Assembly: GCA_009664345.1 (NCBI GenBank)
Contig: CP043547.1
Span: 1,736,001 to 1,800,000, forward strand
DNA: 64,000 nt
Direction of reading: 5' to 3'
Source: Planctomycetales bacterium 10988
GTDB taxonomy: Bacteria; Planctomycetota; Planctomycetia; Pirellulales; Pb10988
Part shown: piece after piece, positions 1-64,000 of the stretch
Numbering within the stretch: the first letter of the stretch is position 1
Layout of the letters: every line of letters begins with the position of its first letter
The notes under the pieces: model-generated
Database searches by the model: none
What the model was told of the DNA's origin: nothing
Seen by the model: only the letters and a program-made list of their open reading frames with translations
Position numbers and translations under genes: made by a program

Positions 1-386
1 AGGGTCCGTTCCGAGGCCCGCAACTGATGCTCGTATTCGGCAGGAAAATGGCTATCGTGCCGATCTCGCTTTCGCCAATCCTCCCCGGAAGCATCCCCAA
101 TCCAGCTTGTGATACCATTATTGACTGGATATTTCCCGGTCAAAATCGAAGCCCGCGAAGGGCTACACACCTGACAGGTCGCATACCCTCTGTTAAATTT
201 CATTCCCATCTTAGCAATACGATCGATATGAGGACTTTCATAAAAGGCCGAACCTTCATTACTTAAATCCTTCACCCCCAGATCATCCGCCAAAATAAAA
301 ACAATATTCGGCTTTGCATTTTCTGCCAATAGCGAACTATAGACTGGAAAAATTAAACATAGATAAAAAAAGAGAAGACGTTTCAT
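1..386 (-). CDS. Sulfatase, N-terminal part (runs off window start)
   Basis: The minus frame is open from ATG at 386 to the window edge, so the C-terminus is missing. It starts with a signal peptide (MKRLLFF...SSLLAEN), followed by the sulfatase entry strand PNIVFILADDLG with the metal-binding Asp pair. The formylglycine motif CSPSRASILTGKYP lies near residue 75. In this family the Cys (Cys-type, C-x-P-S-R) is oxidised to formylglycine and hydrolyses sulfate esters, here after export. It is the last visible member of a minus-strand run of three sulfatases and lies 54 bp beyond the end of the next one. The substrate cannot be told from the sequence. Confidence 0.9.
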   Translation of the reverse strand, partial: MKRLLFFYLCLIFPVYSSLLAENAKPNIVFILADDLGVKDLSNEGSAFYESPHIDRIAKMGMKFNRGYATCQVCSPSRASILTGKYPVNNGITSWIGDASGEDWRKRDRHDSHFPAEYEHQLRASERT

Positions 387-440
387 AAGATCAAACTTTG
401 TATAGGAGTTTATTGAATTTTTATTTTTCAATACTAACAC

Positions 441-1973
441 TTAAGGAAGCGAAGGTTTTAAGGAAGTTGTTTTATCATCGGCCAAAGGATATTGAGCACC
501 GGCTTGCTCAAGACTATTGATCATCGCTTCCATCATTTGTTGTAATTTTTCTGAATGGGAAGAAGCGAGATTGTTTGATTCTGTTGGGTCTTCCGCAAGG
601 TTAAACAATTCGTGTTGCTGCCAATCGTCTTCTTCCGACCAACGATAATGATAGATCAGCTTCCAGTCCCCTTTGCGAAAAGTTGTAAAGTAGGAACTAC
701 GATGATCATGAGGGAAGTGCATTAAAAACTCGCGTTCCGTTGAAGTCGTGGCCTTTCCTGTTAAATATTCCGAAAGGTCCATCCCATCGATCGTTACTTT
801 CTTGGGAACTTTTCTATCAACAAGTGCAAGAATCGTTGGAAACAAATCATTCACGGTTCCTACTTGATCAATAATTTCACCTTGAACGATAGGAAGTTGT
901 TGTTGATGAGGATTGTCTTTAGCGGGCTTTGCCCAAGCAGAGATGAAGGGAACCCGCATGCCGCCTTCATAGTGTGTTCCCTTTTTTCCACGTAATGGAG
1001 CAGCACAAGAAATCGCATGTTCTGGGCCGATCGGGGCATCCGTTCCATTATCACCAAGAAAGAAAACTAAAGTATTTTCCGCAACTCCGAGCTGATCAAG
1101 CTTAGCAAGAATATCACCCAATGACTTATCCATTCCTTCAATCATAGAAGCAAAGGCTGCAAGACTTTTCGATTCCGCGTCTTGATATTTATCAACAAAT
1201 CGAGGATCAGGTTGAAAAGGTCCATGTACCGCATAATGGGCCATATAGGCAAAGAACGGTTTGTCAGCTTTTACAGAATCCTCGATCGCGGCATTGACTT
1301 CTCTTGTTAAGGCTTCTGTCAGATAAATTTCTTCACCGTGATATTGATCTAGTCCCGGCACGGCTCGATGAATTCTTCGGCGAATCCCTTTACCAAAATT
1401 TTCTGTACCATAGTAACTACCCGGAGCACCAATTGCACACCCACCGATATTAATATCGAAACCAAAATTCAATGGTTCTTCACCATAAGTATCGAGGGCA
1501 CCAAAGTGACCCTTTCCACAATGGATCGTCTGATAGCCTTTCTTTTTCAATAGTTCGGGCAACATGACATGTTTCGGGGTCACACCTTCCCATTGCCATT
1601 CTTGGGCACCAAATTCACCAGCATTATTTAATTCCGGTCGAATCCAAGCAGTGGTATGATGCCGAGCGGAAGTTTGGCCGGTCATAATAGAAATTCGCGT
1701 TGGCGAACAAACACTCATCGCATAAAAATTACTAAAGCGAATCCCTTGTTTCGCCAAACGCTCCATGTTCGGAGTATGATAGAAATCATTGAGTGGATAT
1801 CGCTCCGGCTCTCCTTGTTCATCGGTTAGAAATGGAAGCGAACTATCCATCAATCCCATATCATCCACCAAGAAAACTAAAACATTAGGCTGCTCCGTAG
1901 CTTCAACCTGTTTTATACAAGTTCCGAAAAATAAAAGCAAAAGTAAGATATTCACAAACAATGATAATTTCAT
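441..1973 (-). CDS. Secreted arylsulfatase-family protein
   Basis: The protein has 510 residues. A signal peptide (hydrophobic residues 4-18) is followed by PNVLVFLVDDMG (metal site) and the formylglycine signature CSPTRISIMTGQ near residue 89. A later metal and active-site strand reads VFFLGDNGTD. The length is typical of type I sulfatases that act in the periplasm or outside the cell. It probably cleaves sulfate esters from polysaccharides; the substrate is unknown. A purine-rich GGAAA lies just before the ATG. It sits between two other sulfatases on the same strand, separated from the upstream one by a small plus-strand gene. Confidence 0.93.
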   Translation of the reverse strand: MKLSLFVNILLLLLFFGTCIKQVEATEQPNVLVFLVDDMGLMDSSLPFLTDEQGEPERYPLNDFYHTPNMERLAKQGIRFSNFYAMSVCSPTRISIMTGQTSARHHTTAWIRPELNNAGEFGAQEWQWEGVTPKHVMLPELLKKKGYQTIHCGKGHFGALDTYGEEPLNFGFDINIGGCAIGAPGSYYGTENFGKGIRRRIHRAVPGLDQYHGEEIYLTEALTREVNAAIEDSVKADKPFFAYMAHYAVHGPFQPDPRFVDKYQDAESKSLAAFASMIEGMDKSLGDILAKLDQLGVAENTLVFFLGDNGTDAPIGPEHAISCAAPLRGKKGTHYEGGMRVPFISAWAKPAKDNPHQQQLPIVQGEIIDQVGTVNDLFPTILALVDRKVPKKVTIDGMDLSEYLTGKATTSTEREFLMHFPHDHRSSYFTTFRKGDWKLIYHYRWSEEDDWQQHELFNLAEDPTESNNLASSHSEKLQQMMEAMINSLEQAGAQYPLADDKTTSLKPSLP

Positions 1974-2021
1974 TTTATTTTTCCGTAGTGTGAGTTAAAC
2001 CTTCTTAAAGGAAAGTAAGCA

Positions 2022-2282
2022 TTGAAATTTGAAACATTTCTATCACGGATTGATTCTGGCAAAGTAAATAACCTTCTCTATCGATCAGAGGATAAGGAAG
2101 GGTTAGTTTGCGTTTGGAAATATCAAAAAGCCATCGTCTTAACCTGGGAAGAATGTTTACCTGGCGATCAATACAACGAGAACCAGTATACTAAAGACGA
2201 TCGTTATACTTTTTCCAAGACAGAAGAACTTCTTGAATTTCTGAAATCTAACAATTTATCCCTTGATCAATTTAAACCATAA
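2022..2282 (+). CDS. Small protein of unknown function (TTG start)
   Basis: An 86-residue soluble-looking protein. It has no signal peptide, no membrane segment and no family I recognise. The start is a TTG with a good ribosome site (AAAGGAA at about 2008-2014); no ATG lies in a better position. The composition is charged and aromatic (KYQKAIVLTWEECLPGD), like a small globular domain. It lies on the plus strand between two minus-strand sulfatases and converges on the lost tail of the upstream sulfatase, with only about 25 bp between their stop codons. It may be an immunity or regulatory protein, but nothing proves this. Confidence 0.55.
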   Translation: MKFETFLSRIDSGKVNNLLYRSEDKEGLVCVWKYQKAIVLTWEECLPGDQYNENQYTKDDRYTFSKTEELLEFLKSNNLSLDQFKP

Positions 2283-2307
2283 CCCGTAAATAGACAGCTA
2301 TAATTAT

Positions 2308-2478
2308 TTACTTAACTACTTCCAATACACGATCATAGTCTGACATTTCAGAAGCTTCTAGACCGATGGATTGATGAAGCGTGGTATAATCCTTCCAATG
2401 ATGTGCTGGGATCAAATCTTTCTTTTGTTCCCAGGCAACCTCTGGATCGAGAATTGTTCCAAATGGTTGATAGTCATT
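2308..2478 (-). pseudogene. In-frame severed C-terminal tail of the sulfatase at 2479-3930
   Basis: Directly after the TAA of the sulfatase (2479-2481) the same frame stays open for 56 more codons, to TAA at 2308-2310. It reads NDYQPFGTILDPEVAWEQKK and ends SDYDRVLEVVK. It has no start codon or ribosome site of its own apart from a late internal Met. The reading AVP-stop-NDYQPFGTILD resembles the usual Tyr-rich C-terminal segment of this sulfatase type (from memory), so TAA probably replaces a TAT or TAC. The alternatives are a sequencing error or stop-codon readthrough. Confidence 0.65.
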
Positions 2479-3930
2479 TTAAGGAACCGCTTTCTTCTTC
2501 CAGTGATTCAATTCTTTCCGATACAACTTTCGTAAACTTGCAAGTGTTTCTTGATTGAGTTCCTCAAGACAATTGTTCATTTCCAGCGGGTCTTTTTCTA
2601 GATGAAACACTTCCTCGGCAGGTTCCATCCGATCCCCAAAACACCAATAAATATATTTATATCGAGGCGTAACGATTGACATAGAAAAGGTAGGTGCCGC
2701 TCCCCAAACCTGAAACAAGGGTAAATGCTTGCGAACTTTGGCTGCGGTTTGATTAACAACAGGAATTAAACTTTTTCCGTCCATCACTTGAGGAATGTCA
2801 AGGCCAGCGTAAGAAAGAACAGTTGGAGCAATGTCAACAGTGCCGGTGATAGCCGAAGAGCGTTGCGGGGAAGTTGATTTCTGACGGGGATCATAAATAA
2901 TGAGGGGGACTTTGGAACCTTCCTCATAAGGCAAAACTTTTCCGCCGAAGCCATGCGAACCAGAAAAATATCCATTGTCTGATGTACAAAGAATAATGGT
3001 ATTCTCCTCCAAGCCCTGCGTTTTCAACTCCTCACGAATCATGCCAAGCGCATAATCGACTCCATAAATTAATTGATGGTATCGCCGGAGGGTTTCTTGA
3101 TAGCTTTTCTCTTCGGAATAGCCGAACGACTCGAAAAAGGAAAGATATTGCCGGCCAAGCCGACTTTGTTTCGCTAAATGTTGTGCATTCTCTCGACCGT
3201 AGTTTTCTGCCTTTTCAAAAGTAACCCCTTTATAAATTTCATCGAAATAGGGGTCCGGCGTAAAAGGGCGATGCGGAGCTTTAAAGAAAAGCGTTAAACA
3301 AAATGGTTGCTTGTCGCTGGCGGACTCTTTTATAAAGTCTTGAGCATAGGCCCCGTAGGCCCGCGTCGAATGTGGATAGCGATCGGCATATTGTTTTAAA
3401 TAGAGATTTCTAGCTGTCTTGTAATTCGTCTGACCGACGCCACCGGCCCAGGAATCAAATTCTTTTAACGGTAAGTGATCATAAGTGTGTTCGCTGGCGG
3501 TCGGATCGTCGGAGACTGCAAAGCCGAACTTTCCCGCGAAGCCAGTGCGATAACCAGCCTTTCGCAGAAGCACCGGATAGGATTTCTGGAAGGTGGCTTC
3601 CCGCATGGGGCCATGACCGAAATTACAACCGGTCTTGTATTCATAAAGTCCGGTCATCAAGGAAGCCCGGCTGGCCATGCAAATCGCCGTCGAATTGTAG
3701 TGCTTTTCAAAGAGAACTCCGTCCGCGGCCAAGCGGTCGAAGTTCGGAGATTTGATCTGCGAATTGCCCGTTACTCCCAACGAATGGAACGATTGATCAT
3801 CGGTAAAAATCACGATGATATTCGGGCGATCGTCTTGATTGTTTGCCAATAAAGAAAAAGAATGACTTCCCCAACTTAGCAAAAGCAGGAAGGGAAAAAA
3901 GAAAGAAACAAATGAGCGGAGGTTAGCCAT
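2479..3930 (-). CDS. Secreted sulfatase (sulfamidase/choline-sulfatase-like), C-terminally truncated
   Basis: The protein has 483 residues: a signal peptide (FVSFFFPFLLLLSWGS...), the metal site PNIIVIFTDDQSFHS, and the formylglycine signature CMASRASLMTGL near residue 83. CxASR is an accepted variant of the sulfatase motif, with Ala in place of the usual Pro. Later it has the active-site region TIILCTSDNGYFSGSHG. It is expected to be exported and to hydrolyse sulfate groups on glycans. Translation stops at AKKAVP, but the same frame continues for 56 codons (see 2308-2478), so the present product probably lacks its native C-terminus. Its role in the block fits with the other two sulfatases. 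Confidence 0.9.
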   Translation of the reverse strand: MANLRSFVSFFFPFLLLLSWGSHSFSLLANNQDDRPNIIVIFTDDQSFHSLGVTGNSQIKSPNFDRLAADGVLFEKHYNSTAICMASRASLMTGLYEYKTGCNFGHGPMREATFQKSYPVLLRKAGYRTGFAGKFGFAVSDDPTASEHTYDHLPLKEFDSWAGGVGQTNYKTARNLYLKQYADRYPHSTRAYGAYAQDFIKESASDKQPFCLTLFFKAPHRPFTPDPYFDEIYKGVTFEKAENYGRENAQHLAKQSRLGRQYLSFFESFGYSEEKSYQETLRRYHQLIYGVDYALGMIREELKTQGLEENTIILCTSDNGYFSGSHGFGGKVLPYEEGSKVPLIIYDPRQKSTSPQRSSAITGTVDIAPTVLSYAGLDIPQVMDGKSLIPVVNQTAAKVRKHLPLFQVWGAAPTFSMSIVTPRYKYIYWCFGDRMEPAEEVFHLEKDPLEMNNCLEELNQETLASLRKLYRKELNHWKKKAVP

Positions 3931-3942
3931 CGGTTGAAATCC

Positions 3943-3955
3943 AAAAAGTAGTTTT
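3943..3955. repeat. A5-N4-T4 motif (AAAAAGTAGTTTT) upstream of the sulfatase start
   Basis: A copy of the recurrent A-run/4-base core/T-run motif found throughout this window. It lies 13 bp before the ATG of the minus-strand sulfatase, inside its leader. Confidence 0.5.
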
Positions 3956-4063
3956 GGGATTAGATTCTCGGGAGCAGTGAAACAGACCTATTATTCACTG
4001 CTCCCGAGTGGAATTCAACCTAGGGCAATTTTCTTCCTTTTAAAAACAAGGAAGTTGTTCGAA

Positions 4064-6622
4064 TTAACGATTCTGAAAAATATCGCTGAGAACGACCGCG
4101 TGAACTAAATCCCGAAAGCCATCGCCTTGGGCAGCGATCTCTTCCGTGATCCGATTAATCTCGGGCTGATCCCGAAAATTCATCTCCCGCCCAGTCGCAT
4201 AGATGAGCAATTTTTGGGCGAGGTTCTTCGTGAACAGATCTTTTCGCTCCAGCAATAAGGCTTTCAAATCTGCTTCGTTTTGAATCTTTTCCCCAGAAGG
4301 AAGTTGCCCAGAACCGTTCACGGGCCTCCCTTGCCGACGCCGTGCGATCCGGCCTCCGCCGCGAAAAATGACATAATGATCGCGAAAGCCTCCGGTAGGA
4401 TCGTAGTATTCCAAGGCAAATCCCCAGGGGTCGATCTTCGCATGACAATTCGCACACGCTGCCACGCTTCGGTGTTTCGCAAGCTGATCGCGAATGGTCG
4501 TTGCCCCACGTGTGTCGGGTTCAATCGGGGGGACATCCGGCGGCGGTGGGGAAGGAGGCGTTCCCAAAATGCTTTCCAAGAGCCAAACCCCGCGAACCAC
4601 CGGAGAAGTCTCCACCCCATTGGCGGATGCCGTCAAAACGCTGGCATGTCCCAACAATCCTCCGCGATGCAAATTGGCCGGTAAAGCCACCTTGCGAAAA
4701 GTCTCGCCTTGCGACTTTGGCAAACCATAATGTTTCGCTAAGCGATCATTAACAAACGTATAATCCGCCGAAAGAAACTCCGTAACCGGGCGATTTTCCT
4801 CTAAAATGTGTTGGAAAAAGAGCCTGGTCTCCTGGGTCATGGCCTCTTCCAAACGCTCTAAATAATAGGTCGGGAATTGGGCATTACTCGGTGGCATGGA
4901 ACCTAACTTATCCAGCCGCAACCAAGCATCGGTAAAGTGCTGCGTAAAGGACGAAGCTTTGGGATCATTGAGCAAGCGTTCGACTTCTTGATAAAGAACC
5001 TCCGGTTCGTGGAGCCGATTTGCTGCCGCCAGATCGAAGAGACGTTGGTCCGGCATGGAAGACCAAAAGGTATAAGAAAGTCGGCTGGCGAGTTCGAAGT
5101 CGTCGAGCTTTTCCCCGGATGCCGAGTTCCCTTCATCTAAATAAAGGAATCGCGGCGACGACAAAATCGCCGTTAAACCTAAAGCGATAGCATCGGCACG
5201 GCGAACCCCCGACTTCATCTGTGCTCGAACATATTCAAGATAATGGTTGATTTCCTCAGGCTTCACCGGACGTCGAAACGCCCGCGTGGCGAATTTCGTA
5301 AGGGTCTGGGGAAGATCAAAATCTTTAGGATCGGTTGAACTGCCGAAGATTTCGCGATGGCCACGCGGGGGCCATTCCTCGCATAGCGGGCCTTCGAGAG
5401 TCATTCCATGGAGCCGAACGCGCGGCCCTTCGTAGACATCCGAGAGATAAGGTTGATTCTCTGGTTGAGGGGGAATCTCTTCGCCCCTTGCTCGCAGTTC
5501 GTCGATTTCCACCGGATTCAGCCGTTCGGTCTCAGGGTGATATTCAGGCTGCACCTGGGCCAACACAGGTTTGGAGGACCCTTGCCCATTGATCCAATGC
5601 ACATACGGAGTCGAACCGGCAGGCAACCAGACCATCACCTCAAAGGTGGAAGGCTCGTTATCCTTCAAATCAAAGGCCTCGACAAAGACCCGACCTTCCG
5701 AAGCACCTGGCAACAGCAAATCCCTTTCGGGAACATGCCACAATCCCATCTTCAGCGGCATCCCCAAATCACAACGGTAGATCTCTGGATCATAAGGATG
5801 CCGACGACCGACCGCTTCGGCGGTTATTTGAATGCGATAGAAGCCATCTTCCGGCACTCCTTTACGGCTGAAATTCTTGGGGTAAGTGGGATAGCGATCT
5901 ACCGGCTCGCCGTGACCGATATCAACCCAACGGTTTTCGCGATCGAGCACACGATAAAACACACTGATATCAACGGTTGAAGAAGAGATGAAGTCCTCCG
6001 GATGAAAGACCCATTTCTGCGTTTCAGGCCGCTCTTGATTGAAGACGATTGTCTTTTCTAAGTAGGCCTTGGCCGCTTTCAAATAGAGTTCCAACTGATA
6101 ATTGGAAAGCGTTTGCTCCGAACCGACATTGACGAAGCCCTCATGTTTGACATCCATCGGAAAGGAAGAGGTGGGATCAAACGATTCTGGATGTACATCC
6201 AACAAGTCTCGCATCGTATTGTTGTATTCATGGCGAGTCAGCCGCCGCAGAACGGTAGCAGGGGGAATCTCTGAAGTCTCCACCTGCTGAAGATAATGCG
6301 TAATCGCGGCTACCACGTTGTTTCGCTCTTCCGCATCCGGTTGCAAAATGCCCTCTTCCTTTGGCGGCATTTGACCGAGATTCAATTGATCAAGAATTTC
6401 CTCCAGGATCAGGTGCTGCTCTTTTCCATCAGGGTTTTTGAGAAACGCTTCGAACGAGCGATCCCCTAACTCCGAATAATCATCATGGCAGTCGATGCAG
6501 TAGCGTTCGACAAACTGAGGCACTTCGACCGGGAGCGTTTCCGCCATCGTTCGATGGATACTAAAGAGGAAACAAATCCCCATCAACACAAAAAGCACTT
6601 TTTGAGAAAAATAACAATTCAT
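4064..6622 (-). CDS. DUF1587-DUF1595-DUF1592-DUF1588-DUF1585 protein (planctomycete cytochrome-type)
   Basis: The protein has 852 residues. After a signal peptide (to about residue 27) comes a c-type haem site, CIDCHD, near residue 42. The planctomycete-specific domains then follow in the usual order: DUF1587 (HEYNNTMRDLL, about 158), a carbohydrate-like middle, DUF1595 (RAFRRPVKPEEI, about 440), DUF1592 (LASRLSYTFWSSMPD, about 510), DUF1588 (GLLGHASVLTASANGVETSP, with a second CANCH motif) and DUF1585 (KDLFTKNLAQKLL). The function is unsettled; an extracytoplasmic electron-transfer or polymer-degrading role is usual speculation. The start codon lies 2 bp after the stop of the DUF1552 gene, so the two are one transcription unit, as in many planctomycetes. 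Confidence 0.93.
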   Translation of the reverse strand: MNCYFSQKVLFVLMGICFLFSIHRTMAETLPVEVPQFVERYCIDCHDDYSELGDRSFEAFLKNPDGKEQHLILEEILDQLNLGQMPPKEEGILQPDAEERNNVVAAITHYLQQVETSEIPPATVLRRLTRHEYNNTMRDLLDVHPESFDPTSSFPMDVKHEGFVNVGSEQTLSNYQLELYLKAAKAYLEKTIVFNQERPETQKWVFHPEDFISSSTVDISVFYRVLDRENRWVDIGHGEPVDRYPTYPKNFSRKGVPEDGFYRIQITAEAVGRRHPYDPEIYRCDLGMPLKMGLWHVPERDLLLPGASEGRVFVEAFDLKDNEPSTFEVMVWLPAGSTPYVHWINGQGSSKPVLAQVQPEYHPETERLNPVEIDELRARGEEIPPQPENQPYLSDVYEGPRVRLHGMTLEGPLCEEWPPRGHREIFGSSTDPKDFDLPQTLTKFATRAFRRPVKPEEINHYLEYVRAQMKSGVRRADAIALGLTAILSSPRFLYLDEGNSASGEKLDDFELASRLSYTFWSSMPDQRLFDLAAANRLHEPEVLYQEVERLLNDPKASSFTQHFTDAWLRLDKLGSMPPSNAQFPTYYLERLEEAMTQETRLFFQHILEENRPVTEFLSADYTFVNDRLAKHYGLPKSQGETFRKVALPANLHRGGLLGHASVLTASANGVETSPVVRGVWLLESILGTPPSPPPPDVPPIEPDTRGATTIRDQLAKHRSVAACANCHAKIDPWGFALEYYDPTGGFRDHYVIFRGGGRIARRRQGRPVNGSGQLPSGEKIQNEADLKALLLERKDLFTKNLAQKLLIYATGREMNFRDQPEINRITEEIAAQGDGFRDLVHAVVLSDIFQNR
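6590..6603. repeat. A5-GCAC-T5 motif inside a coding region
   Basis: The perfect 14-mer AAAAAGCACTTTTT lies in the signal-peptide codons of the DUF1592-type gene, where its reverse complement encodes KVLF. It shows that the motif is tolerated within reading frames. Confidence 0.5.
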
Positions 6623-6624
6623 GC

Positions 6625-7920
6625 TTATCCTGCTACTTCCAAACCTGTCAGCGTGCCCGTCGAGAGGTTGAATTGATCGGTTTCCAGCCCAAACCGTTGT
6701 AACATCGAAACAAAGAGGTTCGCCGCTGGCGTCGCTGTTCCGCGAGACCTGTCCTTTTCAAATAACAAATGCTGCCCGTGCCGAAAACCACCGCCTGCCA
6801 ACAGGAGGGGCAAATCGCGATTGCTATGCGAACTTGCATTCCCCATCCCGCTCCCGAGCAGCGTCATGGTATTGTCGAGCAAAGTTTTCCCATTCGGTTC
6901 GGTGATGGCGGTGAGCTTATCCAAGAACCGTGCGAATTGCGTGGTGTGGAAGGTTTCAATAATGGAAAGTTCTTCGATATAGCTCTCGACTTTGCCATGA
7001 TGCGTCAATTGGTGGTAGCCCTTGGTGATGGGGAATCCACCGGAGTTTCCGCCGATATCCGAAAGTTCCAGCGTAAGCACTCTCGTAGAATCCGTCTGAA
7101 GTGCCAACGCTATCAAATCATAATAGAGTGGCACACGGTCCACGAAATCCATTTCGTTTGCCCCTTGCGGAATTTCGTAGCTCACCTTCGGCTTCGGACG
7201 ATCGAGCCACGCCGCGGATTGTGTCAGGCGGAGTTCGACTTCGCGTACGGAAGTAAAATATTGTTCGAGTTTTTCTTTATCTTCCCGTCCGATCCGCTTT
7301 TGTAAATATTCCGCATCCGTGCGAACCAAGTCGAGAATGCTTTGTTGCTGCTGATGAAGTTGCTTCAGAACGCTCCGCTCTTGTTGACTTGATCGCTGAA
7401 AGAGCAGGGCATGCAACATTCGCAAGTCCTGCACCGGGGGGATCGCAACGCCGGCACTTGTCCAAGAAAGCAAATTATTCGGATCACTTCCCGAGGTAAT
7501 TTGCATGGAAGGATATCGGGTCGAAGCGCCTACAAACTCCGCCGCTTTCTGATCGATGGAGATATTTTGCTCACGAAAGCCTTTCGAGTTTTTCGAAAGA
7601 ATCCCGGAAAGAAACGAGTGGACGCCTTGATGGCCCCCGACTCCGTTGACGCCATGATCAAGTTGGGAAAAGACCGTGAAGTTCTCTCGGTGTCTCGCCA
7701 GTGGTTTAAGCAGAGGTGGCAACGCATAATCTTTGCCCGTCTCTTGTGGAAAAAAGAGCTTCGGCACAAACCCGTAAGTTGTCCCTACACAAACCATTCG
7801 CATCGGAACAGTCTCCGCGGTGGCGGCGTCGGCCATGATATTTAAATAAGGCAATGCCAGCAGGGAGCCACCTGTCCCCCGCAGAAAGGAACGCCTTGAG
7901 AATGCTTTTGAGTAATGCAT
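6625..7920 (-). CDS. DUF1552 family Tat-exported protein
   Basis: The protein has 431 residues. The N-terminus carries a twin-arginine leader (SRRSFLRGTGGSLLALP), so export in folded form is likely. The body matches DUF1552: an early segment MRMVCVGTTYG, the central HQGVHSFLSG, and the C-terminal GSGMGNASSHSNRDLPLLLAGG, typical of this sulfatase/phosphatase-like fold family. No biochemical function is established. It is the first gene of a two-gene operon with the DUF1592-type haem protein, 2 bp downstream. Expression as a pair suggests joint work at the cell surface. Confidence 0.93.
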   Translation of the reverse strand: MHYSKAFSRRSFLRGTGGSLLALPYLNIMADAATAETVPMRMVCVGTTYGFVPKLFFPQETGKDYALPPLLKPLARHRENFTVFSQLDHGVNGVGGHQGVHSFLSGILSKNSKGFREQNISIDQKAAEFVGASTRYPSMQITSGSDPNNLLSWTSAGVAIPPVQDLRMLHALLFQRSSQQERSVLKQLHQQQQSILDLVRTDAEYLQKRIGREDKEKLEQYFTSVREVELRLTQSAAWLDRPKPKVSYEIPQGANEMDFVDRVPLYYDLIALALQTDSTRVLTLELSDIGGNSGGFPITKGYHQLTHHGKVESYIEELSIIETFHTTQFARFLDKLTAITEPNGKTLLDNTMTLLGSGMGNASSHSNRDLPLLLAGGGFRHGQHLLFEKDRSRGTATPAANLFVSMLQRFGLETDQFNLSTGTLTGLEVAG

Positions 7921-8297
7921 GAATTATCTCTTTTCATCGGATCGAAACCAACAAAGCATCGGCTCGATCATGGACAGGTAGAATTTAGAAGATCAACAAT
8001 CAATATAGAAAAAGAAAATTGGATACCATTTGAAAAGTCTGACAGTTTTTCTATTTGCCGATTAAATAAAGTTTCTTGATAGTTGCTATTATAGAAATAA
8101 ATAGAAAGAAGTACAAACGTTCGAAGAACAAAATCGACTTCATTTCTGAGCTATTCTACGCCGCTTGCCTCTTCATCAAAAGTTTTTCTGTCGCCCGTTG
8201 TTTTCAGCGATTCATCTCTGATATGCTGGGAGGCGTGGACGAGAGATCAAGTTCATTTTCCTATCTAATTGCTGCTCATTCGTTCTTGGAGTGCATC
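7921..8297. other. Divergent intergenic region
   Basis: This 377-bp gap lies between the divergent DUF1552 gene and the SnoaL-like gene and must hold both promoters. It is AT-rich around 8000-8100. I saw no convincing -35/-10 pair, hairpin or repeat. The plus frame upstream of 8298 is open back to 8076, but it lacks a good start and a secretion signal. Confidence 0.5.
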
Positions 8298-9215
8298 ATG
8301 TTTAAAACTCTGCGACTTCTCTTGGCTTCCGCTTTTCTAATCTTGCCATTCTCGGCGACGCTTTCCGCGGAGGAAGCGGAAGTACGCCAGGCGTTGCGAG
8401 AGTATATTGAAGCATTTAACAATAAAGACCTCACCGCGCTAAGCTCGAGTTGGACAGAACAAGGAACGCATCACGATCGCGACTCGGGAGAACAGACCAA
8501 AGGCCGCGAAGCCATTGTCGGAGATATCGCTGAATATTTAAAACTCACACCTGATTGTAAACTAACAGGGACCATCGAATCCATTCATTTTGTTCAGCCA
8601 GATGTTGCCAGCATCAAAGGGCAAACCATCATGGAAGAGACGGAAGGCGAACCGATTGAAGCCGGCTTCTCTGCTATTATGGTGCAAACGGAAGGAAAGT
8701 GGATGATCGATTCCGTCGAAGAATTTTCTTTGGAGGAAGAAAGTAACGAACATCCCTTGGCTGATTTAGCTTGGCTTGTTGGAACTTGGGTAGAAGAATC
8801 AGAAGAAACCAAAGTATCGACGACCTTTCAGTGGACTTCTTCGGAAGCATTTTTACTTCGCTCCTTTGTTGTCGAACAAGGGGAGATGGTTGTCCAGCAA
8901 GGGACGCAAGTGATTGGTTGGGACCCTCGCAGTCAAGAAATTCGTTCTTGGACGTTTCATTCGGATGGCTCTTTCGGCGATGCCGTTTGGTTGCAAAGTA
9001 AAAATCAATGGGTCATTAACACCTCACAAACCCTGGCTTCCGGCGAAGCAGCCTCTGGAACCTATCTCTTGAAAGCCGTGGACAACGATACGCTCTCGAT
9101 TCAGCTCATCGCACATACCATCGAAGGGGAGCCGCAACCCACCAGCGATCCTGTCACGGCCATTCGCGTCTCAACCGCCACTTCCTCGGTTGAAACTGAA
9201 GGTTCCTCCGAATAA
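8298..9215 (+). CDS. Secreted SnoaL/DUF4440-like protein
   Basis: The protein has 305 residues from ATG 8298, chosen because GGAG precedes it by 7 bp and a clean signal peptide follows (LLLASAFLILPFSATLSAEE). Residues of about 25-150 look like an NTF2/SnoaL domain: EVRQALREYIEAFNNKDL at the front, then SSWTEQGTHHDRDSGEQ and VGDIAEYL. The second half (about 155-290) is a lipocalin-like beta-rich stretch (LVGTWVEESEE, TQVIGWDPRSQEIRSWTF). Secreted proteins of this layout are common in planctomycetes, but their ligand is unknown. It ends 19 bp before the next gene, so the two are likely co-transcribed. Confidence 0.75.
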   Translation: MFKTLRLLLASAFLILPFSATLSAEEAEVRQALREYIEAFNNKDLTALSSSWTEQGTHHDRDSGEQTKGREAIVGDIAEYLKLTPDCKLTGTIESIHFVQPDVASIKGQTIMEETEGEPIEAGFSAIMVQTEGKWMIDSVEEFSLEEESNEHPLADLAWLVGTWVEESEETKVSTTFQWTSSEAFLLRSFVVEQGEMVVQQGTQVIGWDPRSQEIRSWTFHSDGSFGDAVWLQSKNQWVINTSQTLASGEAASGTYLLKAVDNDTLSIQLIAHTIEGEPQPTSDPVTAIRVSTATSSVETEGSSE

Positions 9216-9234
9216 CTTCCAGGAGAATCGAACA

Positions 9235-11040
9235 ATGACTTTTCCAATATCACGCTCGTTCTACTTGGCGGTTACCCTGTGCTTTGCGTTGGCACTTCCA
9301 CTCTTTGCCGGACTAGGAGGCGGACGCGGAGGGTTTGGCGGAGGAGGAGGATTTTCTCGTCCGAGTATGCCTTCGCGACCAAGCATGCCTTCGCGACCAA
9401 GTGTCAGTCGACCTAGTGTACCGAATTTGGGAGGAAATCGCCTGCCGAGTTCTCCTAATATCAGTCGCCCTTCGGTAAGCCGACCTTCGGTGAGTCGTCC
9501 CTCGGTCCGTCCTCCGACTACCGTCACACGCCCTTCGATTTCTCGACCGACCACCCTTCCGTCAGGGTCGCTGAAACCTTCGACACTTCCTGGAACCAAA
9601 CTCCCTAGCACCAGCCAACGTCCTTCGTTTCAGCTTCCAAGTACCGGGCAACGGCCAAGTATTCCCAGCCTGAATCCTAAACCGAATCGCCCAACAACCT
9701 TACCGGGAACGCGACCGGATATCAATCTGCCCAATCGCCCTGATGGAAACCGACCCAACCTCAATCTTCCAAGCCGGCCGGGAGGGAACAACCCCGGGAT
9801 TAATTTGCCAAATCGACCCGATGGCAGCCGGCCCAACCTCAATCTTCCGAATCGACCAGGGAGTGGGCCTGGGGGCAACTTTCCAAGCGGTTCACGTCCG
9901 AGTCCGGGGAACTTAGGAGATTTTCTCAATCTCGACAAACCGCTTCGCCCGGAAACTTTGCCCGGCCGACCGAGTCAATTGCCAGAGTTTAACCGTCCCG
10001 GCGATGGAAATGATCGTCCGAATATCGGGGGCAACAACAATTTCAATCGACCCAATTTTGGAAATAATAATAACAATAACTTCAACCGACCAAATATTGG
10101 AAGCAACAATAATAATTTCAATCGCCCGAACTTCGGAGATAAAAATAAATGGAGCAACAACACGGTCATCAACAATCGTCCGCGTTGGGCCAATATTGAT
10201 AACAGTACCAATATCAATATCCACAATCGCTGGAATAATGCTTTGGTTCGTCCTGCCCGACCGAATTGGTGGCGACCGCCTCCGAGCCGGATCAATCATT
10301 GGAATGGATGGGGAAATCAATTTCGCAACAATTGGCATTACTATGGCTATCGCCAAAACTGGTTCAATGACCGATGGTGGAATGGACACTATCACCCCAT
10401 CGGCCCTTGGCATTATCACTATTGGCATGTAGACCACCCCTGGGCTTATTGGTGGGGAGGAGCTGTTTGGGGAACCTTGAATTCTTGGTTCGTCTGGTCC
10501 AATCAATCTTCTTGGGCAGAGCCGGTTTACTATGACTACAGCGATGGCGGGAATGTCGTCTATCAAGACAATTCGGTCTACATCGGAGGGACGGAAGTAG
10601 CGTCTTCCGATGAATTTGCCCAAACCGCAATGGACTTAGCCACGGTTGATCCACCGGCGACCGAAGAACAAGCGGAAGAGTCGGAATGGCTGCCGTTGGG
10701 AACGTTTGCGGTTTCAACAGGGGAAAGCGATACCCAACCCACCCGCACGGTTCAGCTTGCAGTCAATAAACAAGGGATTGTCAGTGGAACGCTTTACAAT
10801 ATCCAAACGGATCAAGCCCAATCCGTACAAGGACAAGTTGACAAAGAGACACAGCGTGTTGCTTTCCGTGTTGGCGAAAGCGATTCCGTTGTGATCGAAA
10901 CGGGGCTTTACAATTTAACTCAAGATGAAGTCCCGTTGCTTGTTCATTATGGAACATCTCAAACGGAGAACTGGGTTCTCGTTCGCTTACAAGCCCCGGA
11001 CGATTCCCAATCCACCTCGAGTACGCAGCAAACCTTTTAA
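9235..11040 (+). CDS. Secreted low-complexity Pro/Asn/Trp-rich protein
   Basis: The protein has 601 residues, starting at ATG 9235 with AGGAGA 9 bp upstream. A signal peptide (YLAVTLCFALALPLFAG) is followed by a Gly stretch. Residues of about 40-110 carry repeats of the type RPSVSR, residues 150-230 carry repeats of NLPNRPDGSRPNLNLPNRPG type, and residues of about 265-315 carry Asn-rich repeats (NNNNFNRPNFG). A Trp/His/Tyr-rich region follows (HYHPIGPWHYHYWHVD). The last 150 residues are acidic and more ordinary. It is probably a surface or cell-envelope protein. It follows the SnoaL-like gene, and a strong terminator lies 50 bp after its stop. Confidence 0.75.
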   Translation: MTFPISRSFYLAVTLCFALALPLFAGLGGGRGGFGGGGGFSRPSMPSRPSMPSRPSVSRPSVPNLGGNRLPSSPNISRPSVSRPSVSRPSVRPPTTVTRPSISRPTTLPSGSLKPSTLPGTKLPSTSQRPSFQLPSTGQRPSIPSLNPKPNRPTTLPGTRPDINLPNRPDGNRPNLNLPSRPGGNNPGINLPNRPDGSRPNLNLPNRPGSGPGGNFPSGSRPSPGNLGDFLNLDKPLRPETLPGRPSQLPEFNRPGDGNDRPNIGGNNNFNRPNFGNNNNNNFNRPNIGSNNNNFNRPNFGDKNKWSNNTVINNRPRWANIDNSTNINIHNRWNNALVRPARPNWWRPPPSRINHWNGWGNQFRNNWHYYGYRQNWFNDRWWNGHYHPIGPWHYHYWHVDHPWAYWWGGAVWGTLNSWFVWSNQSSWAEPVYYDYSDGGNVVYQDNSVYIGGTEVASSDEFAQTAMDLATVDPPATEEQAEESEWLPLGTFAVSTGESDTQPTRTVQLAVNKQGIVSGTLYNIQTDQAQSVQGQVDKETQRVAFRVGESDSVVIETGLYNLTQDEVPLLVHYGTSQTENWVLVRLQAPDDSQSTSSTQQTF

Positions 11041-11088
11041 TTTAAAAATGCTATCGTTCAACTTCTCTTACAGTTAGATTCTATGTGA

Positions 11089-11114
11089 AGGCACCTAGAG
11101 ATAGGTGCCTTTTT
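11089..11114 (+). terminator. Intrinsic terminator
   Basis: A perfect 8-bp stem AGGCACCT/AGGTGCCT with a 6-base loop, followed by TTTTTCT. It ends the SnoaL-like plus low-complexity protein unit. Confidence 0.85.
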
Positions 11115-11386
11115 CTATGAAACTTTGACCTCCATCAGTCTTCAAGCTCACTTCGAACGTAACTCCTCAGATAACAAAGTAAGTAAATACTTGTTTTTAA
11201 GCGGCATTCTACTTGACATCACTTTTTCCCAGCCGGTATTTTCAAAAAAGCTGAAAGATGAAAACAATAACTTTCAAAAGAGATTGATGGGTGAGCGGAA
11301 ATCGGCTTGGGTAGCGCCTCTCCACACTCATCAAATAGGTTAAGAAGATCTTACTATACAAATTTTCTACTCTAAGGAACGAATGA
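11115..11386. other. Intergenic region before small-protein cluster
   Basis: About 270 bp without a supported gene. A 72-codon frame at 11125-11343 lacks a ribosome site and family features. The region presumably holds the promoter of the three small genes that follow; no clear promoter boxes were seen. Confidence 0.4.
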
Positions 11387-11632
11387 ATGTGGCGAATATT
11401 CACTCGAATGTCAGGTCAAAATGCGACAGGGATGGCGAACACCATCACCATCCTCGGTGGCGTCACCGGAGCAGTAGGTGCCGCTTATAAAATTTCAGAG
11501 TCCAGTGATCGTGAGCAAGAAATCCTACGGCTTAACCGGGAGCTAGGTCAGCAAAAGCTGGACCTTGATACAGCAAGAATGCAGCGTGATCGTTATCAGC
11601 GTGAAGCCCAGAGCCGGGGCTATAAACTGTAG
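11387..11632 (+). CDS. Small membrane/coiled-coil protein (paralogue 1)
   Basis: An 81-residue protein starting MWRIFTRMSGQNATGMANTI. AAGGAA lies about 8 bp before the ATG. Residues of about 17-36 (ANTITILGGVTGAVGAAYKI) form one weakly hydrophobic, Gly-rich segment. Residues of about 40-80 are a highly charged heptad-like helix (REQEILRLNRELGQQKLDL) ending SRGYKL. It is clearly related to the next gene, with the same length, same N-terminal MW-IF-R motif and same R-[ND]RGY end. No known family was recognised. It may be a membrane-anchored scaffold or a small assembly subunit. Confidence 0.65.
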   Translation: MWRIFTRMSGQNATGMANTITILGGVTGAVGAAYKISESSDREQEILRLNRELGQQKLDLDTARMQRDRYQREAQSRGYKL

Positions 11633-11663
11633 TCAATGGTCAGCTATATAGAAAGCTAGCTAT

Positions 11664-11909
11664 ATGTGGAACATATTTGGAAGAGTTGCCGGAAGAAATG
11701 CTTCAGGGCTATCGAATACCATTACTATCCTTACTCCCATTATTGCCTACGGAGGTGCTCAGCTTCTGTCCGGGTCTGATGAACGAGAAAGAGAACTTCA
11801 ACGCTTACGGAATGAGGTTCAAGAAGGAAAGGACCTCGTTCAACAAGCAAGGCAAGAGCGAGATCGGATGGAAAGAGAAGCCCGTAACCGAGGTTATCGC
11901 GGTTGGTAA
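11664..11909 (+). CDS. Small membrane/coiled-coil protein (paralogue 2)
   Basis: An 81-residue tandem paralogue of the preceding gene, 31 bp downstream. It shares the layout MWNIFGRVAGRNASGLSNTI, then a hydrophobic TITILTPIIAYGGAQLL, then a charged helical tail (RERELQRLRNEVQEGKDLV) ending RNRGYRGW. The ribosome site is weak (AGAAAG). The octamer AGCTATAT occurs twice in the spacer just before its ATG. The function is unknown. Confidence 0.65.
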   Translation: MWNIFGRVAGRNASGLSNTITILTPIIAYGGAQLLSGSDERERELQRLRNEVQEGKDLVQQARQERDRMEREARNRGYRGW

Positions 11910-11942
11910 GCTATTTATACTCATTACAGAGAGATACAGATC

Positions 11943-12329
11943 ATGGGAAAATACGACGACGATAAAGTCTTTGAAAAAGAATTGAAAAAGATTAAAGATG
12001 AGGCTGAGAAGCTAAAAAAAGAAGCTGAAGTTTTACATAAATTTTGGACGACTCCTCCCAAATTAACTTTCCCCGGACTTTCAAAAGACTATGCAAAAGC
12101 GGTGAAAGCGACAAAAGGGTTAACCACGATGAAGCCTTCTTGTACGAAAGCTTTAACAGTCGCGGAAAAGAAGCCTAGCGATAAGTCCTTCAAAGATGCC
12201 GCGAAAGCCTTACAAGAACACGCTGTCGAAGTAGAAAAAGAAAACAAAGGCGACAAAAAAGCAACACAATTCAAAAAGGATATTATTGCCTTGATTGGAA
12301 CCTTGAAGAAAGAGTTAGCATCGAAATAG
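11943..12329 (+). CDS. Lys-rich helical protein of unknown function
   Basis: A 128-residue, strongly basic and acidic protein. Its N-terminal 35 residues are an almost continuous charged helix (KELKKIKDEAEKLKKEAEVL). A Pro-containing segment (WTTPPKLTFPGLSKDY) follows, then a second helical half ending KKELASK. It has no signal peptide and no membrane segment. It is the third gene of a short operon with the two 81-residue paralogues (33 bp spacing) and ends just before a strong bidirectional terminator. A soluble partner of the two membrane-anchored coiled-coil proteins is a reasonable guess. Confidence 0.7.
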   Translation: MGKYDDDKVFEKELKKIKDEAEKLKKEAEVLHKFWTTPPKLTFPGLSKDYAKAVKATKGLTTMKPSCTKALTVAEKKPSDKSFKDAAKALQEHAVEVEKENKGDKKATQFKKDIIALIGTLKKELASK

Positions 12330-12364
12330 AATTTTCTATTCTCTCTTCGTGAATATATTTATTT

Positions 12365-12414
12365 ATAGAAAAAGCCTTCCCTCAGTATTCTTACCAAGAG
12401 AAGGCTTTTTCTAT
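12365..12414. terminator. Bidirectional terminator with 15-bp perfect stem
   Basis: ATAGAAAAAGCCTTC pairs fully with GAAGGCTTTTTCTAT across a 20-base loop. A-run and T-run flank both sides, so it serves the plus-strand small-protein operon and the converging HtrA gene. Confidence 0.9.
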
Positions 12415-12442
12415 ATCTTCAAGCTTTGAACAATGGAAGACT

Positions 12443-13807
12443 TTAATGACTATGCATTGTCAATTCAACTTCTTCTATAGGTAGAAAACCATAGAGGGTT
12501 TTGCCTTCACGGACAACGTAGAATTTTAAAGGAGCAATCTGTTCAAGTTCGGGGCGATTCAAGATATGTTCGACATTGTCTAAGTTGACCGTCGCCCAGA
12601 TATGTAATCCCACTAACACATCGCCTTTACGAATGCCTTGTAAAGCCGCCGGTCCATTGGGGCGAACATCTTGAATTGCAAGCCCTCCCTGATAACGTGT
12701 TCTTCTCTCCAAGAAAGATTTCATATCAACAGGATCAAGCCGCAACCCTAACATTTGCCAAACCTGTTTCACAGGATCAACACTATCACTCACTTGAAGA
12801 CTTTTCAGTTCAAGTGTCAGCTGTTTCTCCTGATCGCCTCGTTTGACTTCGAGTTCAATCTTCTGACCAGCTGCCATTTCCAGAGTTTTTTGCTCTAACT
12901 CTAGAATACGAACCACGGGGTCGCCATCGAGAGAGACAATGACGTCTCCCTCTTCCAGACCTGCTTGAGAAGCAGGGCTTTCCGGATCAAGCCGACCGAC
13001 AACGAGTCCTTTTAACGGGCCACGCTCGGCTTTGGGTGCCAAGACAACGCCGTGCCAGACCCCTTCTTCTCGGTGTGTAGCCAAAAGTTCCGCGGCGACA
13101 TCCAAGGCTTGATCGATCGGAATGGCAAAGCCAATGCCTTGAGCACCGGCACGCACGGCAACATTGATGCCGACCATTTCCCCATCGATATTTAAGAGAG
13201 GTCCGCCGGAATTACCGGGATTGATACTGGCATCCGTTTGGATCAAGTTATAATAGCTTTGCGTTTCGTTGAGTTGAACGGTCCGGTGGAGGGCACTGAC
13301 AATCCCTCGCGTGACGGTATGTTCATAGCCATAGGCATTCCCCACGGCAATCACCGGTTCTCCCGGCATTAAATCATCCGAAGTGCCAATCGTGATCACC
13401 GGCAAGGATTCCTTGACTTCGATCTGAATAATCGCCAAGTCAGTCGCTTCATCGAAAGCGATCGGGGAAGCAAAGTGACTGCTGCCATCTGCTAAGGTGA
13501 CGCGGACCTTTTCGACTCCATCAATGACGTGATGGTTGGTGACAATATAACCGCGAGGATCGATGATCACCCCGGTTCCCATCCCATTCACTCGACGGCT
13601 CGTTTCAATATGTCCAAATCGTGTATCGGGTGAGGTTAGGGTTTTCTCACTATGGATATTGACCACAGCCGGTGCGGCTTTTTGAACCGCGCGGACGATC
13701 GGAGTAAAACGTAACTCCGAAGCCTCTAGCGTGGTCGTAAAACAACCCAACCATCCCGTAAGACCTAAGAGAATAGGCCCTATTACTTGTATAACCCGTT
13801 GTTGCAT
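12443..13807 (-). CDS. HtrA/DegP-like serine protease with two PDZ domains
   Basis: The protein has 454 residues: a signal peptide or anchor (PILLGLTGWLGCFTTTLEAS), then a trypsin-like domain with the catalytic triad in view. This is His93 in VTNHHVIDG, Asp123 in EATDLAIIQ and Ser200 in NPGNSGGPL. PDZ 1 lies at about 255-325 (GLVVGRLDPESPASQAGLEEGDVIVSLDG), and a second PDZ-like region at about 365-445 (GPAALQGIRKGDVLVGL). It is a periplasmic quality-control protease. A second HtrA paralogue lies at 60882. It converges on the small-protein operon through the shared terminator. Confidence 0.93.
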   Translation of the reverse strand: MQQRVIQVIGPILLGLTGWLGCFTTTLEASELRFTPIVRAVQKAAPAVVNIHSEKTLTSPDTRFGHIETSRRVNGMGTGVIIDPRGYIVTNHHVIDGVEKVRVTLADGSSHFASPIAFDEATDLAIIQIEVKESLPVITIGTSDDLMPGEPVIAVGNAYGYEHTVTRGIVSALHRTVQLNETQSYYNLIQTDASINPGNSGGPLLNIDGEMVGINVAVRAGAQGIGFAIPIDQALDVAAELLATHREEGVWHGVVLAPKAERGPLKGLVVGRLDPESPASQAGLEEGDVIVSLDGDPVVRILELEQKTLEMAAGQKIELEVKRGDQEKQLTLELKSLQVSDSVDPVKQVWQMLGLRLDPVDMKSFLERRTRYQGGLAIQDVRPNGPAALQGIRKGDVLVGLHIWATVNLDNVEHILNRPELEQIAPLKFYVVREGKTLYGFLPIEEVELTMHSH

Positions 13808-14064
13808 CGCGGTTTCCGCCCATTTAAGGAAACTGCCGGACTTTTATATTGACCTTGATTCCCTGGAATGAGGACGCTCGTGCCCAAACTGCCTCGCACA
13901 CTCCGTGGGAAGGTTCAACCTTTCTTCATACAAGCCTTAGATCGGATCGAACTTTGCCTTTCCTTGAAGAGTCTGTTGGCAATCGGTAAATTCTGACTGA
14001 ACTGAGTGAATTACCCAAGTTATTGATCAGAGCGTCTGATTTTTTCTCAAGAAAGAACCTCACG

Positions 14065-15222
14065 ATGGAATCTTCCCGCAAATTCACATCCTTTAAAAGC
14101 CATCGCTTCTCCGTCTTCACCGGAGGAGTCATTTTGGCTTGGATGTCTACCCTGCCACTCTTTGCCCAAAGCCCTAACGAACCTTTTTTGACAGGTGGTC
14201 AGCTGCAAGAAAAGCTCTCTCTGCCAACCTCTCTGCACTGGAATGAGCGGGATTATCTTTCAGGACTTCGCGATTATTTCCGTCAGCAGCAGGTCGGCTT
14301 TCTACTCGATCGGCGTATCAATCCAAATCAGACGGTGAATCTCAATCTAAACCGGCAGCCCCTTGAATTGGTTCTTCCCAAAATCGCAAAGGCAGGTGGT
14401 ACTTCGCAAACTTGGTTGGATTCCTGTGCTTATTTCGGTCCCAGTGACCAGGCACAACGGCTTGCCACCGTGTCCGCTTTGAGAACGAACGAGCTACAGG
14501 AATTTGCTCCCGAGGTCGCCAACAAATGGAAGCTGCAACGAAGGTGGAGTTGGGAGGACTTGGCCACTCCAGAGGAATTGCTTTCGGAATTGGAAGGAGA
14601 ATTTCAGATCGAGATTCGTGCGAAGGAATTTCTTCCTTATGATCATTTGTCTGGAGCGGACTTGCCCCCGCTGACGCTGGTTGAACGGCTGAGCCTACTC
14701 CTTGTTCAATTCGATGCGACGTTCCGCTTCGAAGCTGATGGAAACGCCATCACGATCATCGCTTTCCCACAAGAAGCAACGCTTGTTCATCGTTATCCAA
14801 GTGGCGGGAATCTTCAATCAAGAATCGAAACGTGGAAACAAGCTTTCCCCCAAGCCAAGATCGAACCGGCAAGCGGGCGAATTCAGGTGACAGGAAGCTA
14901 TGAAAATCACCAAGCGATTCGGGCCATGTTAAATCCACAAGTAACTGCTCAACAGAGTAAACCCTCTTCGACCAATCTCCAAGAACGCTATACGCTTACG
15001 GTGGAACAGAAGCCATTAGCGGCGGTGCTAACGGTACTTGGAAAGCAAATTGGCTTTGAGATCGATTGGCAACCGGAAGATGGGCAAAACCCCGATCGAA
15101 ATCAAATGGTTAGTTTTCGCGTACAAGATGCGAAGTTGGAAGAATTGCTCGAAGCCCTCTTTCGAGACACTTCTTATACCTTCGAACTTCAAGAAATGAA
15201 GGTCTCCGTTCGTGCCCGCTGA
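14065..15222 (+). CDS. Periplasmic protein with STN/secretin-like domains
   Basis: The protein has 385 residues from ATG 14065, preceded by AAGAAAG. A signal peptide (VFTGGVILAWMSTLPLFAQS) leads into about three repeats of a beta-alpha-beta STN/secretin-N type fold: VGFLLDRRINPNQTVNLNLN (about 70), IEIRAKEFLPYD (about 190) and IGFEIDWQPEDG (about 340), each followed by an L-rich helix such as LEELLEALFRDT. Such domains normally lie in secretins and TonB-dependent receptors. Here there is no pore domain, so it may be an envelope adaptor. The assignment is by pattern only. It converges on the zinc-ribbon gene. Confidence 0.6.
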   Translation: MESSRKFTSFKSHRFSVFTGGVILAWMSTLPLFAQSPNEPFLTGGQLQEKLSLPTSLHWNERDYLSGLRDYFRQQQVGFLLDRRINPNQTVNLNLNRQPLELVLPKIAKAGGTSQTWLDSCAYFGPSDQAQRLATVSALRTNELQEFAPEVANKWKLQRRWSWEDLATPEELLSELEGEFQIEIRAKEFLPYDHLSGADLPPLTLVERLSLLLVQFDATFRFEADGNAITIIAFPQEATLVHRYPSGGNLQSRIETWKQAFPQAKIEPASGRIQVTGSYENHQAIRAMLNPQVTAQQSKPSSTNLQERYTLTVEQKPLAAVLTVLGKQIGFEIDWQPEDGQNPDRNQMVSFRVQDAKLEELLEALFRDTSYTFELQEMKVSVRAR

Positions 15223-15242
15223 GAAGGCTATTTCCTGATGCC

Positions 15243-17360
15243 TTATAGTGTTTTAAGCAAGGAATCAAAGAGTTCCCGCTTGGATTGAGAATCATCAGAG
15301 AAGAACTTCGCAGCTTCTTCGCTCGTCAAAACTTGATTGATGGCGGAGCGGTAAGCATCGTGATTGAGCCAACCTTGTCGATGATAAAAATTCAACTCCG
15401 CCAGGGTCGCAATCTTTTGAGAAGGCGAAGGTTGGCTCGAAGCCGAAACTAATTGAACCGCCCGGCTAGCAACGGTTTGCGAGTTCAGCGGCAAATCATG
15501 TCGCAGATAGAAGTGGATATCGAGATAATCTTGAAACTCTTCACGTAGCCGATGGAAGAGCGAGGCAGCGATTTGTTGAGGGCTAGGACCTCGTCTGGGG
15601 GCTTTTTTGGCCTTTCCTGAGCGAACGTTCTTCTTTGCCTTGGGTTTAAGAACGGAAGAGGCAAACCCAAGTTGACGTTGGCTGAGCGGATCGAAACGCC
15701 ACAAATTGAGGTTCGTTTGCACATCAATCAGCCGAAAGGTTACCAAGAGGTCCGTGGAAGGTCCAACTTGGCGTTCAGAAAAACTGGCCATGAGCAGAAC
15801 ATCGGCATCAGCGGATTTTGCCTGTTCTACCAAATCGCTTCGATTCGAAACCCCGAGCAGGGTGACACTCGCGGTCTTCCAATCGATGGCTTCCTCGGAA
15901 GTCTTCTGGTCAGCGACAAGTCCGAAGTCACCTTCCTGGAACCGTTTTTCCAACGGAAGCAGAAGTTGCTCGGCCAAACCACCGAACATTTTCTCCAAAT
16001 GCTCCGCTCGATGCTGTTGGAGTTGGGGGCGGTTCGTCGCTTTTCCTTCAGAAAGGGATTCAAAGAACTCCGCGTAATTGCTCTCCACGGAGGTATCCAA
16101 ATGGACCCCAAAACACCAATGCAAACCCACGGTGGCACGCCGCAGTGCTGGGCACCACTCAAAGCTGTTTTCCCAATCGGACTCTTCCGTCAGGATCGAC
16201 GCAAATTGATACTGCCTGGCCTGTTGCACGTCCCCTTTTCGTAAGGCTTGTCGCGATCGCTGAACATAGGAAGAGGTGCCTGATACTGGTGCTGCGATTG
16301 CGGCATCGGGATGATTGTCGCTCTTCTTGGCTTGCACCTGAGGGATATTTGGTTCGGAACCCCTTGTTTCTTCAGTACTTACGACCGAATCTTTGAGAGT
16401 ATTCGCACGTCTTGATTGAGCGGAGTCCTCTGGCAATGGTTTCGGATTGGCTTTTTTCTGATCAGGGCTTGATTTTGCTCCAACCAAAGAATCCCATTCC
16501 GGGGTTTTCTCCTCTTTATTTTTAACTTGTGCAAGCTGGGGAGTGAGCTTTAAATCGCGATTGGCAGAAGTAATCCCGGTCGCAGATTGCTCATTTTCAC
16601 TTAACTTCTCCTGCGGACCTAGGACAGAAACGGGGCGGACCGTTACCTCTTTCGGTTTCCGCTCCTGATGATCTTGGAAGAGTCGCTCTTGTTGGGTGGT
16701 GAGGGCAGGGGCATCCGGTAATTGGATCCAAGAGGTTCCCGAGCCAGCGGATTTCACTTCACTGAGAGCTAAGTCTCGCTCATATCGATGGAAATTCGAA
16801 GGTTGTGGACTAAAGGGGCTGGCCGGAAAAAACAAGGCCAAGCAGCCAGTGATCGTCAACAACTGTCCACAGAAATAGCCAAGAAAAGGCTCGCGGGCAT
16901 GCGTGCCAACTTGAGAACAAGCAAAGTAAAGTGGATACCCCGGCACCAACAGGCAGCAGAATCCTCGCAAGAGATCGATGTGGATCATGTGACGTAACAT
17001 CCACAATCCAAAAAGAATCTGGAGACAAACAGAGAGCAAGAGCATCCCCATTCCGACCAGAGGAGCCAGACCAAGCACCCAACCTCCAAGCAACGCAATT
17101 AGCAGTCCTAAGGCAAAGAGAAAGCCTACGAGCAAAAATTCTTGGAGATTTACCGGATCAAAAGAAACGCGAGAGAAATTCGCAGAGGAAAGTCCACTAA
17201 GTCCTTCTGTGCAAAGGGATAATGTGGAAGCTCGTTTCTTGGATTTTTTTGTAATCAGAGTACTTTTGGTGGAATTCGAGTGACACCGTGGACATTTAGC
17301 AGGTCCATCGGCTGCGAATCGCAGGTCGCACTGGGGGCAACGACCACGGGATTTCGACAT
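15243..17360 (-). CDS. Zinc-ribbon membrane protein with a periplasmic-like C-terminal domain
   Basis: The protein has 705 residues. The first 30 hold a zinc ribbon, CPQCDLRFAADGPAKCPRCH. Three to four hydrophobic segments follow at about 75-180 (LLVGFLFALGLLIALLGGWVLG, LLTITGCLALFF). A Ser/Lys/Glu-rich linker runs over about 200-365. The C-terminal 320 residues are globular, with VTLLGVSNRSDLVEQAKSAD and LLVTFRLIDVQTNLNLW. That segment resembles a lipoprotein/CsgG-like 'sum of parameters' domain, but the similarity is weak. The function is unknown. A second zinc-ribbon membrane protein lies 230 bp upstream on the same strand. Confidence 0.65.
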   Translation of the reverse strand: MSKSRGRCPQCDLRFAADGPAKCPRCHSNSTKSTLITKKSKKRASTLSLCTEGLSGLSSANFSRVSFDPVNLQEFLLVGFLFALGLLIALLGGWVLGLAPLVGMGMLLLSVCLQILFGLWMLRHMIHIDLLRGFCCLLVPGYPLYFACSQVGTHAREPFLGYFCGQLLTITGCLALFFPASPFSPQPSNFHRYERDLALSEVKSAGSGTSWIQLPDAPALTTQQERLFQDHQERKPKEVTVRPVSVLGPQEKLSENEQSATGITSANRDLKLTPQLAQVKNKEEKTPEWDSLVGAKSSPDQKKANPKPLPEDSAQSRRANTLKDSVVSTEETRGSEPNIPQVQAKKSDNHPDAAIAAPVSGTSSYVQRSRQALRKGDVQQARQYQFASILTEESDWENSFEWCPALRRATVGLHWCFGVHLDTSVESNYAEFFESLSEGKATNRPQLQQHRAEHLEKMFGGLAEQLLLPLEKRFQEGDFGLVADQKTSEEAIDWKTASVTLLGVSNRSDLVEQAKSADADVLLMASFSERQVGPSTDLLVTFRLIDVQTNLNLWRFDPLSQRQLGFASSVLKPKAKKNVRSGKAKKAPRRGPSPQQIAASLFHRLREEFQDYLDIHFYLRHDLPLNSQTVASRAVQLVSASSQPSPSQKIATLAELNFYHRQGWLNHDAYRSAINQVLTSEEAAKFFSDDSQSKRELFDSLLKTL

Positions 17361-17587
17361 ACAAAATTCCTATCGGTGTGTTGTCTTTCAGCCAAAGTGG
17401 CCAAAACATACCATTATTTAACCAATTCTTACCATCTTGAAAAGATTATTACCGGATTTCAACCTTCTTCTACTTAATTATTCGGATTTTTTGAAAGATT
17501 TTCATGAAAATTTGTGAAAGGGCCTGAAAAATTGGGGTTATGAACAAACGCTAGCTGGGAAAAAAGCAAGCTAGTTTAGTCCTAGCC

Positions 17588-18460
17588 TCACATTCCTGGA
17601 GGTCCGCTCAGACTATACATCATTTTCATACTTATCCCCATAAATAGAGCAACCAGGATGACAATGAGAAAACTAAACAAAACCGAATAGGCAATAGAAC
17701 GGAGCTCAAAGGGTAGTCCATGGAACTTATAGGGATTAGAACAATAGTAAAAAGTTCCAAATGGCGGAAAAAAGATACTTACAAGTCCGGCAACCGCATT
17801 TTCCGAGGCGATGACCACTGCAGCAACTAGATTAAGAATTGGGATAGCTATTGAAGACGATAGGAAAAGAGCAATTAAGATAAAGCCTACAGCTCTTGAT
17901 AAATTTTTATCTTTGACAGTTCCAGACAAACAAAGCAAGCATACAAGAATGAAGCCCAATACTAGACCATATTTAACGGTATATCCCCAGAGATGCCAGT
18001 AGTGAGTCCAAGCTTCATCAGAACTCACCGAGGCAAAGCCTTTTTTCTGATAATTTCTTTTCGACTTGGCTTTCGCTTTAGAGTCATTTTTTGAACCAGA
18101 TTCGGAGAAAACCCCATCCTCGTTTGAAAACGCGGAACTCTTCATCCCCTCATTCAAATAGTCAGAATAATGCTGGTCGATTCCGGCAAGTGGATCACCA
18201 GCGATGGCTGGAGCCTCGTAGGGACTCGCATAAGCAGGTTCACCAATATAGCCAGGTTCATCGTCGTAATGCTCGTATTCTTCCTCGAACTCTCCCTCAT
18301 TCAAATCGTACTCTTCGCCGGCGACGTTCCATTCATCTTCGCTAAGCTCAGGAACGCGGACGACGGCCCGACACCGCTCACAGCGATACGTTTGCCCCGA
18401 ATACCGATTGCGGACGGTGAATTCTTGACTGCAACGATGGCAGATGACTTCAATGGCCAT
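17588..18460 (-). CDS. Zinc-ribbon protein with four membrane segments
   Basis: The protein has 290 residues. The N-terminal zinc ribbon CHRCSQEFTV...YRCERCRAVVRVP is typical of planctomycete membrane proteins. An acidic linker (EEYDLNEGEFEEEYEHYDDE) runs to about residue 150. Hydrophobic segments follow at about 158-180, 188-210, 213-240 and 258-282. No enzyme motif was seen. It may sense or organise the membrane; the function is unknown. It lies between the 28-residue basic gene and the other zinc-ribbon membrane gene, all on the minus strand. Confidence 0.7.
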   Translation of the reverse strand: MAIEVICHRCSQEFTVRNRYSGQTYRCERCRAVVRVPELSEDEWNVAGEEYDLNEGEFEEEYEHYDDEPGYIGEPAYASPYEAPAIAGDPLAGIDQHYSDYLNEGMKSSAFSNEDGVFSESGSKNDSKAKAKSKRNYQKKGFASVSSDEAWTHYWHLWGYTVKYGLVLGFILVCLLCLSGTVKDKNLSRAVGFILIALFLSSSIAIPILNLVAAVVIASENAVAGLVSIFFPPFGTFYYCSNPYKFHGLPFELRSIAYSVLFSFLIVILVALFMGISMKMMYSLSGPPGM

Positions 18461-18731
18461 GGAACTAGCTGGTCCAAACCTGAGAGAAAGAGAAGGGGAA
18501 AGTGCAAGAAAAGTTCAAGGTTTCAGCTAGTTTTAGTATAACGCAAAGACTTCAAAATCCAAACAGCTTCTTGCGAGGTGGAAATTTTCTTTTCGAAACT
18601 TTTCTCTGTTTGAACGGACTCAAGTAGATCACCAAAAAACACATAAAATATCTTTATATCCATTTAAGAGCCAAACAAAACTGGATCGGAATGGGGATCA
18701 CGATCCAGTTGAAATGTCTTAACTGTCTGTC

Positions 18732-18818
18732 TTATTTCTTATGTCGAATCTTGGCACGCATACGTCGTTTTTTCCGACCAATTTTTCGACGGCCTTTACC
18801 GCTTTTCTTGACACCCAT
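18732..18818 (-). CDS. 28-residue very basic protein (ribosomal mS38/bS22-like)
   Basis: The protein is MGVKKSGKGRRKIGRKKRRM plus RAKIRHKK; more than half of its residues are Lys or Arg. A strong ribosome site AAGGAG lies 6 bp before the ATG. This size and 'KKRRMR-x-K-x-R-x-K' pattern recall the AURKAIP1/COX24 (mS38-like) ribosome-associated mini-proteins annotated in several bacterial phyla. The family match is by eye and not certain. It is probably bound to rRNA. Confidence 0.7.
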   Translation of the reverse strand: MGVKKSGKGRRKIGRKKRRMRAKIRHKK

Positions 18819-19446
18819 GCAAAACTCCTTCACTACCGGAATGATTGATTTGTTCGTTGCAATCGATTCATGAATCGACCATTGGAAACACATATTTTAA
18901 ATCAGGATGCTCGCCGTATCAAGGCTTTCTTTCGCTTCTCTTCATGAAATTCCCTGAATAATGACAATCGGACTTTCCCTTGAGAATCTTTTCACGAAGT
19001 GATTTGAGTACGCTTTGTGTTTTGGAGTTCATCCGTCATTGCCTAGACTTTTACGGCTTGGGACGAACTTTGGTTCCTTTTCTTTTTCAGACTTTTCACT
19101 TTCTGACCGGTACAATGTGGAAGGCATCTTCAGAAAAACAATGAGAAAACAAATTTCTCCCCAGTAGGACCCTTGCAGAAAGTAAGGCAATAGGAACACA
19201 ATAATCGACGAGGGAACACAAGAGGAATTGTACAAAAAGAGGGTGGACAAAATTTGCTGAATCATTGCTGTTTTCAACAACTTTCCAATGTTTGCGGTTT
19301 TGCCCTCGACTCTTTGAAGAAAAAGGAAAGGCTCAGGTGGCGAGAATCCGATACCCTTTCCCTTGGCGTTGTTCGAATCCGATCAAACAGAAACGGTTGA
19401 ACGCACTCCATTCGCCAGATCAAGTCACTTTTATGGAAGGTTTTGA
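18819..19446. other. Intergenic region, no gene supported
   Basis: The 628 bp between the 28-residue gene and phosphofructokinase. A minus frame at 19029-19280 is hydrophobic but has no ribosome site at a sensible distance. No hairpin or RNA gene was recognised. AAGG (part of ATGGAAGG) sits before the phosphofructokinase ATG. Confidence 0.5.
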
Positions 19447-20841
19447 ATGAAACGTATAGCCATCATGACGACGGGGGGGGACACTCCTGCCTTGAATGCC
19501 ACCGTTCATGGAGCCGTCAGCCGTGCCAATGCAATGGATATTGAGGTTCTGGGGTTATTGCAGGGCTATGACAGTATTTTCGATCCCCAACTTCCTCATG
19601 TAAAACTCAACCCCCTCTTCACCTCGATTCCCGAACTTGACCCCACCAAGGGGGGCACGATTCTCGGTGCTTCTCGGGCCTATGTCGATCATAATGATAC
19701 TAAAGAGATCAAAGCCGCCGTCCGTCGAATGCAGCATCTCGGTGTCGAAGGGCTTGTCGTCGTTGGTGGCGATGGTTCCTTGAATGGGATGCAACCGATT
19801 AGCGAGTACTTGCCGGCCGTGCTTGCTCCGAAGACCATCGATAACGATCTTGGTTTGAATTACTTCAGTGAAGTCGATGAATGGAAGCGAGTACCCGATG
19901 AATGCCCGGCTGGTTATCGGTACGAGCGGGCCTACTCGACACAAGAGTTTGACCTGGAACAGATGGTCAATTATGTCACCGCCGGATATGCCACCGCGGT
20001 GTTTGTCTCCTCTTGGGGTGTGCAGCGGATTCGGACTACGGCGGAAAGCCATCAACGGATTGCCATTATTGAAGTGATGGGCCGCCAAAGTGGTTACATC
20101 GCTTTGGGTGCGTCTTATGGGCAACCGGATATCATTCTCATTCCGGAACATCCTCTCGACTTCGATCTATTGGTCGAGAGAGTGAAAGAATTGTACGACC
20201 GTCAACGCAATGTCGTAATCGTCTGTGGCGAAGGGATTGTCGATCAAGAAGGTCGCGAGCTGGGGGCAGGGGACGACTTCGATCCTGCAGGAAATGTCAA
20301 GCTCGTCGGAGCCGCCTACAATCTGCGACATCTGCTTGCGAAGCGACTGGGAGATTCCTTCTTCACCAAACGAGGAATCAAGCAAACGGCCGAATCCGCA
20401 ATCTTCGTGCGTCGTGTGGGACACACCCAACGGGGTGGTCGCCCGATTCGTTTCGATCGTTTCTTAGGAAGCGAAGTCGGTGGGAAAGCCGTTGAGATGC
20501 TGGTCGAAGGTCAAAGCAACACGGTTGCAACCATTCAATGGAACCGCACCGATGGGTTCTATCTCGACAGTATCTATGCCAATCAGATTCGAGACCGCTG
20601 GGGACTGATTCACCCACGGACCATGCATCCTTGTTTCTATGATGGGCATGGGATGAAAGCCTCTCGAGTGGCAATCGATTACCTATTAAATGTCTTTGCG
20701 AATGCGATTGGCCACGATGACGTGGAGCATATTCGCCAGACGCTCTTTAACTCCGGGAACCTGTTCCGTAGCTACCACTCGATCAATGCGGATATCGCCA
20801 AGCGGACCCGACACGTCGAGATGCCCGAAGGCGAAGAATAA
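19447..20841 (+). CDS. pfkA: 6-phosphofructokinase (ATP or PPi type)
   Basis: The protein has 464 residues. The PfkA family pattern runs through it: TTGGDTPALNA (10-17), GGTILGASR (69-77), GGDGS (107-111), PKTIDND (128-134), MGRQSGYIA (about 216) and GHTQRGG (about 328). It phosphorylates fructose-6-phosphate in glycolysis. GGDGS has the Gly seen in ATP-dependent enzymes, while Lys in PKTID is seen in many PPi-dependent or mixed group III enzymes, so the donor is uncertain. It is longer than the usual 320-360 residues, with a middle insert (around 140-165) and a C-terminal extension. It is followed by a bidirectional terminator. Confidence 0.92.
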   Translation: MKRIAIMTTGGDTPALNATVHGAVSRANAMDIEVLGLLQGYDSIFDPQLPHVKLNPLFTSIPELDPTKGGTILGASRAYVDHNDTKEIKAAVRRMQHLGVEGLVVVGGDGSLNGMQPISEYLPAVLAPKTIDNDLGLNYFSEVDEWKRVPDECPAGYRYERAYSTQEFDLEQMVNYVTAGYATAVFVSSWGVQRIRTTAESHQRIAIIEVMGRQSGYIALGASYGQPDIILIPEHPLDFDLLVERVKELYDRQRNVVIVCGEGIVDQEGRELGAGDDFDPAGNVKLVGAAYNLRHLLAKRLGDSFFTKRGIKQTAESAIFVRRVGHTQRGGRPIRFDRFLGSEVGGKAVEMLVEGQSNTVATIQWNRTDGFYLDSIYANQIRDRWGLIHPRTMHPCFYDGHGMKASRVAIDYLLNVFANAIGHDDVEHIRQTLFNSGNLFRSYHSINADIAKRTRHVEMPEGEE

Positions 20842-20875
20842 ACCCCAATCGCAGACCATCTGCTGTTGATAAAAG

Positions 20876-20918
20876 AAAAAGGGATAGTCGTGCCAGTCCG
20901 GCATTGCTATCCCTTTTT
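20876..20918. terminator. Bidirectional terminator
   Basis: AAAAAGGGATAG pairs with CTATCCCTTTTT around a 19-base loop, 34 bp after the phosphofructokinase stop. It also lies just beyond the end of the converging VOC/PCP-reductase gene. Confidence 0.88.
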
Positions 20919-20942
20919 ATATGTCTGGTTACCGAGAAGGAT

Positions 20943-21575
20943 TTAGTAATTGAAATCTTCGGCGTAGTCTTCTGGATTATAGCCCATCTCTCGAATGGGT
21001 TTCTTCACGCGAAATCGGGTAATGCGGGGATTGGCACGAATGTAGCCTCGCACGACATGTTCTTTGATGACGCGATTATTTTCCGCGAGGAGTTCCGTTT
21101 CCGCCACGGCTTTCTTTCTCGCTAGGTCTCGGAAGAGGGCAGGAACGCGTTTGAGTAATCCTTGCATGAGTTCCTCTGCTTCCTCGGTCCATTCGATTTC
21201 CGCAGGGAGCGGAACGGGGTTGGCCCAATCATCTTCACCGAGTTTCTGCCAGAGGATCATCTGATTCCCTTGACCATCGGTCATGAGAATCTCCCAGCGT
21301 TCGCCTTCAGCGGGTTTTACGGTCTCGGGAAATTCGACATTCGCTTGGGCCAGCCGTTCTAATAGCCAAGGCATTTCGCCCACTTGAAAGCAAATGCCCG
21401 ATCGCGGCTGAGGATCTTCCTTCTCTATTATATAGAGGTCCGTTGTCCCCGCATCGAGGATTAATTGATCCTTCGACTCTTCCTTGATTTCCATCTCAAG
21501 GACATCGCAATAATAAGCCTTGGCACGACCGAGATCGCTCACTTCCAAGACAAAGTGACTAACACCGTAAAACAT
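20943..21575 (-). CDS. VOC (glyoxalase-like) domain fused to PCP_red domain
   Basis: The protein has 210 residues from ATG 21575 (AAGGGGA upstream). Residues 1-115 form a VOC/glyoxalase fold: MFYGVSHFVLEVSDLGRAKA at the start, then LDAGTTDLYIIE and GNQMILWQ. Residues of about 130-185 match the small PCP_red helical domain known from light-independent protochlorophyllide reductase: WTEEAEELMQ, VPALFRDLARKKAVAETELL and VIKEHVVRGYI. The fold assignment is from motif memory. VOC domains bind metal and small substrates; PCP_red domains often occur in non-photosynthetic bacteria with unknown roles. There is no signal peptide, so it is cytoplasmic. Confidence 0.7.
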   Translation of the reverse strand: MFYGVSHFVLEVSDLGRAKAYYCDVLEMEIKEESKDQLILDAGTTDLYIIEKEDPQPRSGICFQVGEMPWLLERLAQANVEFPETVKPAEGERWEILMTDGQGNQMILWQKLGEDDWANPVPLPAEIEWTEEAEELMQGLLKRVPALFRDLARKKAVAETELLAENNRVIKEHVVRGYIRANPRITRFRVKKPIREMGYNPEDYAEDFNY

Positions 21576-22047
21576 GAGGTCCCCTTCGGTAGGCTGTATT
21601 TGAAGAAATGAGTAGAGAGAAGCGAGATTCAGCCTAAGAGCCAATGGTCTCAACTCAATATCAGCAGAGAAAAAGGTGGTGATTGTTGACACCCAGGACG
21701 CTTTTGACCACAAACTCTAAAACAAGTTTCAATCTACAAAATTGTTACACCCTTACTAGTTCCTTTCTTACGAGTTTTTGGAAATTTTGGACAAAGTCCC
21801 CAAAATCTGTGAATGTTTTTTTCGAGGAAAAGAAAAAGATTCAGTCGAGCCAGGGGTTTTGTCGAAGATAAAGACGAGTGATATGAACTCATTGATTGAC
21901 GAACAGGGCATGGAGAAAACTGGTTGGACAACCACCTTCCCAAGGTGCTTTGATTCTGTCTAGACGGTTTTGACCAGTAGCTCTCTATGAGCTTCCTCCT
22001 CGGCATTCCGCTGAGACGAATAACTCCCACCGATTAGGATACACAAA
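21576..22047. other. Divergent intergenic region
   Basis: The 472 bp between the VOC/PCP_red gene and the Pro-rich secreted protein, which diverge. The minus frame stays open to 21713 but has no ribosome site there. No repeats, RNA genes or clear promoters were seen. Confidence 0.45.
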
Positions 22048-23232
22048 ATGGCCATTCTGTCCCGCTGGAAACAGCTCACTGGACTGGGGTGGGGTCGACG
22101 CTGGAGTAGCGCGGCTGCCGTGATGGCTTGCTTTGGGGTCGTGCCGATGAGCATTGCCCAATCTGCCACCTCGCCTCAATCTTCGCCATACCCAATCGTG
22201 CAATCCACCCCGCAACCGGGGAATTGGATCACGGTTTCTGGAGGTCGTCTGGCCGAAGTGATCGACTCGGTTCAGTCTGCTTCCATTGCAAAACATGCGA
22301 CAACGTTCGAAACGGGGATTCTTGCTGAACACTTCGAAGTTCAACCTTTGAAGCGATCGGCGGTGATGACCGTTGCCTATCAACAACCCGTGCAACGTGC
22401 TCCTAGCCGCCCGGCGGTGACTTCAAGCACTCCGGCTGCGAAGCCTGCTACGGCTCAACTTCCGGAAAAGCCGCTTGATCCGCCGATGCCAGATGGTAGC
22501 GTCTATCAAGCTCCTGTCGAAGCCAAAGTCCAACAACCTCAGGTGAAAGCCCCGGTGCTCACTCGCCCAGTTGTGGCGGCTCCGGCTCAACCGCGAATGG
22601 TGCCCGCCGCGCCTGCGATCGCTCCTCCTGTTCGCCCGGTTGTTCAACAAGAAACCATTCCGGCTCAACCTGCGATTCAAACCACCGAATCGGCTCCGAT
22701 CATTCAAACTCGCCAACCGATTCCTCAAGCGGAACGTGATCGTATCGCGGTGGAATGCCCCGATGTGGACGAACTGTTGAGCGACTTGAAGCCTATTTCG
22801 GAATTGACGACCTCGATCACCCCTTCCGAAGGTGATCTGCCGCCGAACTGTGCTCGCGACGTCATGGATCGCATGAATACGCCGGCACTTTCGCTGCAAG
22901 CCAGCCGGACTCCTTACATGAAATCCTTCGCTTGGGTTGCTCCAGGCTTGAAGCATCAACCGCTGTACTTTGAAGATGCCCCGCTGGAACGCTACGGTCA
23001 AACGATCAGCCCGTTCCTGCAACCGGTGATTTCCGGTGCTCGCTTCTTTGCTCAAGTGCCGATGCTGCCTTACAAGATGGCCCTCGATCCCCCACACGAA
23101 TGCCAATACACCTTGGGCTATTTCCGTCCAGGTTCGTGTGCTCCGGTCGTTCGTCAACAAGTACCTTTCGATGCGAAAGCCGCTGTCGTTCAAGGTGCCG
23201 TGGTGGCAGGACTCATCTTGTTGATTCCGTAG
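22048..23232 (+). CDS. Pro/Ala-rich secreted protein of unknown function
   Basis: The protein has 394 residues. The N-terminus has a basic, hydrophobic leader with cleavage-like end (SSAAAVMACFGVVPMSIAQS). Residues of about 110-235 are Pro/Ala/Val-rich and low complexity (APAQPRMVPAAPAIAPPVRP). The C-terminal 140 residues are more ordered, with CPDVDELLSDLKPISELTTS and aromatic segments (FAWVAPGLKHQPLYFEDAPL), and close with a short hydrophobic helix (VVQGAVVAGLILLIP). It is likely in the cell envelope. A terminator follows 70 bp downstream. It is a single gene with no recognisable partner. Confidence 0.65.
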   Translation: MAILSRWKQLTGLGWGRRWSSAAAVMACFGVVPMSIAQSATSPQSSPYPIVQSTPQPGNWITVSGGRLAEVIDSVQSASIAKHATTFETGILAEHFEVQPLKRSAVMTVAYQQPVQRAPSRPAVTSSTPAAKPATAQLPEKPLDPPMPDGSVYQAPVEAKVQQPQVKAPVLTRPVVAAPAQPRMVPAAPAIAPPVRPVVQQETIPAQPAIQTTESAPIIQTRQPIPQAERDRIAVECPDVDELLSDLKPISELTTSITPSEGDLPPNCARDVMDRMNTPALSLQASRTPYMKSFAWVAPGLKHQPLYFEDAPLERYGQTISPFLQPVISGARFFAQVPMLPYKMALDPPHECQYTLGYFRPGSCAPVVRQQVPFDAKAAVVQGAVVAGLILLIP

Positions 23233-23302
23233 TCGCTTCGCGAAGCATCAATGAAATCAACCTTCTAACGAAGATAATATAAAGAGACAACCAATCGAAT
23301 CC

Positions 23303-23337
23303 AGCCGCTTTCTCAACCCGAGGAAGCGGCTGTTTTT
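23303..23337 (+). terminator. Intrinsic terminator
   Basis: AGCCGCTT pairs with AAGCGGCT around a 13-base loop, followed by GTTTTTG, downstream of the Pro-rich protein. Confidence 0.82.
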
Positions 23338-23546
23338 GTTTCTGCTTTCGAAAACCACAAAGACACGTCCCGTGGCCTCTTCATCCTACGTAAACAGAAT
23401 CGTTAAAGACGCTCAATTGCTTACGTTTCCCCTAGACGTTGCACCTCGTCCTTCAACGAGGGAATTACAGAGAAGCTCATTGCTCAGACGATAACATTCA
23501 TGTGAACGGGGTATTATCACATTTAAACGGACGGGTTAGACCACCA

Positions 23547-24380
23547 ATGGCACGAACAAAATTAAGAGCAAAAAGCTCAGTCCAGTCTCCTTTGGAGACC
23601 TATCTGCGAGAGATCAATGAAACACCATTGCTCACCGCGGATGAGGAGAAATCACTGGCAGAACGCATACGCTCCGGCGATCTTGAAGCACGTGATCTGA
23701 TGGTCCGTGCGAATCTTCGTCTGGTAGTGAATATCGCCCGCAGTTACACAACTAAGGGCCTCAGTCTCCAAGATTTAATTGAAGAAGGGAATCTCGGACT
23801 GCTTCGCGCGGTCGAAGGATTCGATCCGGATATGGGGACGCGATTCAGTACGTACGCAAGTTACTGGATCAAGCAATCCATTAAGCGAGCCCTCGTCAAC
23901 ACTGCTAAAACGATACGCATCCCGGCCTATATGGTAGAGTTGCTGTCGAAGTGGCGAAGGGCCAGCGCGCGGCTTACCGAGATCCTCAAAAGAACACCGA
24001 CGCATGAAGAGGTCGCTCGATCACTGGCACTGCCTCGAAAGAAAGTGCCGATCGTGAAGAAGGCCATTCGCGTTTACAACTCCACTCCACAAACCGAACC
24101 GACCGATGGCGGTTGGACCCTCGGCGAAATGGTGATGGATGAACGATCGCGAGGCCCGGAAGAGGACCTGCTCACCCATGATAGTCTTTCGCATGTGCGG
24201 AAGTTACTTGAATCGTTGGATGAACGCGAGGCGACGATCCTCAAAATGCGGTTTGGTCTCGATGATCATCAACCTCACACTTTAAAAGAGATCGGCCTGA
24301 CTCTGGGTCTCACACGTGAGCGTGTGCGACAAATCGAAAACGAATCGCTGAGAAAACTTTCCCACTATTTCGACAACTAA
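23547..24380 (+). CDS. RpoD/SigA-type sigma factor
   Basis: The protein has 277 residues from ATG 23547; an upstream in-frame GTG at 23511 is a possible alternative. It covers sigma-70 regions 1.2 to 4 without a region 1.1: region 1.2/2.1 (SPLETYLREINETPLLTADEE and the DLMVRANLRLVVNIA block), region 2.3-2.4 (GTRFSTYASYWIKQSIKRAL), region 3 (RIPAYMVELLSKW, RTPTHEEVA) and region 4.2 (TLKEIGLTLGLTRERVRQIE helix-turn-helix). It directs RNA polymerase to promoters. Short form and lack of region 1.1 suggest a group 2 (RpoS/SigB-like, non-essential) factor. Its stop codon sits inside a perfect A5-GTAC-T5 palindrome. Confidence 0.92.
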   Translation: MARTKLRAKSSVQSPLETYLREINETPLLTADEEKSLAERIRSGDLEARDLMVRANLRLVVNIARSYTTKGLSLQDLIEEGNLGLLRAVEGFDPDMGTRFSTYASYWIKQSIKRALVNTAKTIRIPAYMVELLSKWRRASARLTEILKRTPTHEEVARSLALPRKKVPIVKKAIRVYNSTPQTEPTDGGWTLGEMVMDERSRGPEEDLLTHDSLSHVRKLLESLDEREATILKMRFGLDDHQPHTLKEIGLTLGLTRERVRQIENESLRKLSHYFDN

Positions 24381-24392
24381 AAAGTACTTTTT
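24379..24392. repeat. Perfect palindrome A5-GTAC-T5 spanning two convergent stop codons
   Basis: AAAAAGTACTTTTT overlaps the last bases of the sigma-factor TAA and the first bases of the WYL-gene stop complement. It may act as a minimal terminator for both, although its stem is short. Confidence 0.55.
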
Positions 24393-25377
24393 ATTGATTG
24401 AGATCGGGAACGTCAGATTGATAAATTCGAGCCATCCGAAAAATCGCTTGAGAGATCATCTCTCGTAAAGCGGGTGGCTCGATCACTTCGACTTGGTCGC
24501 CATAGCCTAGTATCCACCAGGAAATCTCCTGCAAGCCGGAGACCGTCACGAAGAAATCGAGCGTACCATCGTTATTTCGCTCGGTTCGTTGGTTTTTATG
24601 CCAAAGGACTTCTTCGACATTTCCCGCGACCAGCGGCTGAAATTGCAAATGAATTTCCGAGTCGGGGCCTTCTTCGGGAATGAGATGCCAAGCATTTCTT
24701 AGGTAGCGTTCGAGGCTGAAACGCTGGGGAATGGCGTAAGTCTCTTCAAGAAGTTCAAGCTTTCGAATGCGGTGGACGTTGAAGGTACGGACCTCACGGT
24801 GAAATGAGCTGCGACCGATGCAGTACCAACTTCTTCGACTGAACAGCACACGATACGGATCGATCCGCGTATAGACGACGGTTTGTTCGTGAAAGCTTTG
24901 ATACTCTACCTGGAGTGGTTGTCGGCTCGCGATGGCGGCAAGAATCCTCTGGTAGACTGGTTCGCTTTCTTCGAGCGGGGTCTGCGGCGGGAGTTTGATA
25001 TGAACCGCTTGGCGAATGTCTTCTACCTGCTCCCGTAAGCGAACCGGCAAAATGTTTTCCAGCTTGATCGCCGCTCTTGCTGCCGCCGAATAAAAGGGAA
25101 CGCCCTGCTGATTCCCCATCTCTTGACAAACCACAATCAGGGCGAGGGCCTCTTCCGCAGTGAAATTCGTCGGGGGGAGATAATACTGCTTTTGCAGCTG
25201 ATAGGCCCGTTCGGTCTCATCATAAAACAACGGCACGCCTGCTTCTTTCAATGCGTCCAGATCGCGAAAGATCGTTCGGCGATGAACCTGGCAAGCGGCC
25301 GCCAGATGATCCGCGTTAAAGCGTTTTCCCCCTTGTAGGATGCTGATGAGTTTGACCAGCCGCGTCAACCGTTGCAT
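24391..25377 (-). CDS. WYL-domain transcriptional regulator
   Basis: The protein has 328 residues. Residues 1-65 form a winged HTH of the DeoR/HTH_11 type (FNADHLAAACQVHRRTIFRDLDALKEAGVPL). The WYL domain covers about 140-220, with DPYRVLFSRRSWYCIGRS in its core. A C-terminal WCX-like extension runs to residue 328. WYL proteins bind nucleic acid or small ligands and control DNA-repair and defence genes; here the target is not evident. It converges with the sigma factor, with overlapping end signals, and lies on the opposite strand from it. Confidence 0.88.
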   Translation of the reverse strand: MQRLTRLVKLISILQGGKRFNADHLAAACQVHRRTIFRDLDALKEAGVPLFYDETERAYQLQKQYYLPPTNFTAEEALALIVVCQEMGNQQGVPFYSAAARAAIKLENILPVRLREQVEDIRQAVHIKLPPQTPLEESEPVYQRILAAIASRQPLQVEYQSFHEQTVVYTRIDPYRVLFSRRSWYCIGRSSFHREVRTFNVHRIRKLELLEETYAIPQRFSLERYLRNAWHLIPEEGPDSEIHLQFQPLVAGNVEEVLWHKNQRTERNNDGTLDFFVTVSGLQEISWWILGYGDQVEVIEPPALREMISQAIFRMARIYQSDVPDLNQ

Positions 25378-25489
25378 TCTACTCTACTCAATCTCGTACC
25401 CTAAAACTTTTATAACCCTTAAACTATTATGTCAGATTGAGACGGCTTCTCCTACAAGGGACAAGAATTTTCTTTAGAGTTTGTCCGAG

Positions 25490-28000
25490 TTATTTGACCG
25501 CTTTCCAGCCGTTTTTATCCGATTCGAGACGCAAGGGGATCGATTCATCTTGCGTGCGAACTGGTTGGAAGGATTGGACTGGGGCTTCGTATTCCACTTG
25601 GCGAATGGCGGTCCATTTCGATTCCGGCATCGGCGGCTCTTGCGGAGCGGTCTTCGCAGTCGAAGTACTCGGGGGAGTCAAGGCTTCGACTTCCATCGAG
25701 ACCACGGTCAGACGCGAAGGTTCCGGCGAGGTCGGAATCCGTTGTGCTACATTATCCGAAGCCGAGGGGCGAACGACCGGCTTGCGTGCTCGGTCCTGAG
25801 TCGAAGTTCGCGAGGCCGTCGACCGTGGGACACGCGGTGGTGCCGGCACTTCGTCTTCGTCGTCGAACTCATTATCAGCAGGCGACGGCAAGGGGAATCG
25901 TTCCTCTTCAGGCTGAGCTTCAGGCCGCGGAGGCGTTTCACCTTCGGGAGCTTCAGCAGGAACCGGCGGCTCAGCCAAGGTCGGTTCACCCGAGGAAGAT
26001 GGCAACTCGCGAAGCATCCCCGGAGCGAGCATCGAGACGTGCCCAGCATCTTGACGATAGGTTCCTTCCGAAACTCTCGGCGGGCAAGTGAATCCGTAGT
26101 TGATTCGCGTGGCGGCCTTTCGTCGCATCGCTAGTTTGCGGGCATCGCTATAGGCTTTGCAAGGCCAAGGACCTTCCGCCAAGTACACCCCGTTGTATTC
26201 CAAGAGGGAACCTTTCTCAAACTGAACGGCCTTGATGGCCAAGGTATATTCGACCAAGGATCGATAGTAAGCACTTTCCGCATCGGCCAAACGGCGTTGA
26301 GCATCGAGCAGGACATCGAGCGTGACCGTGTTGACTTTATAAGCTTCGCTGACCGCTTCGACTTGCCGTTGAGCAGCGACCCGGCGATTGAAATTCGTTT
26401 CCGAAAGTCGGTAAGCCCGGTGCAACTCGCGAATGGCTCCACTGATGTCATGCGTGATTTGTAGCTCTTGCTCTTGTAGAACCGCTCGGTCGCGGGCAAT
26501 GCCGAGTTTTGCATTTCGCACAGCGGCCATCGCTTGGCGGTGCCCGATCGGCATGCTGAACTGCAACCCGAGGTTCCACTCTTGAAAATCTCCACCTGTC
26601 AGCGTTTGGAAGGCGTTGTCGAATTGGCCGGGTTGTCGTTCGGGATTAATCAAGTCATCCCCGAAGCCTCGCCAACGGTAAGTACCGAGGGCATCCAAAC
26701 GCGGCTTGAGGAAATTCTTCGCAGCGACCAATTCCAACTCACGGCGTTTGACTAACCATCGTTGACGGCGAAGTTCGACACGTCGGCAGAAGGCTTCATG
26801 TAGAATTGCATCCCAATCGAAATGCACTTCGGCGGTTGTCGGTTCATCCGTTGTACGGATCAAGCGTCCGTCGGTCGCGGCGATTCCCAGCAGCAAGCGA
26901 AGATTCGCTTCGCGGGCGTAGACCCCACCGGCACCCCGGAAAACACCCGGTCGCGTGCCGCTTCCACTTTGTGTCGACCCGCCAGGGCTTCCACTGAGGG
27001 CATCTTCCACTTGAGCACGGAAGAGAAAATATTGCTCGCGGGCTTGGGCTTCTTTGTCGGCCTCGCCCCCTTTGGCCCCTTGTTCATACAGGGCGTAAAT
27101 TTTTCGCCAGGTCTCTAAAGCACTATCGCGTCCAGCCACACGGGCATCGAGATCACGATAGGCAAAGTACAAATCCCAGTAGGCATTTTCCACATCGCTG
27201 ACCAGCCGTCGCACCGATGCTTCGAAGTCCGTCAGGGCAATATCATTGTTCAGTCGGGCGATCATCACGCCATTGGAAAAGAAGAAGCCCGGTTCGGCAT
27301 TCGGTCCGGCGATGCGATTGAAGGCAATGCCGCCTCCTTGCAGCAAGGGATGTTGAAAACCGAGTTCGAAGTTCGTTTGCCAAGCACTTGGGAAAGCATT
27401 CGAAGGATTGTTATTCCATTCGTAATCCGTATTATTCCGGGCGAAGAACTGCGTTCCGGTCGCGGTGGTCTTATCGATCTGGGTAGTGAAGTCCGCTTGA
27501 TCTTGTTCGAAGACCGGTTGATTCAAGCCGGTGAAGACTTGATTGACGGGGCGATCATTCTTTTGCCAAGTCAACGAACTCGAAAGGTTCGCATCAAAGG
27601 CAGACAAGGCGGCCTCGACGCCGAAACGCGGATCACTTTCTTGGATCGCCGGTTCGTAAACCGTGGAGGTCGAAGAGGGCGAAGTCAAAACTTGACCGCC
27701 GATGTCTCGCATCACCTTGCTATTTCTCAGAGAGATTTCGATCGCCTCTTGCAGCGAAAGGTCCCAGATTTCCTGCGAGGCCATATTCTCCAAGGAGAAC
27801 GGTTCCAGCGAATGTTCCGCATCCGGCAACCGGGCGGTATTAATATCTGGATATTCAATCTTCGTTGCCACCTGCTTGAAGTGTTGTAACTTCTGCGGAT
27901 CGCAAAGATAATATTCTTTCGTGGGATTGCACCCTACGCTACAAATTCCGACTCCCAAGAGGAGTAGAACCGTACCGGCCCCGATGTGTTGCCGCTTCAT
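25490..28000 (-). CDS. TolC-like outer membrane efflux lipoprotein
   Basis: The protein has 836 residues from ATG 28000, chosen because GAGG lies upstream and a lipoprotein leader follows (GTVLLLLGVGICSVGC). The mature part has the outer membrane factor pattern: long helices with LSLQEAIEISLRNSK, LYFAYRDLDARVAGRDSAL, FLKPRLDALGTYRW and the repeat VEAVSEAYKVNTVTLDVLLDAQRRLADAESAYYRSLVEY. The last 190 residues are a Pro/Glu-rich tail. It should form a trimeric outer membrane channel for an efflux or secretion complex, but no inner-membrane partners are adjacent. Confidence 0.88.
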   Translation of the reverse strand: MKRQHIGAGTVLLLLGVGICSVGCNPTKEYYLCDPQKLQHFKQVATKIEYPDINTARLPDAEHSLEPFSLENMASQEIWDLSLQEAIEISLRNSKVMRDIGGQVLTSPSSTSTVYEPAIQESDPRFGVEAALSAFDANLSSSLTWQKNDRPVNQVFTGLNQPVFEQDQADFTTQIDKTTATGTQFFARNNTDYEWNNNPSNAFPSAWQTNFELGFQHPLLQGGGIAFNRIAGPNAEPGFFFSNGVMIARLNNDIALTDFEASVRRLVSDVENAYWDLYFAYRDLDARVAGRDSALETWRKIYALYEQGAKGGEADKEAQAREQYFLFRAQVEDALSGSPGGSTQSGSGTRPGVFRGAGGVYAREANLRLLLGIAATDGRLIRTTDEPTTAEVHFDWDAILHEAFCRRVELRRQRWLVKRRELELVAAKNFLKPRLDALGTYRWRGFGDDLINPERQPGQFDNAFQTLTGGDFQEWNLGLQFSMPIGHRQAMAAVRNAKLGIARDRAVLQEQELQITHDISGAIRELHRAYRLSETNFNRRVAAQRQVEAVSEAYKVNTVTLDVLLDAQRRLADAESAYYRSLVEYTLAIKAVQFEKGSLLEYNGVYLAEGPWPCKAYSDARKLAMRRKAATRINYGFTCPPRVSEGTYRQDAGHVSMLAPGMLRELPSSSGEPTLAEPPVPAEAPEGETPPRPEAQPEEERFPLPSPADNEFDDEDEVPAPPRVPRSTASRTSTQDRARKPVVRPSASDNVAQRIPTSPEPSRLTVVSMEVEALTPPSTSTAKTAPQEPPMPESKWTAIRQVEYEAPVQSFQPVRTQDESIPLRLESDKNGWKAVK

Positions 28001-28276
28001 AAGAATCGCCTCAGAGATAGGACGAAAACAAAGAGATGAAATGGGACGTTCACGAGAGTCGATCTTTATCTGTTCGCCGCTTCTCGAATGTGACGTGAAG
28101 AAGCGACGTGGTCTCTCGTAAGTATCCTGCCGAAGCCTTTCGTTGGGCAAAAGAAGTGATTACGTCGCCCAAGTCAAAAGATTTCGACACCCTAGTTATC
28201 GGACAGCAGTCGTAGGAAACTTGGCGTTATTTTTTAAATAATCCGGAAATTTTCCCCAGCCGAGCATCTTCAAACC

Positions 28277-28289
28277 AAAAACCACTTTT
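28277..28289. repeat. A5-CCAC-T4 motif in the promoter region of mobA
   Basis: AAAAACCACTTTT lies 46 bp before the mobA ATG. It is one copy of the A-run/4-base/T-run family. Confidence 0.45.
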
Positions 28290-28335
28290 CTAGTTCCTCC
28301 ATTTTCCTAAACCCTCTCTTCTTGCCCGGTTTCCT

Positions 28336-29001
28336 ATGCTTACCTCGGTTGCGAGTCTTATCCTTTGTGGTGGTGCAAGTCGTCGACTAGGGGGACAAAA
28401 GCCTTGGTTGCCCTTTGCCGGATCGACCCTGCTTGGCCATACAGTGCAGCTTCTCCGAGCTCAAACAATGTTGGTCGCGGTCGTCTCTCAAAAAAATCAA
28501 TCACTGCCAAAACTTCCCGAGGAGACAATTTTCATTCACGACCCACTCCCGGAGGAAGGCCCGCTAATGGGAATACTGGCCGGAATCGAGTACTTTCAAG
28601 AAGAAGTTGATTGGGTCTTCGTCTGCGGTTGCGATACTCCGTTCCTTTCCCCATCTTTCCTAAAAGTGCTTTTTGAACATTGTGGAACAGCTCCAGCGGT
28701 CATCCCGATTCTCGGCCAACCTCAGCCTCTTTTGGGGCTGTATAATAAGGATTTGATTGAGCCTCTGCGAGAATATTTGCAGTCGGGTAGTCGAGCCATT
28801 CACCGTTTTCTCAAAACGATCGAGGTTACCTATCTCCCCGAGTCAGCGTTCGGCAACGCTACTTCGTTGTCAGCCATGAATCTCAACTGGCCGCAAGATT
28901 ATCAGCAAGCCTTACAAAAAATCCATCCCGATTTGCCTGCCGACTGGGGAATGTTGCTCGCTTCTCGAACCTTTCAACGTTCGAGGAACGGAGGGGAATA
29001 G
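28336..29001 (+). CDS. mobA: Molybdenum cofactor guanylyltransferase
   Basis: The protein has 221 residues. The N-terminus shows the nucleotide-binding signature LILCGGASRRLGGQKPWLPF. Later MobA features are HDPLPEEGPLMGILAGIEYF and WVFVCGCDTPFLSP, with the catalytic Asp. MobA attaches GMP to molybdopterin to give the bis-MGD cofactor in the cytoplasm. No other molybdenum cofactor genes lie in the window. It is alone on the plus strand, divergent from the TolC-like gene and converging on the caspase-PDZ gene. The A4-GTGC-T5 motif at 28662-28674 lies within it. Confidence 0.88.
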   Translation: MLTSVASLILCGGASRRLGGQKPWLPFAGSTLLGHTVQLLRAQTMLVAVVSQKNQSLPKLPEETIFIHDPLPEEGPLMGILAGIEYFQEEVDWVFVCGCDTPFLSPSFLKVLFEHCGTAPAVIPILGQPQPLLGLYNKDLIEPLREYLQSGSRAIHRFLKTIEVTYLPESAFGNATSLSAMNLNWPQDYQQALQKIHPDLPADWGMLLASRTFQRSRNGGE

Positions 29002-29042
29002 ATATGAGGAGAGAAAAGGGGAGGGAAGGGCAAGTAAAAAAA

Positions 29043-30092
29043 TTACCAAGCCAACTGGACTCGAAAGCGGGTCGGTTTGCCTCGCACCTTAATAATCAAT
29101 TCTTCGGCATCGAGTTGGTCGATGAACTCAGCAAGTTCGGCTTCGCTCTCGAATGTTTTCCCGTTGATGGTTTCAAGCACATGGCTGGGTTGCAGGCCAG
29201 CCTGGGCGGCGGGGGAATCTGGATAAACTCCGGTGATCATCAATTCGCCACCGGGGAGTTGCTTGACCCGAATCCCTAATCGCCACGGCGGCAGCTCGAT
29301 CGTCGCCGGCGTTTGGTTGGCTTTCTGCATTTCTCCCTTGAGATGCTTCACAAATTCTCGCCAAGGCACAAACCCACTTTTAAGATGACGCGGTGCTCCG
29401 ACGGCTTGCGGTTCTTTGCAGAGTAAGTCAACGAGGGCTCGGGTAAAGACCCCACCTTCGGTATTTCCCTGAGCTTGTGTCTTCGCCGTTGATGCATGCA
29501 GATCGACAAAGCCTCGGTGTTTCCCCAAAAGTCCCTGCAAGATAGGTCCATGAATCGCAGGTTGCCGGAACTCTCTCGTTTGCCCCTCTCCCCGTTCTTC
29601 AGAGATGGAATCGGAAAGGAGCAGGGCACAGGCAGATCGCTTCCGGCGAAGAACGTCACTCAATTCCTTCCTTGGCAACCAGCCTTCACCGAATTGCATT
29701 TCGAGTTCTTCATCCTTCCACCGCGTGTCGCCGGAGAAATAGAAGAGGATCGTTTCGTTCTTCAAGGTGGGGAGATTGCGTAGCTTTTGCAGTGCTATCG
29801 CTGGAGAACTCGACGCTGTTTCGTGCTTTTCGATTTGAAACTTCATTCGCGGTTGAACTCGCTCTGGATCATCTTGATCAAGCCCGCTCTTGATGGCCTC
29901 TTCGAGAAGTCGAGCATTGGCCACACAGCCAGGTTGTTCCGCATCGTAATAGATGATGACTTGCACCATCTCCGCCAGCGGTGCCTTTGCTTGAACGAAG
30001 CTTGTTGAAATGCCTACGACCATCCAAACATGAAGCAGAGACCCAAACCTCAAGTCAAAGCCGTGAGGCACCATCGATCGTAAGCGGAACAT
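29043..30092 (-). CDS. Caspase-fold protein without catalytic dyad, fused to PDZ
   Basis: The protein has 349 residues: a leader or membrane anchor (SLLHVWMVVGISTSFVQA), then a caspase-like (C14) domain at about 42-240. Its signs are NARLLEEAIKSGLDQ, the beta strand ETILFYFSGD, the beta strand CALLLSDSISE and the C-terminal GGVFTRALVDLL. At the expected catalytic His (usually SGHG) it has SGDT, and at the expected Cys (usually D-x-C) it has DSI; both catalytic residues appear absent. A PDZ domain fills 262-349 (GVYPDSPAAQAGLQPSHVLETINGK). It is the last gene of the ubiquitin-like operon, 72 bp after the RING gene, so it may act as a substrate adaptor or scaffold. Confidence 0.7.
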   Translation of the reverse strand: MFRLRSMVPHGFDLRFGSLLHVWMVVGISTSFVQAKAPLAEMVQVIIYYDAEQPGCVANARLLEEAIKSGLDQDDPERVQPRMKFQIEKHETASSSPAIALQKLRNLPTLKNETILFYFSGDTRWKDEELEMQFGEGWLPRKELSDVLRRKRSACALLLSDSISEERGEGQTREFRQPAIHGPILQGLLGKHRGFVDLHASTAKTQAQGNTEGGVFTRALVDLLCKEPQAVGAPRHLKSGFVPWREFVKHLKGEMQKANQTPATIELPPWRLGIRVKQLPGGELMITGVYPDSPAAQAGLQPSHVLETINGKTFESEAELAEFIDQLDAEELIIKVRGKPTRFRVQLAW

Positions 30093-30164
30093 TCCAGTAA
30101 GCCATCCTTGAAAATAGTCATCCAGAAACGAAAGCCCAATAAATCCAAAAAGTGGTTTTATCTT

Positions 30165-31019
30165 TTACGGTGATGGAGTTGTCTCGTTCGGTTGCGTGTC
30201 GGGAGGCTCCCGATAGATGACTTCCCCGCATCCATACACCGAACAAGAACCATTGTACTCCCAGCAATCACGGTGATGAGGCGTCCGGCAGTGACTACAA
30301 TACACTAATTCCTCACCAATGGCTTCCCCACAAATTCGACAGACCGGAAGCTCAGGCGTAACTTCCTCTCCCTCCAAAATTCGCACTTCATCGGGTCCCG
30401 CCAGTTGCGCGGAAGTCGCGTGATCATACAATTTGAGTACCGTCTGCATCAGCCACACGAGATGTTGATAATTCGCGTAAGCCCCGGCCTTCTCGATGAT
30501 CATCTGCCCATCGATGATCGAGAGTTCAAACCAAGAATGATGTAGAAGTCGGTCCAACACGAGCAACTCTCGCTGAACGCCGGGATCCAGAAGTTCTCGA
30601 ATCTGGACATGATTATTTCCGAGAATACGAAACCTTTGATTAAACCCCGGCTGCGCAACTTGAACATGATCACGCGCGAGCATCTGCTTTGCCCACGAAC
30701 CACGACGATGTCGATGCAGCATGCAACGAAGCTGTGCATTTCCCCAAGGGAAGGTGAAAACCGTGGAAATCTTCTGTCCAAAAATTCCCGAGCGGTTGAG
30801 TCGCACATAAACTCGCTCGCCGCGATGATCGAGACGAACTTGAGGAAGGTGTCCTAGAAAGAAAGAGGATTCGCGAAACTTTCCCTGGTATTGCTTCGCA
30901 AGCCGAGAGAAAAACTGGTTGTAGCGTTCGTTGCGGCGAAAGAAGAGCACTACAAAGATGACCCAAGCCGTCAAAGCAATGCACCAGAAGCCAGCCAGTA
31001 GTTCCGATAAGTCAGACAT
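30165..31019 (-). CDS. Membrane-anchored RING-type protein (candidate E3)
   Basis: The protein has 284 residues. One N-terminal membrane helix (residues 9-27, GFWCIALTAWVIFVVLFF) anchors it. The middle (about 45-205) is a globular domain of unknown fold. The C-terminal zinc domain (227-264) has paired ligands: C227-x2-C230, C241-x2-C244, H248/H249, C252, C259 and C264 (CRICGEAIGEELVYCSHCRT). This is the prokaryotic RING/treble-clef pattern. RING domains recruit loaded E2 enzymes, so it is the likely E3 of the operon. It lies 85 bp after the JAMM gene and 72 bp before the caspase-PDZ gene. Confidence 0.85.
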   Translation of the reverse strand: MSDLSELLAGFWCIALTAWVIFVVLFFRRNERYNQFFSRLAKQYQGKFRESSFFLGHLPQVRLDHRGERVYVRLNRSGIFGQKISTVFTFPWGNAQLRCMLHRHRRGSWAKQMLARDHVQVAQPGFNQRFRILGNNHVQIRELLDPGVQRELLVLDRLLHHSWFELSIIDGQMIIEKAGAYANYQHLVWLMQTVLKLYDHATSAQLAGPDEVRILEGEEVTPELPVCRICGEAIGEELVYCSHCRTPHHRDCWEYNGSCSVYGCGEVIYREPPDTQPNETTPSP

Positions 31020-31104
31020 GAGAATCGATCAGTATCATAATCTTTGTGAATACTATCAAAAAGTAGTTTTTAACAATCATCCAAAAAACGCTTTTTATGT
31101 TTAC

Positions 31105-32580
31105 TTATCGCCAGTTCTCCTGATTTTCAATTCCAAGTTCTGTGGATTGATTCTTTTCCTCGGAATCCAGCGGTTCTTCATCCGTGATCGTGACCGGGTC
31201 GTCATAGGATGCTGAAGAGGGCGAACGACTTCGCCACCAAAATAACCCTCCACTCAGACACAAAGCGAGCAGGAAGGCTCCGCCAGAAGTGGCAAGATAC
31301 GTCCACACGCTCCCCCAGGTATTCTGGCCATGCGTCAACTTCAGGTCGGCAAGTTCTTTCTTCAAGTCAAAGTTTTCCTTGCTGGAAGCGTCTCGCTGAT
31401 CCTTGAAGGTTTCAACCTCTTTCTCTAAGGTGTCCCGCTCGGAAATAAGGGTTACGTTTTCAGCCAGCACCTCTTCATGCTGTTGATTGAGCGCGGCCCA
31501 AGCTTGCGACTGTTGAGCGATCATCTTTTGGAAGGCGTCATTCGATCCTTTCATTTCAATATATTCACTGGCCAGGTCCTCGGGGCCGTCTTGAACTTGC
31601 TCGATGATACGATCGAGCATTCTGGTTTTGACTTCCAAGGCTTGTTCCCGCTTCAGGAGGGTCTCCAACTTTTCTTGGGCGGAAACCAAAGACCTCTCCT
31701 CTTTCGGAGAAGCATTTGTTGGCGGTAGTGCGGTAGCTGTCGGCGCACTCCCAATGAAATAGAAGATGCCTGCCGTTTGCAAAAAGAGAATCAGCAGCAA
31801 CGACGTGCCGAGCAATAAAAAGGGAGAAACGTTGGAACGTTGCATCGTCAATTCTCTCCAAGAGTCCATCGGTTCGTAGGGTTCGTCCGCTGTGAGTGGT
31901 TGCCTTTGCGGAGAAAGTTCCCCGGATTCCGTGCGAGGGCCTTCGGGAAAGCCATCCCGTTCGTGCTGAAGCTGGTCGACGAAACGTTTGAGAAAACGCT
32001 GCCGATGCCGGGAAGAAATCACATAAAAGCCTCGACAGCGCGGCAAGCGATCCGCCGGGTCAGGGCCCCAATAGAAAAATCCCCAATCAAGCCGCAATGG
32101 ATCGACCACCAGGGCGACATCGAGCGGACGATTGAAAAAATGATCGCAAATAAAGGTATCCATCCCCGAAAGAAAAACGCCCCAGCCAGGATGCGTATGA
32201 TACCAGCCGACCATCTTCAGTTCATCGGAAAACGCCTGTTGTTCTTGGCCGATCTTCGTCCAGGTCTCATGCGTAAACTTAAAGTGACCGCGACTACTTT
32301 CATAGTCACGCGCCCGCACGCTATCGGTCACGAGGACAAACGGCTTTCCCTCTTCATCCTCATACTGGCCCCCAAGGAGCACCCCGCCTAGCTCAACCGA
32401 TTTATCTTCATGGGCATGGGCCTCGATTTCCATGAGCGTATCCAAATCGAGAAAGACAGGGAGTTCCGTTTCATCGGGATCATCGTACGGAACGACGGCA
32501 AAATGCCGATCACGGTCGGGACGCCGCCGCGTGCCGGGGCGTTCGACCTCCATCTCTCCGAATTGAATCTCCTCATCCAT
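31105..32580 (-). CDS. Membrane-anchored JAMM (JAB/MPN) metallopeptidase with coiled coil
   Basis: The protein has 491 residues. The JAB domain spans about 40-195 with all JAMM ligands: Glu64 (VELGGVLLGG), then HTHPGWGVFLSGMD giving His128, His130, Ser138 and Asp141. JAMM enzymes cleave isopeptide bonds to ubiquitin-like tails. After it come a membrane helix (about 253-278, LLLGTSLLLILFLQTAGIFYF), a long coiled coil (about 295-415) and a second membrane helix (about 427-448). The two helices put the coiled coil on the outer side of the membrane if the JAB domain is cytoplasmic. It lies between the E1 gene and the RING gene. Confidence 0.92.
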   Translation of the reverse strand: MDEEIQFGEMEVERPGTRRRPDRDRHFAVVPYDDPDETELPVFLDLDTLMEIEAHAHEDKSVELGGVLLGGQYEDEEGKPFVLVTDSVRARDYESSRGHFKFTHETWTKIGQEQQAFSDELKMVGWYHTHPGWGVFLSGMDTFICDHFFNRPLDVALVVDPLRLDWGFFYWGPDPADRLPRCRGFYVISSRHRQRFLKRFVDQLQHERDGFPEGPRTESGELSPQRQPLTADEPYEPMDSWRELTMQRSNVSPFLLLGTSLLLILFLQTAGIFYFIGSAPTATALPPTNASPKEERSLVSAQEKLETLLKREQALEVKTRMLDRIIEQVQDGPEDLASEYIEMKGSNDAFQKMIAQQSQAWAALNQQHEEVLAENVTLISERDTLEKEVETFKDQRDASSKENFDLKKELADLKLTHGQNTWGSVWTYLATSGGAFLLALCLSGGLFWWRSRSPSSASYDDPVTITDEEPLDSEEKNQSTELGIENQENWR

Positions 32581-32621
32581 TAGCCGCCTGCTTATCTCAA
32601 TTTAAAAAGTACTTTTTATTT

Positions 32622-33830
32622 TTAATCTTCATCCGCACAATCAAAAAAGTGGTTTTTATCTCCATCGAGCGAGAGGAATTGTTCTTCCTCTTCAGAAGTA
32701 ATACGAATCCAATCGAAAGGAGCAATTCCCAAGTCACTCAACTTTTTCTTCGCAAGTGCATCCTCAGAATCGAGGGAATGAAGGATGATCGGCTCCATTT
32801 CCGGATGCCCACACTCCGAGCATTTTGCATCTTTCCGATAAACGGCCAGCGTCGGCTTCAACACTTCAATCTGGTTTCCACATTCATGACAACGAAAGGA
32901 GGAAACCAGATCGCGTTCCAAATGCAGTGTCAATGGTTTGGCTTCACTCTTAAAAAGTGGTTTTGCCTTTTGAAAGAGTTCGTTTGCGGTCGCCTCGCTC
33001 ACTCGTAAGCCAGTAGCATGAGGAATCGGATAGGTTTCGTGGCTAAGGCAGTCCTCTTTACGAGGAAGTTTCGTTTGATACGTCTGATTGCTCAGCCCGT
33101 TGAATACCGTGGCAACCCCGCCGGTAACAGGCAAGTCATGGAGAATTTTCAACGCCTCTTGCGTTTGCCACCCTGCCACAATCGAGGCGATCGTCGGAGC
33201 TGTCGGCACCTTGCCGGCGGAGATTTCTTCCTCTCTTAACTGCGGACAGGAATAACGAAGATTGATAAGTCGGTAATCGTTCTCGGTCATCGTGCATTCA
33301 TAACAAGTGCCATCGGGGGGCAGATAAACCTTGAAGACTCCGTTGATTTCTTGAATCGCCCCATCGATCCAAGGGGTGGTCGTTTTCCAACAACTCCGGT
33401 TTACCCAAAGACGGGCCTCGCGATTATCCAGGCATCCGATTACGACCCCGACTTCCGCAAAAACTCCCAACCCCACGTCGGTCATGATGTTGGCTTCCAG
33501 CGGCGTGACCTTCACTTCAGGATTGAGGGAGCGAACCGCATCGGCCGCAACTTGGGCTTTCGATTTTCCTTTATCTTCCGCACGGAAGAGGACCGACCGC
33601 GAGAGATTCGAAAGTTCGATGCGATCAAAGTCAACGAGAATAATCTCACCCACTCCGACGAGGGCGAGATTTTTGAGAACCTCATTTCCTAAAGCTCCCG
33701 CTCCGACAACGAGAACTTTTGCCTCTTTCAAGACAGATTGTTTCCACCAACCAATCAAACGCAAGCGGCTATAGCGATCCTCATCGGACATCGGTTGCGG
33801 TGCATTGTCGGAGAGAGGTTCGTTCATCAA
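32622..33830 (-). CDS. E1/ThiF-like ubiquitin-activating enzyme
   Basis: The protein has 402 residues. The Rossmann ATP site GAGALGNEVLKNLALVGVG starts at residue 43; the adenylation residues are the VDFDRIELSNLSR block (66-78) and GCLDNREAR (132-140). Zinc ligands CYEC are at 176 and 179, and a candidate catalytic Cys195 lies in RYSCPQL. Residues of about 255-402 form an extension with a four-Cys zinc ribbon (C314/C317 and C337/C340, CHEC and CSEC). It should adenylate the C-terminal glycine of the ubiquitin-like protein and pass it to the E2. The gene lies 32 bp after the E2 and 41 bp before the JAMM gene. MoeB/ThiF is an alternative, but the context argues against it. Confidence 0.92.
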   Translation of the reverse strand: MMNEPLSDNAPQPMSDEDRYSRLRLIGWWKQSVLKEAKVLVVGAGALGNEVLKNLALVGVGEIILVDFDRIELSNLSRSVLFRAEDKGKSKAQVAADAVRSLNPEVKVTPLEANIMTDVGLGVFAEVGVVIGCLDNREARLWVNRSCWKTTTPWIDGAIQEINGVFKVYLPPDGTCYECTMTENDYRLINLRYSCPQLREEEISAGKVPTAPTIASIVAGWQTQEALKILHDLPVTGGVATVFNGLSNQTYQTKLPRKEDCLSHETYPIPHATGLRVSEATANELFQKAKPLFKSEAKPLTLHLERDLVSSFRCHECGNQIEVLKPTLAVYRKDAKCSECGHPEMEPIILHSLDSEDALAKKKLSDLGIAPFDWIRITSEEEEQFLSLDGDKNHFFDCADED

Positions 33831-33862
33831 GTCATTGTCACTTTCTGCAAGTCGCGGAGAAT

Positions 33863-34660
33863 CTACTCAATCCGGAAGATATCTTCTTCGGGGGAGGAAG
33901 TGACTTCATCTAAAAAGACAATGCCCTCTTCGGGTGAATGCTGCGGGACGCTCGAAGCAGCCGGGTTCCTGCGAGGGCTAGGCTCCTCGGACCGAGAGGC
34001 AGGAAGCGGGGGCGGCAAGAGAAATTCGTCTTCAGGAAATTCTGGAGGGAGGGGCGGGGGCTCGGAATCGGCAAGGGTCTCTGAAGGGGGTGTTTTGCCT
34101 AAATAAGGCGGAACTTGAGGGGGAATGATGGTCGGTTCGGAGGTCGGCGGTTTCGAAGTGGTTCCTTCTTCTCGCTGAAAGAGATCGCGCAACGGTCGCG
34201 AATCTACCGGGAATGCCGTTCGACTTTGCGTGGTGGCCCAATGAGCGGCAACCCGATTGTACGGGCTCGAAACATCGTAATTCGCATAACGAATCATATC
34301 CCATAACATCAAACAAAGATCGGCTAGGCCAAGACTCGGCACCCAATGTTTGGTATATCCGCCCAGGCAAACCGCTCCGTTGGTTGCAATATTCGGATGA
34401 AAGATCGGCGTAATCCAGCGTAACTCCGGACCTTGCCGCGGATATTGCGTTCCCAAACGAACGGTGAGTTGATGCTCTTTGACGATAATGGGTGACTTTT
34501 CCTGCTTCGGTCGGGCCAAGCCTTTGCCGAGGAACGTCAGGGTATATTTGTCAGGAGGATTGCCGCGACCTTCGAACTGGAAGATGCTGCTGTTGGATTG
34601 GATTTCCGCCAAGCCTCGGGCATCAGAACGCAAACGTCGCAAGCGAGGTGTTTCCCGCAT
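33863..34660 (-). CDS. E2 ubiquitin-conjugating-like enzyme with Pro-rich tail
   Basis: The protein has 265 residues. The E2 fold covers about 1-145: RLRRLRSDARGLAEI (helix 1), LTVRLGTQYPRQGPELRWIT, and the active-site motif FHPN at 87-90 followed by catalytic Cys98 (AVCLGG). The C-terminal helices include LADLCLMLWDMIRYANYDV. Both the HPN Asn90 and Cys98 needed for transfer are present. Residues of about 150-265 are a Pro/Ser/Glu-rich tail, likely flexible. A strong ribosome site (GGAGG) precedes the ATG by 8 bp. It lies second in the operon, after the ubiquitin-like gene. Confidence 0.9.
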   Translation of the reverse strand: MRETPRLRRLRSDARGLAEIQSNSSIFQFEGRGNPPDKYTLTFLGKGLARPKQEKSPIIVKEHQLTVRLGTQYPRQGPELRWITPIFHPNIATNGAVCLGGYTKHWVPSLGLADLCLMLWDMIRYANYDVSSPYNRVAAHWATTQSRTAFPVDSRPLRDLFQREEGTTSKPPTSEPTIIPPQVPPYLGKTPPSETLADSEPPPLPPEFPEDEFLLPPPLPASRSEEPSPRRNPAASSVPQHSPEEGIVFLDEVTSSPEEDIFRIE

Positions 34661-34729
34661 CGGGGCCTCCGCACTAATTTCGGATGACTAGATAGACTAT
34701 ATATTAGAGAAAGCAGGGGGGATGATCCG

Positions 34730-35035
34730 CTACCCAGCGACGATTTCCGGATAGACAATCAAGTGATCCCCCGCCCGGATGCCAGCTTCGGGCAAAGTTT
34801 GATCTTCGAGAAGCCGGCGACCTTGTTCCTTATGATCGAGGCTGTAACTGACTGGTTGCCCATCAGGGCCCGTCAGCGGGAGATTCATCTTGCCAACAAT
34901 ATTGGGCAAAATACGCCGCACGGTCACATTATCCGCAATCACCGCCGGGACCGATTTGGCACCTGTCTGATCGAGAAAAATCACACGCGTTCCCGCAGGG
35001 TCGCCGTTATCGGTGATGAGTTCTTGTTCTGCCAT
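34730..35035 (-). CDS. Ubiquitin-like (YukD-type beta-grasp) protein ending in Gly
   Basis: The protein has 101 residues. The pattern is beta-grasp: TRVIFLDQTGAKSVPAVIA (strand pair), NVTVRRILPNIVGKMNLPL (helix), and the final SLDHKEQGRRLLEDQTL followed by PEAGIRAGDHLIVYPEIVAG. The 'L-x-x-aGI-x-x-GD-x-L' block is the classic ubiquitin/YukD signature. The chain ends directly at ...IVAG, so the C-terminal glycine is already exposed; no processing step is needed for activation. It is the first gene of the operon, ahead of E2, E1, JAMM and RING, and is the expected modifier. AGGT lies about 8 bp before its ATG. Confidence 0.85.
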   Translation of the reverse strand: MAEQELITDNGDPAGTRVIFLDQTGAKSVPAVIADNVTVRRILPNIVGKMNLPLTGPDGQPVSYSLDHKEQGRRLLEDQTLPEAGIRAGDHLIVYPEIVAG

Positions 35036-35419
35036 TGTTTTACCTGCTACGTCATAAAGCTCGTTTAGATGAACTCTCCCACCTGGAGAGAATCGGGAAG
35101 AGGGTCGCGGAAAGGTCGAAAATCATGCAATCTTCAGAGGAAGCCACCTCCTAGAAATACCCGCATTCCCTTCTCTTTACTTTACCGCGAATGAGACAAG
35201 CCAGCAACAATTTCCCTAATGATCATCGCCGATTCCCTTTGTTTATCTCAAAGAAGAGATACCCTGCTTCTAAGATATTAAGACGAGCGACCCATTCCAT
35301 TGGTTCATAACTTTCAATTGTTTGGTCAGAGAAATATCATCTTGGACCAGCTTTGGGTAAGATATTGTTTTCTCTGCGATCTTATTGATGCGTTTTTCCT
35401 CTACCCACTACGAATTGTG
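35036..35419. other. Divergent regulatory region of the Ubl operon and XylR-like gene
   Basis: The 384 bp hold the promoter of the ubiquitin-like operon (leftward) and of the XylR-like gene (rightward). No -10/-35 pair or inverted operator stands out. The frame upstream of 35420 is open back to 35300, but it lacks a ribosome site. Confidence 0.45.
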
Positions 35420-36568
35420 ATGAAACGACGAGTCGCGTTAATTGTGGAAACCTCCGGGAGTTACGGGCGAGAAGTCCTGACTGGAATTATGCGTTTTATG
35501 CGAACGCATGATGAATGGTCGGTCTTCCTGGATCAACGTGACTTGACCGCCAAACCGCCGAGTTGGCTGGCAAGTTGGGCAGGCGATGGAATTATCTCTC
35601 GAGCAACCACACCCAAGTTGGTCGAAGCCGTGGCTGCCACCGGGGTTCCGTTGGTCGAACTGACCGATCGCCGAGGAGATTTGGGCTTTCCGCATATTTG
35701 GTCCAATGACGGGACGATTGGAAAACTTGGTGCGGAACATCTTTTAGACCGGGGTTTTCGACACTTTGGCTTTTGTGGATTTGAAGGAGAAGCTTGGTCC
35801 GAACGCCGTGAAGAAGCCTTTTTACACTACATTCAACCACTTGCTGCCAGTTGGAAAGTGTATCACTCCGCTTGGCATGGCACGCGGACGCGACCCTGGG
35901 AAGAAGAACAACGGCAACTCGCCGATTGGCTGCGAAGTATTCCTAAACCACTGGGCATCATGGCCTGTAATGATCTACGGGCACAGCACGTTTTGGAAGC
36001 TTGTTCCAAGGCCCAACTCAAGGTTCCCGAGGAAGTCGCCGTGTTGGGAGTCGATAATGATCAGCTACTCTGCCAACTTTGCGATCCGCCCTTGTCGAGT
36101 GTCATTCCGAATGCGAAAGCAATTGGCTATCGTGCGGCAGAAATCCTTTCGCAGCTCATGGCCGACGAATCGCTCGAAGAACGCGAGCATCTGATCGAAC
36201 CGCTCGGGGTTGCGACTCGACTTTCAACCGATGGTGTGGCCATTGATACCCCGGAGGTCGCCGCCGCTTTGAGTTATATTCGGGAGAATGCCTGCCGGGG
36301 ATTAACCGTGGAAGAAGTGGTGCAAAAAGTCCCCGTCTCTCGCAGCACACTGGAGCGGCAGTTGAGAAAACATCTCAATCGCTCTCCTCAGCAAGAGATT
36401 CGTCATGTCCAATTGAAGCGGGTCCGTGAACTGCTCGCGACGACGGAGTTATCACTGGAGAAAATCGCCTATCTCTGTGGTTTTGAACACCCTGAGTATA
36501 TGCACGTTGTTTTCAAACGAGAAAACAACATGACCCCTGGAGACTACCGCCGCCAAGCCCAACCTTGA
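35420..36568 (+). CDS. XylR-like AraC-family transcriptional regulator
   Basis: The protein has 382 residues. Residues of about 1-260 form a periplasmic-binding-protein-like sensor (VALIVETSGSYGREVLTGIM, GIISRATTPKLVEAV, LGIMACNDLRAQHVLEAC). Residues of about 280-382 are the AraC double helix-turn-helix (GLTVEEVVQKVPVSRSTLERQL and LEKIAYLCGFEHPEYMHVVF). It likely binds a sugar and activates the adjacent polysaccharide-use genes. ATG 35420 is chosen because the sensor begins there; the upstream ribosome site is weak. It is the first plus-strand gene of the cluster running to 47684. Confidence 0.88.
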   Translation: MKRRVALIVETSGSYGREVLTGIMRFMRTHDEWSVFLDQRDLTAKPPSWLASWAGDGIISRATTPKLVEAVAATGVPLVELTDRRGDLGFPHIWSNDGTIGKLGAEHLLDRGFRHFGFCGFEGEAWSERREEAFLHYIQPLAASWKVYHSAWHGTRTRPWEEEQRQLADWLRSIPKPLGIMACNDLRAQHVLEACSKAQLKVPEEVAVLGVDNDQLLCQLCDPPLSSVIPNAKAIGYRAAEILSQLMADESLEEREHLIEPLGVATRLSTDGVAIDTPEVAAALSYIRENACRGLTVEEVVQKVPVSRSTLERQLRKHLNRSPQQEIRHVQLKRVRELLATTELSLEKIAYLCGFEHPEYMHVVFKRENNMTPGDYRRQAQP

Positions 36569-36861
36569 AAAAAATTTGACAATATATCTCAAACAAGGGA
36601 CGCAGTATCTCATTGCCTCTTCGATTTTTCTTGATAGGCTAGAGGACTTCGACCATCGATCTCCAACAATTTCCATCCCTCTCGTTGACTCTTCAGGATT
36701 TCCCACCTGAATCTCTAACCTTTTGCTGCTTCTTGTTTGCCCAAGGGAGTGGCTTTCCTCGACAAAGAGTCTTAGATTATAGGGATCAAAATATTTATTC
36801 TCGACCAACCGCAAGCAAGTGAACAACCGGTACTCCCGGACAAGCCAGATGAAGGAATCCA

Positions 36862-37899
36862 ATGAAAGCTTTATTGTTATCGGAATATAAACATTTGGAA
36901 GTGACCGACTTTCCCAAGCCGGAAATTTCTCCGCATGATCTGCTCGTCCAAGTGAAGGCGTGTGGAATTTGCGGCAGTGACATCCATGGCTATGACGGAA
37001 GTTCCGGGCGGCGAATTCCTCCGCTGGTCATGGGCCATGAAGCGGCCGGCGTCGTCGCAGCGGTGGGTTCGGAAGTGAAAGGTTTCAAGGAAGGCGATCC
37101 GGTCACCTTCGATTCCACGGTTTCTTGTGGACAATGTTTTTATTGTCGTAAGGGAAAGATCAATCTTTGTGACAACCGCATGGTGCTGGGCGTTTCATGT
37201 GGTGAATATCGTCGGCATGGGGCCTTTGCCGAATATGTCGTGGTTCCGCAACATATTTGTTATCGGCTGCCGGAAGGCCTTCCTTTTGAGCATGCCGCGA
37301 TGATTGAAGCCGTCTCGGTTGCGGTTCATGCCGCCAATCGAACTCCGGTCGTTTTGGGCGATACCGCGGTTGTCGTCGGAAGTGGCATGATTGGACTATT
37401 GGTGATTCAAGCGATTCGCTTAGCGGGTTGCTCAACCATTATTGCGGTGGACCTCGATGAAGGTCGTTTGGAAAAAGCAAAACAACTCGGAGCCGATGTC
37501 GGGTTGAAAGCCGATGCCGTCGATGTTCCTGAAGAAGTGAAAAAGCTTACCGGCGGACGCGGGGCGGATGTTGCCTTGGAAGTCGTTGGTGCCACGCCGA
37601 CCATTGCGACTGCGATCGAAAGCACGCGAAAAGGGGGCAATATCACGATCGTCGGGAATTTGGCTCCGAAAGTGGAAGTCCCCTTGCAATCGATTGTCAC
37701 GCGGGAGCTTTCCGTCTTCGGCAGTTGTGCCTCTAGCGGGGAATACCCGGCTTGCATCGAACTCTTGGAAAAACAAGCGATTCGCGTTGATTCGATGATC
37801 ACGGCCACCGCCTCGCTTGAAGAAGGCGCAAGTTGGTTCGATCGTCTTTATCAAGGCGAACCCGGGGCGATGAAGGTCATTCTTGATCCCACCCGTTAG
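36862..37899 (+). CDS. Zinc-dependent alcohol/sugar dehydrogenase
   Basis: The protein has 345 residues, of the medium-chain dehydrogenase family. Catalytic zinc ligands are in GICGSDIHGYD (about 38) and GHEAAGVVAAVG (about 60); structural zinc Cys residues are in SCGQCFYCRKGKINLCDN (about 91-107). The cofactor site is VVGSGMIGLLVIQAI (about 172). It probably oxidises a sugar alcohol or aldose using NAD(P). Co-directional with the SDR 57 bp downstream and following XylR, it fits a sugar-catabolic operon. The exact substrate is unknown. Confidence 0.9.
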   Translation: MKALLLSEYKHLEVTDFPKPEISPHDLLVQVKACGICGSDIHGYDGSSGRRIPPLVMGHEAAGVVAAVGSEVKGFKEGDPVTFDSTVSCGQCFYCRKGKINLCDNRMVLGVSCGEYRRHGAFAEYVVVPQHICYRLPEGLPFEHAAMIEAVSVAVHAANRTPVVLGDTAVVVGSGMIGLLVIQAIRLAGCSTIIAVDLDEGRLEKAKQLGADVGLKADAVDVPEEVKKLTGGRGADVALEVVGATPTIATAIESTRKGGNITIVGNLAPKVEVPLQSIVTRELSVFGSCASSGEYPACIELLEKQAIRVDSMITATASLEEGASWFDRLYQGEPGAMKVILDPTR

Positions 37900-37956
37900 T
37901 TGATCGCACTTGAAGCTCTGAAAAAGCTGATTTAAGAAACCCCAGAAAGTCGAAGC

Positions 37957-38757
37957 ATGAAGAATTCTCTTGCCGGCAAAAACGCGATTGTCACCGGGGC
38001 CGGACGCGGCATCGGGGCCAAAATTGTCTTGGCACTTGCCGCAGAAGGGGTGAATGTCGTCATCAACGACATCGCTCCTCAAGAGAATGCCAGTGAAGTC
38101 CTTACTGCCGCTGAATCGCTGCCGGGAAAAATGCACTTTGTCCAAGGAGATGTTTCGCAGCAAGCGGATGTCGAGCGGGTCGTGCAAGAAACCGTCAACG
38201 AATTCGGCAGCCTTGACATAGCCGTCTCCAACGCCGCGTACAGCGATCGCGAATTGTTTTATGTTGCCGACATGGATGGCTTCGAAAAGACCGTCCAAGT
38301 GACGATGTGGGGAGCTTTTTACCTGTTAAGAGCTTCCTCCAAGCAAATGATCAAGCAAGGCCAAGGCGGCTCCATCGTGATGATCAGCTCCCCCATGAGT
38401 TACATTCCGATGCCCGGCGCGATGGCCTACAATATGTCCAAGGCAGCCCTCGATCAAATGGTTCGCACCGCGGCGACTGAGTTGATTTCGCATCGTATTC
38501 GCGTCAATTTGATCTATCCCGGTTGGATCGATACCCCCGGTGAACGCAAGTTTTTCTCGGAAGAGAAACTGGATCGCATGGGCAACGATCTCCCCTGGGG
38601 CCGTTTAGGAAAACCGGAAGAGATTGCCCGCGGCGTCCTCTTTATGAGTGATCCAGCCAGTGACTACATCACCGGAAGCTCCCTGTTAATCGATGGCGGC
38701 ATCACCCTGCCTGTGGAAGAAATGCACCGACTCGATACTCCCCCCCACCCAGCCTAG
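37957..38757 (+). CDS. Short-chain dehydrogenase/reductase
   Basis: The protein has 266 residues. The classical SDR pattern is present: NAIVTGAGRGIGAKIVLALA (cofactor site), VSNAAYSD, catalytic Ser in MISSPMSY and Tyr-x3-Lys in YNMSKAA. The substrate is unknown; by context it is probably a sugar or sugar acid intermediate. The gene lies 57 bp after the alcohol dehydrogenase and 28 bp before the symporter, so the three are one unit. Confidence 0.92.
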   Translation: MKNSLAGKNAIVTGAGRGIGAKIVLALAAEGVNVVINDIAPQENASEVLTAAESLPGKMHFVQGDVSQQADVERVVQETVNEFGSLDIAVSNAAYSDRELFYVADMDGFEKTVQVTMWGAFYLLRASSKQMIKQGQGGSIVMISSPMSYIPMPGAMAYNMSKAALDQMVRTAATELISHRIRVNLIYPGWIDTPGERKFFSEEKLDRMGNDLPWGRLGKPEEIARGVLFMSDPASDYITGSSLLIDGGITLPVEEMHRLDTPPHPA

Positions 38758-38785
38758 TACGAAATAGAATGTAGAAAGTGACGAT

Positions 38786-40429
38786 ATGCTGCTGACCATC
38801 GGATCGTTTTTCTTTTTCACGGCACTCGTTGCCTTGATCACTTGGTTGATCACGCGCAACGATGATCATGATAGTAGCCAGGGATATTTCCTCGCAGGTC
38901 GTTCGCTGACCTTTCCGCTGATTGCCGGATCGCTGTTGCTGACGAATCTCTCCGCCGAGCAAATGGTCGGGCTGAACGGGGCCGCCTTCGACGATGGCCT
39001 CTGCGTCATGGTGTGGGAAGTCGTCTGCGTCATCGCGTTGGTCTTCATGGCGTGGTTCTTTCTGCCAAGGTTTCTGAAAAGCGGCGTCGCCACGGTTCCG
39101 CAGTATTTAGAAATCCGCTTTGATCATCAAACACAGGTCATCACCAATCTCATTTTCCTCATCGCCTATGTCGGAATCCTGCTGCCGATCATTCTCTATA
39201 CCGGGGCTACCGGCATGGTGGGGATGTTGAATATTACCGAGCTATTAGGAACTCTCCCGGAGACTCTGGGGATGAAACCGGATATCTTGGCTCTTTGGAT
39301 TATCGTTTGGATGGTCGGCATTATCGGTTCGATCTATGCACTCTTTGGAGGTCTTCGCACGGTCGCGGTCTCCGATACACTTAATGGTGTCGGGCTGCTG
39401 GTGGGTGGGTTCTTGATTACCGGCTTCGCACTTTCGCAAATTGGGGGAAGTGAAGGGATGCTCGCCGGCGCCGAAGAACTCTACAAAGATCAACAAGCCC
39501 GTTTCAATTCGGTCGGGAGCGAGGAAACCTCGGTACCTTTTGGAACGATCTTCTCCGGGATTTTTCTGCTCAATCTTTTCTACTGGACGACTAATCAGCA
39601 GATCATTCAACGAACCTTCGGGGCCAGCAGTTTGGCAGAGGGGCAAAAGGGAGTCTTGCTTACCGGGGCCTTGAAACTCCTCGGTCCGCTCTATTTAGTC
39701 ATTCCCGGCATGATCGCTTACAATATTTTTGCAGGCGATAACATTCGCTCCGATGACGCTTACGGCTTGTTGGTACGTGAAGTTCTTCCTCAACCGCTGA
39801 CCGGTTTTTTCGCGGCTGCCATGATCGGGGCGATTCTTTCCAGCTTCAACTCTGCTCTTAATAGTTCCTGCACGCTCTTTAGTTTAGGCTTCTATAAGAA
39901 CGTTCTTCGACCCAAGGCCAGCGAAGAAGAAGTCGTCCGCTCTGGGAAAATTTTTGGTTGGATCGTGGCGGTGATTGCCATGTCGATCGCCCCGCTGCTT
40001 GCCAGTACGACTAGTATCTTTGGGTACTTACAAAAGATGAACGGGATGTATTTTATCCCGATCTTTGCCGTTGTTTTGGTGGGGATGCTAACCCGGCGTG
40101 TCGCCCCTATCGCTGCCAAATCCGCGTTGCTCATGGGCTTCATCATGATCGCGGTAGGGTACTTTGTGCCGCCCTTCGATTTGGTCGTCGCCTCGCTTCA
40201 TGAATTCCACTTTTTGGGAATTGTCTTTGCTTGGCTCGTCATCTTCATGCTCGTGATGGGGGAACTTTACCCTCGCGAAACGGAGTTCATTCAAGAAGAT
40301 GTCAAAGCCGTCGATATGACCCCTTGGCGATTTGCAAGACTTGCCGGCTGGGGCCTGATCATCCTTGTAATTCTGATTTACGCCATTTTCGCCGACTTTG
40401 GTGTGCTTGATCCAACTGGGTCGAGTTAG
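38786..40429 (+). CDS. Sodium:solute symporter (SSS family)
   Basis: The protein has 547 residues with about 13-14 membrane segments. Family features are the N-terminal GYFLAGRSLTFPLIAGSLLLTNLSAEQMVGLNGAAF (about 35-70) with its sodium/substrate residues, IGSIYALFGGLRTVAVSDTL (about 170) and the central FSGIFLLNLFYWTTNQQIIQRTFGASSLAEGQKG (about 255-290). It takes up a sugar or sugar acid with sodium. In this operon it is the likely uptake step for products released by the surface enzymes at 40585-47684. Confidence 0.92.
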   Translation: MLLTIGSFFFFTALVALITWLITRNDDHDSSQGYFLAGRSLTFPLIAGSLLLTNLSAEQMVGLNGAAFDDGLCVMVWEVVCVIALVFMAWFFLPRFLKSGVATVPQYLEIRFDHQTQVITNLIFLIAYVGILLPIILYTGATGMVGMLNITELLGTLPETLGMKPDILALWIIVWMVGIIGSIYALFGGLRTVAVSDTLNGVGLLVGGFLITGFALSQIGGSEGMLAGAEELYKDQQARFNSVGSEETSVPFGTIFSGIFLLNLFYWTTNQQIIQRTFGASSLAEGQKGVLLTGALKLLGPLYLVIPGMIAYNIFAGDNIRSDDAYGLLVREVLPQPLTGFFAAAMIGAILSSFNSALNSSCTLFSLGFYKNVLRPKASEEEVVRSGKIFGWIVAVIAMSIAPLLASTTSIFGYLQKMNGMYFIPIFAVVLVGMLTRRVAPIAAKSALLMGFIMIAVGYFVPPFDLVVASLHEFHFLGIVFAWLVIFMLVMGELYPRETEFIQEDVKAVDMTPWRFARLAGWGLIILVILIYAIFADFGVLDPTGSS

Positions 40430-40513
40430 ACGCTTCCTGCCGAGGAAACTCTCTCATCCTGTTGATCGAGCTCCTCGCTCTTTGTCGTGTGATCAATCCT
40501 TCACGGTTGTTTC

Positions 40514-40526
40514 AAAACAACTTTTT
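40514..40526. repeat. A4-CAAC-T5 motif before the fusion gene
   Basis: AAAACAACTTTTT sits about 60 bp upstream of the giant fusion gene, a variant of the recurrent motif. Confidence 0.35.
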
Positions 40527-40584
40527 AGGAGTGCTGCGCCTTGGGTTCACCACTCCCTTTAACTTCTACTAGATGAGATTTGCC

Positions 40585-43500
40585 ATGAAACAAATACTAC
40601 TTTTTGCAATTCCGTTTCTGATGAGCGTTTCATCGCTCTTGGCGGCGGAACGGCCCAATGTTCTTCTACTCCTTGTCGATGACCTAAAGCCATCCTTCGG
40701 GGCCTATGGTGATGAGTTCGTCCACTCGCCCAATCTCGATGCCCTCGCGGCTCGCGGCATGCGGTTCGACGCGGCTTACTGCAATCAAGCCGTTTGTGCC
40801 CCTTCACGAAACAACTTACTCGTCGGTTCGCGTTCGACGACGCTCGGCATTTATGATCTAGGCACTAACTTCCGCAACGCCGTGCCGAACGCCGTCACCA
40901 TGCCGCAGTTCTTCAAACAACAAGGTTATCACTCCGCCGGGATTGGCAAAGTCTTTCACATCGGCCATGGCAACACCAACGACGAACAGTCTTGGAGTGT
41001 GCCCTTCCAACCGGATAAGGTCGTCGATTATGTCTTGCCGGAAAGCACCGGCGGGGAGCTGACTCGGGAAGAGGCCTTCTTCAGCAATCAAAAGCTGGGA
41101 GAGATTAAGTCACTCCCACGCGGTGCCGCTTGGGAAAAGGCCGACGTCGAGGACGAAGCCTATGCCGATGGACGCATCGCCGCGGAAGGCATTCGACGCC
41201 TCAAAGAATATAAAAAAGGCGATCAACCGTTCTTCCTCGCCCTCGGTTTTACCAAGCCGCATCTTCCGTTCTGTGCCCCGTCGAAATACTGGGACCTTTA
41301 CGATCCTCAAAAACTACCTTTTGCAAGTTTCACCGAGAGCCCACAAGGGGCTCCGCAATATGCAGGCAAAGGCCTGGGCGAACTGAATCAATACAAGCCT
41401 ATTCCCGAGAATCCTCCTGTCTCCAAAGAGGTGCAACAGAAACTTATCCACGGATATTATGCCGCGATGAGTTATATGGATGCTCAAATCGGTCGTGTAC
41501 TCACAGAGCTTGATCGCTTGAAACTTTCGGAAAATACCATCATCGTTCTCTGGGGAGATCACGGCTATCACCTCGGCGATCATGGATACTGGACGAAGCA
41601 TACCAATTATGAACAGGCGAACCGCATTCCCATTCTGATCACCGCCCCCGGCGTCACGAAGCCCAATTCGCATTCCGATGCCCTCATTGAAACGGTTGAT
41701 ATCTTCCCAACCCTTGTCGAGTTGGCTGGCCTGAAAATGCCAAAGACTCAGCAAACGATTGATGGGAAGAGCCTTGTTTCCATTCTCAAAGACCCATCGC
41801 AAACTGTCCGAGATCATGCCTATCACTGCTTCCCTCGCCGCAATCGTCTTGGTCGCGCGATTCGTACCGATCGCCATCGCCTTGTTGAATGGAAACCAAT
41901 CGGCCAACCAACGAAGAATGCGGAATACGAACTTTACGACTATGAACAAGACCCTCAAGAGAAGAAAAACCTTGCGGAAGATCAACCGGAAGTTGTCGAG
42001 CAATTGGCGGCAATCTTAGCCACCCATCCCGAAGCAAAGCCTCGCGTTCCCGCCAAGAAAAACGGAGCGAACAAAAAAGCACAACAAGTTTCCCAGAAGA
42101 AACCAAGCAAACAGCAACGAGCCACCGTTGAAGATACGCCTTGGAAATATACTTTGCGGCGGCCCGAACGAAATTGGGCAACTCTCAAGTTCGACGATCG
42201 CAGTTGGCTAAACGGCCACGGTGGTTTCGGCACGCGTGAGACCCCAGGTGCCCGCGTCGGAACGATCTGGAACACCAATGCGATCTGGCTTCGCAAAACG
42301 ATCAAGTTGGACTCGATTCCCAATAACCCTTCGCTTTATCTCCATCACGACGAAGGGGTTCGCGTCTTCCTGAATGGAAAACAAATCCTGATTCTTGATG
42401 GATTCCAAACCGATTACAAAGTTTATCCGCTCAATGAACAAGCCCGCAACCTATTGAAAGAAGGGGAGAATCTTCTCGCGGTTCATTGTCGGCAATCGAC
42501 GGGAGGTCAATTCGTCGATGTGCATTTGATCGATGGCGATCAAGCCCCGAAGTTGCCCGAACCCCAGCGAAATACGAAGCCCTTCATTACGGACCTGATG
42601 ACGCCATGGGGCGAATCGTTAGATAAAGGAAGCGTTTGGACCGAATACCCCCGCCCCATGATGGTGCGTGATACCTGGACGAATCTCAATGGTTCCTGGG
42701 AATATGCGATCACCGATTTGTCCGAGAAGCAAGTTCCCCAAGCTTGGGATGGAGAAATCCTCGTACCGTTCGGCTTGGAATCGGAACTCTCCGGGGTTCA
42801 ACGATTGCTCGATCCCAGCGAAGCCCTGTGGTATCGACGGACCTTTGAGTTCAATCCAGAGAAAAACAAAAATCAGTTTTTGCATTTCGAAGCCGTCGAC
42901 TACTTGAGCGAAGTCTGGCTCAATGGCAAGAAAATCGGCTCGCATCAAGGGGGCAACACTCCCTTCCAATTCGATGTCAGTGCGGCCATTCAGAACGGAG
43001 CCAATGAATTGATCGTCCGCGTCGAAGATGCTACCGAAGAGATGCAACTCAACGGGAAGCAAACGCTTAACCCTCGCGGTATCTACTACACGCAAGTTTC
43101 CGGCATTTGGCAAACGGTCTGGATGGAGGAAGTCGCTCCGAGCTCGATTGCCTCTTTCAAAGTCATACCCGAAATCGAACCTCGTCAGCTTGACCTGCGT
43201 GTCGAACTTCAAGGGAAAAATCGCCAAGATTTAAAGCTAAAAGCGGTTTTGACATCGACCACCGATGGCACGGCCAAAACGTTCGAAGTTCCCATCGGTA
43301 AAAACTTCACTTGTTCCTTAAATGAATCGTTTGGGCTTTGGTCACCGGATTCGCCAACGCTTCATAAAATGCAACTAGACCTTTTGCAAAACGGCAAGAT
43401 TATCGACAGCGTTCAAAGTTATTTTGCCTTAAGAACGATTGGAAAAACTCGCGATACCGAGGGGCACTGGCGTTTCACCCTTAATGGAGAAATCATCTTC

Positions 43501-45993
43501 CATTGGGGTCCGCTCGACCAAGGATGGTGGCCGGATGGGCTACTCACCCCGCCATCCGATGAAGCCATGGTCTTTGAAATCGAAGAGCTTAAAAAGGCCG
43601 GCTTTAACATGATTCGCAAGCACATCAAGGTCGAGCCGCGACGTTACTACTATCATTGTGATCGAATCGGCATGCTGGTCTGGCAAGATCAAGTCAGCGG
43701 CGGAACGCGTCCCCCTTGGACACGACTTCAGCCGAATCCTACTGATGCCGATTGGTCCGATGCCGATCATAAACAGTTTATGTTAGAGTTCGAGTGGATG
43801 GTTGATCTTCTCGAAAATCATCCTTGCATCGCGGTTTGGACACCTTTCAATGAAGCCTGGGGGCAACACCGCACCATCGACGTTGGCAAGTGGATTCAAC
43901 AGCGCGATCCAACGCGGTTGGTCAACATTGCCAGTGGCGGGAACTTCTGGCCCGTCGGAGATATCGTCGATGCTCACAAATATCCCCATCCTGATTTCCC
44001 CTTTGAGCCCGAACGATATAGCGACTTTATCAAAGTCGTCGGCGAATTCGGCGGACATGGCTATCCCGTTGATGGCCATCTGTGGGACCCGTCGCGAAGA
44101 AACTGGGGGTATGGCGGTCTGCCGCAAAATAAACTGGAGTATCTCGAACGCTACGAGGAATCGATCCGCCTGATCAATGATCTTCGCAAGAAAGGCATCG
44201 CCGCCGGGGTCTACACCCAAACGACTGATGTCGAAGGCGAAATCAACGGGCTGATGACCTATGATCGCAAAGTGATCAAGATTCCTCCGGCGGAATTGAA
44301 TATCATTCATCAACCGCTGTTCCAAGAGACGGCGAAGCCTCAACCGGCCCGCCAAGCATCAATGCAAAAGCCCGCCACTCCCAAAATGAAATGGACGAAA
44401 TGGGGAGATCAAGGCGACGGCACCTATCTCAATCCGGTCCTCAATGGAGATTTCGCGGATAGCGATGTCGAGCGTGATGGCGACCGCTGGGTGTTGATCA
44501 CTTCGACCAATCACTATGCCCCCGGTATGACAATCATGGAGTCTCGCGACCTCGTCAACTGGCAGTACGTCGGGCATGTTTGGCCGACACTCGATTGGGA
44601 AGAAACCTACAGTCCCGATCAGATGAACGGCTATCGACACGGAGTCTGGGCCGGCGATCTTGTCAAGCGAGACGGCGAATGGTTCTGCTACCAAATCGAT
44701 TTCAAGTCCGGACTTTACATGTCGAAGGCGAAAAAGTTGAGCGGTCCTTGGTCGAAACCCGTTTGCCTGAAGAAGAAAATCAACTGGACCGATCCCGCCG
44801 TTTACTTCGATGAAGAGACGAAAGAAGCCTGGCTCCTAGCCAACTTTGGAAAAATTGAAGGAACGCGCACCCACGACATGCGGCTCTTCAAACTGAATTG
44901 GGAAGGAGACAAACTCCTCGATGAAGGCAAGTCCATTTTCACCGGAGAAGCCGCAGAGGCCGCCAAGATTCATAAAATCAACGGCGAATGGATCATCATG
45001 TCGATCGAGTGGTTTGGCCGTCCGCCCAAGGGTGACCGGAAGCAACTCTGTTTTCGTAGCACGACGGATTCCATCTATGGACCTTACAAGTCAAAAGTGG
45101 TTTTTGAAAGAGAATCGAATGACAATCGTTCTGCCTGCCAAGGTTCGCTCATTCAGACCGATGATGGCAAGTGGTGGTATTATCATCAGCTGGTTCAAAA
45201 TGGCGAGCCGGTCTTTCATGGTCGCCCGCAATGTCTCCAACCCGTTACCTGGGTCGATGGTTGGCCGATCATCGGAAAGGACAAAGACAACGACGGCATC
45301 GGCGAACCGATCTGGCAGCATGAAAAACCTCAAATCACTGATCATACTGGGGGCGATGCCGAAGAGGTCAACACATTCTCTTTGCAAACCTCTGATGAAT
45401 TTGATTCGAAAGAATTGGGACCGCAATGGAATTGGAATCACAATCCTCGACCCGATCGTTGGTCGCTGACAGCCCGCCCGGGTTGGCTTCGGCTTACCGC
45501 ATCCAAGCCCATCAACAATCAGAAGGGGAAAGTCGGAAACTTCTGGGAAGCCGCCAATTCCCTCTCGCAACGCCACCTCGGAACCGGTAAAGGAACGATC
45601 GTCACGAAGCTTGATCTTTCCGGAATGAAGCCGGGCACGAGAGGTGGCTTCTGCCATCACTCGGGCGAGTTCGCACTCTTCGGGGTGCGGATGAATGCTC
45701 AAGGCGAACGAGAATTGTTCTTTAACAAGAACAATGGCAAAGTCCAAACTGGACCCAAGATGACCCAGGACATCCTCTATCTGCGAAGTGACACCGAGGG
45801 GGATCAAGCGACCTTTGCTTGGAGCCTCGATGGCGAGAAGTGGAATTGGACCGATTGCGAAGCTACATTGGTCTTTGGAAACTGGCGTGGAAATCGTCCT
45901 GGGCTTTTCTGCTGGAACCTGAGAAAGAACGATATTCAAAAGGCTGGATATCTGGATGTGGACTGGTTCCATTACGATGCTCCCAATCGATAG
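40585..45993 (+). CDS. Giant secreted fusion: sulfatase - GH2 - GH43
   Basis: The protein has about 1802 residues from ATG 40585 (the ATG at 40573 is 4 codons upstream). A signal peptide (LFAIPFLMSVSSLLA) is followed by: (1) an iduronate-2-sulfatase-like domain with PNVLLLLVDD and formylglycine motif CAPSRNNLLVGSR near residue 71; (2) a Lys-rich linker (about 485-510) and a beta-sandwich; (3) a GH2 glycosidase from about 670 to 1255, acid/base Glu in PFNEAWGQH (about 1090) and nucleophile Glu in VGEFGGHGY (about 1154); (4) a GH43 domain from about 1270 (GDFADSDVERDGDRW holds the base Asp) with a C-terminal beta-sandwich (about 1600-1802). It would remove sulfate and cut beta-galactoside/glucuronide-like and arabino- or xylosyl bonds in one chain. 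Confidence 0.85.
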   Translation: MKQILLFAIPFLMSVSSLLAAERPNVLLLLVDDLKPSFGAYGDEFVHSPNLDALAARGMRFDAAYCNQAVCAPSRNNLLVGSRSTTLGIYDLGTNFRNAVPNAVTMPQFFKQQGYHSAGIGKVFHIGHGNTNDEQSWSVPFQPDKVVDYVLPESTGGELTREEAFFSNQKLGEIKSLPRGAAWEKADVEDEAYADGRIAAEGIRRLKEYKKGDQPFFLALGFTKPHLPFCAPSKYWDLYDPQKLPFASFTESPQGAPQYAGKGLGELNQYKPIPENPPVSKEVQQKLIHGYYAAMSYMDAQIGRVLTELDRLKLSENTIIVLWGDHGYHLGDHGYWTKHTNYEQANRIPILITAPGVTKPNSHSDALIETVDIFPTLVELAGLKMPKTQQTIDGKSLVSILKDPSQTVRDHAYHCFPRRNRLGRAIRTDRHRLVEWKPIGQPTKNAEYELYDYEQDPQEKKNLAEDQPEVVEQLAAILATHPEAKPRVPAKKNGANKKAQQVSQKKPSKQQRATVEDTPWKYTLRRPERNWATLKFDDRSWLNGHGGFGTRETPGARVGTIWNTNAIWLRKTIKLDSIPNNPSLYLHHDEGVRVFLNGKQILILDGFQTDYKVYPLNEQARNLLKEGENLLAVHCRQSTGGQFVDVHLIDGDQAPKLPEPQRNTKPFITDLMTPWGESLDKGSVWTEYPRPMMVRDTWTNLNGSWEYAITDLSEKQVPQAWDGEILVPFGLESELSGVQRLLDPSEALWYRRTFEFNPEKNKNQFLHFEAVDYLSEVWLNGKKIGSHQGGNTPFQFDVSAAIQNGANELIVRVEDATEEMQLNGKQTLNPRGIYYTQVSGIWQTVWMEEVAPSSIASFKVIPEIEPRQLDLRVELQGKNRQDLKLKAVLTSTTDGTAKTFEVPIGKNFTCSLNESFGLWSPDSPTLHKMQLDLLQNGKIIDSVQSYFALRTIGKTRDTEGHWRFTLNGEIIFHWGPLDQGWWPDGLLTPPSDEAMVFEIEELKKAGFNMIRKHIKVEPRRYYYHCDRIGMLVWQDQVSGGTRPPWTRLQPNPTDADWSDADHKQFMLEFEWMVDLLENHPCIAVWTPFNEAWGQHRTIDVGKWIQQRDPTRLVNIASGGNFWPVGDIVDAHKYPHPDFPFEPERYSDFIKVVGEFGGHGYPVDGHLWDPSRRNWGYGGLPQNKLEYLERYEESIRLINDLRKKGIAAGVYTQTTDVEGEINGLMTYDRKVIKIPPAELNIIHQPLFQETAKPQPARQASMQKPATPKMKWTKWGDQGDGTYLNPVLNGDFADSDVERDGDRWVLITSTNHYAPGMTIMESRDLVNWQYVGHVWPTLDWEETYSPDQMNGYRHGVWAGDLVKRDGEWFCYQIDFKSGLYMSKAKKLSGPWSKPVCLKKKINWTDPAVYFDEETKEAWLLANFGKIEGTRTHDMRLFKLNWEGDKLLDEGKSIFTGEAAEAAKIHKINGEWIIMSIEWFGRPPKGDRKQLCFRSTTDSIYGPYKSKVVFERESNDNRSACQGSLIQTDDGKWWYYHQLVQNGEPVFHGRPQCLQPVTWVDGWPIIGKDKDNDGIGEPIWQHEKPQITDHTGGDAEEVNTFSLQTSDEFDSKELGPQWNWNHNPRPDRWSLTARPGWLRLTASKPINNQKGKVGNFWEAANSLSQRHLGTGKGTIVTKLDLSGMKPGTRGGFCHHSGEFALFGVRMNAQGERELFFNKNNGKVQTGPKMTQDILYLRSDTEGDQATFAWSLDGEKWNWTDCEATLVFGNWRGNRPGLFCWNLRKNDIQKAGYLDVDWFHYDAPNR

Positions 45994-46034
45994 GCCATGC
46001 CATTCAATCGGGTCTCGTATCATCAGAGGATCTC

Positions 46035-47684
46035 ATGAAAACCACTTTTCGGATTCACTTGCAACTCCTGACGGCATGTTTCGCTAGTCTCAGCATGCTG
46101 TCAGGTTTGCAAGCCGAGGACAAACGTCCAAATGTACTTTTTGCTTTTGCGGATGATCTAGGGCGATACGCCAGCATTTATGCCACTGCGGAGGATCCTT
46201 CGCTGAATGATTGTCTCGAAACGCCGAACTTCGACCGAGTCGCCAGGGAGGGGACACTTTACACGAATGCGTTTGTAAGTGCCCCATCTTGCACGCCTTC
46301 GCGGGCGGCGATCCTCTCGGGGCGGCATTTCTTCCGTAATGGCAGTCACTCGCAGCTTCACCATCCTTGGCTCGACGGCCATCCCGATCCTTGGTCGGAA
46401 GTCCGCGGCTTTCCTCTTCAGATGCAAGATAACGGCTACCACATCGGGTGGACCTACAAACTGCATCTCTACGAAGACAGGATGGGCGGCAAGAGTCAGA
46501 ACTACTCCAACGCGGGAAAACGGTTCAATTCCTTCTCGGAGTTTGCCACGAAAGAGAAAAAACCGAAGCAATCCAAAAAGCAGTTATTGGAAGAAGTTCG
46601 TGCGAATTTCCAAGATTTCTTGGAGGATCGTGACCCGGACCAGCCTTTTTACTATTGGTTTAACCCAACGAATACGCACCGCCCTTGGGCCAGAGGTTCG
46701 GGCAAAAAGCTTTGGGGGATCGATCCCGATTCTCTGGAAGGCTTGCTACCTGATTTTCTTCCGGATAACGAAATCGTCCGCGAAGACTTTGCCGATTATC
46801 TCGGAGAGGCGATGGCCTTCGATGCCGCGCTCGGGGTGTTGCTGGAGGAATTGGAACAGCGGGGCGAACTCGACAACACGCTGTTTGCCATCAGCGGGGA
46901 TCATGGTGCCCCTGGTTTTCCCCGAGGAAAATGCAATCTTTATGATTTCGGAACCCGCGTTCCGCTGGCGATTCGCTACCCCGGCCAAGTCGCGGCAGGC
47001 CGGGTGATTCATTCACCCGTGAGTTTGATTGATCTAGCTCCGACGTTTCTTGAAGTTGCCGGATTGCAATCCATCCAGCAAATGGATGGCGAAAGCCTGA
47101 TGCCGGCGATGCGTCTGAAGACCAAGAAGCCGGAGTCGAAACTCCGTGGTTGGGCACTAACCGGTCGAGAAACGCATGTCCGCGATGCCCGTCCCGGTGG
47201 GCTTCCTTATCCAATGAGGGCGATTCGCACCGCCGACTATCTCTACATTGTCAACTTCAAACCCGACCGTTGGCCGGTCGCCGAACCTCCGCTCGCGGCT
47301 CCGATCGTGCATGGCATGCGTACCCGACGCACCGGCGAAATCTATCGCCCAACCGACCTCGACCAAGGCCCGACGCACGATTATTTCTTCGCGGAAGAAG
47401 GGACTTCCGAATTAGAACAAGCATGGCAACTTGGAATCGCCCAACGTCCGGCCGAGGAACTTTATGCTGTGAAGTCTGATCCCGATCAGATGAATAATCT
47501 GGCGGACTCGCCCGAACATCAACCAATTCGTAAGCAACTGCGAAGAAAATTGATGAAGGAATTGCGGGAAGGGAACGACCCACGCGTGATGCAAAAGGAT
47601 AGCCCGTTTGATCATCCGCCCTATATCCTCGGCGATCCTCTCCAAGGCGTCGTCGATCAATCCGCCACCCAGGAACCGAAGTAG
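46035..47684 (+). CDS. Secreted sulfatase of the polysaccharide cluster
   Basis: The protein has 549 residues from ATG 46035, preceded by AGAGGA. A signal peptide (LLTACFASLSMLSGLQAED) leads to PNVLFAFADDLGRYAS (metal site) and the formylglycine signature CTPSRAAILSGR near residue 78. Later active-site parts are FYYWFNPTNTHRPWARG and FAISGDHGAPGFPRGK. The first codons (ATGAAAACCACTTTT) contain the recurrent A4-CCAC-T4 motif. It follows the sulfatase-GH2-GH43 gene by 41 bp, so it is in the same unit. A terminator lies about 35 bp after its stop. Confidence 0.92.
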   Translation: MKTTFRIHLQLLTACFASLSMLSGLQAEDKRPNVLFAFADDLGRYASIYATAEDPSLNDCLETPNFDRVAREGTLYTNAFVSAPSCTPSRAAILSGRHFFRNGSHSQLHHPWLDGHPDPWSEVRGFPLQMQDNGYHIGWTYKLHLYEDRMGGKSQNYSNAGKRFNSFSEFATKEKKPKQSKKQLLEEVRANFQDFLEDRDPDQPFYYWFNPTNTHRPWARGSGKKLWGIDPDSLEGLLPDFLPDNEIVREDFADYLGEAMAFDAALGVLLEELEQRGELDNTLFAISGDHGAPGFPRGKCNLYDFGTRVPLAIRYPGQVAAGRVIHSPVSLIDLAPTFLEVAGLQSIQQMDGESLMPAMRLKTKKPESKLRGWALTGRETHVRDARPGGLPYPMRAIRTADYLYIVNFKPDRWPVAEPPLAAPIVHGMRTRRTGEIYRPTDLDQGPTHDYFFAEEGTSELEQAWQLGIAQRPAEELYAVKSDPDQMNNLADSPEHQPIRKQLRRKLMKELREGNDPRVMQKDSPFDHPPYILGDPLQGVVDQSATQEPK

Positions 47685-47719
47685 TTCCCCAACTCAATCA
47701 CAAACTTCAACATATCTTC

Positions 47720-47758
47720 AGCACAGCCCTTTCACCATCGGACGGGCTGTGCTTTTTT
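47720..47758 (+). terminator. Intrinsic terminator of the polysaccharide cluster
   Basis: AGCACAGCCC pairs with GGGCTGTGCT around a 14-base loop, followed by TTTTTT. The neighbouring minus-strand SUKH/HEAT gene ends at 47757, inside its T-run. Confidence 0.85.
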
Positions 47759-49250
47759 ATTGGGCGAGGTCCTCCGGCACAAGGTTTCGAAGTTTCTCAT
47801 TCGGGGATTTGCTGAGATACTTCGCGACAAACTTTCTCATCGGTAGTGGTTGAAGTATGCTAGAATTCCCATTTGAGTCTAATCTTGCAGGAGGGTCCTC
47901 CTCTTTCAACATTTCGATAGCGATCTTGATTGCACGCTCCTCACCCAACTTACATAGGGCTTCCACCGCTTCAAGGCGGTATGAATCGTCTCCTTTTGTC
48001 GTTGCCCAACGAAGAAGCGCTTCACGAGCTGGCTCAGTTCCTGCCACGCCTAAACTTCTGAGCAAATGGCCTGCAATGAGAGTATCCTCTTCTTGCTCAA
48101 TAGCCTCAATAATTCGATCTAAATGATCATTTATTGTGATTCGAGAAAGTTCCCCGGCAGCATAGAGCCTAACTTGTGAATCTTCATCCTGAAGTAGGTC
48201 AATCAAATATTTTTCATCCTCATCTTGCCATTTCATATAATACGTCGCAGAAGACCGTAGCTTCGGATTACCATAGCCATTAAGTATACGGAACAAGTCT
48301 TCTCTACCGAGCAATTTTGATTCATTCAATACATAGAAAGCGGAACTTGCTACCTCTGGGTCTTCATCGCATAGCATCTCGAAGAGTTGCGAAGCCCATT
48401 GACTCGGGTTATCTCTCCCCAAAACATGAATGGCTTGTCGACGAACGGATGAAGATGGACTCGTTAGCAATTCTACGGCCGATTGTCCGGCATCCTCAAT
48501 TTCGAAAATCCGCACCGCGCGGCAGGCCTCCGACTGAACACGTTCATCGGGATCTTTGATCCATTGTCTCACCAGGTCTTTTGTCGATTCTTTCAGACTT
48601 GGCAAACGACATATCGTGTCCATTGCATCAGATCTGTCCAAAGGAAGGCTATTGCGGTCGCTCACTATTTGAACTAACTCATCTTCGGTTCCCGCAATTC
48701 CATAGCCATAAAAGCTCATCTTATAACCGGCTAACATTTCGTCGAGCCAGTTTTCATACCAATCAACGAAGCTGTAGCGAGACATAAAGAGGTAATTCCC
48801 GTACTCAACATAAATGATTCTTCCTGAGTATTCTCCGTTAGCAGCCATGAGTGTTTCGATTCCACAACCTTGTTCTCCGATGGGAATCGTACCTTGGCAG
48901 GGGTCAAAATCATCGCTCTCGTCACCCCAGTCTGGATTTTCCGCGAAGCCTGGACGTATCAGACAGGGTAAAGAAACGGAAGCATCAGCAGACCTCCATA
49001 ACCCACAAAAGCCATAATAAGGTGCAGCCCCTCCATCGCCCCCGTAGATGAGAAATGCACAAAAGTCATCCGGCAGTTCAATGCCTTGACTTTTTTCAAA
49101 TCGAGCAATCTGAGATGGTTCTATAGGTGGCTGTAGGCGGAAACCATGACTCTCATGCCCAAAGCAAGTTAATTTCCTCTTCTTGACTAAAGCTAATTTC
49201 TCCTTGATTCCTTCAATACGTTCTTTATATATCTCGTATTTCTTTACCAT
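47757..49250 (-). CDS. SUKH (SMI1/KNR4) domain fused to HEAT repeats
   Basis: The protein has 497 residues. Residues of about 35-170 show the SUKH pattern: PIEPSQIARFEKSQGIELPD, then DFCAFLIYGGDGGAAPYYGF. Residues of about 190-480 are HEAT/PBS-lyase-like repeats (VRRQAIHVLGRDNPSQWASQ, LIDLLQDEDSQVRLYAAGEL and others, about 30 residues apart). SUKH proteins are often immunity or adaptor proteins; HEAT repeats form a binding solenoid. No signal peptide, so it is cytoplasmic. The gene is single and its partner is unknown. Confidence 0.8.
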   Translation of the reverse strand: MVKKYEIYKERIEGIKEKLALVKKRKLTCFGHESHGFRLQPPIEPSQIARFEKSQGIELPDDFCAFLIYGGDGGAAPYYGFCGLWRSADASVSLPCLIRPGFAENPDWGDESDDFDPCQGTIPIGEQGCGIETLMAANGEYSGRIIYVEYGNYLFMSRYSFVDWYENWLDEMLAGYKMSFYGYGIAGTEDELVQIVSDRNSLPLDRSDAMDTICRLPSLKESTKDLVRQWIKDPDERVQSEACRAVRIFEIEDAGQSAVELLTSPSSSVRRQAIHVLGRDNPSQWASQLFEMLCDEDPEVASSAFYVLNESKLLGREDLFRILNGYGNPKLRSSATYYMKWQDEDEKYLIDLLQDEDSQVRLYAAGELSRITINDHLDRIIEAIEQEEDTLIAGHLLRSLGVAGTEPAREALLRWATTKGDDSYRLEAVEALCKLGEERAIKIAIEMLKEEDPPARLDSNGNSSILQPLPMRKFVAKYLSKSPNEKLRNLVPEDLAQ

Positions 49251-49430
49251 TTAAGAAACTCCTACGAACTCTTTTGATGAAAATGTGCCTGTGAATTGAA
49301 CTACTGATAATTTAGCTCTTTTCCTATGCCAGAAAAGATCTCAAAAAGAGTGAACCCTTTTTCGGGAGAAGCGTCTATGTATACAGTGAATATGATATGA
49401 GCGTTTCCTCAGCCATCAAAAAGTTGAATC
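49251..49430. other. Leader region of the tRNA islet
   Basis: About 180 bp upstream of the first short unit; no gene. It must hold the promoter for the islet and for the divergent SUKH/HEAT gene. A TGATAAT-type box at about 49304-49310 is a possible -10 element, but no partner box was found. Confidence 0.35.
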
Positions 49431-49535
49431 ATGAAAAAACAATTTTTACAACTCGATTTCAATCAAAGTAGTAGCAATCAAGCGAATGAATCTTCGCAGT
49501 CGGATTGTTTGAATGGTGATGCTACGTATGGTTGA
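49431..49535 (+). CDS. Possible 34-residue peptide, leader of the tRNA islet
   Basis: The frame ATG-TGA encodes MKKQFLQLDFNQSSSNQANE followed by SSQSDCLNGDATYG. It is Ser/Asn/Gln-rich with one Cys. No ribosome site is obvious upstream, so coding is uncertain; the stretch could be a small RNA instead. It is closely followed by a strong terminator (49558-49591) and then by the tRNA array, so it forms its own short transcript. Confidence 0.3.
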   Translation: MKKQFLQLDFNQSSSNQANESSQSDCLNGDATYG

Positions 49536-49557
49536 CCGCAGAATGCCTTGAATTTTC

Positions 49558-49591
49558 AAAGCCTGGGTCAGCCGTGTCCCAGGCTTTTTTT
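49558..49591 (+). terminator. Intrinsic terminator before the tRNA array
   Basis: AAAGCCTGGG pairs with CCCAGGCTTT around a 10-base loop, followed by a T-run. It ends 3 bases before the first tRNA gene, so an attenuation role is possible. Confidence 0.85.
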
Positions 49592-49593
49592 GT

Positions 49594-49666
49594 GCCCCGT
49601 TCGTCTAATGGTTCAGGATCGTGGACCTTCAATCCACGGGTAGGAGTTCGAATCTCCTACGGGGTG
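49594..49666 (+). tRNA. tRNA-Glu (TTC)
   Basis: The 73-nt gene folds as a cloverleaf: acceptor GCCCCGT/ACGGGGT (with G1-U72), T-arm AGGAG-TTCGAAT-CTCCT. The anticodon loop is CCTTCAA with anticodon TTC at 49628-49630. Position 33 is C, not the near-universal U, which is odd. No CCA is encoded. Confidence 0.8.
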
Positions 49667-49744
49667 CTTCTTTTATGCCAGGATTTCGGAGAATCCAAAT
49701 GCCACGTTTCACAGGACGCAAACCGAGACACGCAACCAACACTT

Positions 49745-49815
49745 GAGGTTGTAGTGTAACGACAGCATCCCAGGCTTTTACCCTGGTGGTGAGGGTTCGA
49801 ATCCCTCCGGCCTCA
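49745..49815 (+). tRNA. tRNA-Lys (TTT)
   Basis: 71 nt. Acceptor GAGGTTG/CGGCCTC, anticodon loop CTTTTAC (TTT at 49777-49779), T-arm GAGGG-TTCGAAT-CCCTC, discriminator A. The D-loop lacks the usual GG pair. No CCA is encoded. Confidence 0.85.
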
Positions 49816-49836
49816 TTCAAAGCAAGTGATCAACAA

Positions 49837-49909
49837 GGGACTAAAGTGTTACGGCTCGCATTCCCGGCTCTTAACCGGTGAGGTCAGGGTTCAAATCCCT
49901 GTAGTCCTA
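49837..49909 (+). tRNA. tRNA-Lys (CTT)
   Basis: 73 nt. Acceptor GGGACTA/TAGTCCT (G1-U72), anticodon loop CTCTTAA (CTT at 49870-49872), T-arm CAGGG-TTCAAAT-CCCTG. The first pair of the anticodon stem is a C-U mismatch. No CCA is encoded. Confidence 0.85.
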
Positions 49910-49960
49910 CTCAAACACTACTTAAAAAGCACTTTTTACGAGAGAAGCGAGAAAGACTTC

Positions 49961-50031
49961 GCGCCTATGATGTAACGGCAGCCTCTCGCCTTGCCATGGC
50001 GAATGTGCGGGTTCGAGTCCCGCTGGGCGCT
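49961..50031 (+). tRNA. tRNA-Gly (GCC)
   Basis: 71 nt. Acceptor GCGCCTA/TGGGCGC, anticodon loop TTGCCAT (GCC at 49993-49995), T-arm GCGGG-TTCGAGT-CCCGC, discriminator T. No CCA is encoded. Confidence 0.9.
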
Positions 50032-50064
50032 CTCCAAAAAACTAAAATTACTTTTTATATTTAC

Positions 50065-50139
50065 TGCGAGGGGACCTGTGTTGGTACGGGTGGGTGACTG
50101 TTAATCACTTTGTCGCGGGTTCGAGTCCCGCCTTCGCAG
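50065..50139 (+). tRNA. tRNA-Asn (GTT)
   Basis: 75 nt. Acceptor TGCGAGG/CTTCGCA, anticodon loop CTGTTAA (GTT at 50100-50102), T-arm GCGGG-TTCGAGT-CCCGC, discriminator G. No CCA is encoded. Confidence 0.88.
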
Positions 50140-50145
50140 CTTAAG

Positions 50146-50217
50146 CGTCCTGTGGTCCACTGGTTATGACCTCTGTTTTACACACAGATGAAGGTGGTTC
50201 GATTCCATCCAGGACGA
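50146..50217 (+). tRNA. tRNA-Val (TAC)
   Basis: 72 nt. Acceptor CGTCCTG/CAGGACG, anticodon loop TTTACAC (TAC at 50179-50181), T-arm GGTGG-TTCGATT-CCATC, discriminator A. It starts only 7 bp after tRNA-Asn. Confidence 0.88.
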
Positions 50218-50254
50218 CCTAGACAGTAGGCCGCTATTTCAAAAAGCACTTTTT

Positions 50255-50329
50255 GTCCTCGCAGAGCAGCCCGGAGTGCTCATCACCCTGTCACGGTGAA
50301 GATCGTGGGTTCGAATCCCATCGAGGACG
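50255..50329 (+). tRNA. tRNA-Asp (GTC)
   Basis: 75 nt. Perfect acceptor GTCCTCG/CGAGGAC, anticodon loop CTGTCAC (GTC at 50290-50292), T-arm GTGGG-TTCGAAT-CCCAT, discriminator G. It is directly preceded by AAAAAGCACTTTTT. Confidence 0.92.
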
Positions 50330-50335
50330 CTTTTC

Positions 50336-50409
50336 GGCACGGTACGCCAACCGGTAGAGCGATCAAGTTTAAACCTTGGGGGGTGTGGGTTCGAATCCCT
50401 CCCGTGCTA
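50336..50409 (+). tRNA. tRNA-Leu (TAA), short variable loop
   Basis: 74 nt. Acceptor GGCACGG/CCGTGCT (G1-U72), anticodon loop TTTAAAC (TAA at 50370-50372). The variable region has only about 5 bases, whereas bacterial tRNA-Leu normally has a long variable arm. The T-stem has a U-U mismatch. Amino-acid identity is therefore uncertain. Confidence 0.72.
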
Positions 50410-50421
50410 CCTATAAGAAAA

Positions 50422-50502
50422 GGGTCGGCAGGCATTGGCGAGCTAAGCTGGCTGTAACCCAGTGGTCATCCGACTGTGGCGGTTCGAATCCGTCCAGACC
50501 CA
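50422..50502 (+). tRNA. tRNA-Tyr (GTA)
   Basis: 81 nt with a long variable arm, as expected for bacterial tRNA-Tyr. Acceptor GGGTCGG/CAGACCC with one G-A mismatch, anticodon loop CTGTAAC (GTA at 50454-50456), T-arm GGCGG-TTCGAAT-CCGTC. Confidence 0.85.
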
Positions 50503-50541
50503 CTCAATCTCATAAAGACAAAAACTACTTTTTAATTTAAT

Positions 50542-50610
50542 CGCGGGTGGGCCAGTGTTCAACGAGGTCTCATAAGCCTTGTCCGCCGGGTGCGACCCCC
50601 GGACCCGCTA
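50542..50610 (+). tRNA. tRNA-Met (CAT), initiator-like first pair
   Basis: 69 nt. Acceptor CGCGGGT/ACCCGCT has a C1-U72 mismatch, the hallmark class of unpaired first position seen in initiator tRNA. Anticodon loop CTCATAA (CAT at 50571-50573). The anticodon stem lacks the three G-C pairs of initiators, and the T-loop TGCGACC is unusual. CAT could also be lysidine-modified Ile. Confidence 0.68.
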
Positions 50611-50645
50611 CTTTCGTAAAAACAAAAACCACTTTTTAATTCAAA

Positions 50646-50733
50646 GGAAGGTAGCCGGATACGGTTCGCCGGGCCGGTTTGCTACACCGTGCGGCTAATG
50701 CATGCCATGTGGGTTCGAATCCCATGCCTTCCG
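50646..50733 (+). tRNA. tRNA-Ser (GCT)
   Basis: 88 nt with the long variable arm of tRNA-Ser. Acceptor GGAAGGT/GCCTTCC, anticodon loop TTGCTAC (GCT at 50681-50683), T-arm GTGGG-TTCGAAT-CCCAT, discriminator G. Confidence 0.88.
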
Positions 50734-50813
50734 CTTCTGCTAGAACACAATTCCAGAACTACGATACCCTCAAAAAGCAATTTTTATATTTATATCAATC
50801 ATGCAGAGCTGAC

Positions 50814-51488
50814 ATGTTTATTGAAATCCAAGAAGCTTTCGAGGCGATCGGCGCGGAGCTATTTGAAGAGAAACGTGGAAATCGCTTTGAAATTGACATC
50901 GAATCTCGTTCGAATCAAGAGCTTTATCGCCTTCGCTATCCTCAGTTCGATGATTTGTATCTCGAAGCGATGGATGTAAAACCGCGTGATCGACACTTGG
51001 TTCTCGACGTTGCCGGTACGAATTTGCCGATTAGCGGTCGGTTCCTTTGTGGCCATGATGAGCGGCACTGGTTCGTTGCGGCCCTACCTTTTCATCGTAA
51101 GACCACGACCGTTCGCGGTGCGATGGAAGCGTTGAAGCCAGAGCTCGTCCGCCGAGAGCAAAAGCGAAAAGGTGTCAAGCATCGTCGAAATCGACGTAAG
51201 ACCGCGGCCTATCATCGGCAAGGGGAATGGTTCTTCCTCCCGCGACCGAAGATGAATGCCAATGGTGCGGAAGTGCAGGGTGGTGTTCTTGTCCGAGGGC
51301 AAGGAAAGCCGCATCGCGTGGAGTGGATTTATCATGCCCCCGGCGGGGAGACCTTCGTGCGGGGAGCGGTATCTCACCCGGATCACGAGACGATTCGGTT
51401 TGATGTTTGGCATCGAGTGGTGCAGAACCAAGAGCCGGAACCAACTCCCGTGGCAAAACCCGTCACGAAAATGCTCTATATCGATTAG
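50814..51488 (+). CDS. Unknown protein of the tRNA islet
   Basis: A 224-residue protein. The frame is open upstream through tRNA-Ser, so ATG 50814 (MFIEIQEAFEAIGAELFEEK) is chosen; the ribosome site is weak. The first 95 residues look globular (RLRYPQFDDLYLEAMDVKPR, HLVLDVAGTNLPISGRFLCG). A basic stretch (KRKGVKHRRNRRKTAAYHRQ) lies at about 118-138, suggesting nucleic-acid contact. The C-terminal half contains PGGETFVRGAVSHPDHETIR. It lies 80 bp after tRNA-Ser and 13 bp before the RNA ligase, so the two proteins may be co-expressed. No family was recognised. Confidence 0.7.
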   Translation: MFIEIQEAFEAIGAELFEEKRGNRFEIDIESRSNQELYRLRYPQFDDLYLEAMDVKPRDRHLVLDVAGTNLPISGRFLCGHDERHWFVAALPFHRKTTTVRGAMEALKPELVRREQKRKGVKHRRNRRKTAAYHRQGEWFFLPRPKMNANGAEVQGGVLVRGQGKPHRVEWIYHAPGGETFVRGAVSHPDHETIRFDVWHRVVQNQEPEPTPVAKPVTKMLYID

Positions 51489-51501
51489 TAGAGGTCGGAG
51501 T

Positions 51502-52159
51502 ATGCGAAGTCGGAAACGCTTCTACCCGAAAATCCCAAGCACTCGCGATTGTCCAGGAGGCCAATGCATTGCCTTCGAAAAACTCGACGGAACGAACTTG
51601 CATTGGACCTGGGATCGTGATTTTGGATGGCATGCCTAATGGAACGCGGCGGAGTGAATACAACTACGATCCACGAGGAATTGACGGCTTTACAGAAATG
51701 CATCCGCATTTACGAAGTGCTCCGTCTCTCTTTCAACAATCACTTGCTCGGTCGATTGAAGAGGTGTTCGTCGAGAACCGTCGGTATCGAACTTACCAAG
51801 AGATAACAGTCTTCACTGAGTATTTTGGACAAAGTTCCTTTGCGGGTCTTCACAAGGAAGATGAGGAGAAGTCACTTTGTTTGTTCGATGTCTGGACGGA
51901 AGGCTATGGTTTTGTAGGTCCTCAACAATTCGTTATGGACTTTGGGCAACTCCCAATCCCAAAAGCGGTTTTTAAAGGAAACTTCTCTGGTGCCTTGGTG
52001 GAAGACATTCGCAATGGAAAATATACAGTAGCAGAAGGTGTCGTCTGCAAAGGAGGGGAGGGTGGTGAAGACGTTTGGATGGCGAAAGTAAAAACGCTCG
52101 CCTACCAAGAAAAGTTAAAAACTGCTTTTGAAGAGAAGTGGGAACAGTATTGGGAATGA
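51502..52159 (+). pseudogene. Rnl2-like RNA ligase, frameshifted
   Basis: ATG 51502 follows GAGG. The first frame (to TAA 51637-51639) holds nucleotidyltransferase motif I, EKLDGTN, with Lys27. After a +1 shift near 51637 the second frame runs to TGA at 52157-52159. It carries the later motifs: EYFGQSSFAGLH (III-like), EGVVCKG (IV) and VWMAKVKT (V). Read across the junction GCC-TAAT-GGA, removal of one base gives a single open protein of about 218 residues, a normal size for Rnl2-type ligases. Such enzymes join 3'-OH and 5'-phosphate RNA ends, often in tRNA repair. It lies in the tRNA array, which supports that role. Confidence 0.78.
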
Positions 52160-52198
52160 GAGATATCGACACACGATTCAAAAAGTAGTTTTTATTTT

Positions 52199-52269
52199 AC
52201 CCCGATAGTGTAACGGTAGCACAAAACCCTTTGAAGGTTTCAGTCCTGGTTCGAATCCAGGTCGGGGTG
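52199..52269 (+). tRNA. tRNA-Gln (TTG)
   Basis: 71 nt. Acceptor ACCCCGA/TCGGGGT, anticodon loop CTTTGAA (TTG at 52231-52233), T-arm CCTGG-TTCGAAT-CCAGG, discriminator G. It lies 39 bp after the RNA-ligase remnant and is followed by a terminator. Confidence 0.88.
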
Positions 52270-52318
52270 CTTCTAATTAAGCCGTTTTGCTTTCTCAGAA
52301 CGAAAGCAGGAAGAGAGA

Positions 52319-52348
52319 GGAATCGGTTCTCGTGCCGATTCCTTTTTT
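52319..52348 (+). terminator. Intrinsic terminator at the end of the tRNA islet
   Basis: GGAATCGG pairs with CCGATTCC around an 8-base loop, followed by TTTTTT. It ends the tRNA-Gln transcript. Confidence 0.85.
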
Positions 52349-52383
52349 CATTCACTGAGACAATGATTCTCGAAAAGTACTTT

Positions 52384-53718
52384 TTACTGATAGAGATCGG
52401 TAATCGGCGTTCCCTCCGCGAGGGCGATAGGCCGCTGCGTTCTGGAGATATTTTCATACGTGTAATCAATGTCAAAAGCCTGTAAAAGAGAGGCATGGAG
52501 GTCCCCTACATGGACCGGGCTTTCAACTTCCTTCCCACCCTCAGGGTCGGTCGCTCCATGCACATAGCCTTGACGAAATCTTCCTCCCACCATCAGGGCA
52601 CTGAATCCGTGCGGCCAATGATCGCGTCCCTCTAACCCATTTAATTTCGGGGTGCGACCGAATTCACTGAGACAGACGACAACAGTACGCCGCAACGCAT
52701 CACGATCTGCCAAGTCTTGAATCAACGTCGTGATCGCCGGGTCCAAGGCGGCTTTTTGCTCTGCCTGCATGTTGTGATTGTTCGCATGGGAGTCCCAGCC
52801 ATTGAGCGTGACTTCCACGCATCGCACCCCCACTTCGGTCAAACGGCGGGCTGCCAAACAGCCACGGCCAAAGGGCCTATCTCCGTATCGGTCTTGCAAC
52901 GATTGCGATTCTTCCGTGACATCGAAGGCCCGTAACTGATCGGACGTCATCATCGTGTGGGCTTGCTGCAAGGTCTCGCGATGGATCGTCTCTTGAACAA
53001 AGCGGCGTCGGCGTTGCATGAACGCTTGCTCGATTTGATTCAAGCCAGTCATACGCTGTTCATAGCGATCCTCGGGAACTCGCGCTCGCACATCGGGAAT
53101 CCCCCGGGCGGGATCGTAAGTCTTGAACGCATCATACTCCGCCCCGAGTAGCCCGCCGCGTCCTGGCCATTGATTGGGCATGATCGACACAAAGCGAGGA
53201 ATCTCTGTTCGTAAGCCGAGTCGAGTCACTTCCTGTGGAAGTTCATGGCAGAGGATGGAGCCGATCGAAGGATGCACTGCCGTGGGATCCGGTCGATAGC
53301 CTGTCTTCAGGGCGTAGGTGCCGCGTTCATGGTCACCCTCTTTACTCACAATCGAACGAATGAGGGTCGTGCGATGCAACTCGCCGGCAAGTTGCTCAAG
53401 CCCGGTTGCCAATTGAATGCCGGGGATCGAGGTCTTAATGGCTTGCGAACCGTACGCGATTTTCGCACCGGGATGCGGATCGAACGTTTCCAGTTGACTC
53501 GCCCCGCCGCCTAACCAGATCAAGATCAGCGATTGAGCGGACTGCGAGTTTTTTTGTTCCGCATCTCTGGCAAGAAGTTCCGCCAAGGGGTTCATCCAGG
53601 CAAGTCCCGCGGCACCTGCTCCAGCAATAAAACGCCTTCGATGGAAGCGAAGATGCTCCGTAGCATGGCGAAGCGGATCACTTTGCGGTGACAGGAAGGA
53701 AGCTGACTGGCGAGACAT
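52384..53718 (-). CDS. DUF1501 protein (Tat-exported)
   Basis: The protein has 444 residues from ATG 53718, chosen because TTTGGAG lies 6 bp upstream. The N-terminus shows a Tat-like leader (FHRRRFIAGAGAAGLAWMNPL). The body matches DUF1501: SLILIWLGGGASQLETFDPH (45-65), the GDHERGTYALKTGYRPDP region, and EFGRTPKLNGLEGRDHWP near the C-terminus. The fold is sulfatase/phosphatase-like, but the reaction is unknown. It is the second gene of an operon after the DUF1549/DUF1553 gene (150 bp gap with two A-run/T-run motifs), a pairing seen all over planctomycetes. Confidence 0.92.
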   Translation of the reverse strand: MSRQSASFLSPQSDPLRHATEHLRFHRRRFIAGAGAAGLAWMNPLAELLARDAEQKNSQSAQSLILIWLGGGASQLETFDPHPGAKIAYGSQAIKTSIPGIQLATGLEQLAGELHRTTLIRSIVSKEGDHERGTYALKTGYRPDPTAVHPSIGSILCHELPQEVTRLGLRTEIPRFVSIMPNQWPGRGGLLGAEYDAFKTYDPARGIPDVRARVPEDRYEQRMTGLNQIEQAFMQRRRRFVQETIHRETLQQAHTMMTSDQLRAFDVTEESQSLQDRYGDRPFGRGCLAARRLTEVGVRCVEVTLNGWDSHANNHNMQAEQKAALDPAITTLIQDLADRDALRRTVVVCLSEFGRTPKLNGLEGRDHWPHGFSALMVGGRFRQGYVHGATDPEGGKEVESPVHVGDLHASLLQAFDIDYTYENISRTQRPIALAEGTPITDLYQ

Positions 53719-53774
53719 GAAAAACTCCAAAGGTACTTTTTAACTTAGGACAAGATGGCAAACACCCACAATCC

Positions 53775-54447
53775 AAAAACTACTTTTTAAATTTTGTGGT
53801 CAACAGCAGTTTGAGTGTCACCTTTTCTAGATGTTTACCTGTTTCTGAAAGATTTTGACCACTGGCCCTTAATGGTTCCAAGAAAATTCTGTCGAGTTCA
53901 TCAAACTCCACAAAAGGTCTTCCAAGGCCCTTTTCCTGGCTCTGCCTTTTTTCTCTTTCAAGGCTTCCAAAAAGTACTTTTGTTCTTGCCAAGTCGGCCT
54001 TCGCGTCAAGGTAATCAAATAAGCGATCTCAACCATCTGGGCGTCGTTCGGAGCCAGGGTAGCAAGTTGCTGCGGACTTTCAAACGGGGAACCATCCTCT
54101 TTGATTTTTTCGGAAAGAAGTTTGCCATTCATCATCAAGAGCCGTTGTGGAATCGTTCCGCCTTGCTCGCGAAGTTCTTCTTCACCTTGATCTCCATAGC
54201 GTTTGACAAAGTCGGAAATGCCAAAATCCCTCGCCAACCGAAAAAGGAAAGACGCCTCGTAATCGATCGTTTGTAAAGAGCTTGCTTGAAGAACGCCCCC
54301 AATGACCTGTTCCGGTCGCAATCGGGTGAGAGGAAAACTCGCCCAAGCCTTCTCGGCCTCCGGCCCCATGTCGAAACTCTCTCGCTGGAAGGCAGGTGTC
54401 GCGGCAATCAACCGGATCAAATCTTTCATATCAAAACCACTTTTTAC
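53775..54447. repeat. A5-N4-T5 motifs in the DUF1549/DUF1501 operon
   Basis: Copies at 53775-53788 (CTAC, intergenic), 53969-53981 (GTAC, in the DUF1549/1553 coding region) and 54435-54447 (CCAC, coding). A degenerate copy, AAAGGTACTTTTT, lies near 53729-53741. Confidence 0.5.
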
Positions 54448-55506
54448 AAATTCTTCCGCAAGAACTTGCAAGAGGTCAGAGACTTCCCCCACCGAAGTAA
54501 GATCATCGACCGGTTCCACTAAAGGACGGCCAACCATCAAGGCCCAGGTGCGATTGACGATTGCTTGTGCGAAGTATTCATTTTCCGGATGCGTCACCCA
54601 ATCGGCCAAACGGCGACGTGGATTGGCCCAGCTTTTATCTTTAGTAAGCAGTTCACCTAGGAATGGCACATCCGGCTCGATGACCACCTTGGTGCCCGAA
54701 CCCGGCGGGTCTTCGACTTTAAATTTTGCTTGCTTTCGATCTTGGATTCCGACCAGCGAAGTCTTCGTCTGCCCAAAGAAGGCCGCCAGTTCGTAAAAGT
54801 CCCGCTGTGTCCAGGCTTCAAAAGGATGATCATGGCACTGGGCACAATCGAGACGAATCCCTAAAAACGCTCGACCGACGGTCCCGGCCAGAAGTTCAGG
54901 ATCGGGATTGTTCTTCACACTGGTGCCACGGTTGATGGCGGCGGTGATAAAATTCGTTTGCGGCTTGTCGGTCCACAGACCATCGCTGGCAATCATCTCC
55001 CGAACGACGAGATCGAAGGGACGGTTTTCGTGCAGTTGATCACTCAACCAAGAAACAAATCGGCGGCGACGATACAGAAGCAACACGCCGTTGTGATTTC
55101 CCACAAAGGCCCTCGCCCAGCGTTCTCCAAAGTATTCGGAAAAGCGGCGATCCTCCTCCGAATCGATCCACTTCGAAACCCACCACTGCACCGGGTCCTC
55201 CTTGGCTCGCGAGTCTTGCTCGAACTGCCGCAACTCTTCCAAGGAGGGAATGCTTCCAAGCAACGCCAACCCCAGACGGCGGGCGATCGCCAAATCATCC
55301 GCTTTAGGAGCAGGTTCAATCTGCTCTGCTTGCCATTTCTCTTCAAGAAGTCGCTCGACTCGAAGCGAGGCTGCCTGAAACGCAATCTCTTTCGTTTCCC
55401 AAGGAGCGATGTCAGGACGGGCTTCCGCAGGCGAAGCAGAAATAAAATAGCCCACGTACCCCAGCAGACCGCCGAAAACGACCAGGAGAAAAATTAAATT
55501 TCGCAT
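53869..55506 (-). CDS. DUF1549/DUF1553 protein
   Basis: The protein has 545 residues. A hydrophobic N-terminus (NLIFLLVVFGGLLGYVGYFI) anchors or exports it. DUF1549 covers about 45-245 and ends with DCAQCHDHPFEAWTQRDFYE, a CxxCH haem-like site. DUF1553 runs from about 295 (RRLADWVTHPENEYFAQAIV) to the end (VEIAYLITLTRRP). Unlike many relatives, it lacks an N-terminal PSCyt1 haem domain. Function unknown; usually co-transcribed with DUF1501 genes, as here. The operon lies on the minus strand, divergent from the membrane-protein gene. Confidence 0.92.
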   Translation of the reverse strand: MRNLIFLLVVFGGLLGYVGYFISASPAEARPDIAPWETKEIAFQAASLRVERLLEEKWQAEQIEPAPKADDLAIARRLGLALLGSIPSLEELRQFEQDSRAKEDPVQWWVSKWIDSEEDRRFSEYFGERWARAFVGNHNGVLLLYRRRRFVSWLSDQLHENRPFDLVVREMIASDGLWTDKPQTNFITAAINRGTSVKNNPDPELLAGTVGRAFLGIRLDCAQCHDHPFEAWTQRDFYELAAFFGQTKTSLVGIQDRKQAKFKVEDPPGSGTKVVIEPDVPFLGELLTKDKSWANPRRRLADWVTHPENEYFAQAIVNRTWALMVGRPLVEPVDDLTSVGEVSDLLQVLAEEFVKSGFDMKDLIRLIAATPAFQRESFDMGPEAEKAWASFPLTRLRPEQVIGGVLQASSLQTIDYEASFLFRLARDFGISDFVKRYGDQGEEELREQGGTIPQRLLMMNGKLLSEKIKEDGSPFESPQQLATLAPNDAQMVEIAYLITLTRRPTWQEQKYFLEALKEKKGRARKRALEDLLWSLMNSTEFSWNH

Positions 55507-55793
55507 GAAGAAAACCTGGCGAACTGTTGTTATGGTGAACGGAGAGAAAGTGATGGCCCTTTTACTTGGCTGACTAACTTTACCCGAGCTCTAGATAGAT
55601 CGTTTCAAAAAATTTGATTGGCTGCAACTTTTTGTTGATCGAATGGGAATAACAATGCCTCTCGTTTCTTGAAAGTTTTCAAAAACTTGAAACTAACGTG
55701 GCTCCGATCGGGTTTATCAAGTAACGCAACATGGCCATCGCCCGGCAATAAAGCAAGAATACGATACTCTGTCTTTTCTTTGAGATATTGAAG

Positions 55794-57119
55794 ATGAGCT
55801 CCAACCTTTCAACCTCTGTCGAAGACACTGTGGTAGCAGAACTCGAGCCTACCTGGGAAATGGTAGCCAAGAAGGATGGAAGCTCTCAAGAGATTGAACG
55901 AGTTTTCCTTACCACCCGATTGAAGGCTTGGGGAATTTGGCTGGTTCGAGGGACCGCCTGGACGATTCACGGGCTGTTTGGATTGCTCTCGTTGATTGTT
56001 GGCTTAGCCGTTCTGGCCTCGATTCCCCTTTTGAATTTACTGACGCTTGGCTATTTGCTGGAAGTGAGTGGGCGAATTGCTCGAACGGGGCGGTTTCGTG
56101 CAGGGTTTATTGGAATCTCAACCGCCGCTCACCTCGGAGGGATTGCCTTAGGAACAGCGATTTCTTGTTTGCCGCTTTATTTAACTTCTGCTTGGGCGGA
56201 GTCCGCCGCTTTGATCGATCCGAATAGTCCCCAAACGTTAGTAATGGGAATCGTCCACTTAGGATTGATGGCGGTGATCTTGCTGCATTTCACCATTGCT
56301 GTTGCCCGAGGTGGCAAAATTCGTCACTTTCTATGGCCTTTTCCCAATCCTTGGAAGGTTCTCAAAGGAGCCTTTCAGCTGGCCGGAGCCGCCGTTTGCT
56401 TGGACTTGAATAAGCTCGATCAGTTCTTAGAGGTCAAGCTTTCGCCTTTTGAGAAGTGGCTCAAAGCCCCCGTTCGCTCAACCTGGGGAATGTATACTTC
56501 GGCAAGAGATCGCTTTTGGGAAGGGCTCGTTTCGCTGCGGTTGCCTTATTACTTTTGGTTGGGAACTCGCGGCTTTGTCGGCACGATGATCCTGCTGGCG
56601 CTGCCGGTCGGATGTTTGATTGCAGGGCTGCAAGCTCCGGTGATTGGTTGGCTTGGCGGGGTGATGCTGGCCGTTCTGATTCTCTACTTGCCTTTTGCCC
56701 AAGTCCGTTTTGCTCAAACGGGTCGCCTTCGTGAACTCTTTCGTATCCGTGAAGTGCGTGCCCTCTATCGCAATGCCCCGGTGCTTTTCTTTCTCGCTTT
56801 ATTGGTTACGCTCAGTTTTGCCATCCCGCTCTATCTATTGAAGATCGAACTCGTCCCCCGAGAAATTGCTTGGCTGCCGGGTTTGGTCTTTGTGGGGCTG
56901 ATGTTGCCAGCCCGCTTACTGACAGGCTTCGCGGTGGCCAGGGCGATCCATGTTCCGAAGAAGCGACATTGGCTCAAGCGTTGGACTTGCCGCCCGTTGA
57001 TGCTGACCGCCGCCGCGGCTTATGTGATCATTCTGTTTTTCACTCGCTATGCCGCTCAATATGGTCAAGCGAATTACTTCGACCAACACGCCTTCTTATT
57101 GCCATTTCTTCACTTTTAA
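55794..57119 (+). CDS. Multi-pass membrane protein of unknown function
   Basis: The protein has 441 residues from ATG 55794. A 45-residue hydrophilic N-terminus is followed by about seven to eight hydrophobic segments: LFGLLSLIVGLAVLASIPLL, GGIALGTAISCLPLYLTSAW, TLVMGIVHLGLMAVILLHFT, TMILLALPVGCLIAGLQAPV and others. Between segments lie Arg/Lys-rich loops (FRIREVRALYRNAPVLFFLA). It resembles DUF4013-type membrane proteins of planctomycetes, but this is only a general likeness. It converges on the MMPL transporter. Confidence 0.75.
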   Translation: MSSNLSTSVEDTVVAELEPTWEMVAKKDGSSQEIERVFLTTRLKAWGIWLVRGTAWTIHGLFGLLSLIVGLAVLASIPLLNLLTLGYLLEVSGRIARTGRFRAGFIGISTAAHLGGIALGTAISCLPLYLTSAWAESAALIDPNSPQTLVMGIVHLGLMAVILLHFTIAVARGGKIRHFLWPFPNPWKVLKGAFQLAGAAVCLDLNKLDQFLEVKLSPFEKWLKAPVRSTWGMYTSARDRFWEGLVSLRLPYYFWLGTRGFVGTMILLALPVGCLIAGLQAPVIGWLGGVMLAVLILYLPFAQVRFAQTGRLRELFRIREVRALYRNAPVLFFLALLVTLSFAIPLYLLKIELVPREIAWLPGLVFVGLMLPARLLTGFAVARAIHVPKKRHWLKRWTCRPLMLTAAAAYVIILFFTRYAAQYGQANYFDQHAFLLPFLHF

Positions 57120-57135
57120 AATAAAGCATTGACAT

Positions 57136-57165
57136 AAAAAAGGCAGCTTACCGTTGCAAGCTGCC
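57136..57165 (-). terminator. Intrinsic terminator of the MMPL gene
   Basis: On the minus strand GGCAGCTT pairs with AAGCTGCC around an 8-base loop, followed by TTTTTTATG. It lies about 35 bp after the MMPL stop. Confidence 0.85.
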
Positions 57166-57188
57166 CTGTTCATGTATTAACAAAATCC

Positions 57189-57201
57189 AAAAAGTGGTTT
57201 T
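57189..57201. repeat. A5-GTGG-T4 motif at the end of the MMPL gene
   Basis: AAAAAGTGGTTTT overlaps the stop codon of the minus-strand MMPL transporter by a couple of bases. Confidence 0.4.
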
Positions 57202-60139
57202 AGGAAGAAGACTTGGGCAGGTTTTGAGCCGAGTTGCTTCCTTTGAGGGAATGCGGTTGCTTGGACATCGAGCGTCGCCAAGTCTTGGCCGATTCGGCGG
57301 TCGCCTCTTCCCCTGGCATGGCAGGAACGTGGCGGAATTGATCCCAATAACTTCGAACTCGTGGCAAAATCGATCCATAATAAACCGAGAGGAAAGAAGG
57401 CACGAGCACCGTCCGGACAATAAAAGTATCAATCAACACCCCAAAGCAGAGGGCAAAGCCAAGCTCCTGCATCCCGCGAAGTGTCCCGGTCATCATCGAG
57501 CAGAAAGTTCCCGCCATGATGACACCGCAACTGGTAATGATTCCCCCGGTGTAATGAACGGCCTCACGAATCCCCTCGATGGCTCCGCGTTTGTCCTGTT
57601 CTTCCACCACCCTGGTGATGAGATAAATATTGTAATCCATCCCCACGGCGACCAAGATCACAAAGACAAAGACCGGCAGCTTCCAATCCAGCCCTTCGTA
57701 AGAGGCGCCATAAAGCCAGGCAAAGAGCAAATCGGTGACACCCATTGTGACGAAATAACTAAAGAGCACCGAAAGCATCAAATAACAGCAGACCACCGGT
57801 TCCCGCAGCAGCACAAACAAGATCATCAACACCGCCATGACCACCAGTGGCTGAATCAAGGAGCGGTCGTAGTCCGTCACCGCCTTGAGATCGCGAATGC
57901 CGGGAGCTGTTCCGGTATAATCAACCTCGGTCCCATACCAATAAGAGTCAGGGTTGTGAATCTCTTGCTGAATGCGTTCGTCGATGCGATCCAGCCAAAC
58001 GAGGCTTTCCAAAGCAAACGGCCCCGAACTGAGCACGACATCCATTTGCGTGACGACCCCTTCGGGATCAACGTAACGCTCGCGGGTACGAGGATGTTTC
58101 AAGAGGGCCATCTTCCGGCGGCCAGCGGGAGAAAAGAGATTCGGTCGCGAATCCAAATCCCCTAGAGGTGCGGCATAGGAGCGAACTTCTTTCACTCCAT
58201 GACGGACTTCTTTTCCGTCTTCCATTTTCATTTCATGCAGTGCCAGCAAGTCGCGACTGAGCGTTTCAATCGCTTTTCGGCCTTCTTTGGAAGCAAAATT
58301 CTTTGACTTGTCATAAGCCACAACGGTGATCGGCCCCATATCGCCAGCGGAAAAATGTTCGTGCAGCAGCGAAGTTCCCTCTTTACTTGGGCGATGAGCC
58401 TCCAACTCACTCAACAAGTCGTGCGTGACATCGACCTGAAAACCGGCAAATGCCCAAGGTAAGAGAACCGCCATCCCCAACAGTAACGCCATGACAGGTC
58501 GGACCAAAATCCAATGGGTGAACTTGTGCCAAAGTCCATCTTTTGGTTCGGCAGAGAGGACTTGAGAATCCCCGGAGGAAGGAACGGTCTTCGGCTGAGG
58601 GGCCTTAAAGGGCCAAAAGACCCATTTTCCAAAAGCTCGAATCAGGGCAGGGGCCAACGTCAAACATGCCGCCAAAGCTACCGCCAAGCAAAGTCCAACC
58701 GTGGGACCGCTATATTGATATTTCCCAAACGTGGCGAAGTACATCACGCCCAGCCCGCCGATGGTCGTAAAGGCACTGGCTGCCAAGGCATGCCCAACTC
58801 CGCCGAGGGCCTGCACCATGGCATCCGCTTGAGAGGCCGTGTGTCCGAGTTCTTCCTTATATCTCGATATCAAGAACAGACAGAAATCGGTGCCTGCTCC
58901 GAACAAGATCACAATGATAAAAATCTTACTGGTGGTGAACACCTGGAAATCGATCCAAGGCTGATCCGCAAGAATGGACACGGTCCGCATCGCCACAAAG
59001 ACGGAAAAGCCGATCGTCGTCAAAGGAACGATCACCAACATCGGAGCCCGATAGACTACCAACAAGATCAATAGAACAAGTGTCACAGTGGCGAGTTCGG
59101 TATTGCGAATACTTTCGGCACTCGCCGCCATCATATCACCGCCGATCGCCGCCGAGCCGGAAACCCCAGTCTCCAACCCTTTGGGCCAATTCGGTTGTTT
59201 TGATAACTCATCCAGACGCTCGACCACGGTTTTCAAAACGTATTCGTTGCGAGCCGCCCGAAATTCCGTACTTAAACCACTGACAATCAACACCGCTCGG
59301 CCGTCTTTGGAGATCATCCGCTCACCGATGGTCGGCGTTTGATAGGTCCATTGCGAAACGACAGGGAGCCCTTGTTGATTTTCCGTGCCAATCTCCATGG
59401 CAAATTTTTGGGCAACTTCGAAATCTTCCGGCTTGAGAATTTCATTCTCTCGGCAAAGGATCACGACCAGTTGACTTTGCGGAAGTGAGCGGGGGACCGC
59501 CAGAAGTTGCTGAGGGAAAGCGGTTTCCAAAGCGACGCGGTTTACCAATTGAACTTGTCGTAGGCTGGCTTGGGGAGATTGCACGCTCTGCCGTAGCGAG
59601 ATCATACTCGCTTGATTCCCCAAAACCGATTGGGGAACCTCTTTCGCTTGCTCACGGGATTTCAACAAAGAGTTGAGAGCAGAAAGAACCGTTTCCGTTT
59701 CTTCTTGAGTGAGATTGCGAGTAACAGCATCGTGAGCCAATTGCTTAGCTTCGTCACTCGCTTTTGCCTTCCAAGCGGAGACAAATGTTTTTCGTAACTG
59801 AGCGGCTTTCTCATCAAGTGGAGTAGGGGAGTCCTTATCATCAACCCGCTCTTGCAGCTTTTTCAGGGCCTCTTGATCATCCAAGAAAGTGGCGAAGAAG
59901 AGCGGCCAATGTTCAATATCACTGGCATTGATTAATGGAGTCGGCCCAGGAAAGGCTTCCTCGATTAAGTGCTTCGCTCGGAGACTGGTCATGTGCTTTG
60001 GCAGATAGGCCAAATCTCCGTCCTGAACAACATCTTCCCAAGGAGGGGCGACCAAATACAGCCCTATCGACAAGGCAATCCAGCCGAGGATCACCAGCCA
60101 CCACCCGTGAGACACCCATTTTCCAAGCCGATTGAACAT
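57200..60139 (-). CDS. MMPL/RND-type membrane transporter
   Basis: The protein has 979 residues, with the RND duplication: a first membrane helix (WWLVILGWIALSIGLYLVAP), a large outside loop, a block of helices with GAGTDFCLFLISRYKEELG (about 415-435), another loop, and a second block with AVGMDYNIYLITRVVEEQ (about 830-847). Both motifs are typical of the MMPL family, with the Asp residues used for proton coupling. It likely exports lipids or hydrophobic compounds. No periplasmic adaptor or TolC gene is adjacent; the TolC-like gene at 25490 is distant. The C-terminus is Ser/Lys-rich. Confidence 0.92.
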   Translation of the reverse strand: MFNRLGKWVSHGWWLVILGWIALSIGLYLVAPPWEDVVQDGDLAYLPKHMTSLRAKHLIEEAFPGPTPLINASDIEHWPLFFATFLDDQEALKKLQERVDDKDSPTPLDEKAAQLRKTFVSAWKAKASDEAKQLAHDAVTRNLTQEETETVLSALNSLLKSREQAKEVPQSVLGNQASMISLRQSVQSPQASLRQVQLVNRVALETAFPQQLLAVPRSLPQSQLVVILCRENEILKPEDFEVAQKFAMEIGTENQQGLPVVSQWTYQTPTIGERMISKDGRAVLIVSGLSTEFRAARNEYVLKTVVERLDELSKQPNWPKGLETGVSGSAAIGGDMMAASAESIRNTELATVTLVLLILLVVYRAPMLVIVPLTTIGFSVFVAMRTVSILADQPWIDFQVFTTSKIFIIVILFGAGTDFCLFLISRYKEELGHTASQADAMVQALGGVGHALAASAFTTIGGLGVMYFATFGKYQYSGPTVGLCLAVALAACLTLAPALIRAFGKWVFWPFKAPQPKTVPSSGDSQVLSAEPKDGLWHKFTHWILVRPVMALLLGMAVLLPWAFAGFQVDVTHDLLSELEAHRPSKEGTSLLHEHFSAGDMGPITVVAYDKSKNFASKEGRKAIETLSRDLLALHEMKMEDGKEVRHGVKEVRSYAAPLGDLDSRPNLFSPAGRRKMALLKHPRTRERYVDPEGVVTQMDVVLSSGPFALESLVWLDRIDERIQQEIHNPDSYWYGTEVDYTGTAPGIRDLKAVTDYDRSLIQPLVVMAVLMILFVLLREPVVCCYLMLSVLFSYFVTMGVTDLLFAWLYGASYEGLDWKLPVFVFVILVAVGMDYNIYLITRVVEEQDKRGAIEGIREAVHYTGGIITSCGVIMAGTFCSMMTGTLRGMQELGFALCFGVLIDTFIVRTVLVPSFLSVYYGSILPRVRSYWDQFRHVPAMPGEEATAESAKTWRRSMSKQPHSLKGSNSAQNLPKSSS

Positions 60140-60881
60140 CCCTATTCACAGCCATCTATTTTCAGGAGGAATAAAAACAAAACTTTTCTTTCCACGAAGC
60201 GTTCATTAAGGAGAGCTTATCCCATTCCACGATTATGAAGGTCCTTCTAAGGGAACAGAATCTGGCGAGCTTCTCCTAGGGAGCAAAGGCGTCCTTGTTC
60301 TCAAATCGCTTCGCTCTTCTCTATTTTATACCCGTAGTCCGAAAACGATTAGGTTCTTTTTCTGGGTCGGTCCTCAAGAAGTGAACGAAACCTCTCTCGA
60401 AGACTGCATTTACCCATTAACTAGTTAGTGTTGTACTCTTCCTGGCTTTTTACGTCGATGGTCATTTTCATGATTCCAGAGAACATTCGTCTCCCCTGAA
60501 AAATTCTTTCCCGCTAGGATAAGGAAATTTAACCAGGATTTCCCTACCAATAGAGACCCGAAGGTACCTAGATTCTCCATAATGCGAAGTCTTGCCGAAA
60601 TCGAACAATGGCATTTATTCCTTATTATCTAAATAGAAGAAACGGCGGGCCTCTCGCAGGAGGGTTATGCGGTTTGAAGGGGCGTCCTGATTGAGAATTT
60701 TTTTGTCAGAGGGTGCAAGATGCTTCCTTTCGAGGCAACCCACTCATGAACAGGGTGGAAAGATATTTTCCTTTCCTATAATCCTAACAACCCACTTTGC
60801 TCACCTGGATTCACCAATCACTCAGCAAGTGAGTAAACTGTCTTTTTATGACCTTTTTATTTCAATAGGGAGTTTTTCAAC
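60140..60881. other. Intergenic region, 742 bp
   Basis: No gene or RNA could be supported between the divergent MMPL and HtrA genes. It is AT-rich after 60580. A 64-codon frame at 60691-60885 has no ribosome site. It should carry the promoters of both genes. Confidence 0.45.
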
Positions 60882-62447
60882 ATGATAAAAAGCCATTTCT
60901 CTCGATATCTCCTAGGTTGGATCAGTGCAGGGACACTTGCCGTTGCAACCTTGATCGCCGGAGCTCATCTTTCCGTCGAAGCTCAAGAAAAAGTCCCCGT
61001 GAAACCTTCTCCGGAAACGAAGCAAGGCATTTCGCACGCCCGTTCGCTTTCTCAAGCCTTTCGCCATGTTGCCGAAGTTGCTCAACCTTCCGTGGTCGCC
61101 ATTAAGACGATGACCGAAGTTCAAGTCAGAAGCCGATCACGTGCTCTTCCGTTTGGACCTGGTAATGACGACATTCCTGAAGAATTCCGTGATCTTCTCC
61201 CAGAAGAATTCTTTGAACGCGAACAAGCCCCCAATGAAGATGCCCCGCAAATGCGTCGGCAGACTTCCGGGATCGGTTCCGGGGTGATCATTGATAAGGA
61301 TGGCACCATCCTGACCAATCGCCATGTGGTTGAAGGAGCCTCCGAAGTCATTGTTCGCTTGGCGGATGGACGTGAATTCGAAGCCAGTAATATCTTGACG
61401 GATTCCGAAGATGGTGCTGATATCGCCATTTTGAAAATTGACGATGTGGAAGACCTTGTCCCCGCCAGTTTGGGAAGCTCCCACAATATGCAAATTGGTG
61501 ATTGGGTCGTCGCTGTCGGAAACCCCTTTGGTTTGGATATGACTGTCACCGCTGGGATCGTCAGTGCCAAAGGTCGTGGACTCGCCGCTGGCGGAGCCGT
61601 CAACTACATTCAAACAGATGCCGCGATTAATCCAGGCAACTCCGGCGGACCGCTTTTCAACCTCGATGGTGAAGTTGTCGGAATCAATACGGCGATTGCT
61701 TCCAGTAACGGAGGTTTCCAAGGTGTCGGCTTTGCCATTCCTTCGGATGTCGCTAAGTGGGTCGCTCGCCACCTCAAAGATTATGGCGAAGTCCGCCGTG
61801 CTTACCTAGGCGTCGGGATTCAACAATTGGATGCCTCTTTGGCGGATCAATTTGGGATTCTCCCCAATGATGGTGTTCTGATCTCCCAGGTGATGTCCGA
61901 CTCGCCTGCAGATGAAGCAGGGTTTGAACAAGGAGATATTGTCACCTCCTTTGCTGGTCGTAAGGTCAAGAACCCACGCGACTTGCAAGAAGTCGTTCAG
62001 CAATTGCCCTTCGATTCGAAGCATCAGGTCCAAATTTTACGCAATGGGGAACCGAGAACCCTTTCCGTTTTAGTAAAGGCCCGTCCGAAGGACTTTGGCT
62101 TTGCCAGCCTAGAACAAAATGGCCAACAACGCGGACGTCAGCGTACCGATGAAGCGACGCTTTCAGCCTATGGAATGACCGTCACTGCAATGACTCCTGC
62201 GATACGACGTAACTTCAAGTATACTGAAGAGGAACAAGGGGTCGTTATTTCGGAAGTCTCCCCAGGGACACCTGCCGAAGAAGCCCGCTTACAGCCAGGA
62301 ATGCTGGTCCAAAAAGTGGGGCAATCGACCATTACGAACCTTGATGACTTCGAAGCTGCGGTGGAAAATCAATCTTTGGAAGAAGGAATTCTTTTGGTTG
62401 TTCGTACCCAAGAAGGTGGTAGCCGATTTGTAGTCCTCCAGGACTAA
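60882..62447 (+). CDS. HtrA/DegP-like serine protease with two PDZ domains
   Basis: The protein has 521 residues. The leader (GWISAGTLAVATLIAGAHLSV) exports it. The trypsin-like domain has His148 (LTNRHVVEG), Asp180 (DGADIAILKI) and Ser254 (NPGNSGGPL). PDZ 1 is at about 330-395 (GVLISQVMSDSPADEAGFEQ) and PDZ 2 at about 430-515 (GVVISEVSPGTPAEEARLQP). It is a periplasmic protease and chaperone for stress-damaged proteins. It is a paralogue of the HtrA-like protein at 12443-13807 and is closer to the classic DegP length. Its start is fixed by AGGGAG upstream (near 60866). Confidence 0.94.
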   Translation: MIKSHFSRYLLGWISAGTLAVATLIAGAHLSVEAQEKVPVKPSPETKQGISHARSLSQAFRHVAEVAQPSVVAIKTMTEVQVRSRSRALPFGPGNDDIPEEFRDLLPEEFFEREQAPNEDAPQMRRQTSGIGSGVIIDKDGTILTNRHVVEGASEVIVRLADGREFEASNILTDSEDGADIAILKIDDVEDLVPASLGSSHNMQIGDWVVAVGNPFGLDMTVTAGIVSAKGRGLAAGGAVNYIQTDAAINPGNSGGPLFNLDGEVVGINTAIASSNGGFQGVGFAIPSDVAKWVARHLKDYGEVRRAYLGVGIQQLDASLADQFGILPNDGVLISQVMSDSPADEAGFEQGDIVTSFAGRKVKNPRDLQEVVQQLPFDSKHQVQILRNGEPRTLSVLVKARPKDFGFASLEQNGQQRGRQRTDEATLSAYGMTVTAMTPAIRRNFKYTEEEQGVVISEVSPGTPAEEARLQPGMLVQKVGQSTITNLDDFEAAVENQSLEEGILLVVRTQEGGSRFVVLQD

Positions 62448-62997
62448 ATCAACATAAGGTATTCATTGGAAATAACTTACCAATATCGCAAATTCTAACT
62501 CTCAAGGAATTGTGCTCTAGAAAACAGCTGGAGAAACCTTTTTTTCAACCTTTTTTCGAAAAAATCGTATCTCCCCCGTAACTATTTCCCATAAACCGAC
62601 AATTATAAGTAAACGTGTTCATGCGTAATTGTATGGACACGTTTTTTCTGTTAGATGGATTCAACCTTTGTGAATCTTTTTGCGTAATAGGATCAGTTTT
62701 CACCAAAATAAACTTGACAAAAGTGTGGAAACTTCCTACCAATAACACATGAATACATCTTTATATGTTTACCTGCCTGCTTGAACGGCTCCTCCCTCTC
62801 TCCATTCGATGGAGGGAACAAGCGACAAAAGTTAGTGAAAATTTTCCTCCTTTGCCGCTTCCTTCAACAGAATTGCAGTGATCTCGGTTTTGCCAACGAA
62901 TTGGTTTGTAGCTTTTAATACACGCGATTCTTTCCGACACTCTTCGGCCAATCCGAATTTCACCACCGAAGAGACCTTCATTACTAGGGGATGTGAA
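62448..62997. other. Intergenic region with one terminator
   Basis: 550 bp between HtrA and the DUF1501 gene. It holds the hairpin at 62611-62648. The rest shows no gene; AGGGGA at about 62987 is the ribosome site of the following DUF1501 gene. Confidence 0.5.
62611..62648 (+). terminator. Intrinsic terminator
   Basis: AAACGTGT pairs with ACACGTTT around an 18-base loop, followed by a T-run and C. It is probably the HtrA terminator, 164 bp after the stop. Confidence 0.72.
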
Positions 62998-64000
62998 ATG
63001 AAACGATCTGGTTGCTCTGGATTTCAACAACTTGCTGCTTCTCGTCGCGACTTCTTGCAAGTCGGTGCGATTGGGGGCCTGGGCCTGACACTTGGTAACT
63101 TTTTCCAAATGCGTCAAGCGCAAGCGGATATCAAAGATTACAAGAGTGTGGAAGGCACCGCCAAATCGGTCATTTCCATCTATCTTCCTGGAGGAATGGC
63201 TCACCAAGAAACCTTCGATCCGAAGCCAATTGCTCCGATTGAATACCGTGGCCCTCTCAAAGCCATTAAAACCAACGTCGAAGGCGTTTACTTTGGAGAA
63301 TACCTCCAAAAGACCGCTCAAATCGCCGACAAGTTGACCGTCATTCGTTCGATGACCCACGGCGAAGCGGCTCACGAACGCGGCACGCATAACATGTTCA
63401 CCGGATATCGTCCGAGTCCTGCTCTGAAATACCCGAGCATGGGAAGTATCGTCGCCCACGAATTCGGACCTCGTAAGGACCTTCCTCCTTATGTCTGCAT
63501 TCCGAATCAACCGAATGAATTCGCCGGCACCGGTTACTTGAGCAGTTCCTATGGACCTTTCAGCCTCGGGTCCGATCCTGCCAGCAAAGGCTTCACCGTC
63601 CGTGACTTGAGCCTGCCGGGTGGAATCAACGAAGATCGTTTCGCCCGACGCCGTAGCATTTTGGACACGGTCAACAGTCACTTCCGCTCGCGTGAAGAAG
63701 CCGATGCCCTCGATGCGATGGACAGCTTCTATCAACGTGCTTACAGCATGATCAGCTCCAAAGACGCCCGCGAAGCTTTCGACATTGATAAAGAAGACAA
63801 GAAGACCCGCGAACAATACGGCATGAACCAAGCCGGTCAACGCCTGTTGATGGCCCGTCGTTTGGTTGAATCCGGCGTTCGCTTCGTCAACCTGACCTAC
63901 GGTGGTTGGGATATGCATCAACGGATTGAATCCGGCATGAAACGCTGGGTTCCGGACCTTGATCGTGCCTTCGCTGCCTTGATCCAAGACCTCTCCCAAC
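62998..64000 (+). CDS. DUF1501 protein, N-terminal part (runs off window end)
   Basis: The plus frame is open from ATG 62998 to the last base, so about 334 residues are visible and the C-terminus is missing. AGGGGA precedes the ATG. A Tat leader (SRRDFLQVGAIGGLGLTLGN) is followed by DUF1501 landmarks: VISIYLPGGMAHQETFDPKP, SMTHGEAAHERGTHNMFTGY, and RRLVESGVRFVNLTYGGWDM. The opposite frame over the same bases is a shadow. By family it is exported and often paired with a DUF1549 gene, which may lie outside the window. It is a paralogue of the gene at 52384. Confidence 0.92.
   Translation, partial: MKRSGCSGFQQLAASRRDFLQVGAIGGLGLTLGNFFQMRQAQADIKDYKSVEGTAKSVISIYLPGGMAHQETFDPKPIAPIEYRGPLKAIKTNVEGVYFGEYLQKTAQIADKLTVIRSMTHGEAAHERGTHNMFTGYRPSPALKYPSMGSIVAHEFGPRKDLPPYVCIPNQPNEFAGTGYLSSSYGPFSLGSDPASKGFTVRDLSLPGGINEDRFARRRSILDTVNSHFRSREEADALDAMDSFYQRAYSMISSKDAREAFDIDKEDKKTREQYGMNQAGQRLLMARRLVESGVRFVNLTYGGWDMHQRIESGMKRWVPDLDRAFAALIQDLSQ

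Follow-up and report, generated by a model that had tools for sequence, protein, structure and literature searches.

Prokaryotic operons that combine genes for a ubiquitin-like protein (Ubl), an E1, an E2, a RING protein and a JAB enzyme were described as tri-ligase Ubl operons by Burroughs, Iyer and Aravind in 2011. As summarized in PMC4197634 (citing Burroughs 2011), they were reported from Planctomycetes, with a sporadic occurrence and absence from close relatives. Caldiarchaeum subterraneum encodes ubiquitin, E1, E2, a small RING protein and, nearby, an Rpn11/JAMM enzyme, and this pathway was reconstituted in vitro (PMC5654768). Bil systems (BilABCD) likewise gather a Ubl, an E1, an E2 and a JAB enzyme in one operon; BilA contains two Ubl domains, and BilD an inactive and an active adenylation domain (PMC11354881). 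In the FtsH-ternary systems the Ubl is fused to an E2 and to EAD1, and the partners are MoxR, vWA and FtsH (PMC7159879).

The window, i.e. the whole 64,000-nucleotide stretch of DNA from Planctomycetales bacterium 10988 analysed here, contains five co-directional genes on the minus strand (30165-35035), in the order Ubl, E2, E1, JAMM and RING. Judged from its sequence, this bacterium encodes a complete ubiquitin-like tagging pathway, comprising modifier, E1, E2, RING protein and removing enzyme. The gene set is that of the tri-ligase operons, and their Prok-RING_1 family was matched by the RING protein of the window; since such operons were already reported from planctomycetes in the summary cited above, the kind of operon is not new for this group. 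Their sequence-level features were found: a Gly-ended beta-grasp Ubl, a ThiF-type E1, an E2 with HPN and Cys, a RING, an intact JAMM and linkage across genomes. The C. subterraneum operon has a like gene set, and its ubiquitin was the best structural match to our Ubl model; however, it carries a Gly-Gly followed by a pro-peptide cut by the JAMM enzyme, whereas the Ubl of the window ends in Ala-Gly with no extension, and here the RING and JAMM proteins are predicted membrane proteins. In contrast to Bil, the window has one Ubl domain, an E1 with a single ThiF domain and, in addition, a RING protein; the BilD profile aligned only with residues 38-150 of the E1 (402 aa, one ThiF match). The FtsH-ternary systems share with the window the tri-ligase set, a JAB enzyme and a gene for a caspase-like peptidase, but in the window the Ubl and the E2 are separate genes with no extra domain (Pfam), and MoxR, vWA or FtsH partners were absent among the nearest neighbours scanned.

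The preliminary description had proposed six open reading frames on the minus strand, the sixth encoding a caspase-fold/PDZ protein. All six were located there, with intergenic gaps of 69, 32, 41, 85 and 72 bases, and the Pfam search that it suggested matched YukD, UQ_con, ThiF, JAB, Prok-RING_1 and PDZ_6. The first gene (34730..35035) encodes a Ubl modifier of 101 aa with a YukD/ubiquitin fold (Pfam YukD 2.5e-13), a single domain according to ORF length and to an AlphaFold2 model of pLDDT 87.8, which in the PDB came closest to the ubiquitin of C. subterraneum (6fno, 2.7e-6) and to several structures of SUMO. Its C-terminus is ...EIVAG, and the terminal Ala-Gly was invariant in 54 aligned Ubls of type A, in agreement with the description of a beta-grasp protein ending in Gly. 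The E2 conjugating enzyme (33863..34660, 265 aa; UQ_con 5.2e-14) has a UBC core that aligned with human UBE2N (E 1.4e-9), with HPN and Cys98 in register with the active-site motif of E2s; both the HPN and the CLG were invariant in 17 type-A E2s. The proposed catalytic Cys98 is thus borne out, and the enzyme looks active. Its Pro-rich tail, at about aa 158-265, is probably disordered. A search of the whole genome yielded no second E2 and no second YukD.

The E1-like activating enzyme (32622..33830, 402 aa; ThiF 4.9e-57), related to UBA7, UBA1, ThiF and MoeB in the PDB, is laid out as one ThiF adenylation domain with the GAGALG motif, C176/C179, C195 and, at the C-terminus, a zinc ribbon and a conserved segment. 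The ThiF identity had been foreseen, as had the CYEC motif; this motif (C176/C179), considered as an active site and rejected as such, is most likely a zinc-ligand pair, and the candidate catalytic cysteine is C195 (RYSC), shared by every one of 26 aligned E1s that are linked to an operon. The JAMM isopeptidase (31105..32580, 491 aa; JAB 2.3e-8) has the complete ligand set that was claimed for it, HTHPGWGVFLSGMD, conserved in its relatives, and in this protein the JAMM domain is followed by a transmembrane stretch at about 255-273, a coiled segment and a second transmembrane stretch at about 429-447. The RING protein (30165..31019, 284 aa; Prok-RING_1 5e-10; AlphaFold2 pLDDT 90), a candidate E3, begins with a transmembrane helix (about 7-25) and continues with a TtfA-like middle domain (6t84, E 1.3e-4) and a C4HC3-type RING (C227-C264), of which seven Cys and one Trp were invariant and His248 nearly invariant among the aligned relatives. 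Hydropathy supported the membrane anchors expected on both proteins, and conjugation would take place at or near the membrane.

The operon recurs, catalytic residues included, in dozens of planctomycetes, so that a chance origin of the gene set is excluded. Among the 39 loci that span 18.3 kb or more, the Ubl was present in all 39, the E1 and the JAMM enzyme in 38 each, and a RING was detected in 31; all five genes occurred together in 30. Alignments across relatives showed conservation of the Ubl Gly, the E2 HPN and Cys and the JAMM ligands. The spread is patchy (35 of 392 genomes of the phylum and 26 of 297 of the order), and the same flanking genes accompany several related loci, which suggests vertical retention. 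The operon is also found in the complete genome of a cultured bacterium, Singulisphaera acidiphila DSM 18658 (locus L174). Thus, with the E2 and Ubl folds recovered by profile search and their linkage and key residues conserved, the linked Ubl-E1-E2-RING-JAMM set of the preliminary description stands; its inclusion of the caspase-PDZ protein and its link to defence gained no support.

The caspase-fold/PDZ protein (29043..30092, minus strand, 349 aa; PDZ_6 3.8e-10) is probably exported, as judged by a probable signal peptide. Its caspase nature was detectable only through its homologues (Peptidase_C14 up to 1.2e-8), and the His-Cys dyad of active caspases is lacking: because D122 replaces the His and S162-I163 the CC of the homologues, we consider it catalytically dead, as had been supposed. 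In a set of 61 loci its family profile matched no copy but that of the window, and in the 80 named loci (the best 80 of 319, picked by E2 similarity) no match was stronger than E 0.041; no convincing relative was found in 140 other operon loci. The true homologues, which look exported, lie in genomes without a detected E2. No terminator-like site was found between the RING gene and this gene, and one lies at its end, and the gene is possibly co-transcribed with the operon. A role as the effector of the system is rejected because the protein was found at none of the other loci examined, is dead and is probably exported; it is probably a local neighbour outside the conserved system.

The tails of the type-A E2s cannot be aligned, but in a non-redundant set the motif [DE]-I-x-F-[IL]-[DE]-COOH closes 50 of 53, with about 1% expected; in another count this C-terminal motif was present in 55/59, against 1.05% of shuffled tails and 0.8% of 1017 background ORFs. 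A PSSM built from the E2 C-termini recovered the motif in 23/26 second or divergent E2s (0.3 expected), 15/91 JAMMs (1.8), 8/76 E1s (1.5) and 5/62 RINGs (0.9), the enrichment in the last three families being modest. The related stretches are at the N-termini of JAMM and E1, at the tails of second E2s and before the RING. In the window (minus strand), the E2 tail has an internal copy, EEGIVFLD (aa 244-251, 33908..33931, 19.2 bits), and a C-terminal one, EEDIFRIE-COOH (aa 258-265, 33866..33889, 12.1 bits), of which the DIFRIE is a weaker variant. The JAMM enzyme bears DEEIQFGE at its N-terminus (aa 2-9, 32554..32577, 11.3 bits), a motif that a strict hand-set regex finds in 39/61 transmembrane JAMMs, most of the others having close variants. 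A weak stretch before the RING, PDEVRILE (aa 209-216, 30372..30395), scored below threshold (5.3 bits), at a position that fits the GIxF consensus column of the relatives' RING proteins; the E1 of the window has no clear copy. Classical PDZ ligands have a hydrophobic last residue, and the E2 C-terminus was rejected as a PDZ ligand, as type-A tails end in Asp or Glu.

A short hydrophobic core with an acidic flank, in a region whose composition suggests flexibility, is a feature of SUMO-interacting motifs (SIMs). In the SUMO pathway SIMs lie in flexible extensions of SAE2 (E1) and of the SENP proteases (PMC12687455); their sequence logic appears similar to that of the motifs described here, with the E2 itself ending in the motif. 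A shared end-of-chain docking motif on the enzymes of such operons seems undescribed so far, the 2011 operons having been compared by gene set. In type C, which forms a sister group, the corresponding ends carry basic motifs (E2 VRISIKPKPK, JAMM LRIRVK, E1 EIQVKSKRG). The mean net charge of the E2 C-terminus is +3.1 in type C and -2.6 in type A, that of the beta2-alpha1 segment of the Ubl -5.9 and +1.6 to +1.8, respectively, a reversal of small phylogenetic independence because it rests on few clades. Four components were compared, the Ubl and the cores of the E1, the E2 and the JAMM enzyme, and the Ubl alone changes charge in the opposite sense to the motifs; from this reciprocal change we infer that the motifs form a docking code for the Ubl resembling that of SIMs for SUMO.

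Together, these results led us to propose, with a probability of about 0.62, a membrane-associated Ubl conjugation operon whose terminal motifs dock on the Ubl, with the caspase-PDZ protein as a dead local neighbour. The E1 would adenylate the Ala-Gly end of the Ubl and, via a thioester, hand the modifier on to the E2 at Cys98. Recruited by the membrane-bound RING protein, the charged E2 would then reach substrates at the membrane or close to it, and the Ubl would be taken off again by the JAMM enzyme, itself a membrane protein. The presumably disordered ends of the E2 and the JAMM enzyme (in relatives also of the E1 and the RING protein), with their acidic-hydrophobic [DE]-I-x-F-[ILG]-[DE] motifs, may make non-covalent contact with the Ubl; the likeliest mode is beta-addition in the beta2/alpha1 groove, as with SIMs on SUMO. 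This docking would keep Ubl, E2, E3 and isopeptidase together.

A conjugation operon could also be real and its motif bind a partner other than the Ubl, such as another domain encoded in the operon or a hub protein of the host cell, or drive self-assembly. A motif on nearly every enzyme would suit any common partner, and in bacteria the C-terminal peptide of SSB is a precedent for an acidic-hydrophobic tip serving as a protein hub; the opposite charge flip, confined to the Ubl among the components compared, with no RING detected in the type-C loci, makes this possibility clearly the less probable one. We regard as unlikely an anti-phage defence by conjugation of the Bil/Bub/CBASS type with a caspase-like effector. 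The patchy distribution would fit it, both the Bil and the FtsH-ternary Ubl systems count among the conflict systems (PMC11354881, PMC7159879), and the latter join the Ubl tri-ligase set to a caspase-like effector (PMC7159879). However, few defence-family matches (PADLOC) were found among 113 flanking proteins, mostly products of ordinary genes, so that a defence island was rejected and the suggested link to defence gained no support from the neighbourhood; the flanking genes shared by related loci point to vertical retention, no EAD, MoxR, vWA or FtsH genes were noted adjoining the operon, and the caspase, found at no other locus examined, has lost its catalytic dyad and is probably exported. 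That the YukD-like protein is a part of type VII secretion (cf. YukD/EsaB), with the E1 and E2 as mere neighbours, is very improbable: its top Pfam family is indeed YukD, but the conserved Ala-Gly end, the constant linkage to E1, E2 and JAMM and the ubiquitin and SUMO fold matches argue against it, and no ESX/Ess or other secretion genes were seen beside the operon, which adjoins a MobA-like gene and genes for an efflux protein, an AraC/XylR regulator and an alcohol dehydrogenase.

The broader form of the docking proposal, a bacterial Ubl pathway with its own SIM-like code on E1, E2 and remover (and on the RING in relatives), charge-reversed in a sister lineage to give orthogonal Ubl-SIM pairs, we hold to be an even chance. 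The Ubl-SIM interaction has been described as a hallmark of SUMO signalling, with no counterpart in the ubiquitin realm (PMC12687455); should the motifs dock on the Ubl, a modifier would be read non-covalently in a prokaryote as well, perhaps through convergence. The charge-reversed type C offers a ready-made test of specificity, and the presence of the operon in the cultured S. acidiphila makes the question testable in a living host. If the docking is true, a compact set of five genes would illustrate what holds a Ubl cascade together and at the membrane.

The preliminary description of a ubiquitin-like (Ubl) conjugation operon was borne out by the gene content. The six reading frames lie on the minus strand at the positions proposed, separated by short gaps, and encode a Ubl (34730-35035), an E2 (33863-34660), an E1 (32622-33830), a JAMM enzyme (31105-32580), a RING protein (30165-31019) and a caspase-PDZ protein (29043-30092). 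The first five scored above the Pfam cut-offs for one expected family each (YukD, UQ_con, ThiF, JAB and Prok-RING_1, respectively), and a PDZ domain was clear in the sixth product. Alignment of the E2 to UBE2N covered both the HPN motif and the catalytic Cys98 originally assigned to it, and the matches of the E1 placed it with UBA7, UBA1, ThiF and MoeB. The Ubl was modeled as a beta-grasp fold (pLDDT 87.8), with Caldiarchaeum ubiquitin and several SUMO structures as its top PDB matches. A genome-wide family search found no further E2 or YukD protein in the rest of the genome, and one strong and one weak match to ThiF. Tri-ligase Ubl operons have been reported from Planctomycetes (Burroughs et al. 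2011, cited through PMC4197634), and archaeal versions of the pathway have been reconstituted (PMC5654768). The Bil systems have a Ubl and E1 architecture unlike that of this operon (PMC11354881).

Of the genomes sampled, 35 of 392 in the phylum and 26 of 297 in the order encode UQ_con proteins; the system is therefore patchy. Sorting the gene maps of 61 loci by eye led us to distinguish three architectures: type A, to which the window belongs (Ubl-E2-(short JAMM)-E1-membrane JAMM-(second E2)-RING, with variants), type B (Ubl-E1-JAMM-FHA protein-zinc/RING proteins, then E2) and type C (E1-Ubl-E2-JAMM), in whose maps no RING was detected. Type-B loci (L036, L043, L047, L056 and similar) carry FHA-domain proteins and several RING/zinc proteins, one of which is a fusion with a trypsin-like domain; a DUF2752 protein is often present as well. 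When 84,980 species were scanned, 319 relatives of the type-A E2 emerged. The 80 best of them, here called named loci and partly overlapping the 61, were planctomycetes nearly throughout, among them Singulisphaera acidiphila DSM 18658 and Tautonia sociabilis. Among the 39 of these 80 loci spanning at least 18.3 kb, 30 contained all five genes and 16 two E2s. The Ala-Gly end of the Ubl, the HPN/CLG of the E2, the cysteines of the E1 and the ligands of the JAMM enzyme were kept across relatives, except that the Ubl of L059, from the earlier set, apparently lacks the Gly. Many type-A operons, but not that of the window, have a second E2-like gene without the catalytic Cys (L046:11708-12382, with GFLEPV at the place of AVCLG in others; L103, L105, L106, L107, L110 and L113), calling to mind the eukaryotic UEV partners. 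Lone E2-like genes, at least one apparently devoid of the active-site Cys, occur at L061, L065 and L067 with no Ubl, E1 or JAMM nearby.

The type-A E2 tails are Pro-rich and unalignable, yet nearly all close with [DE]-I-[LVM]-F-[IL]-[DE]. The motif was present in 55 of the 59 parsed tails vs 1.05% of shuffles and 0.8% of background ORFs, and the unparsed tails listed with them end in the same way. Relative entropy over the last six positions (-1 to -6) was 1.8-3.7 bits, dropping toward null upstream. A PSSM built from these ends also matched 23 of 26 tails of second or divergent E2s and was modestly enriched at the N-termini of JAMM and E1 and ahead of the RING. A strict regular expression found a [DE]IxFG[DE]-like start in 39 of 61 JAMM N-termini, most of the rest having close variants, and xLIIDDDDRYSR was common in E1 N-termini. 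In the window, the E2 carries EEGIVFLD and EEDIFRIE, the JAMM enzyme DEEIQFGE and the RING protein a weak copy, PDEVRILE; the E1 showed no clear copy. No account of terminal motifs of this kind turned up in a literature search of partial coverage, and their novelty is thus provisional.

The motif resembles the SUMO-interacting motifs (SIMs), which in eukaryotes sit on flexible extensions of SAE2 and SENPs (PMC12687455). In type C, the ends that carry the type-A motifs bear basic, alternating hydrophobic motifs instead. In a comparison of clades, rather than a statistical test, the mean net charge of the last 12 E2 residues was -2.6 in type A (genomes and named loci alike), -0.2 in B and +3.1 in C, and that of the Ubl beta2-alpha1 region was +1.8 in type-A genomes, +1.6 in type-A named loci, -0.5 in B and -5.9 in C. 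The E1 core went from negative to positive, parallel to the motifs; the cores of E2 and JAMM kept their sign. As the Ubl alone, among the proteins compared, shifts its charge against the motifs, these sequences fit a SIM-like docking of the motifs on the Ubl. The beta1 strand of the window Ubl (VIFLDQTG, against VTFLDQTG in its relatives) is itself similar to the motif, which may therefore mimic a Ubl strand.

The caspase had been described as dead, and indeed the window copy has neither dyad residue; most of its homologues elsewhere retain HG...DC and score as Peptidase_C14. The family profile matched only the window copy among the 61 loci, its best E value in the 80 named loci was 0.041, and no E2 match was found in the genomes of the four homologues examined. 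The planctomycete family (L073, L075, L076 and L077), mostly with an intact dyad, is not linked to Ubl genes and is probably exported; judged by eye, its members have signal-peptide-like starts, with a weaker one in the window copy. Caspases do occur together with Ubl ligases in FtsH-ternary systems (PMC7159879). In a scan with a high chance background, no terminator-like site lay between the RING and caspase-PDZ genes and one lay at the end of the latter, so this gene may be co-transcribed with the operon.

The RING protein was modeled with a single TM helix, a middle domain resembling TtfA (6t84), which in mycobacteria is a membrane factor for lipid transport, and the RING at the C-terminus. 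This helix, together with two hydrophobic stretches in the JAMM protein, makes it likely that conjugation takes place at the membrane. The flanks hold mostly ordinary genes (transglutaminase-like, GNAT, M48 peptidase, cobalamin adenosyltransferase) and few matches to defence families. Flanking clusters common to several related loci suggest vertical retention there. In several genomes a gene for an M48 CAAX-type membrane peptidase lies directly 3' of the operon (L052:5911-7266; Isosphaeraceae flanks). As to the physiological role of the system, envelope quality control is no more than a guess.
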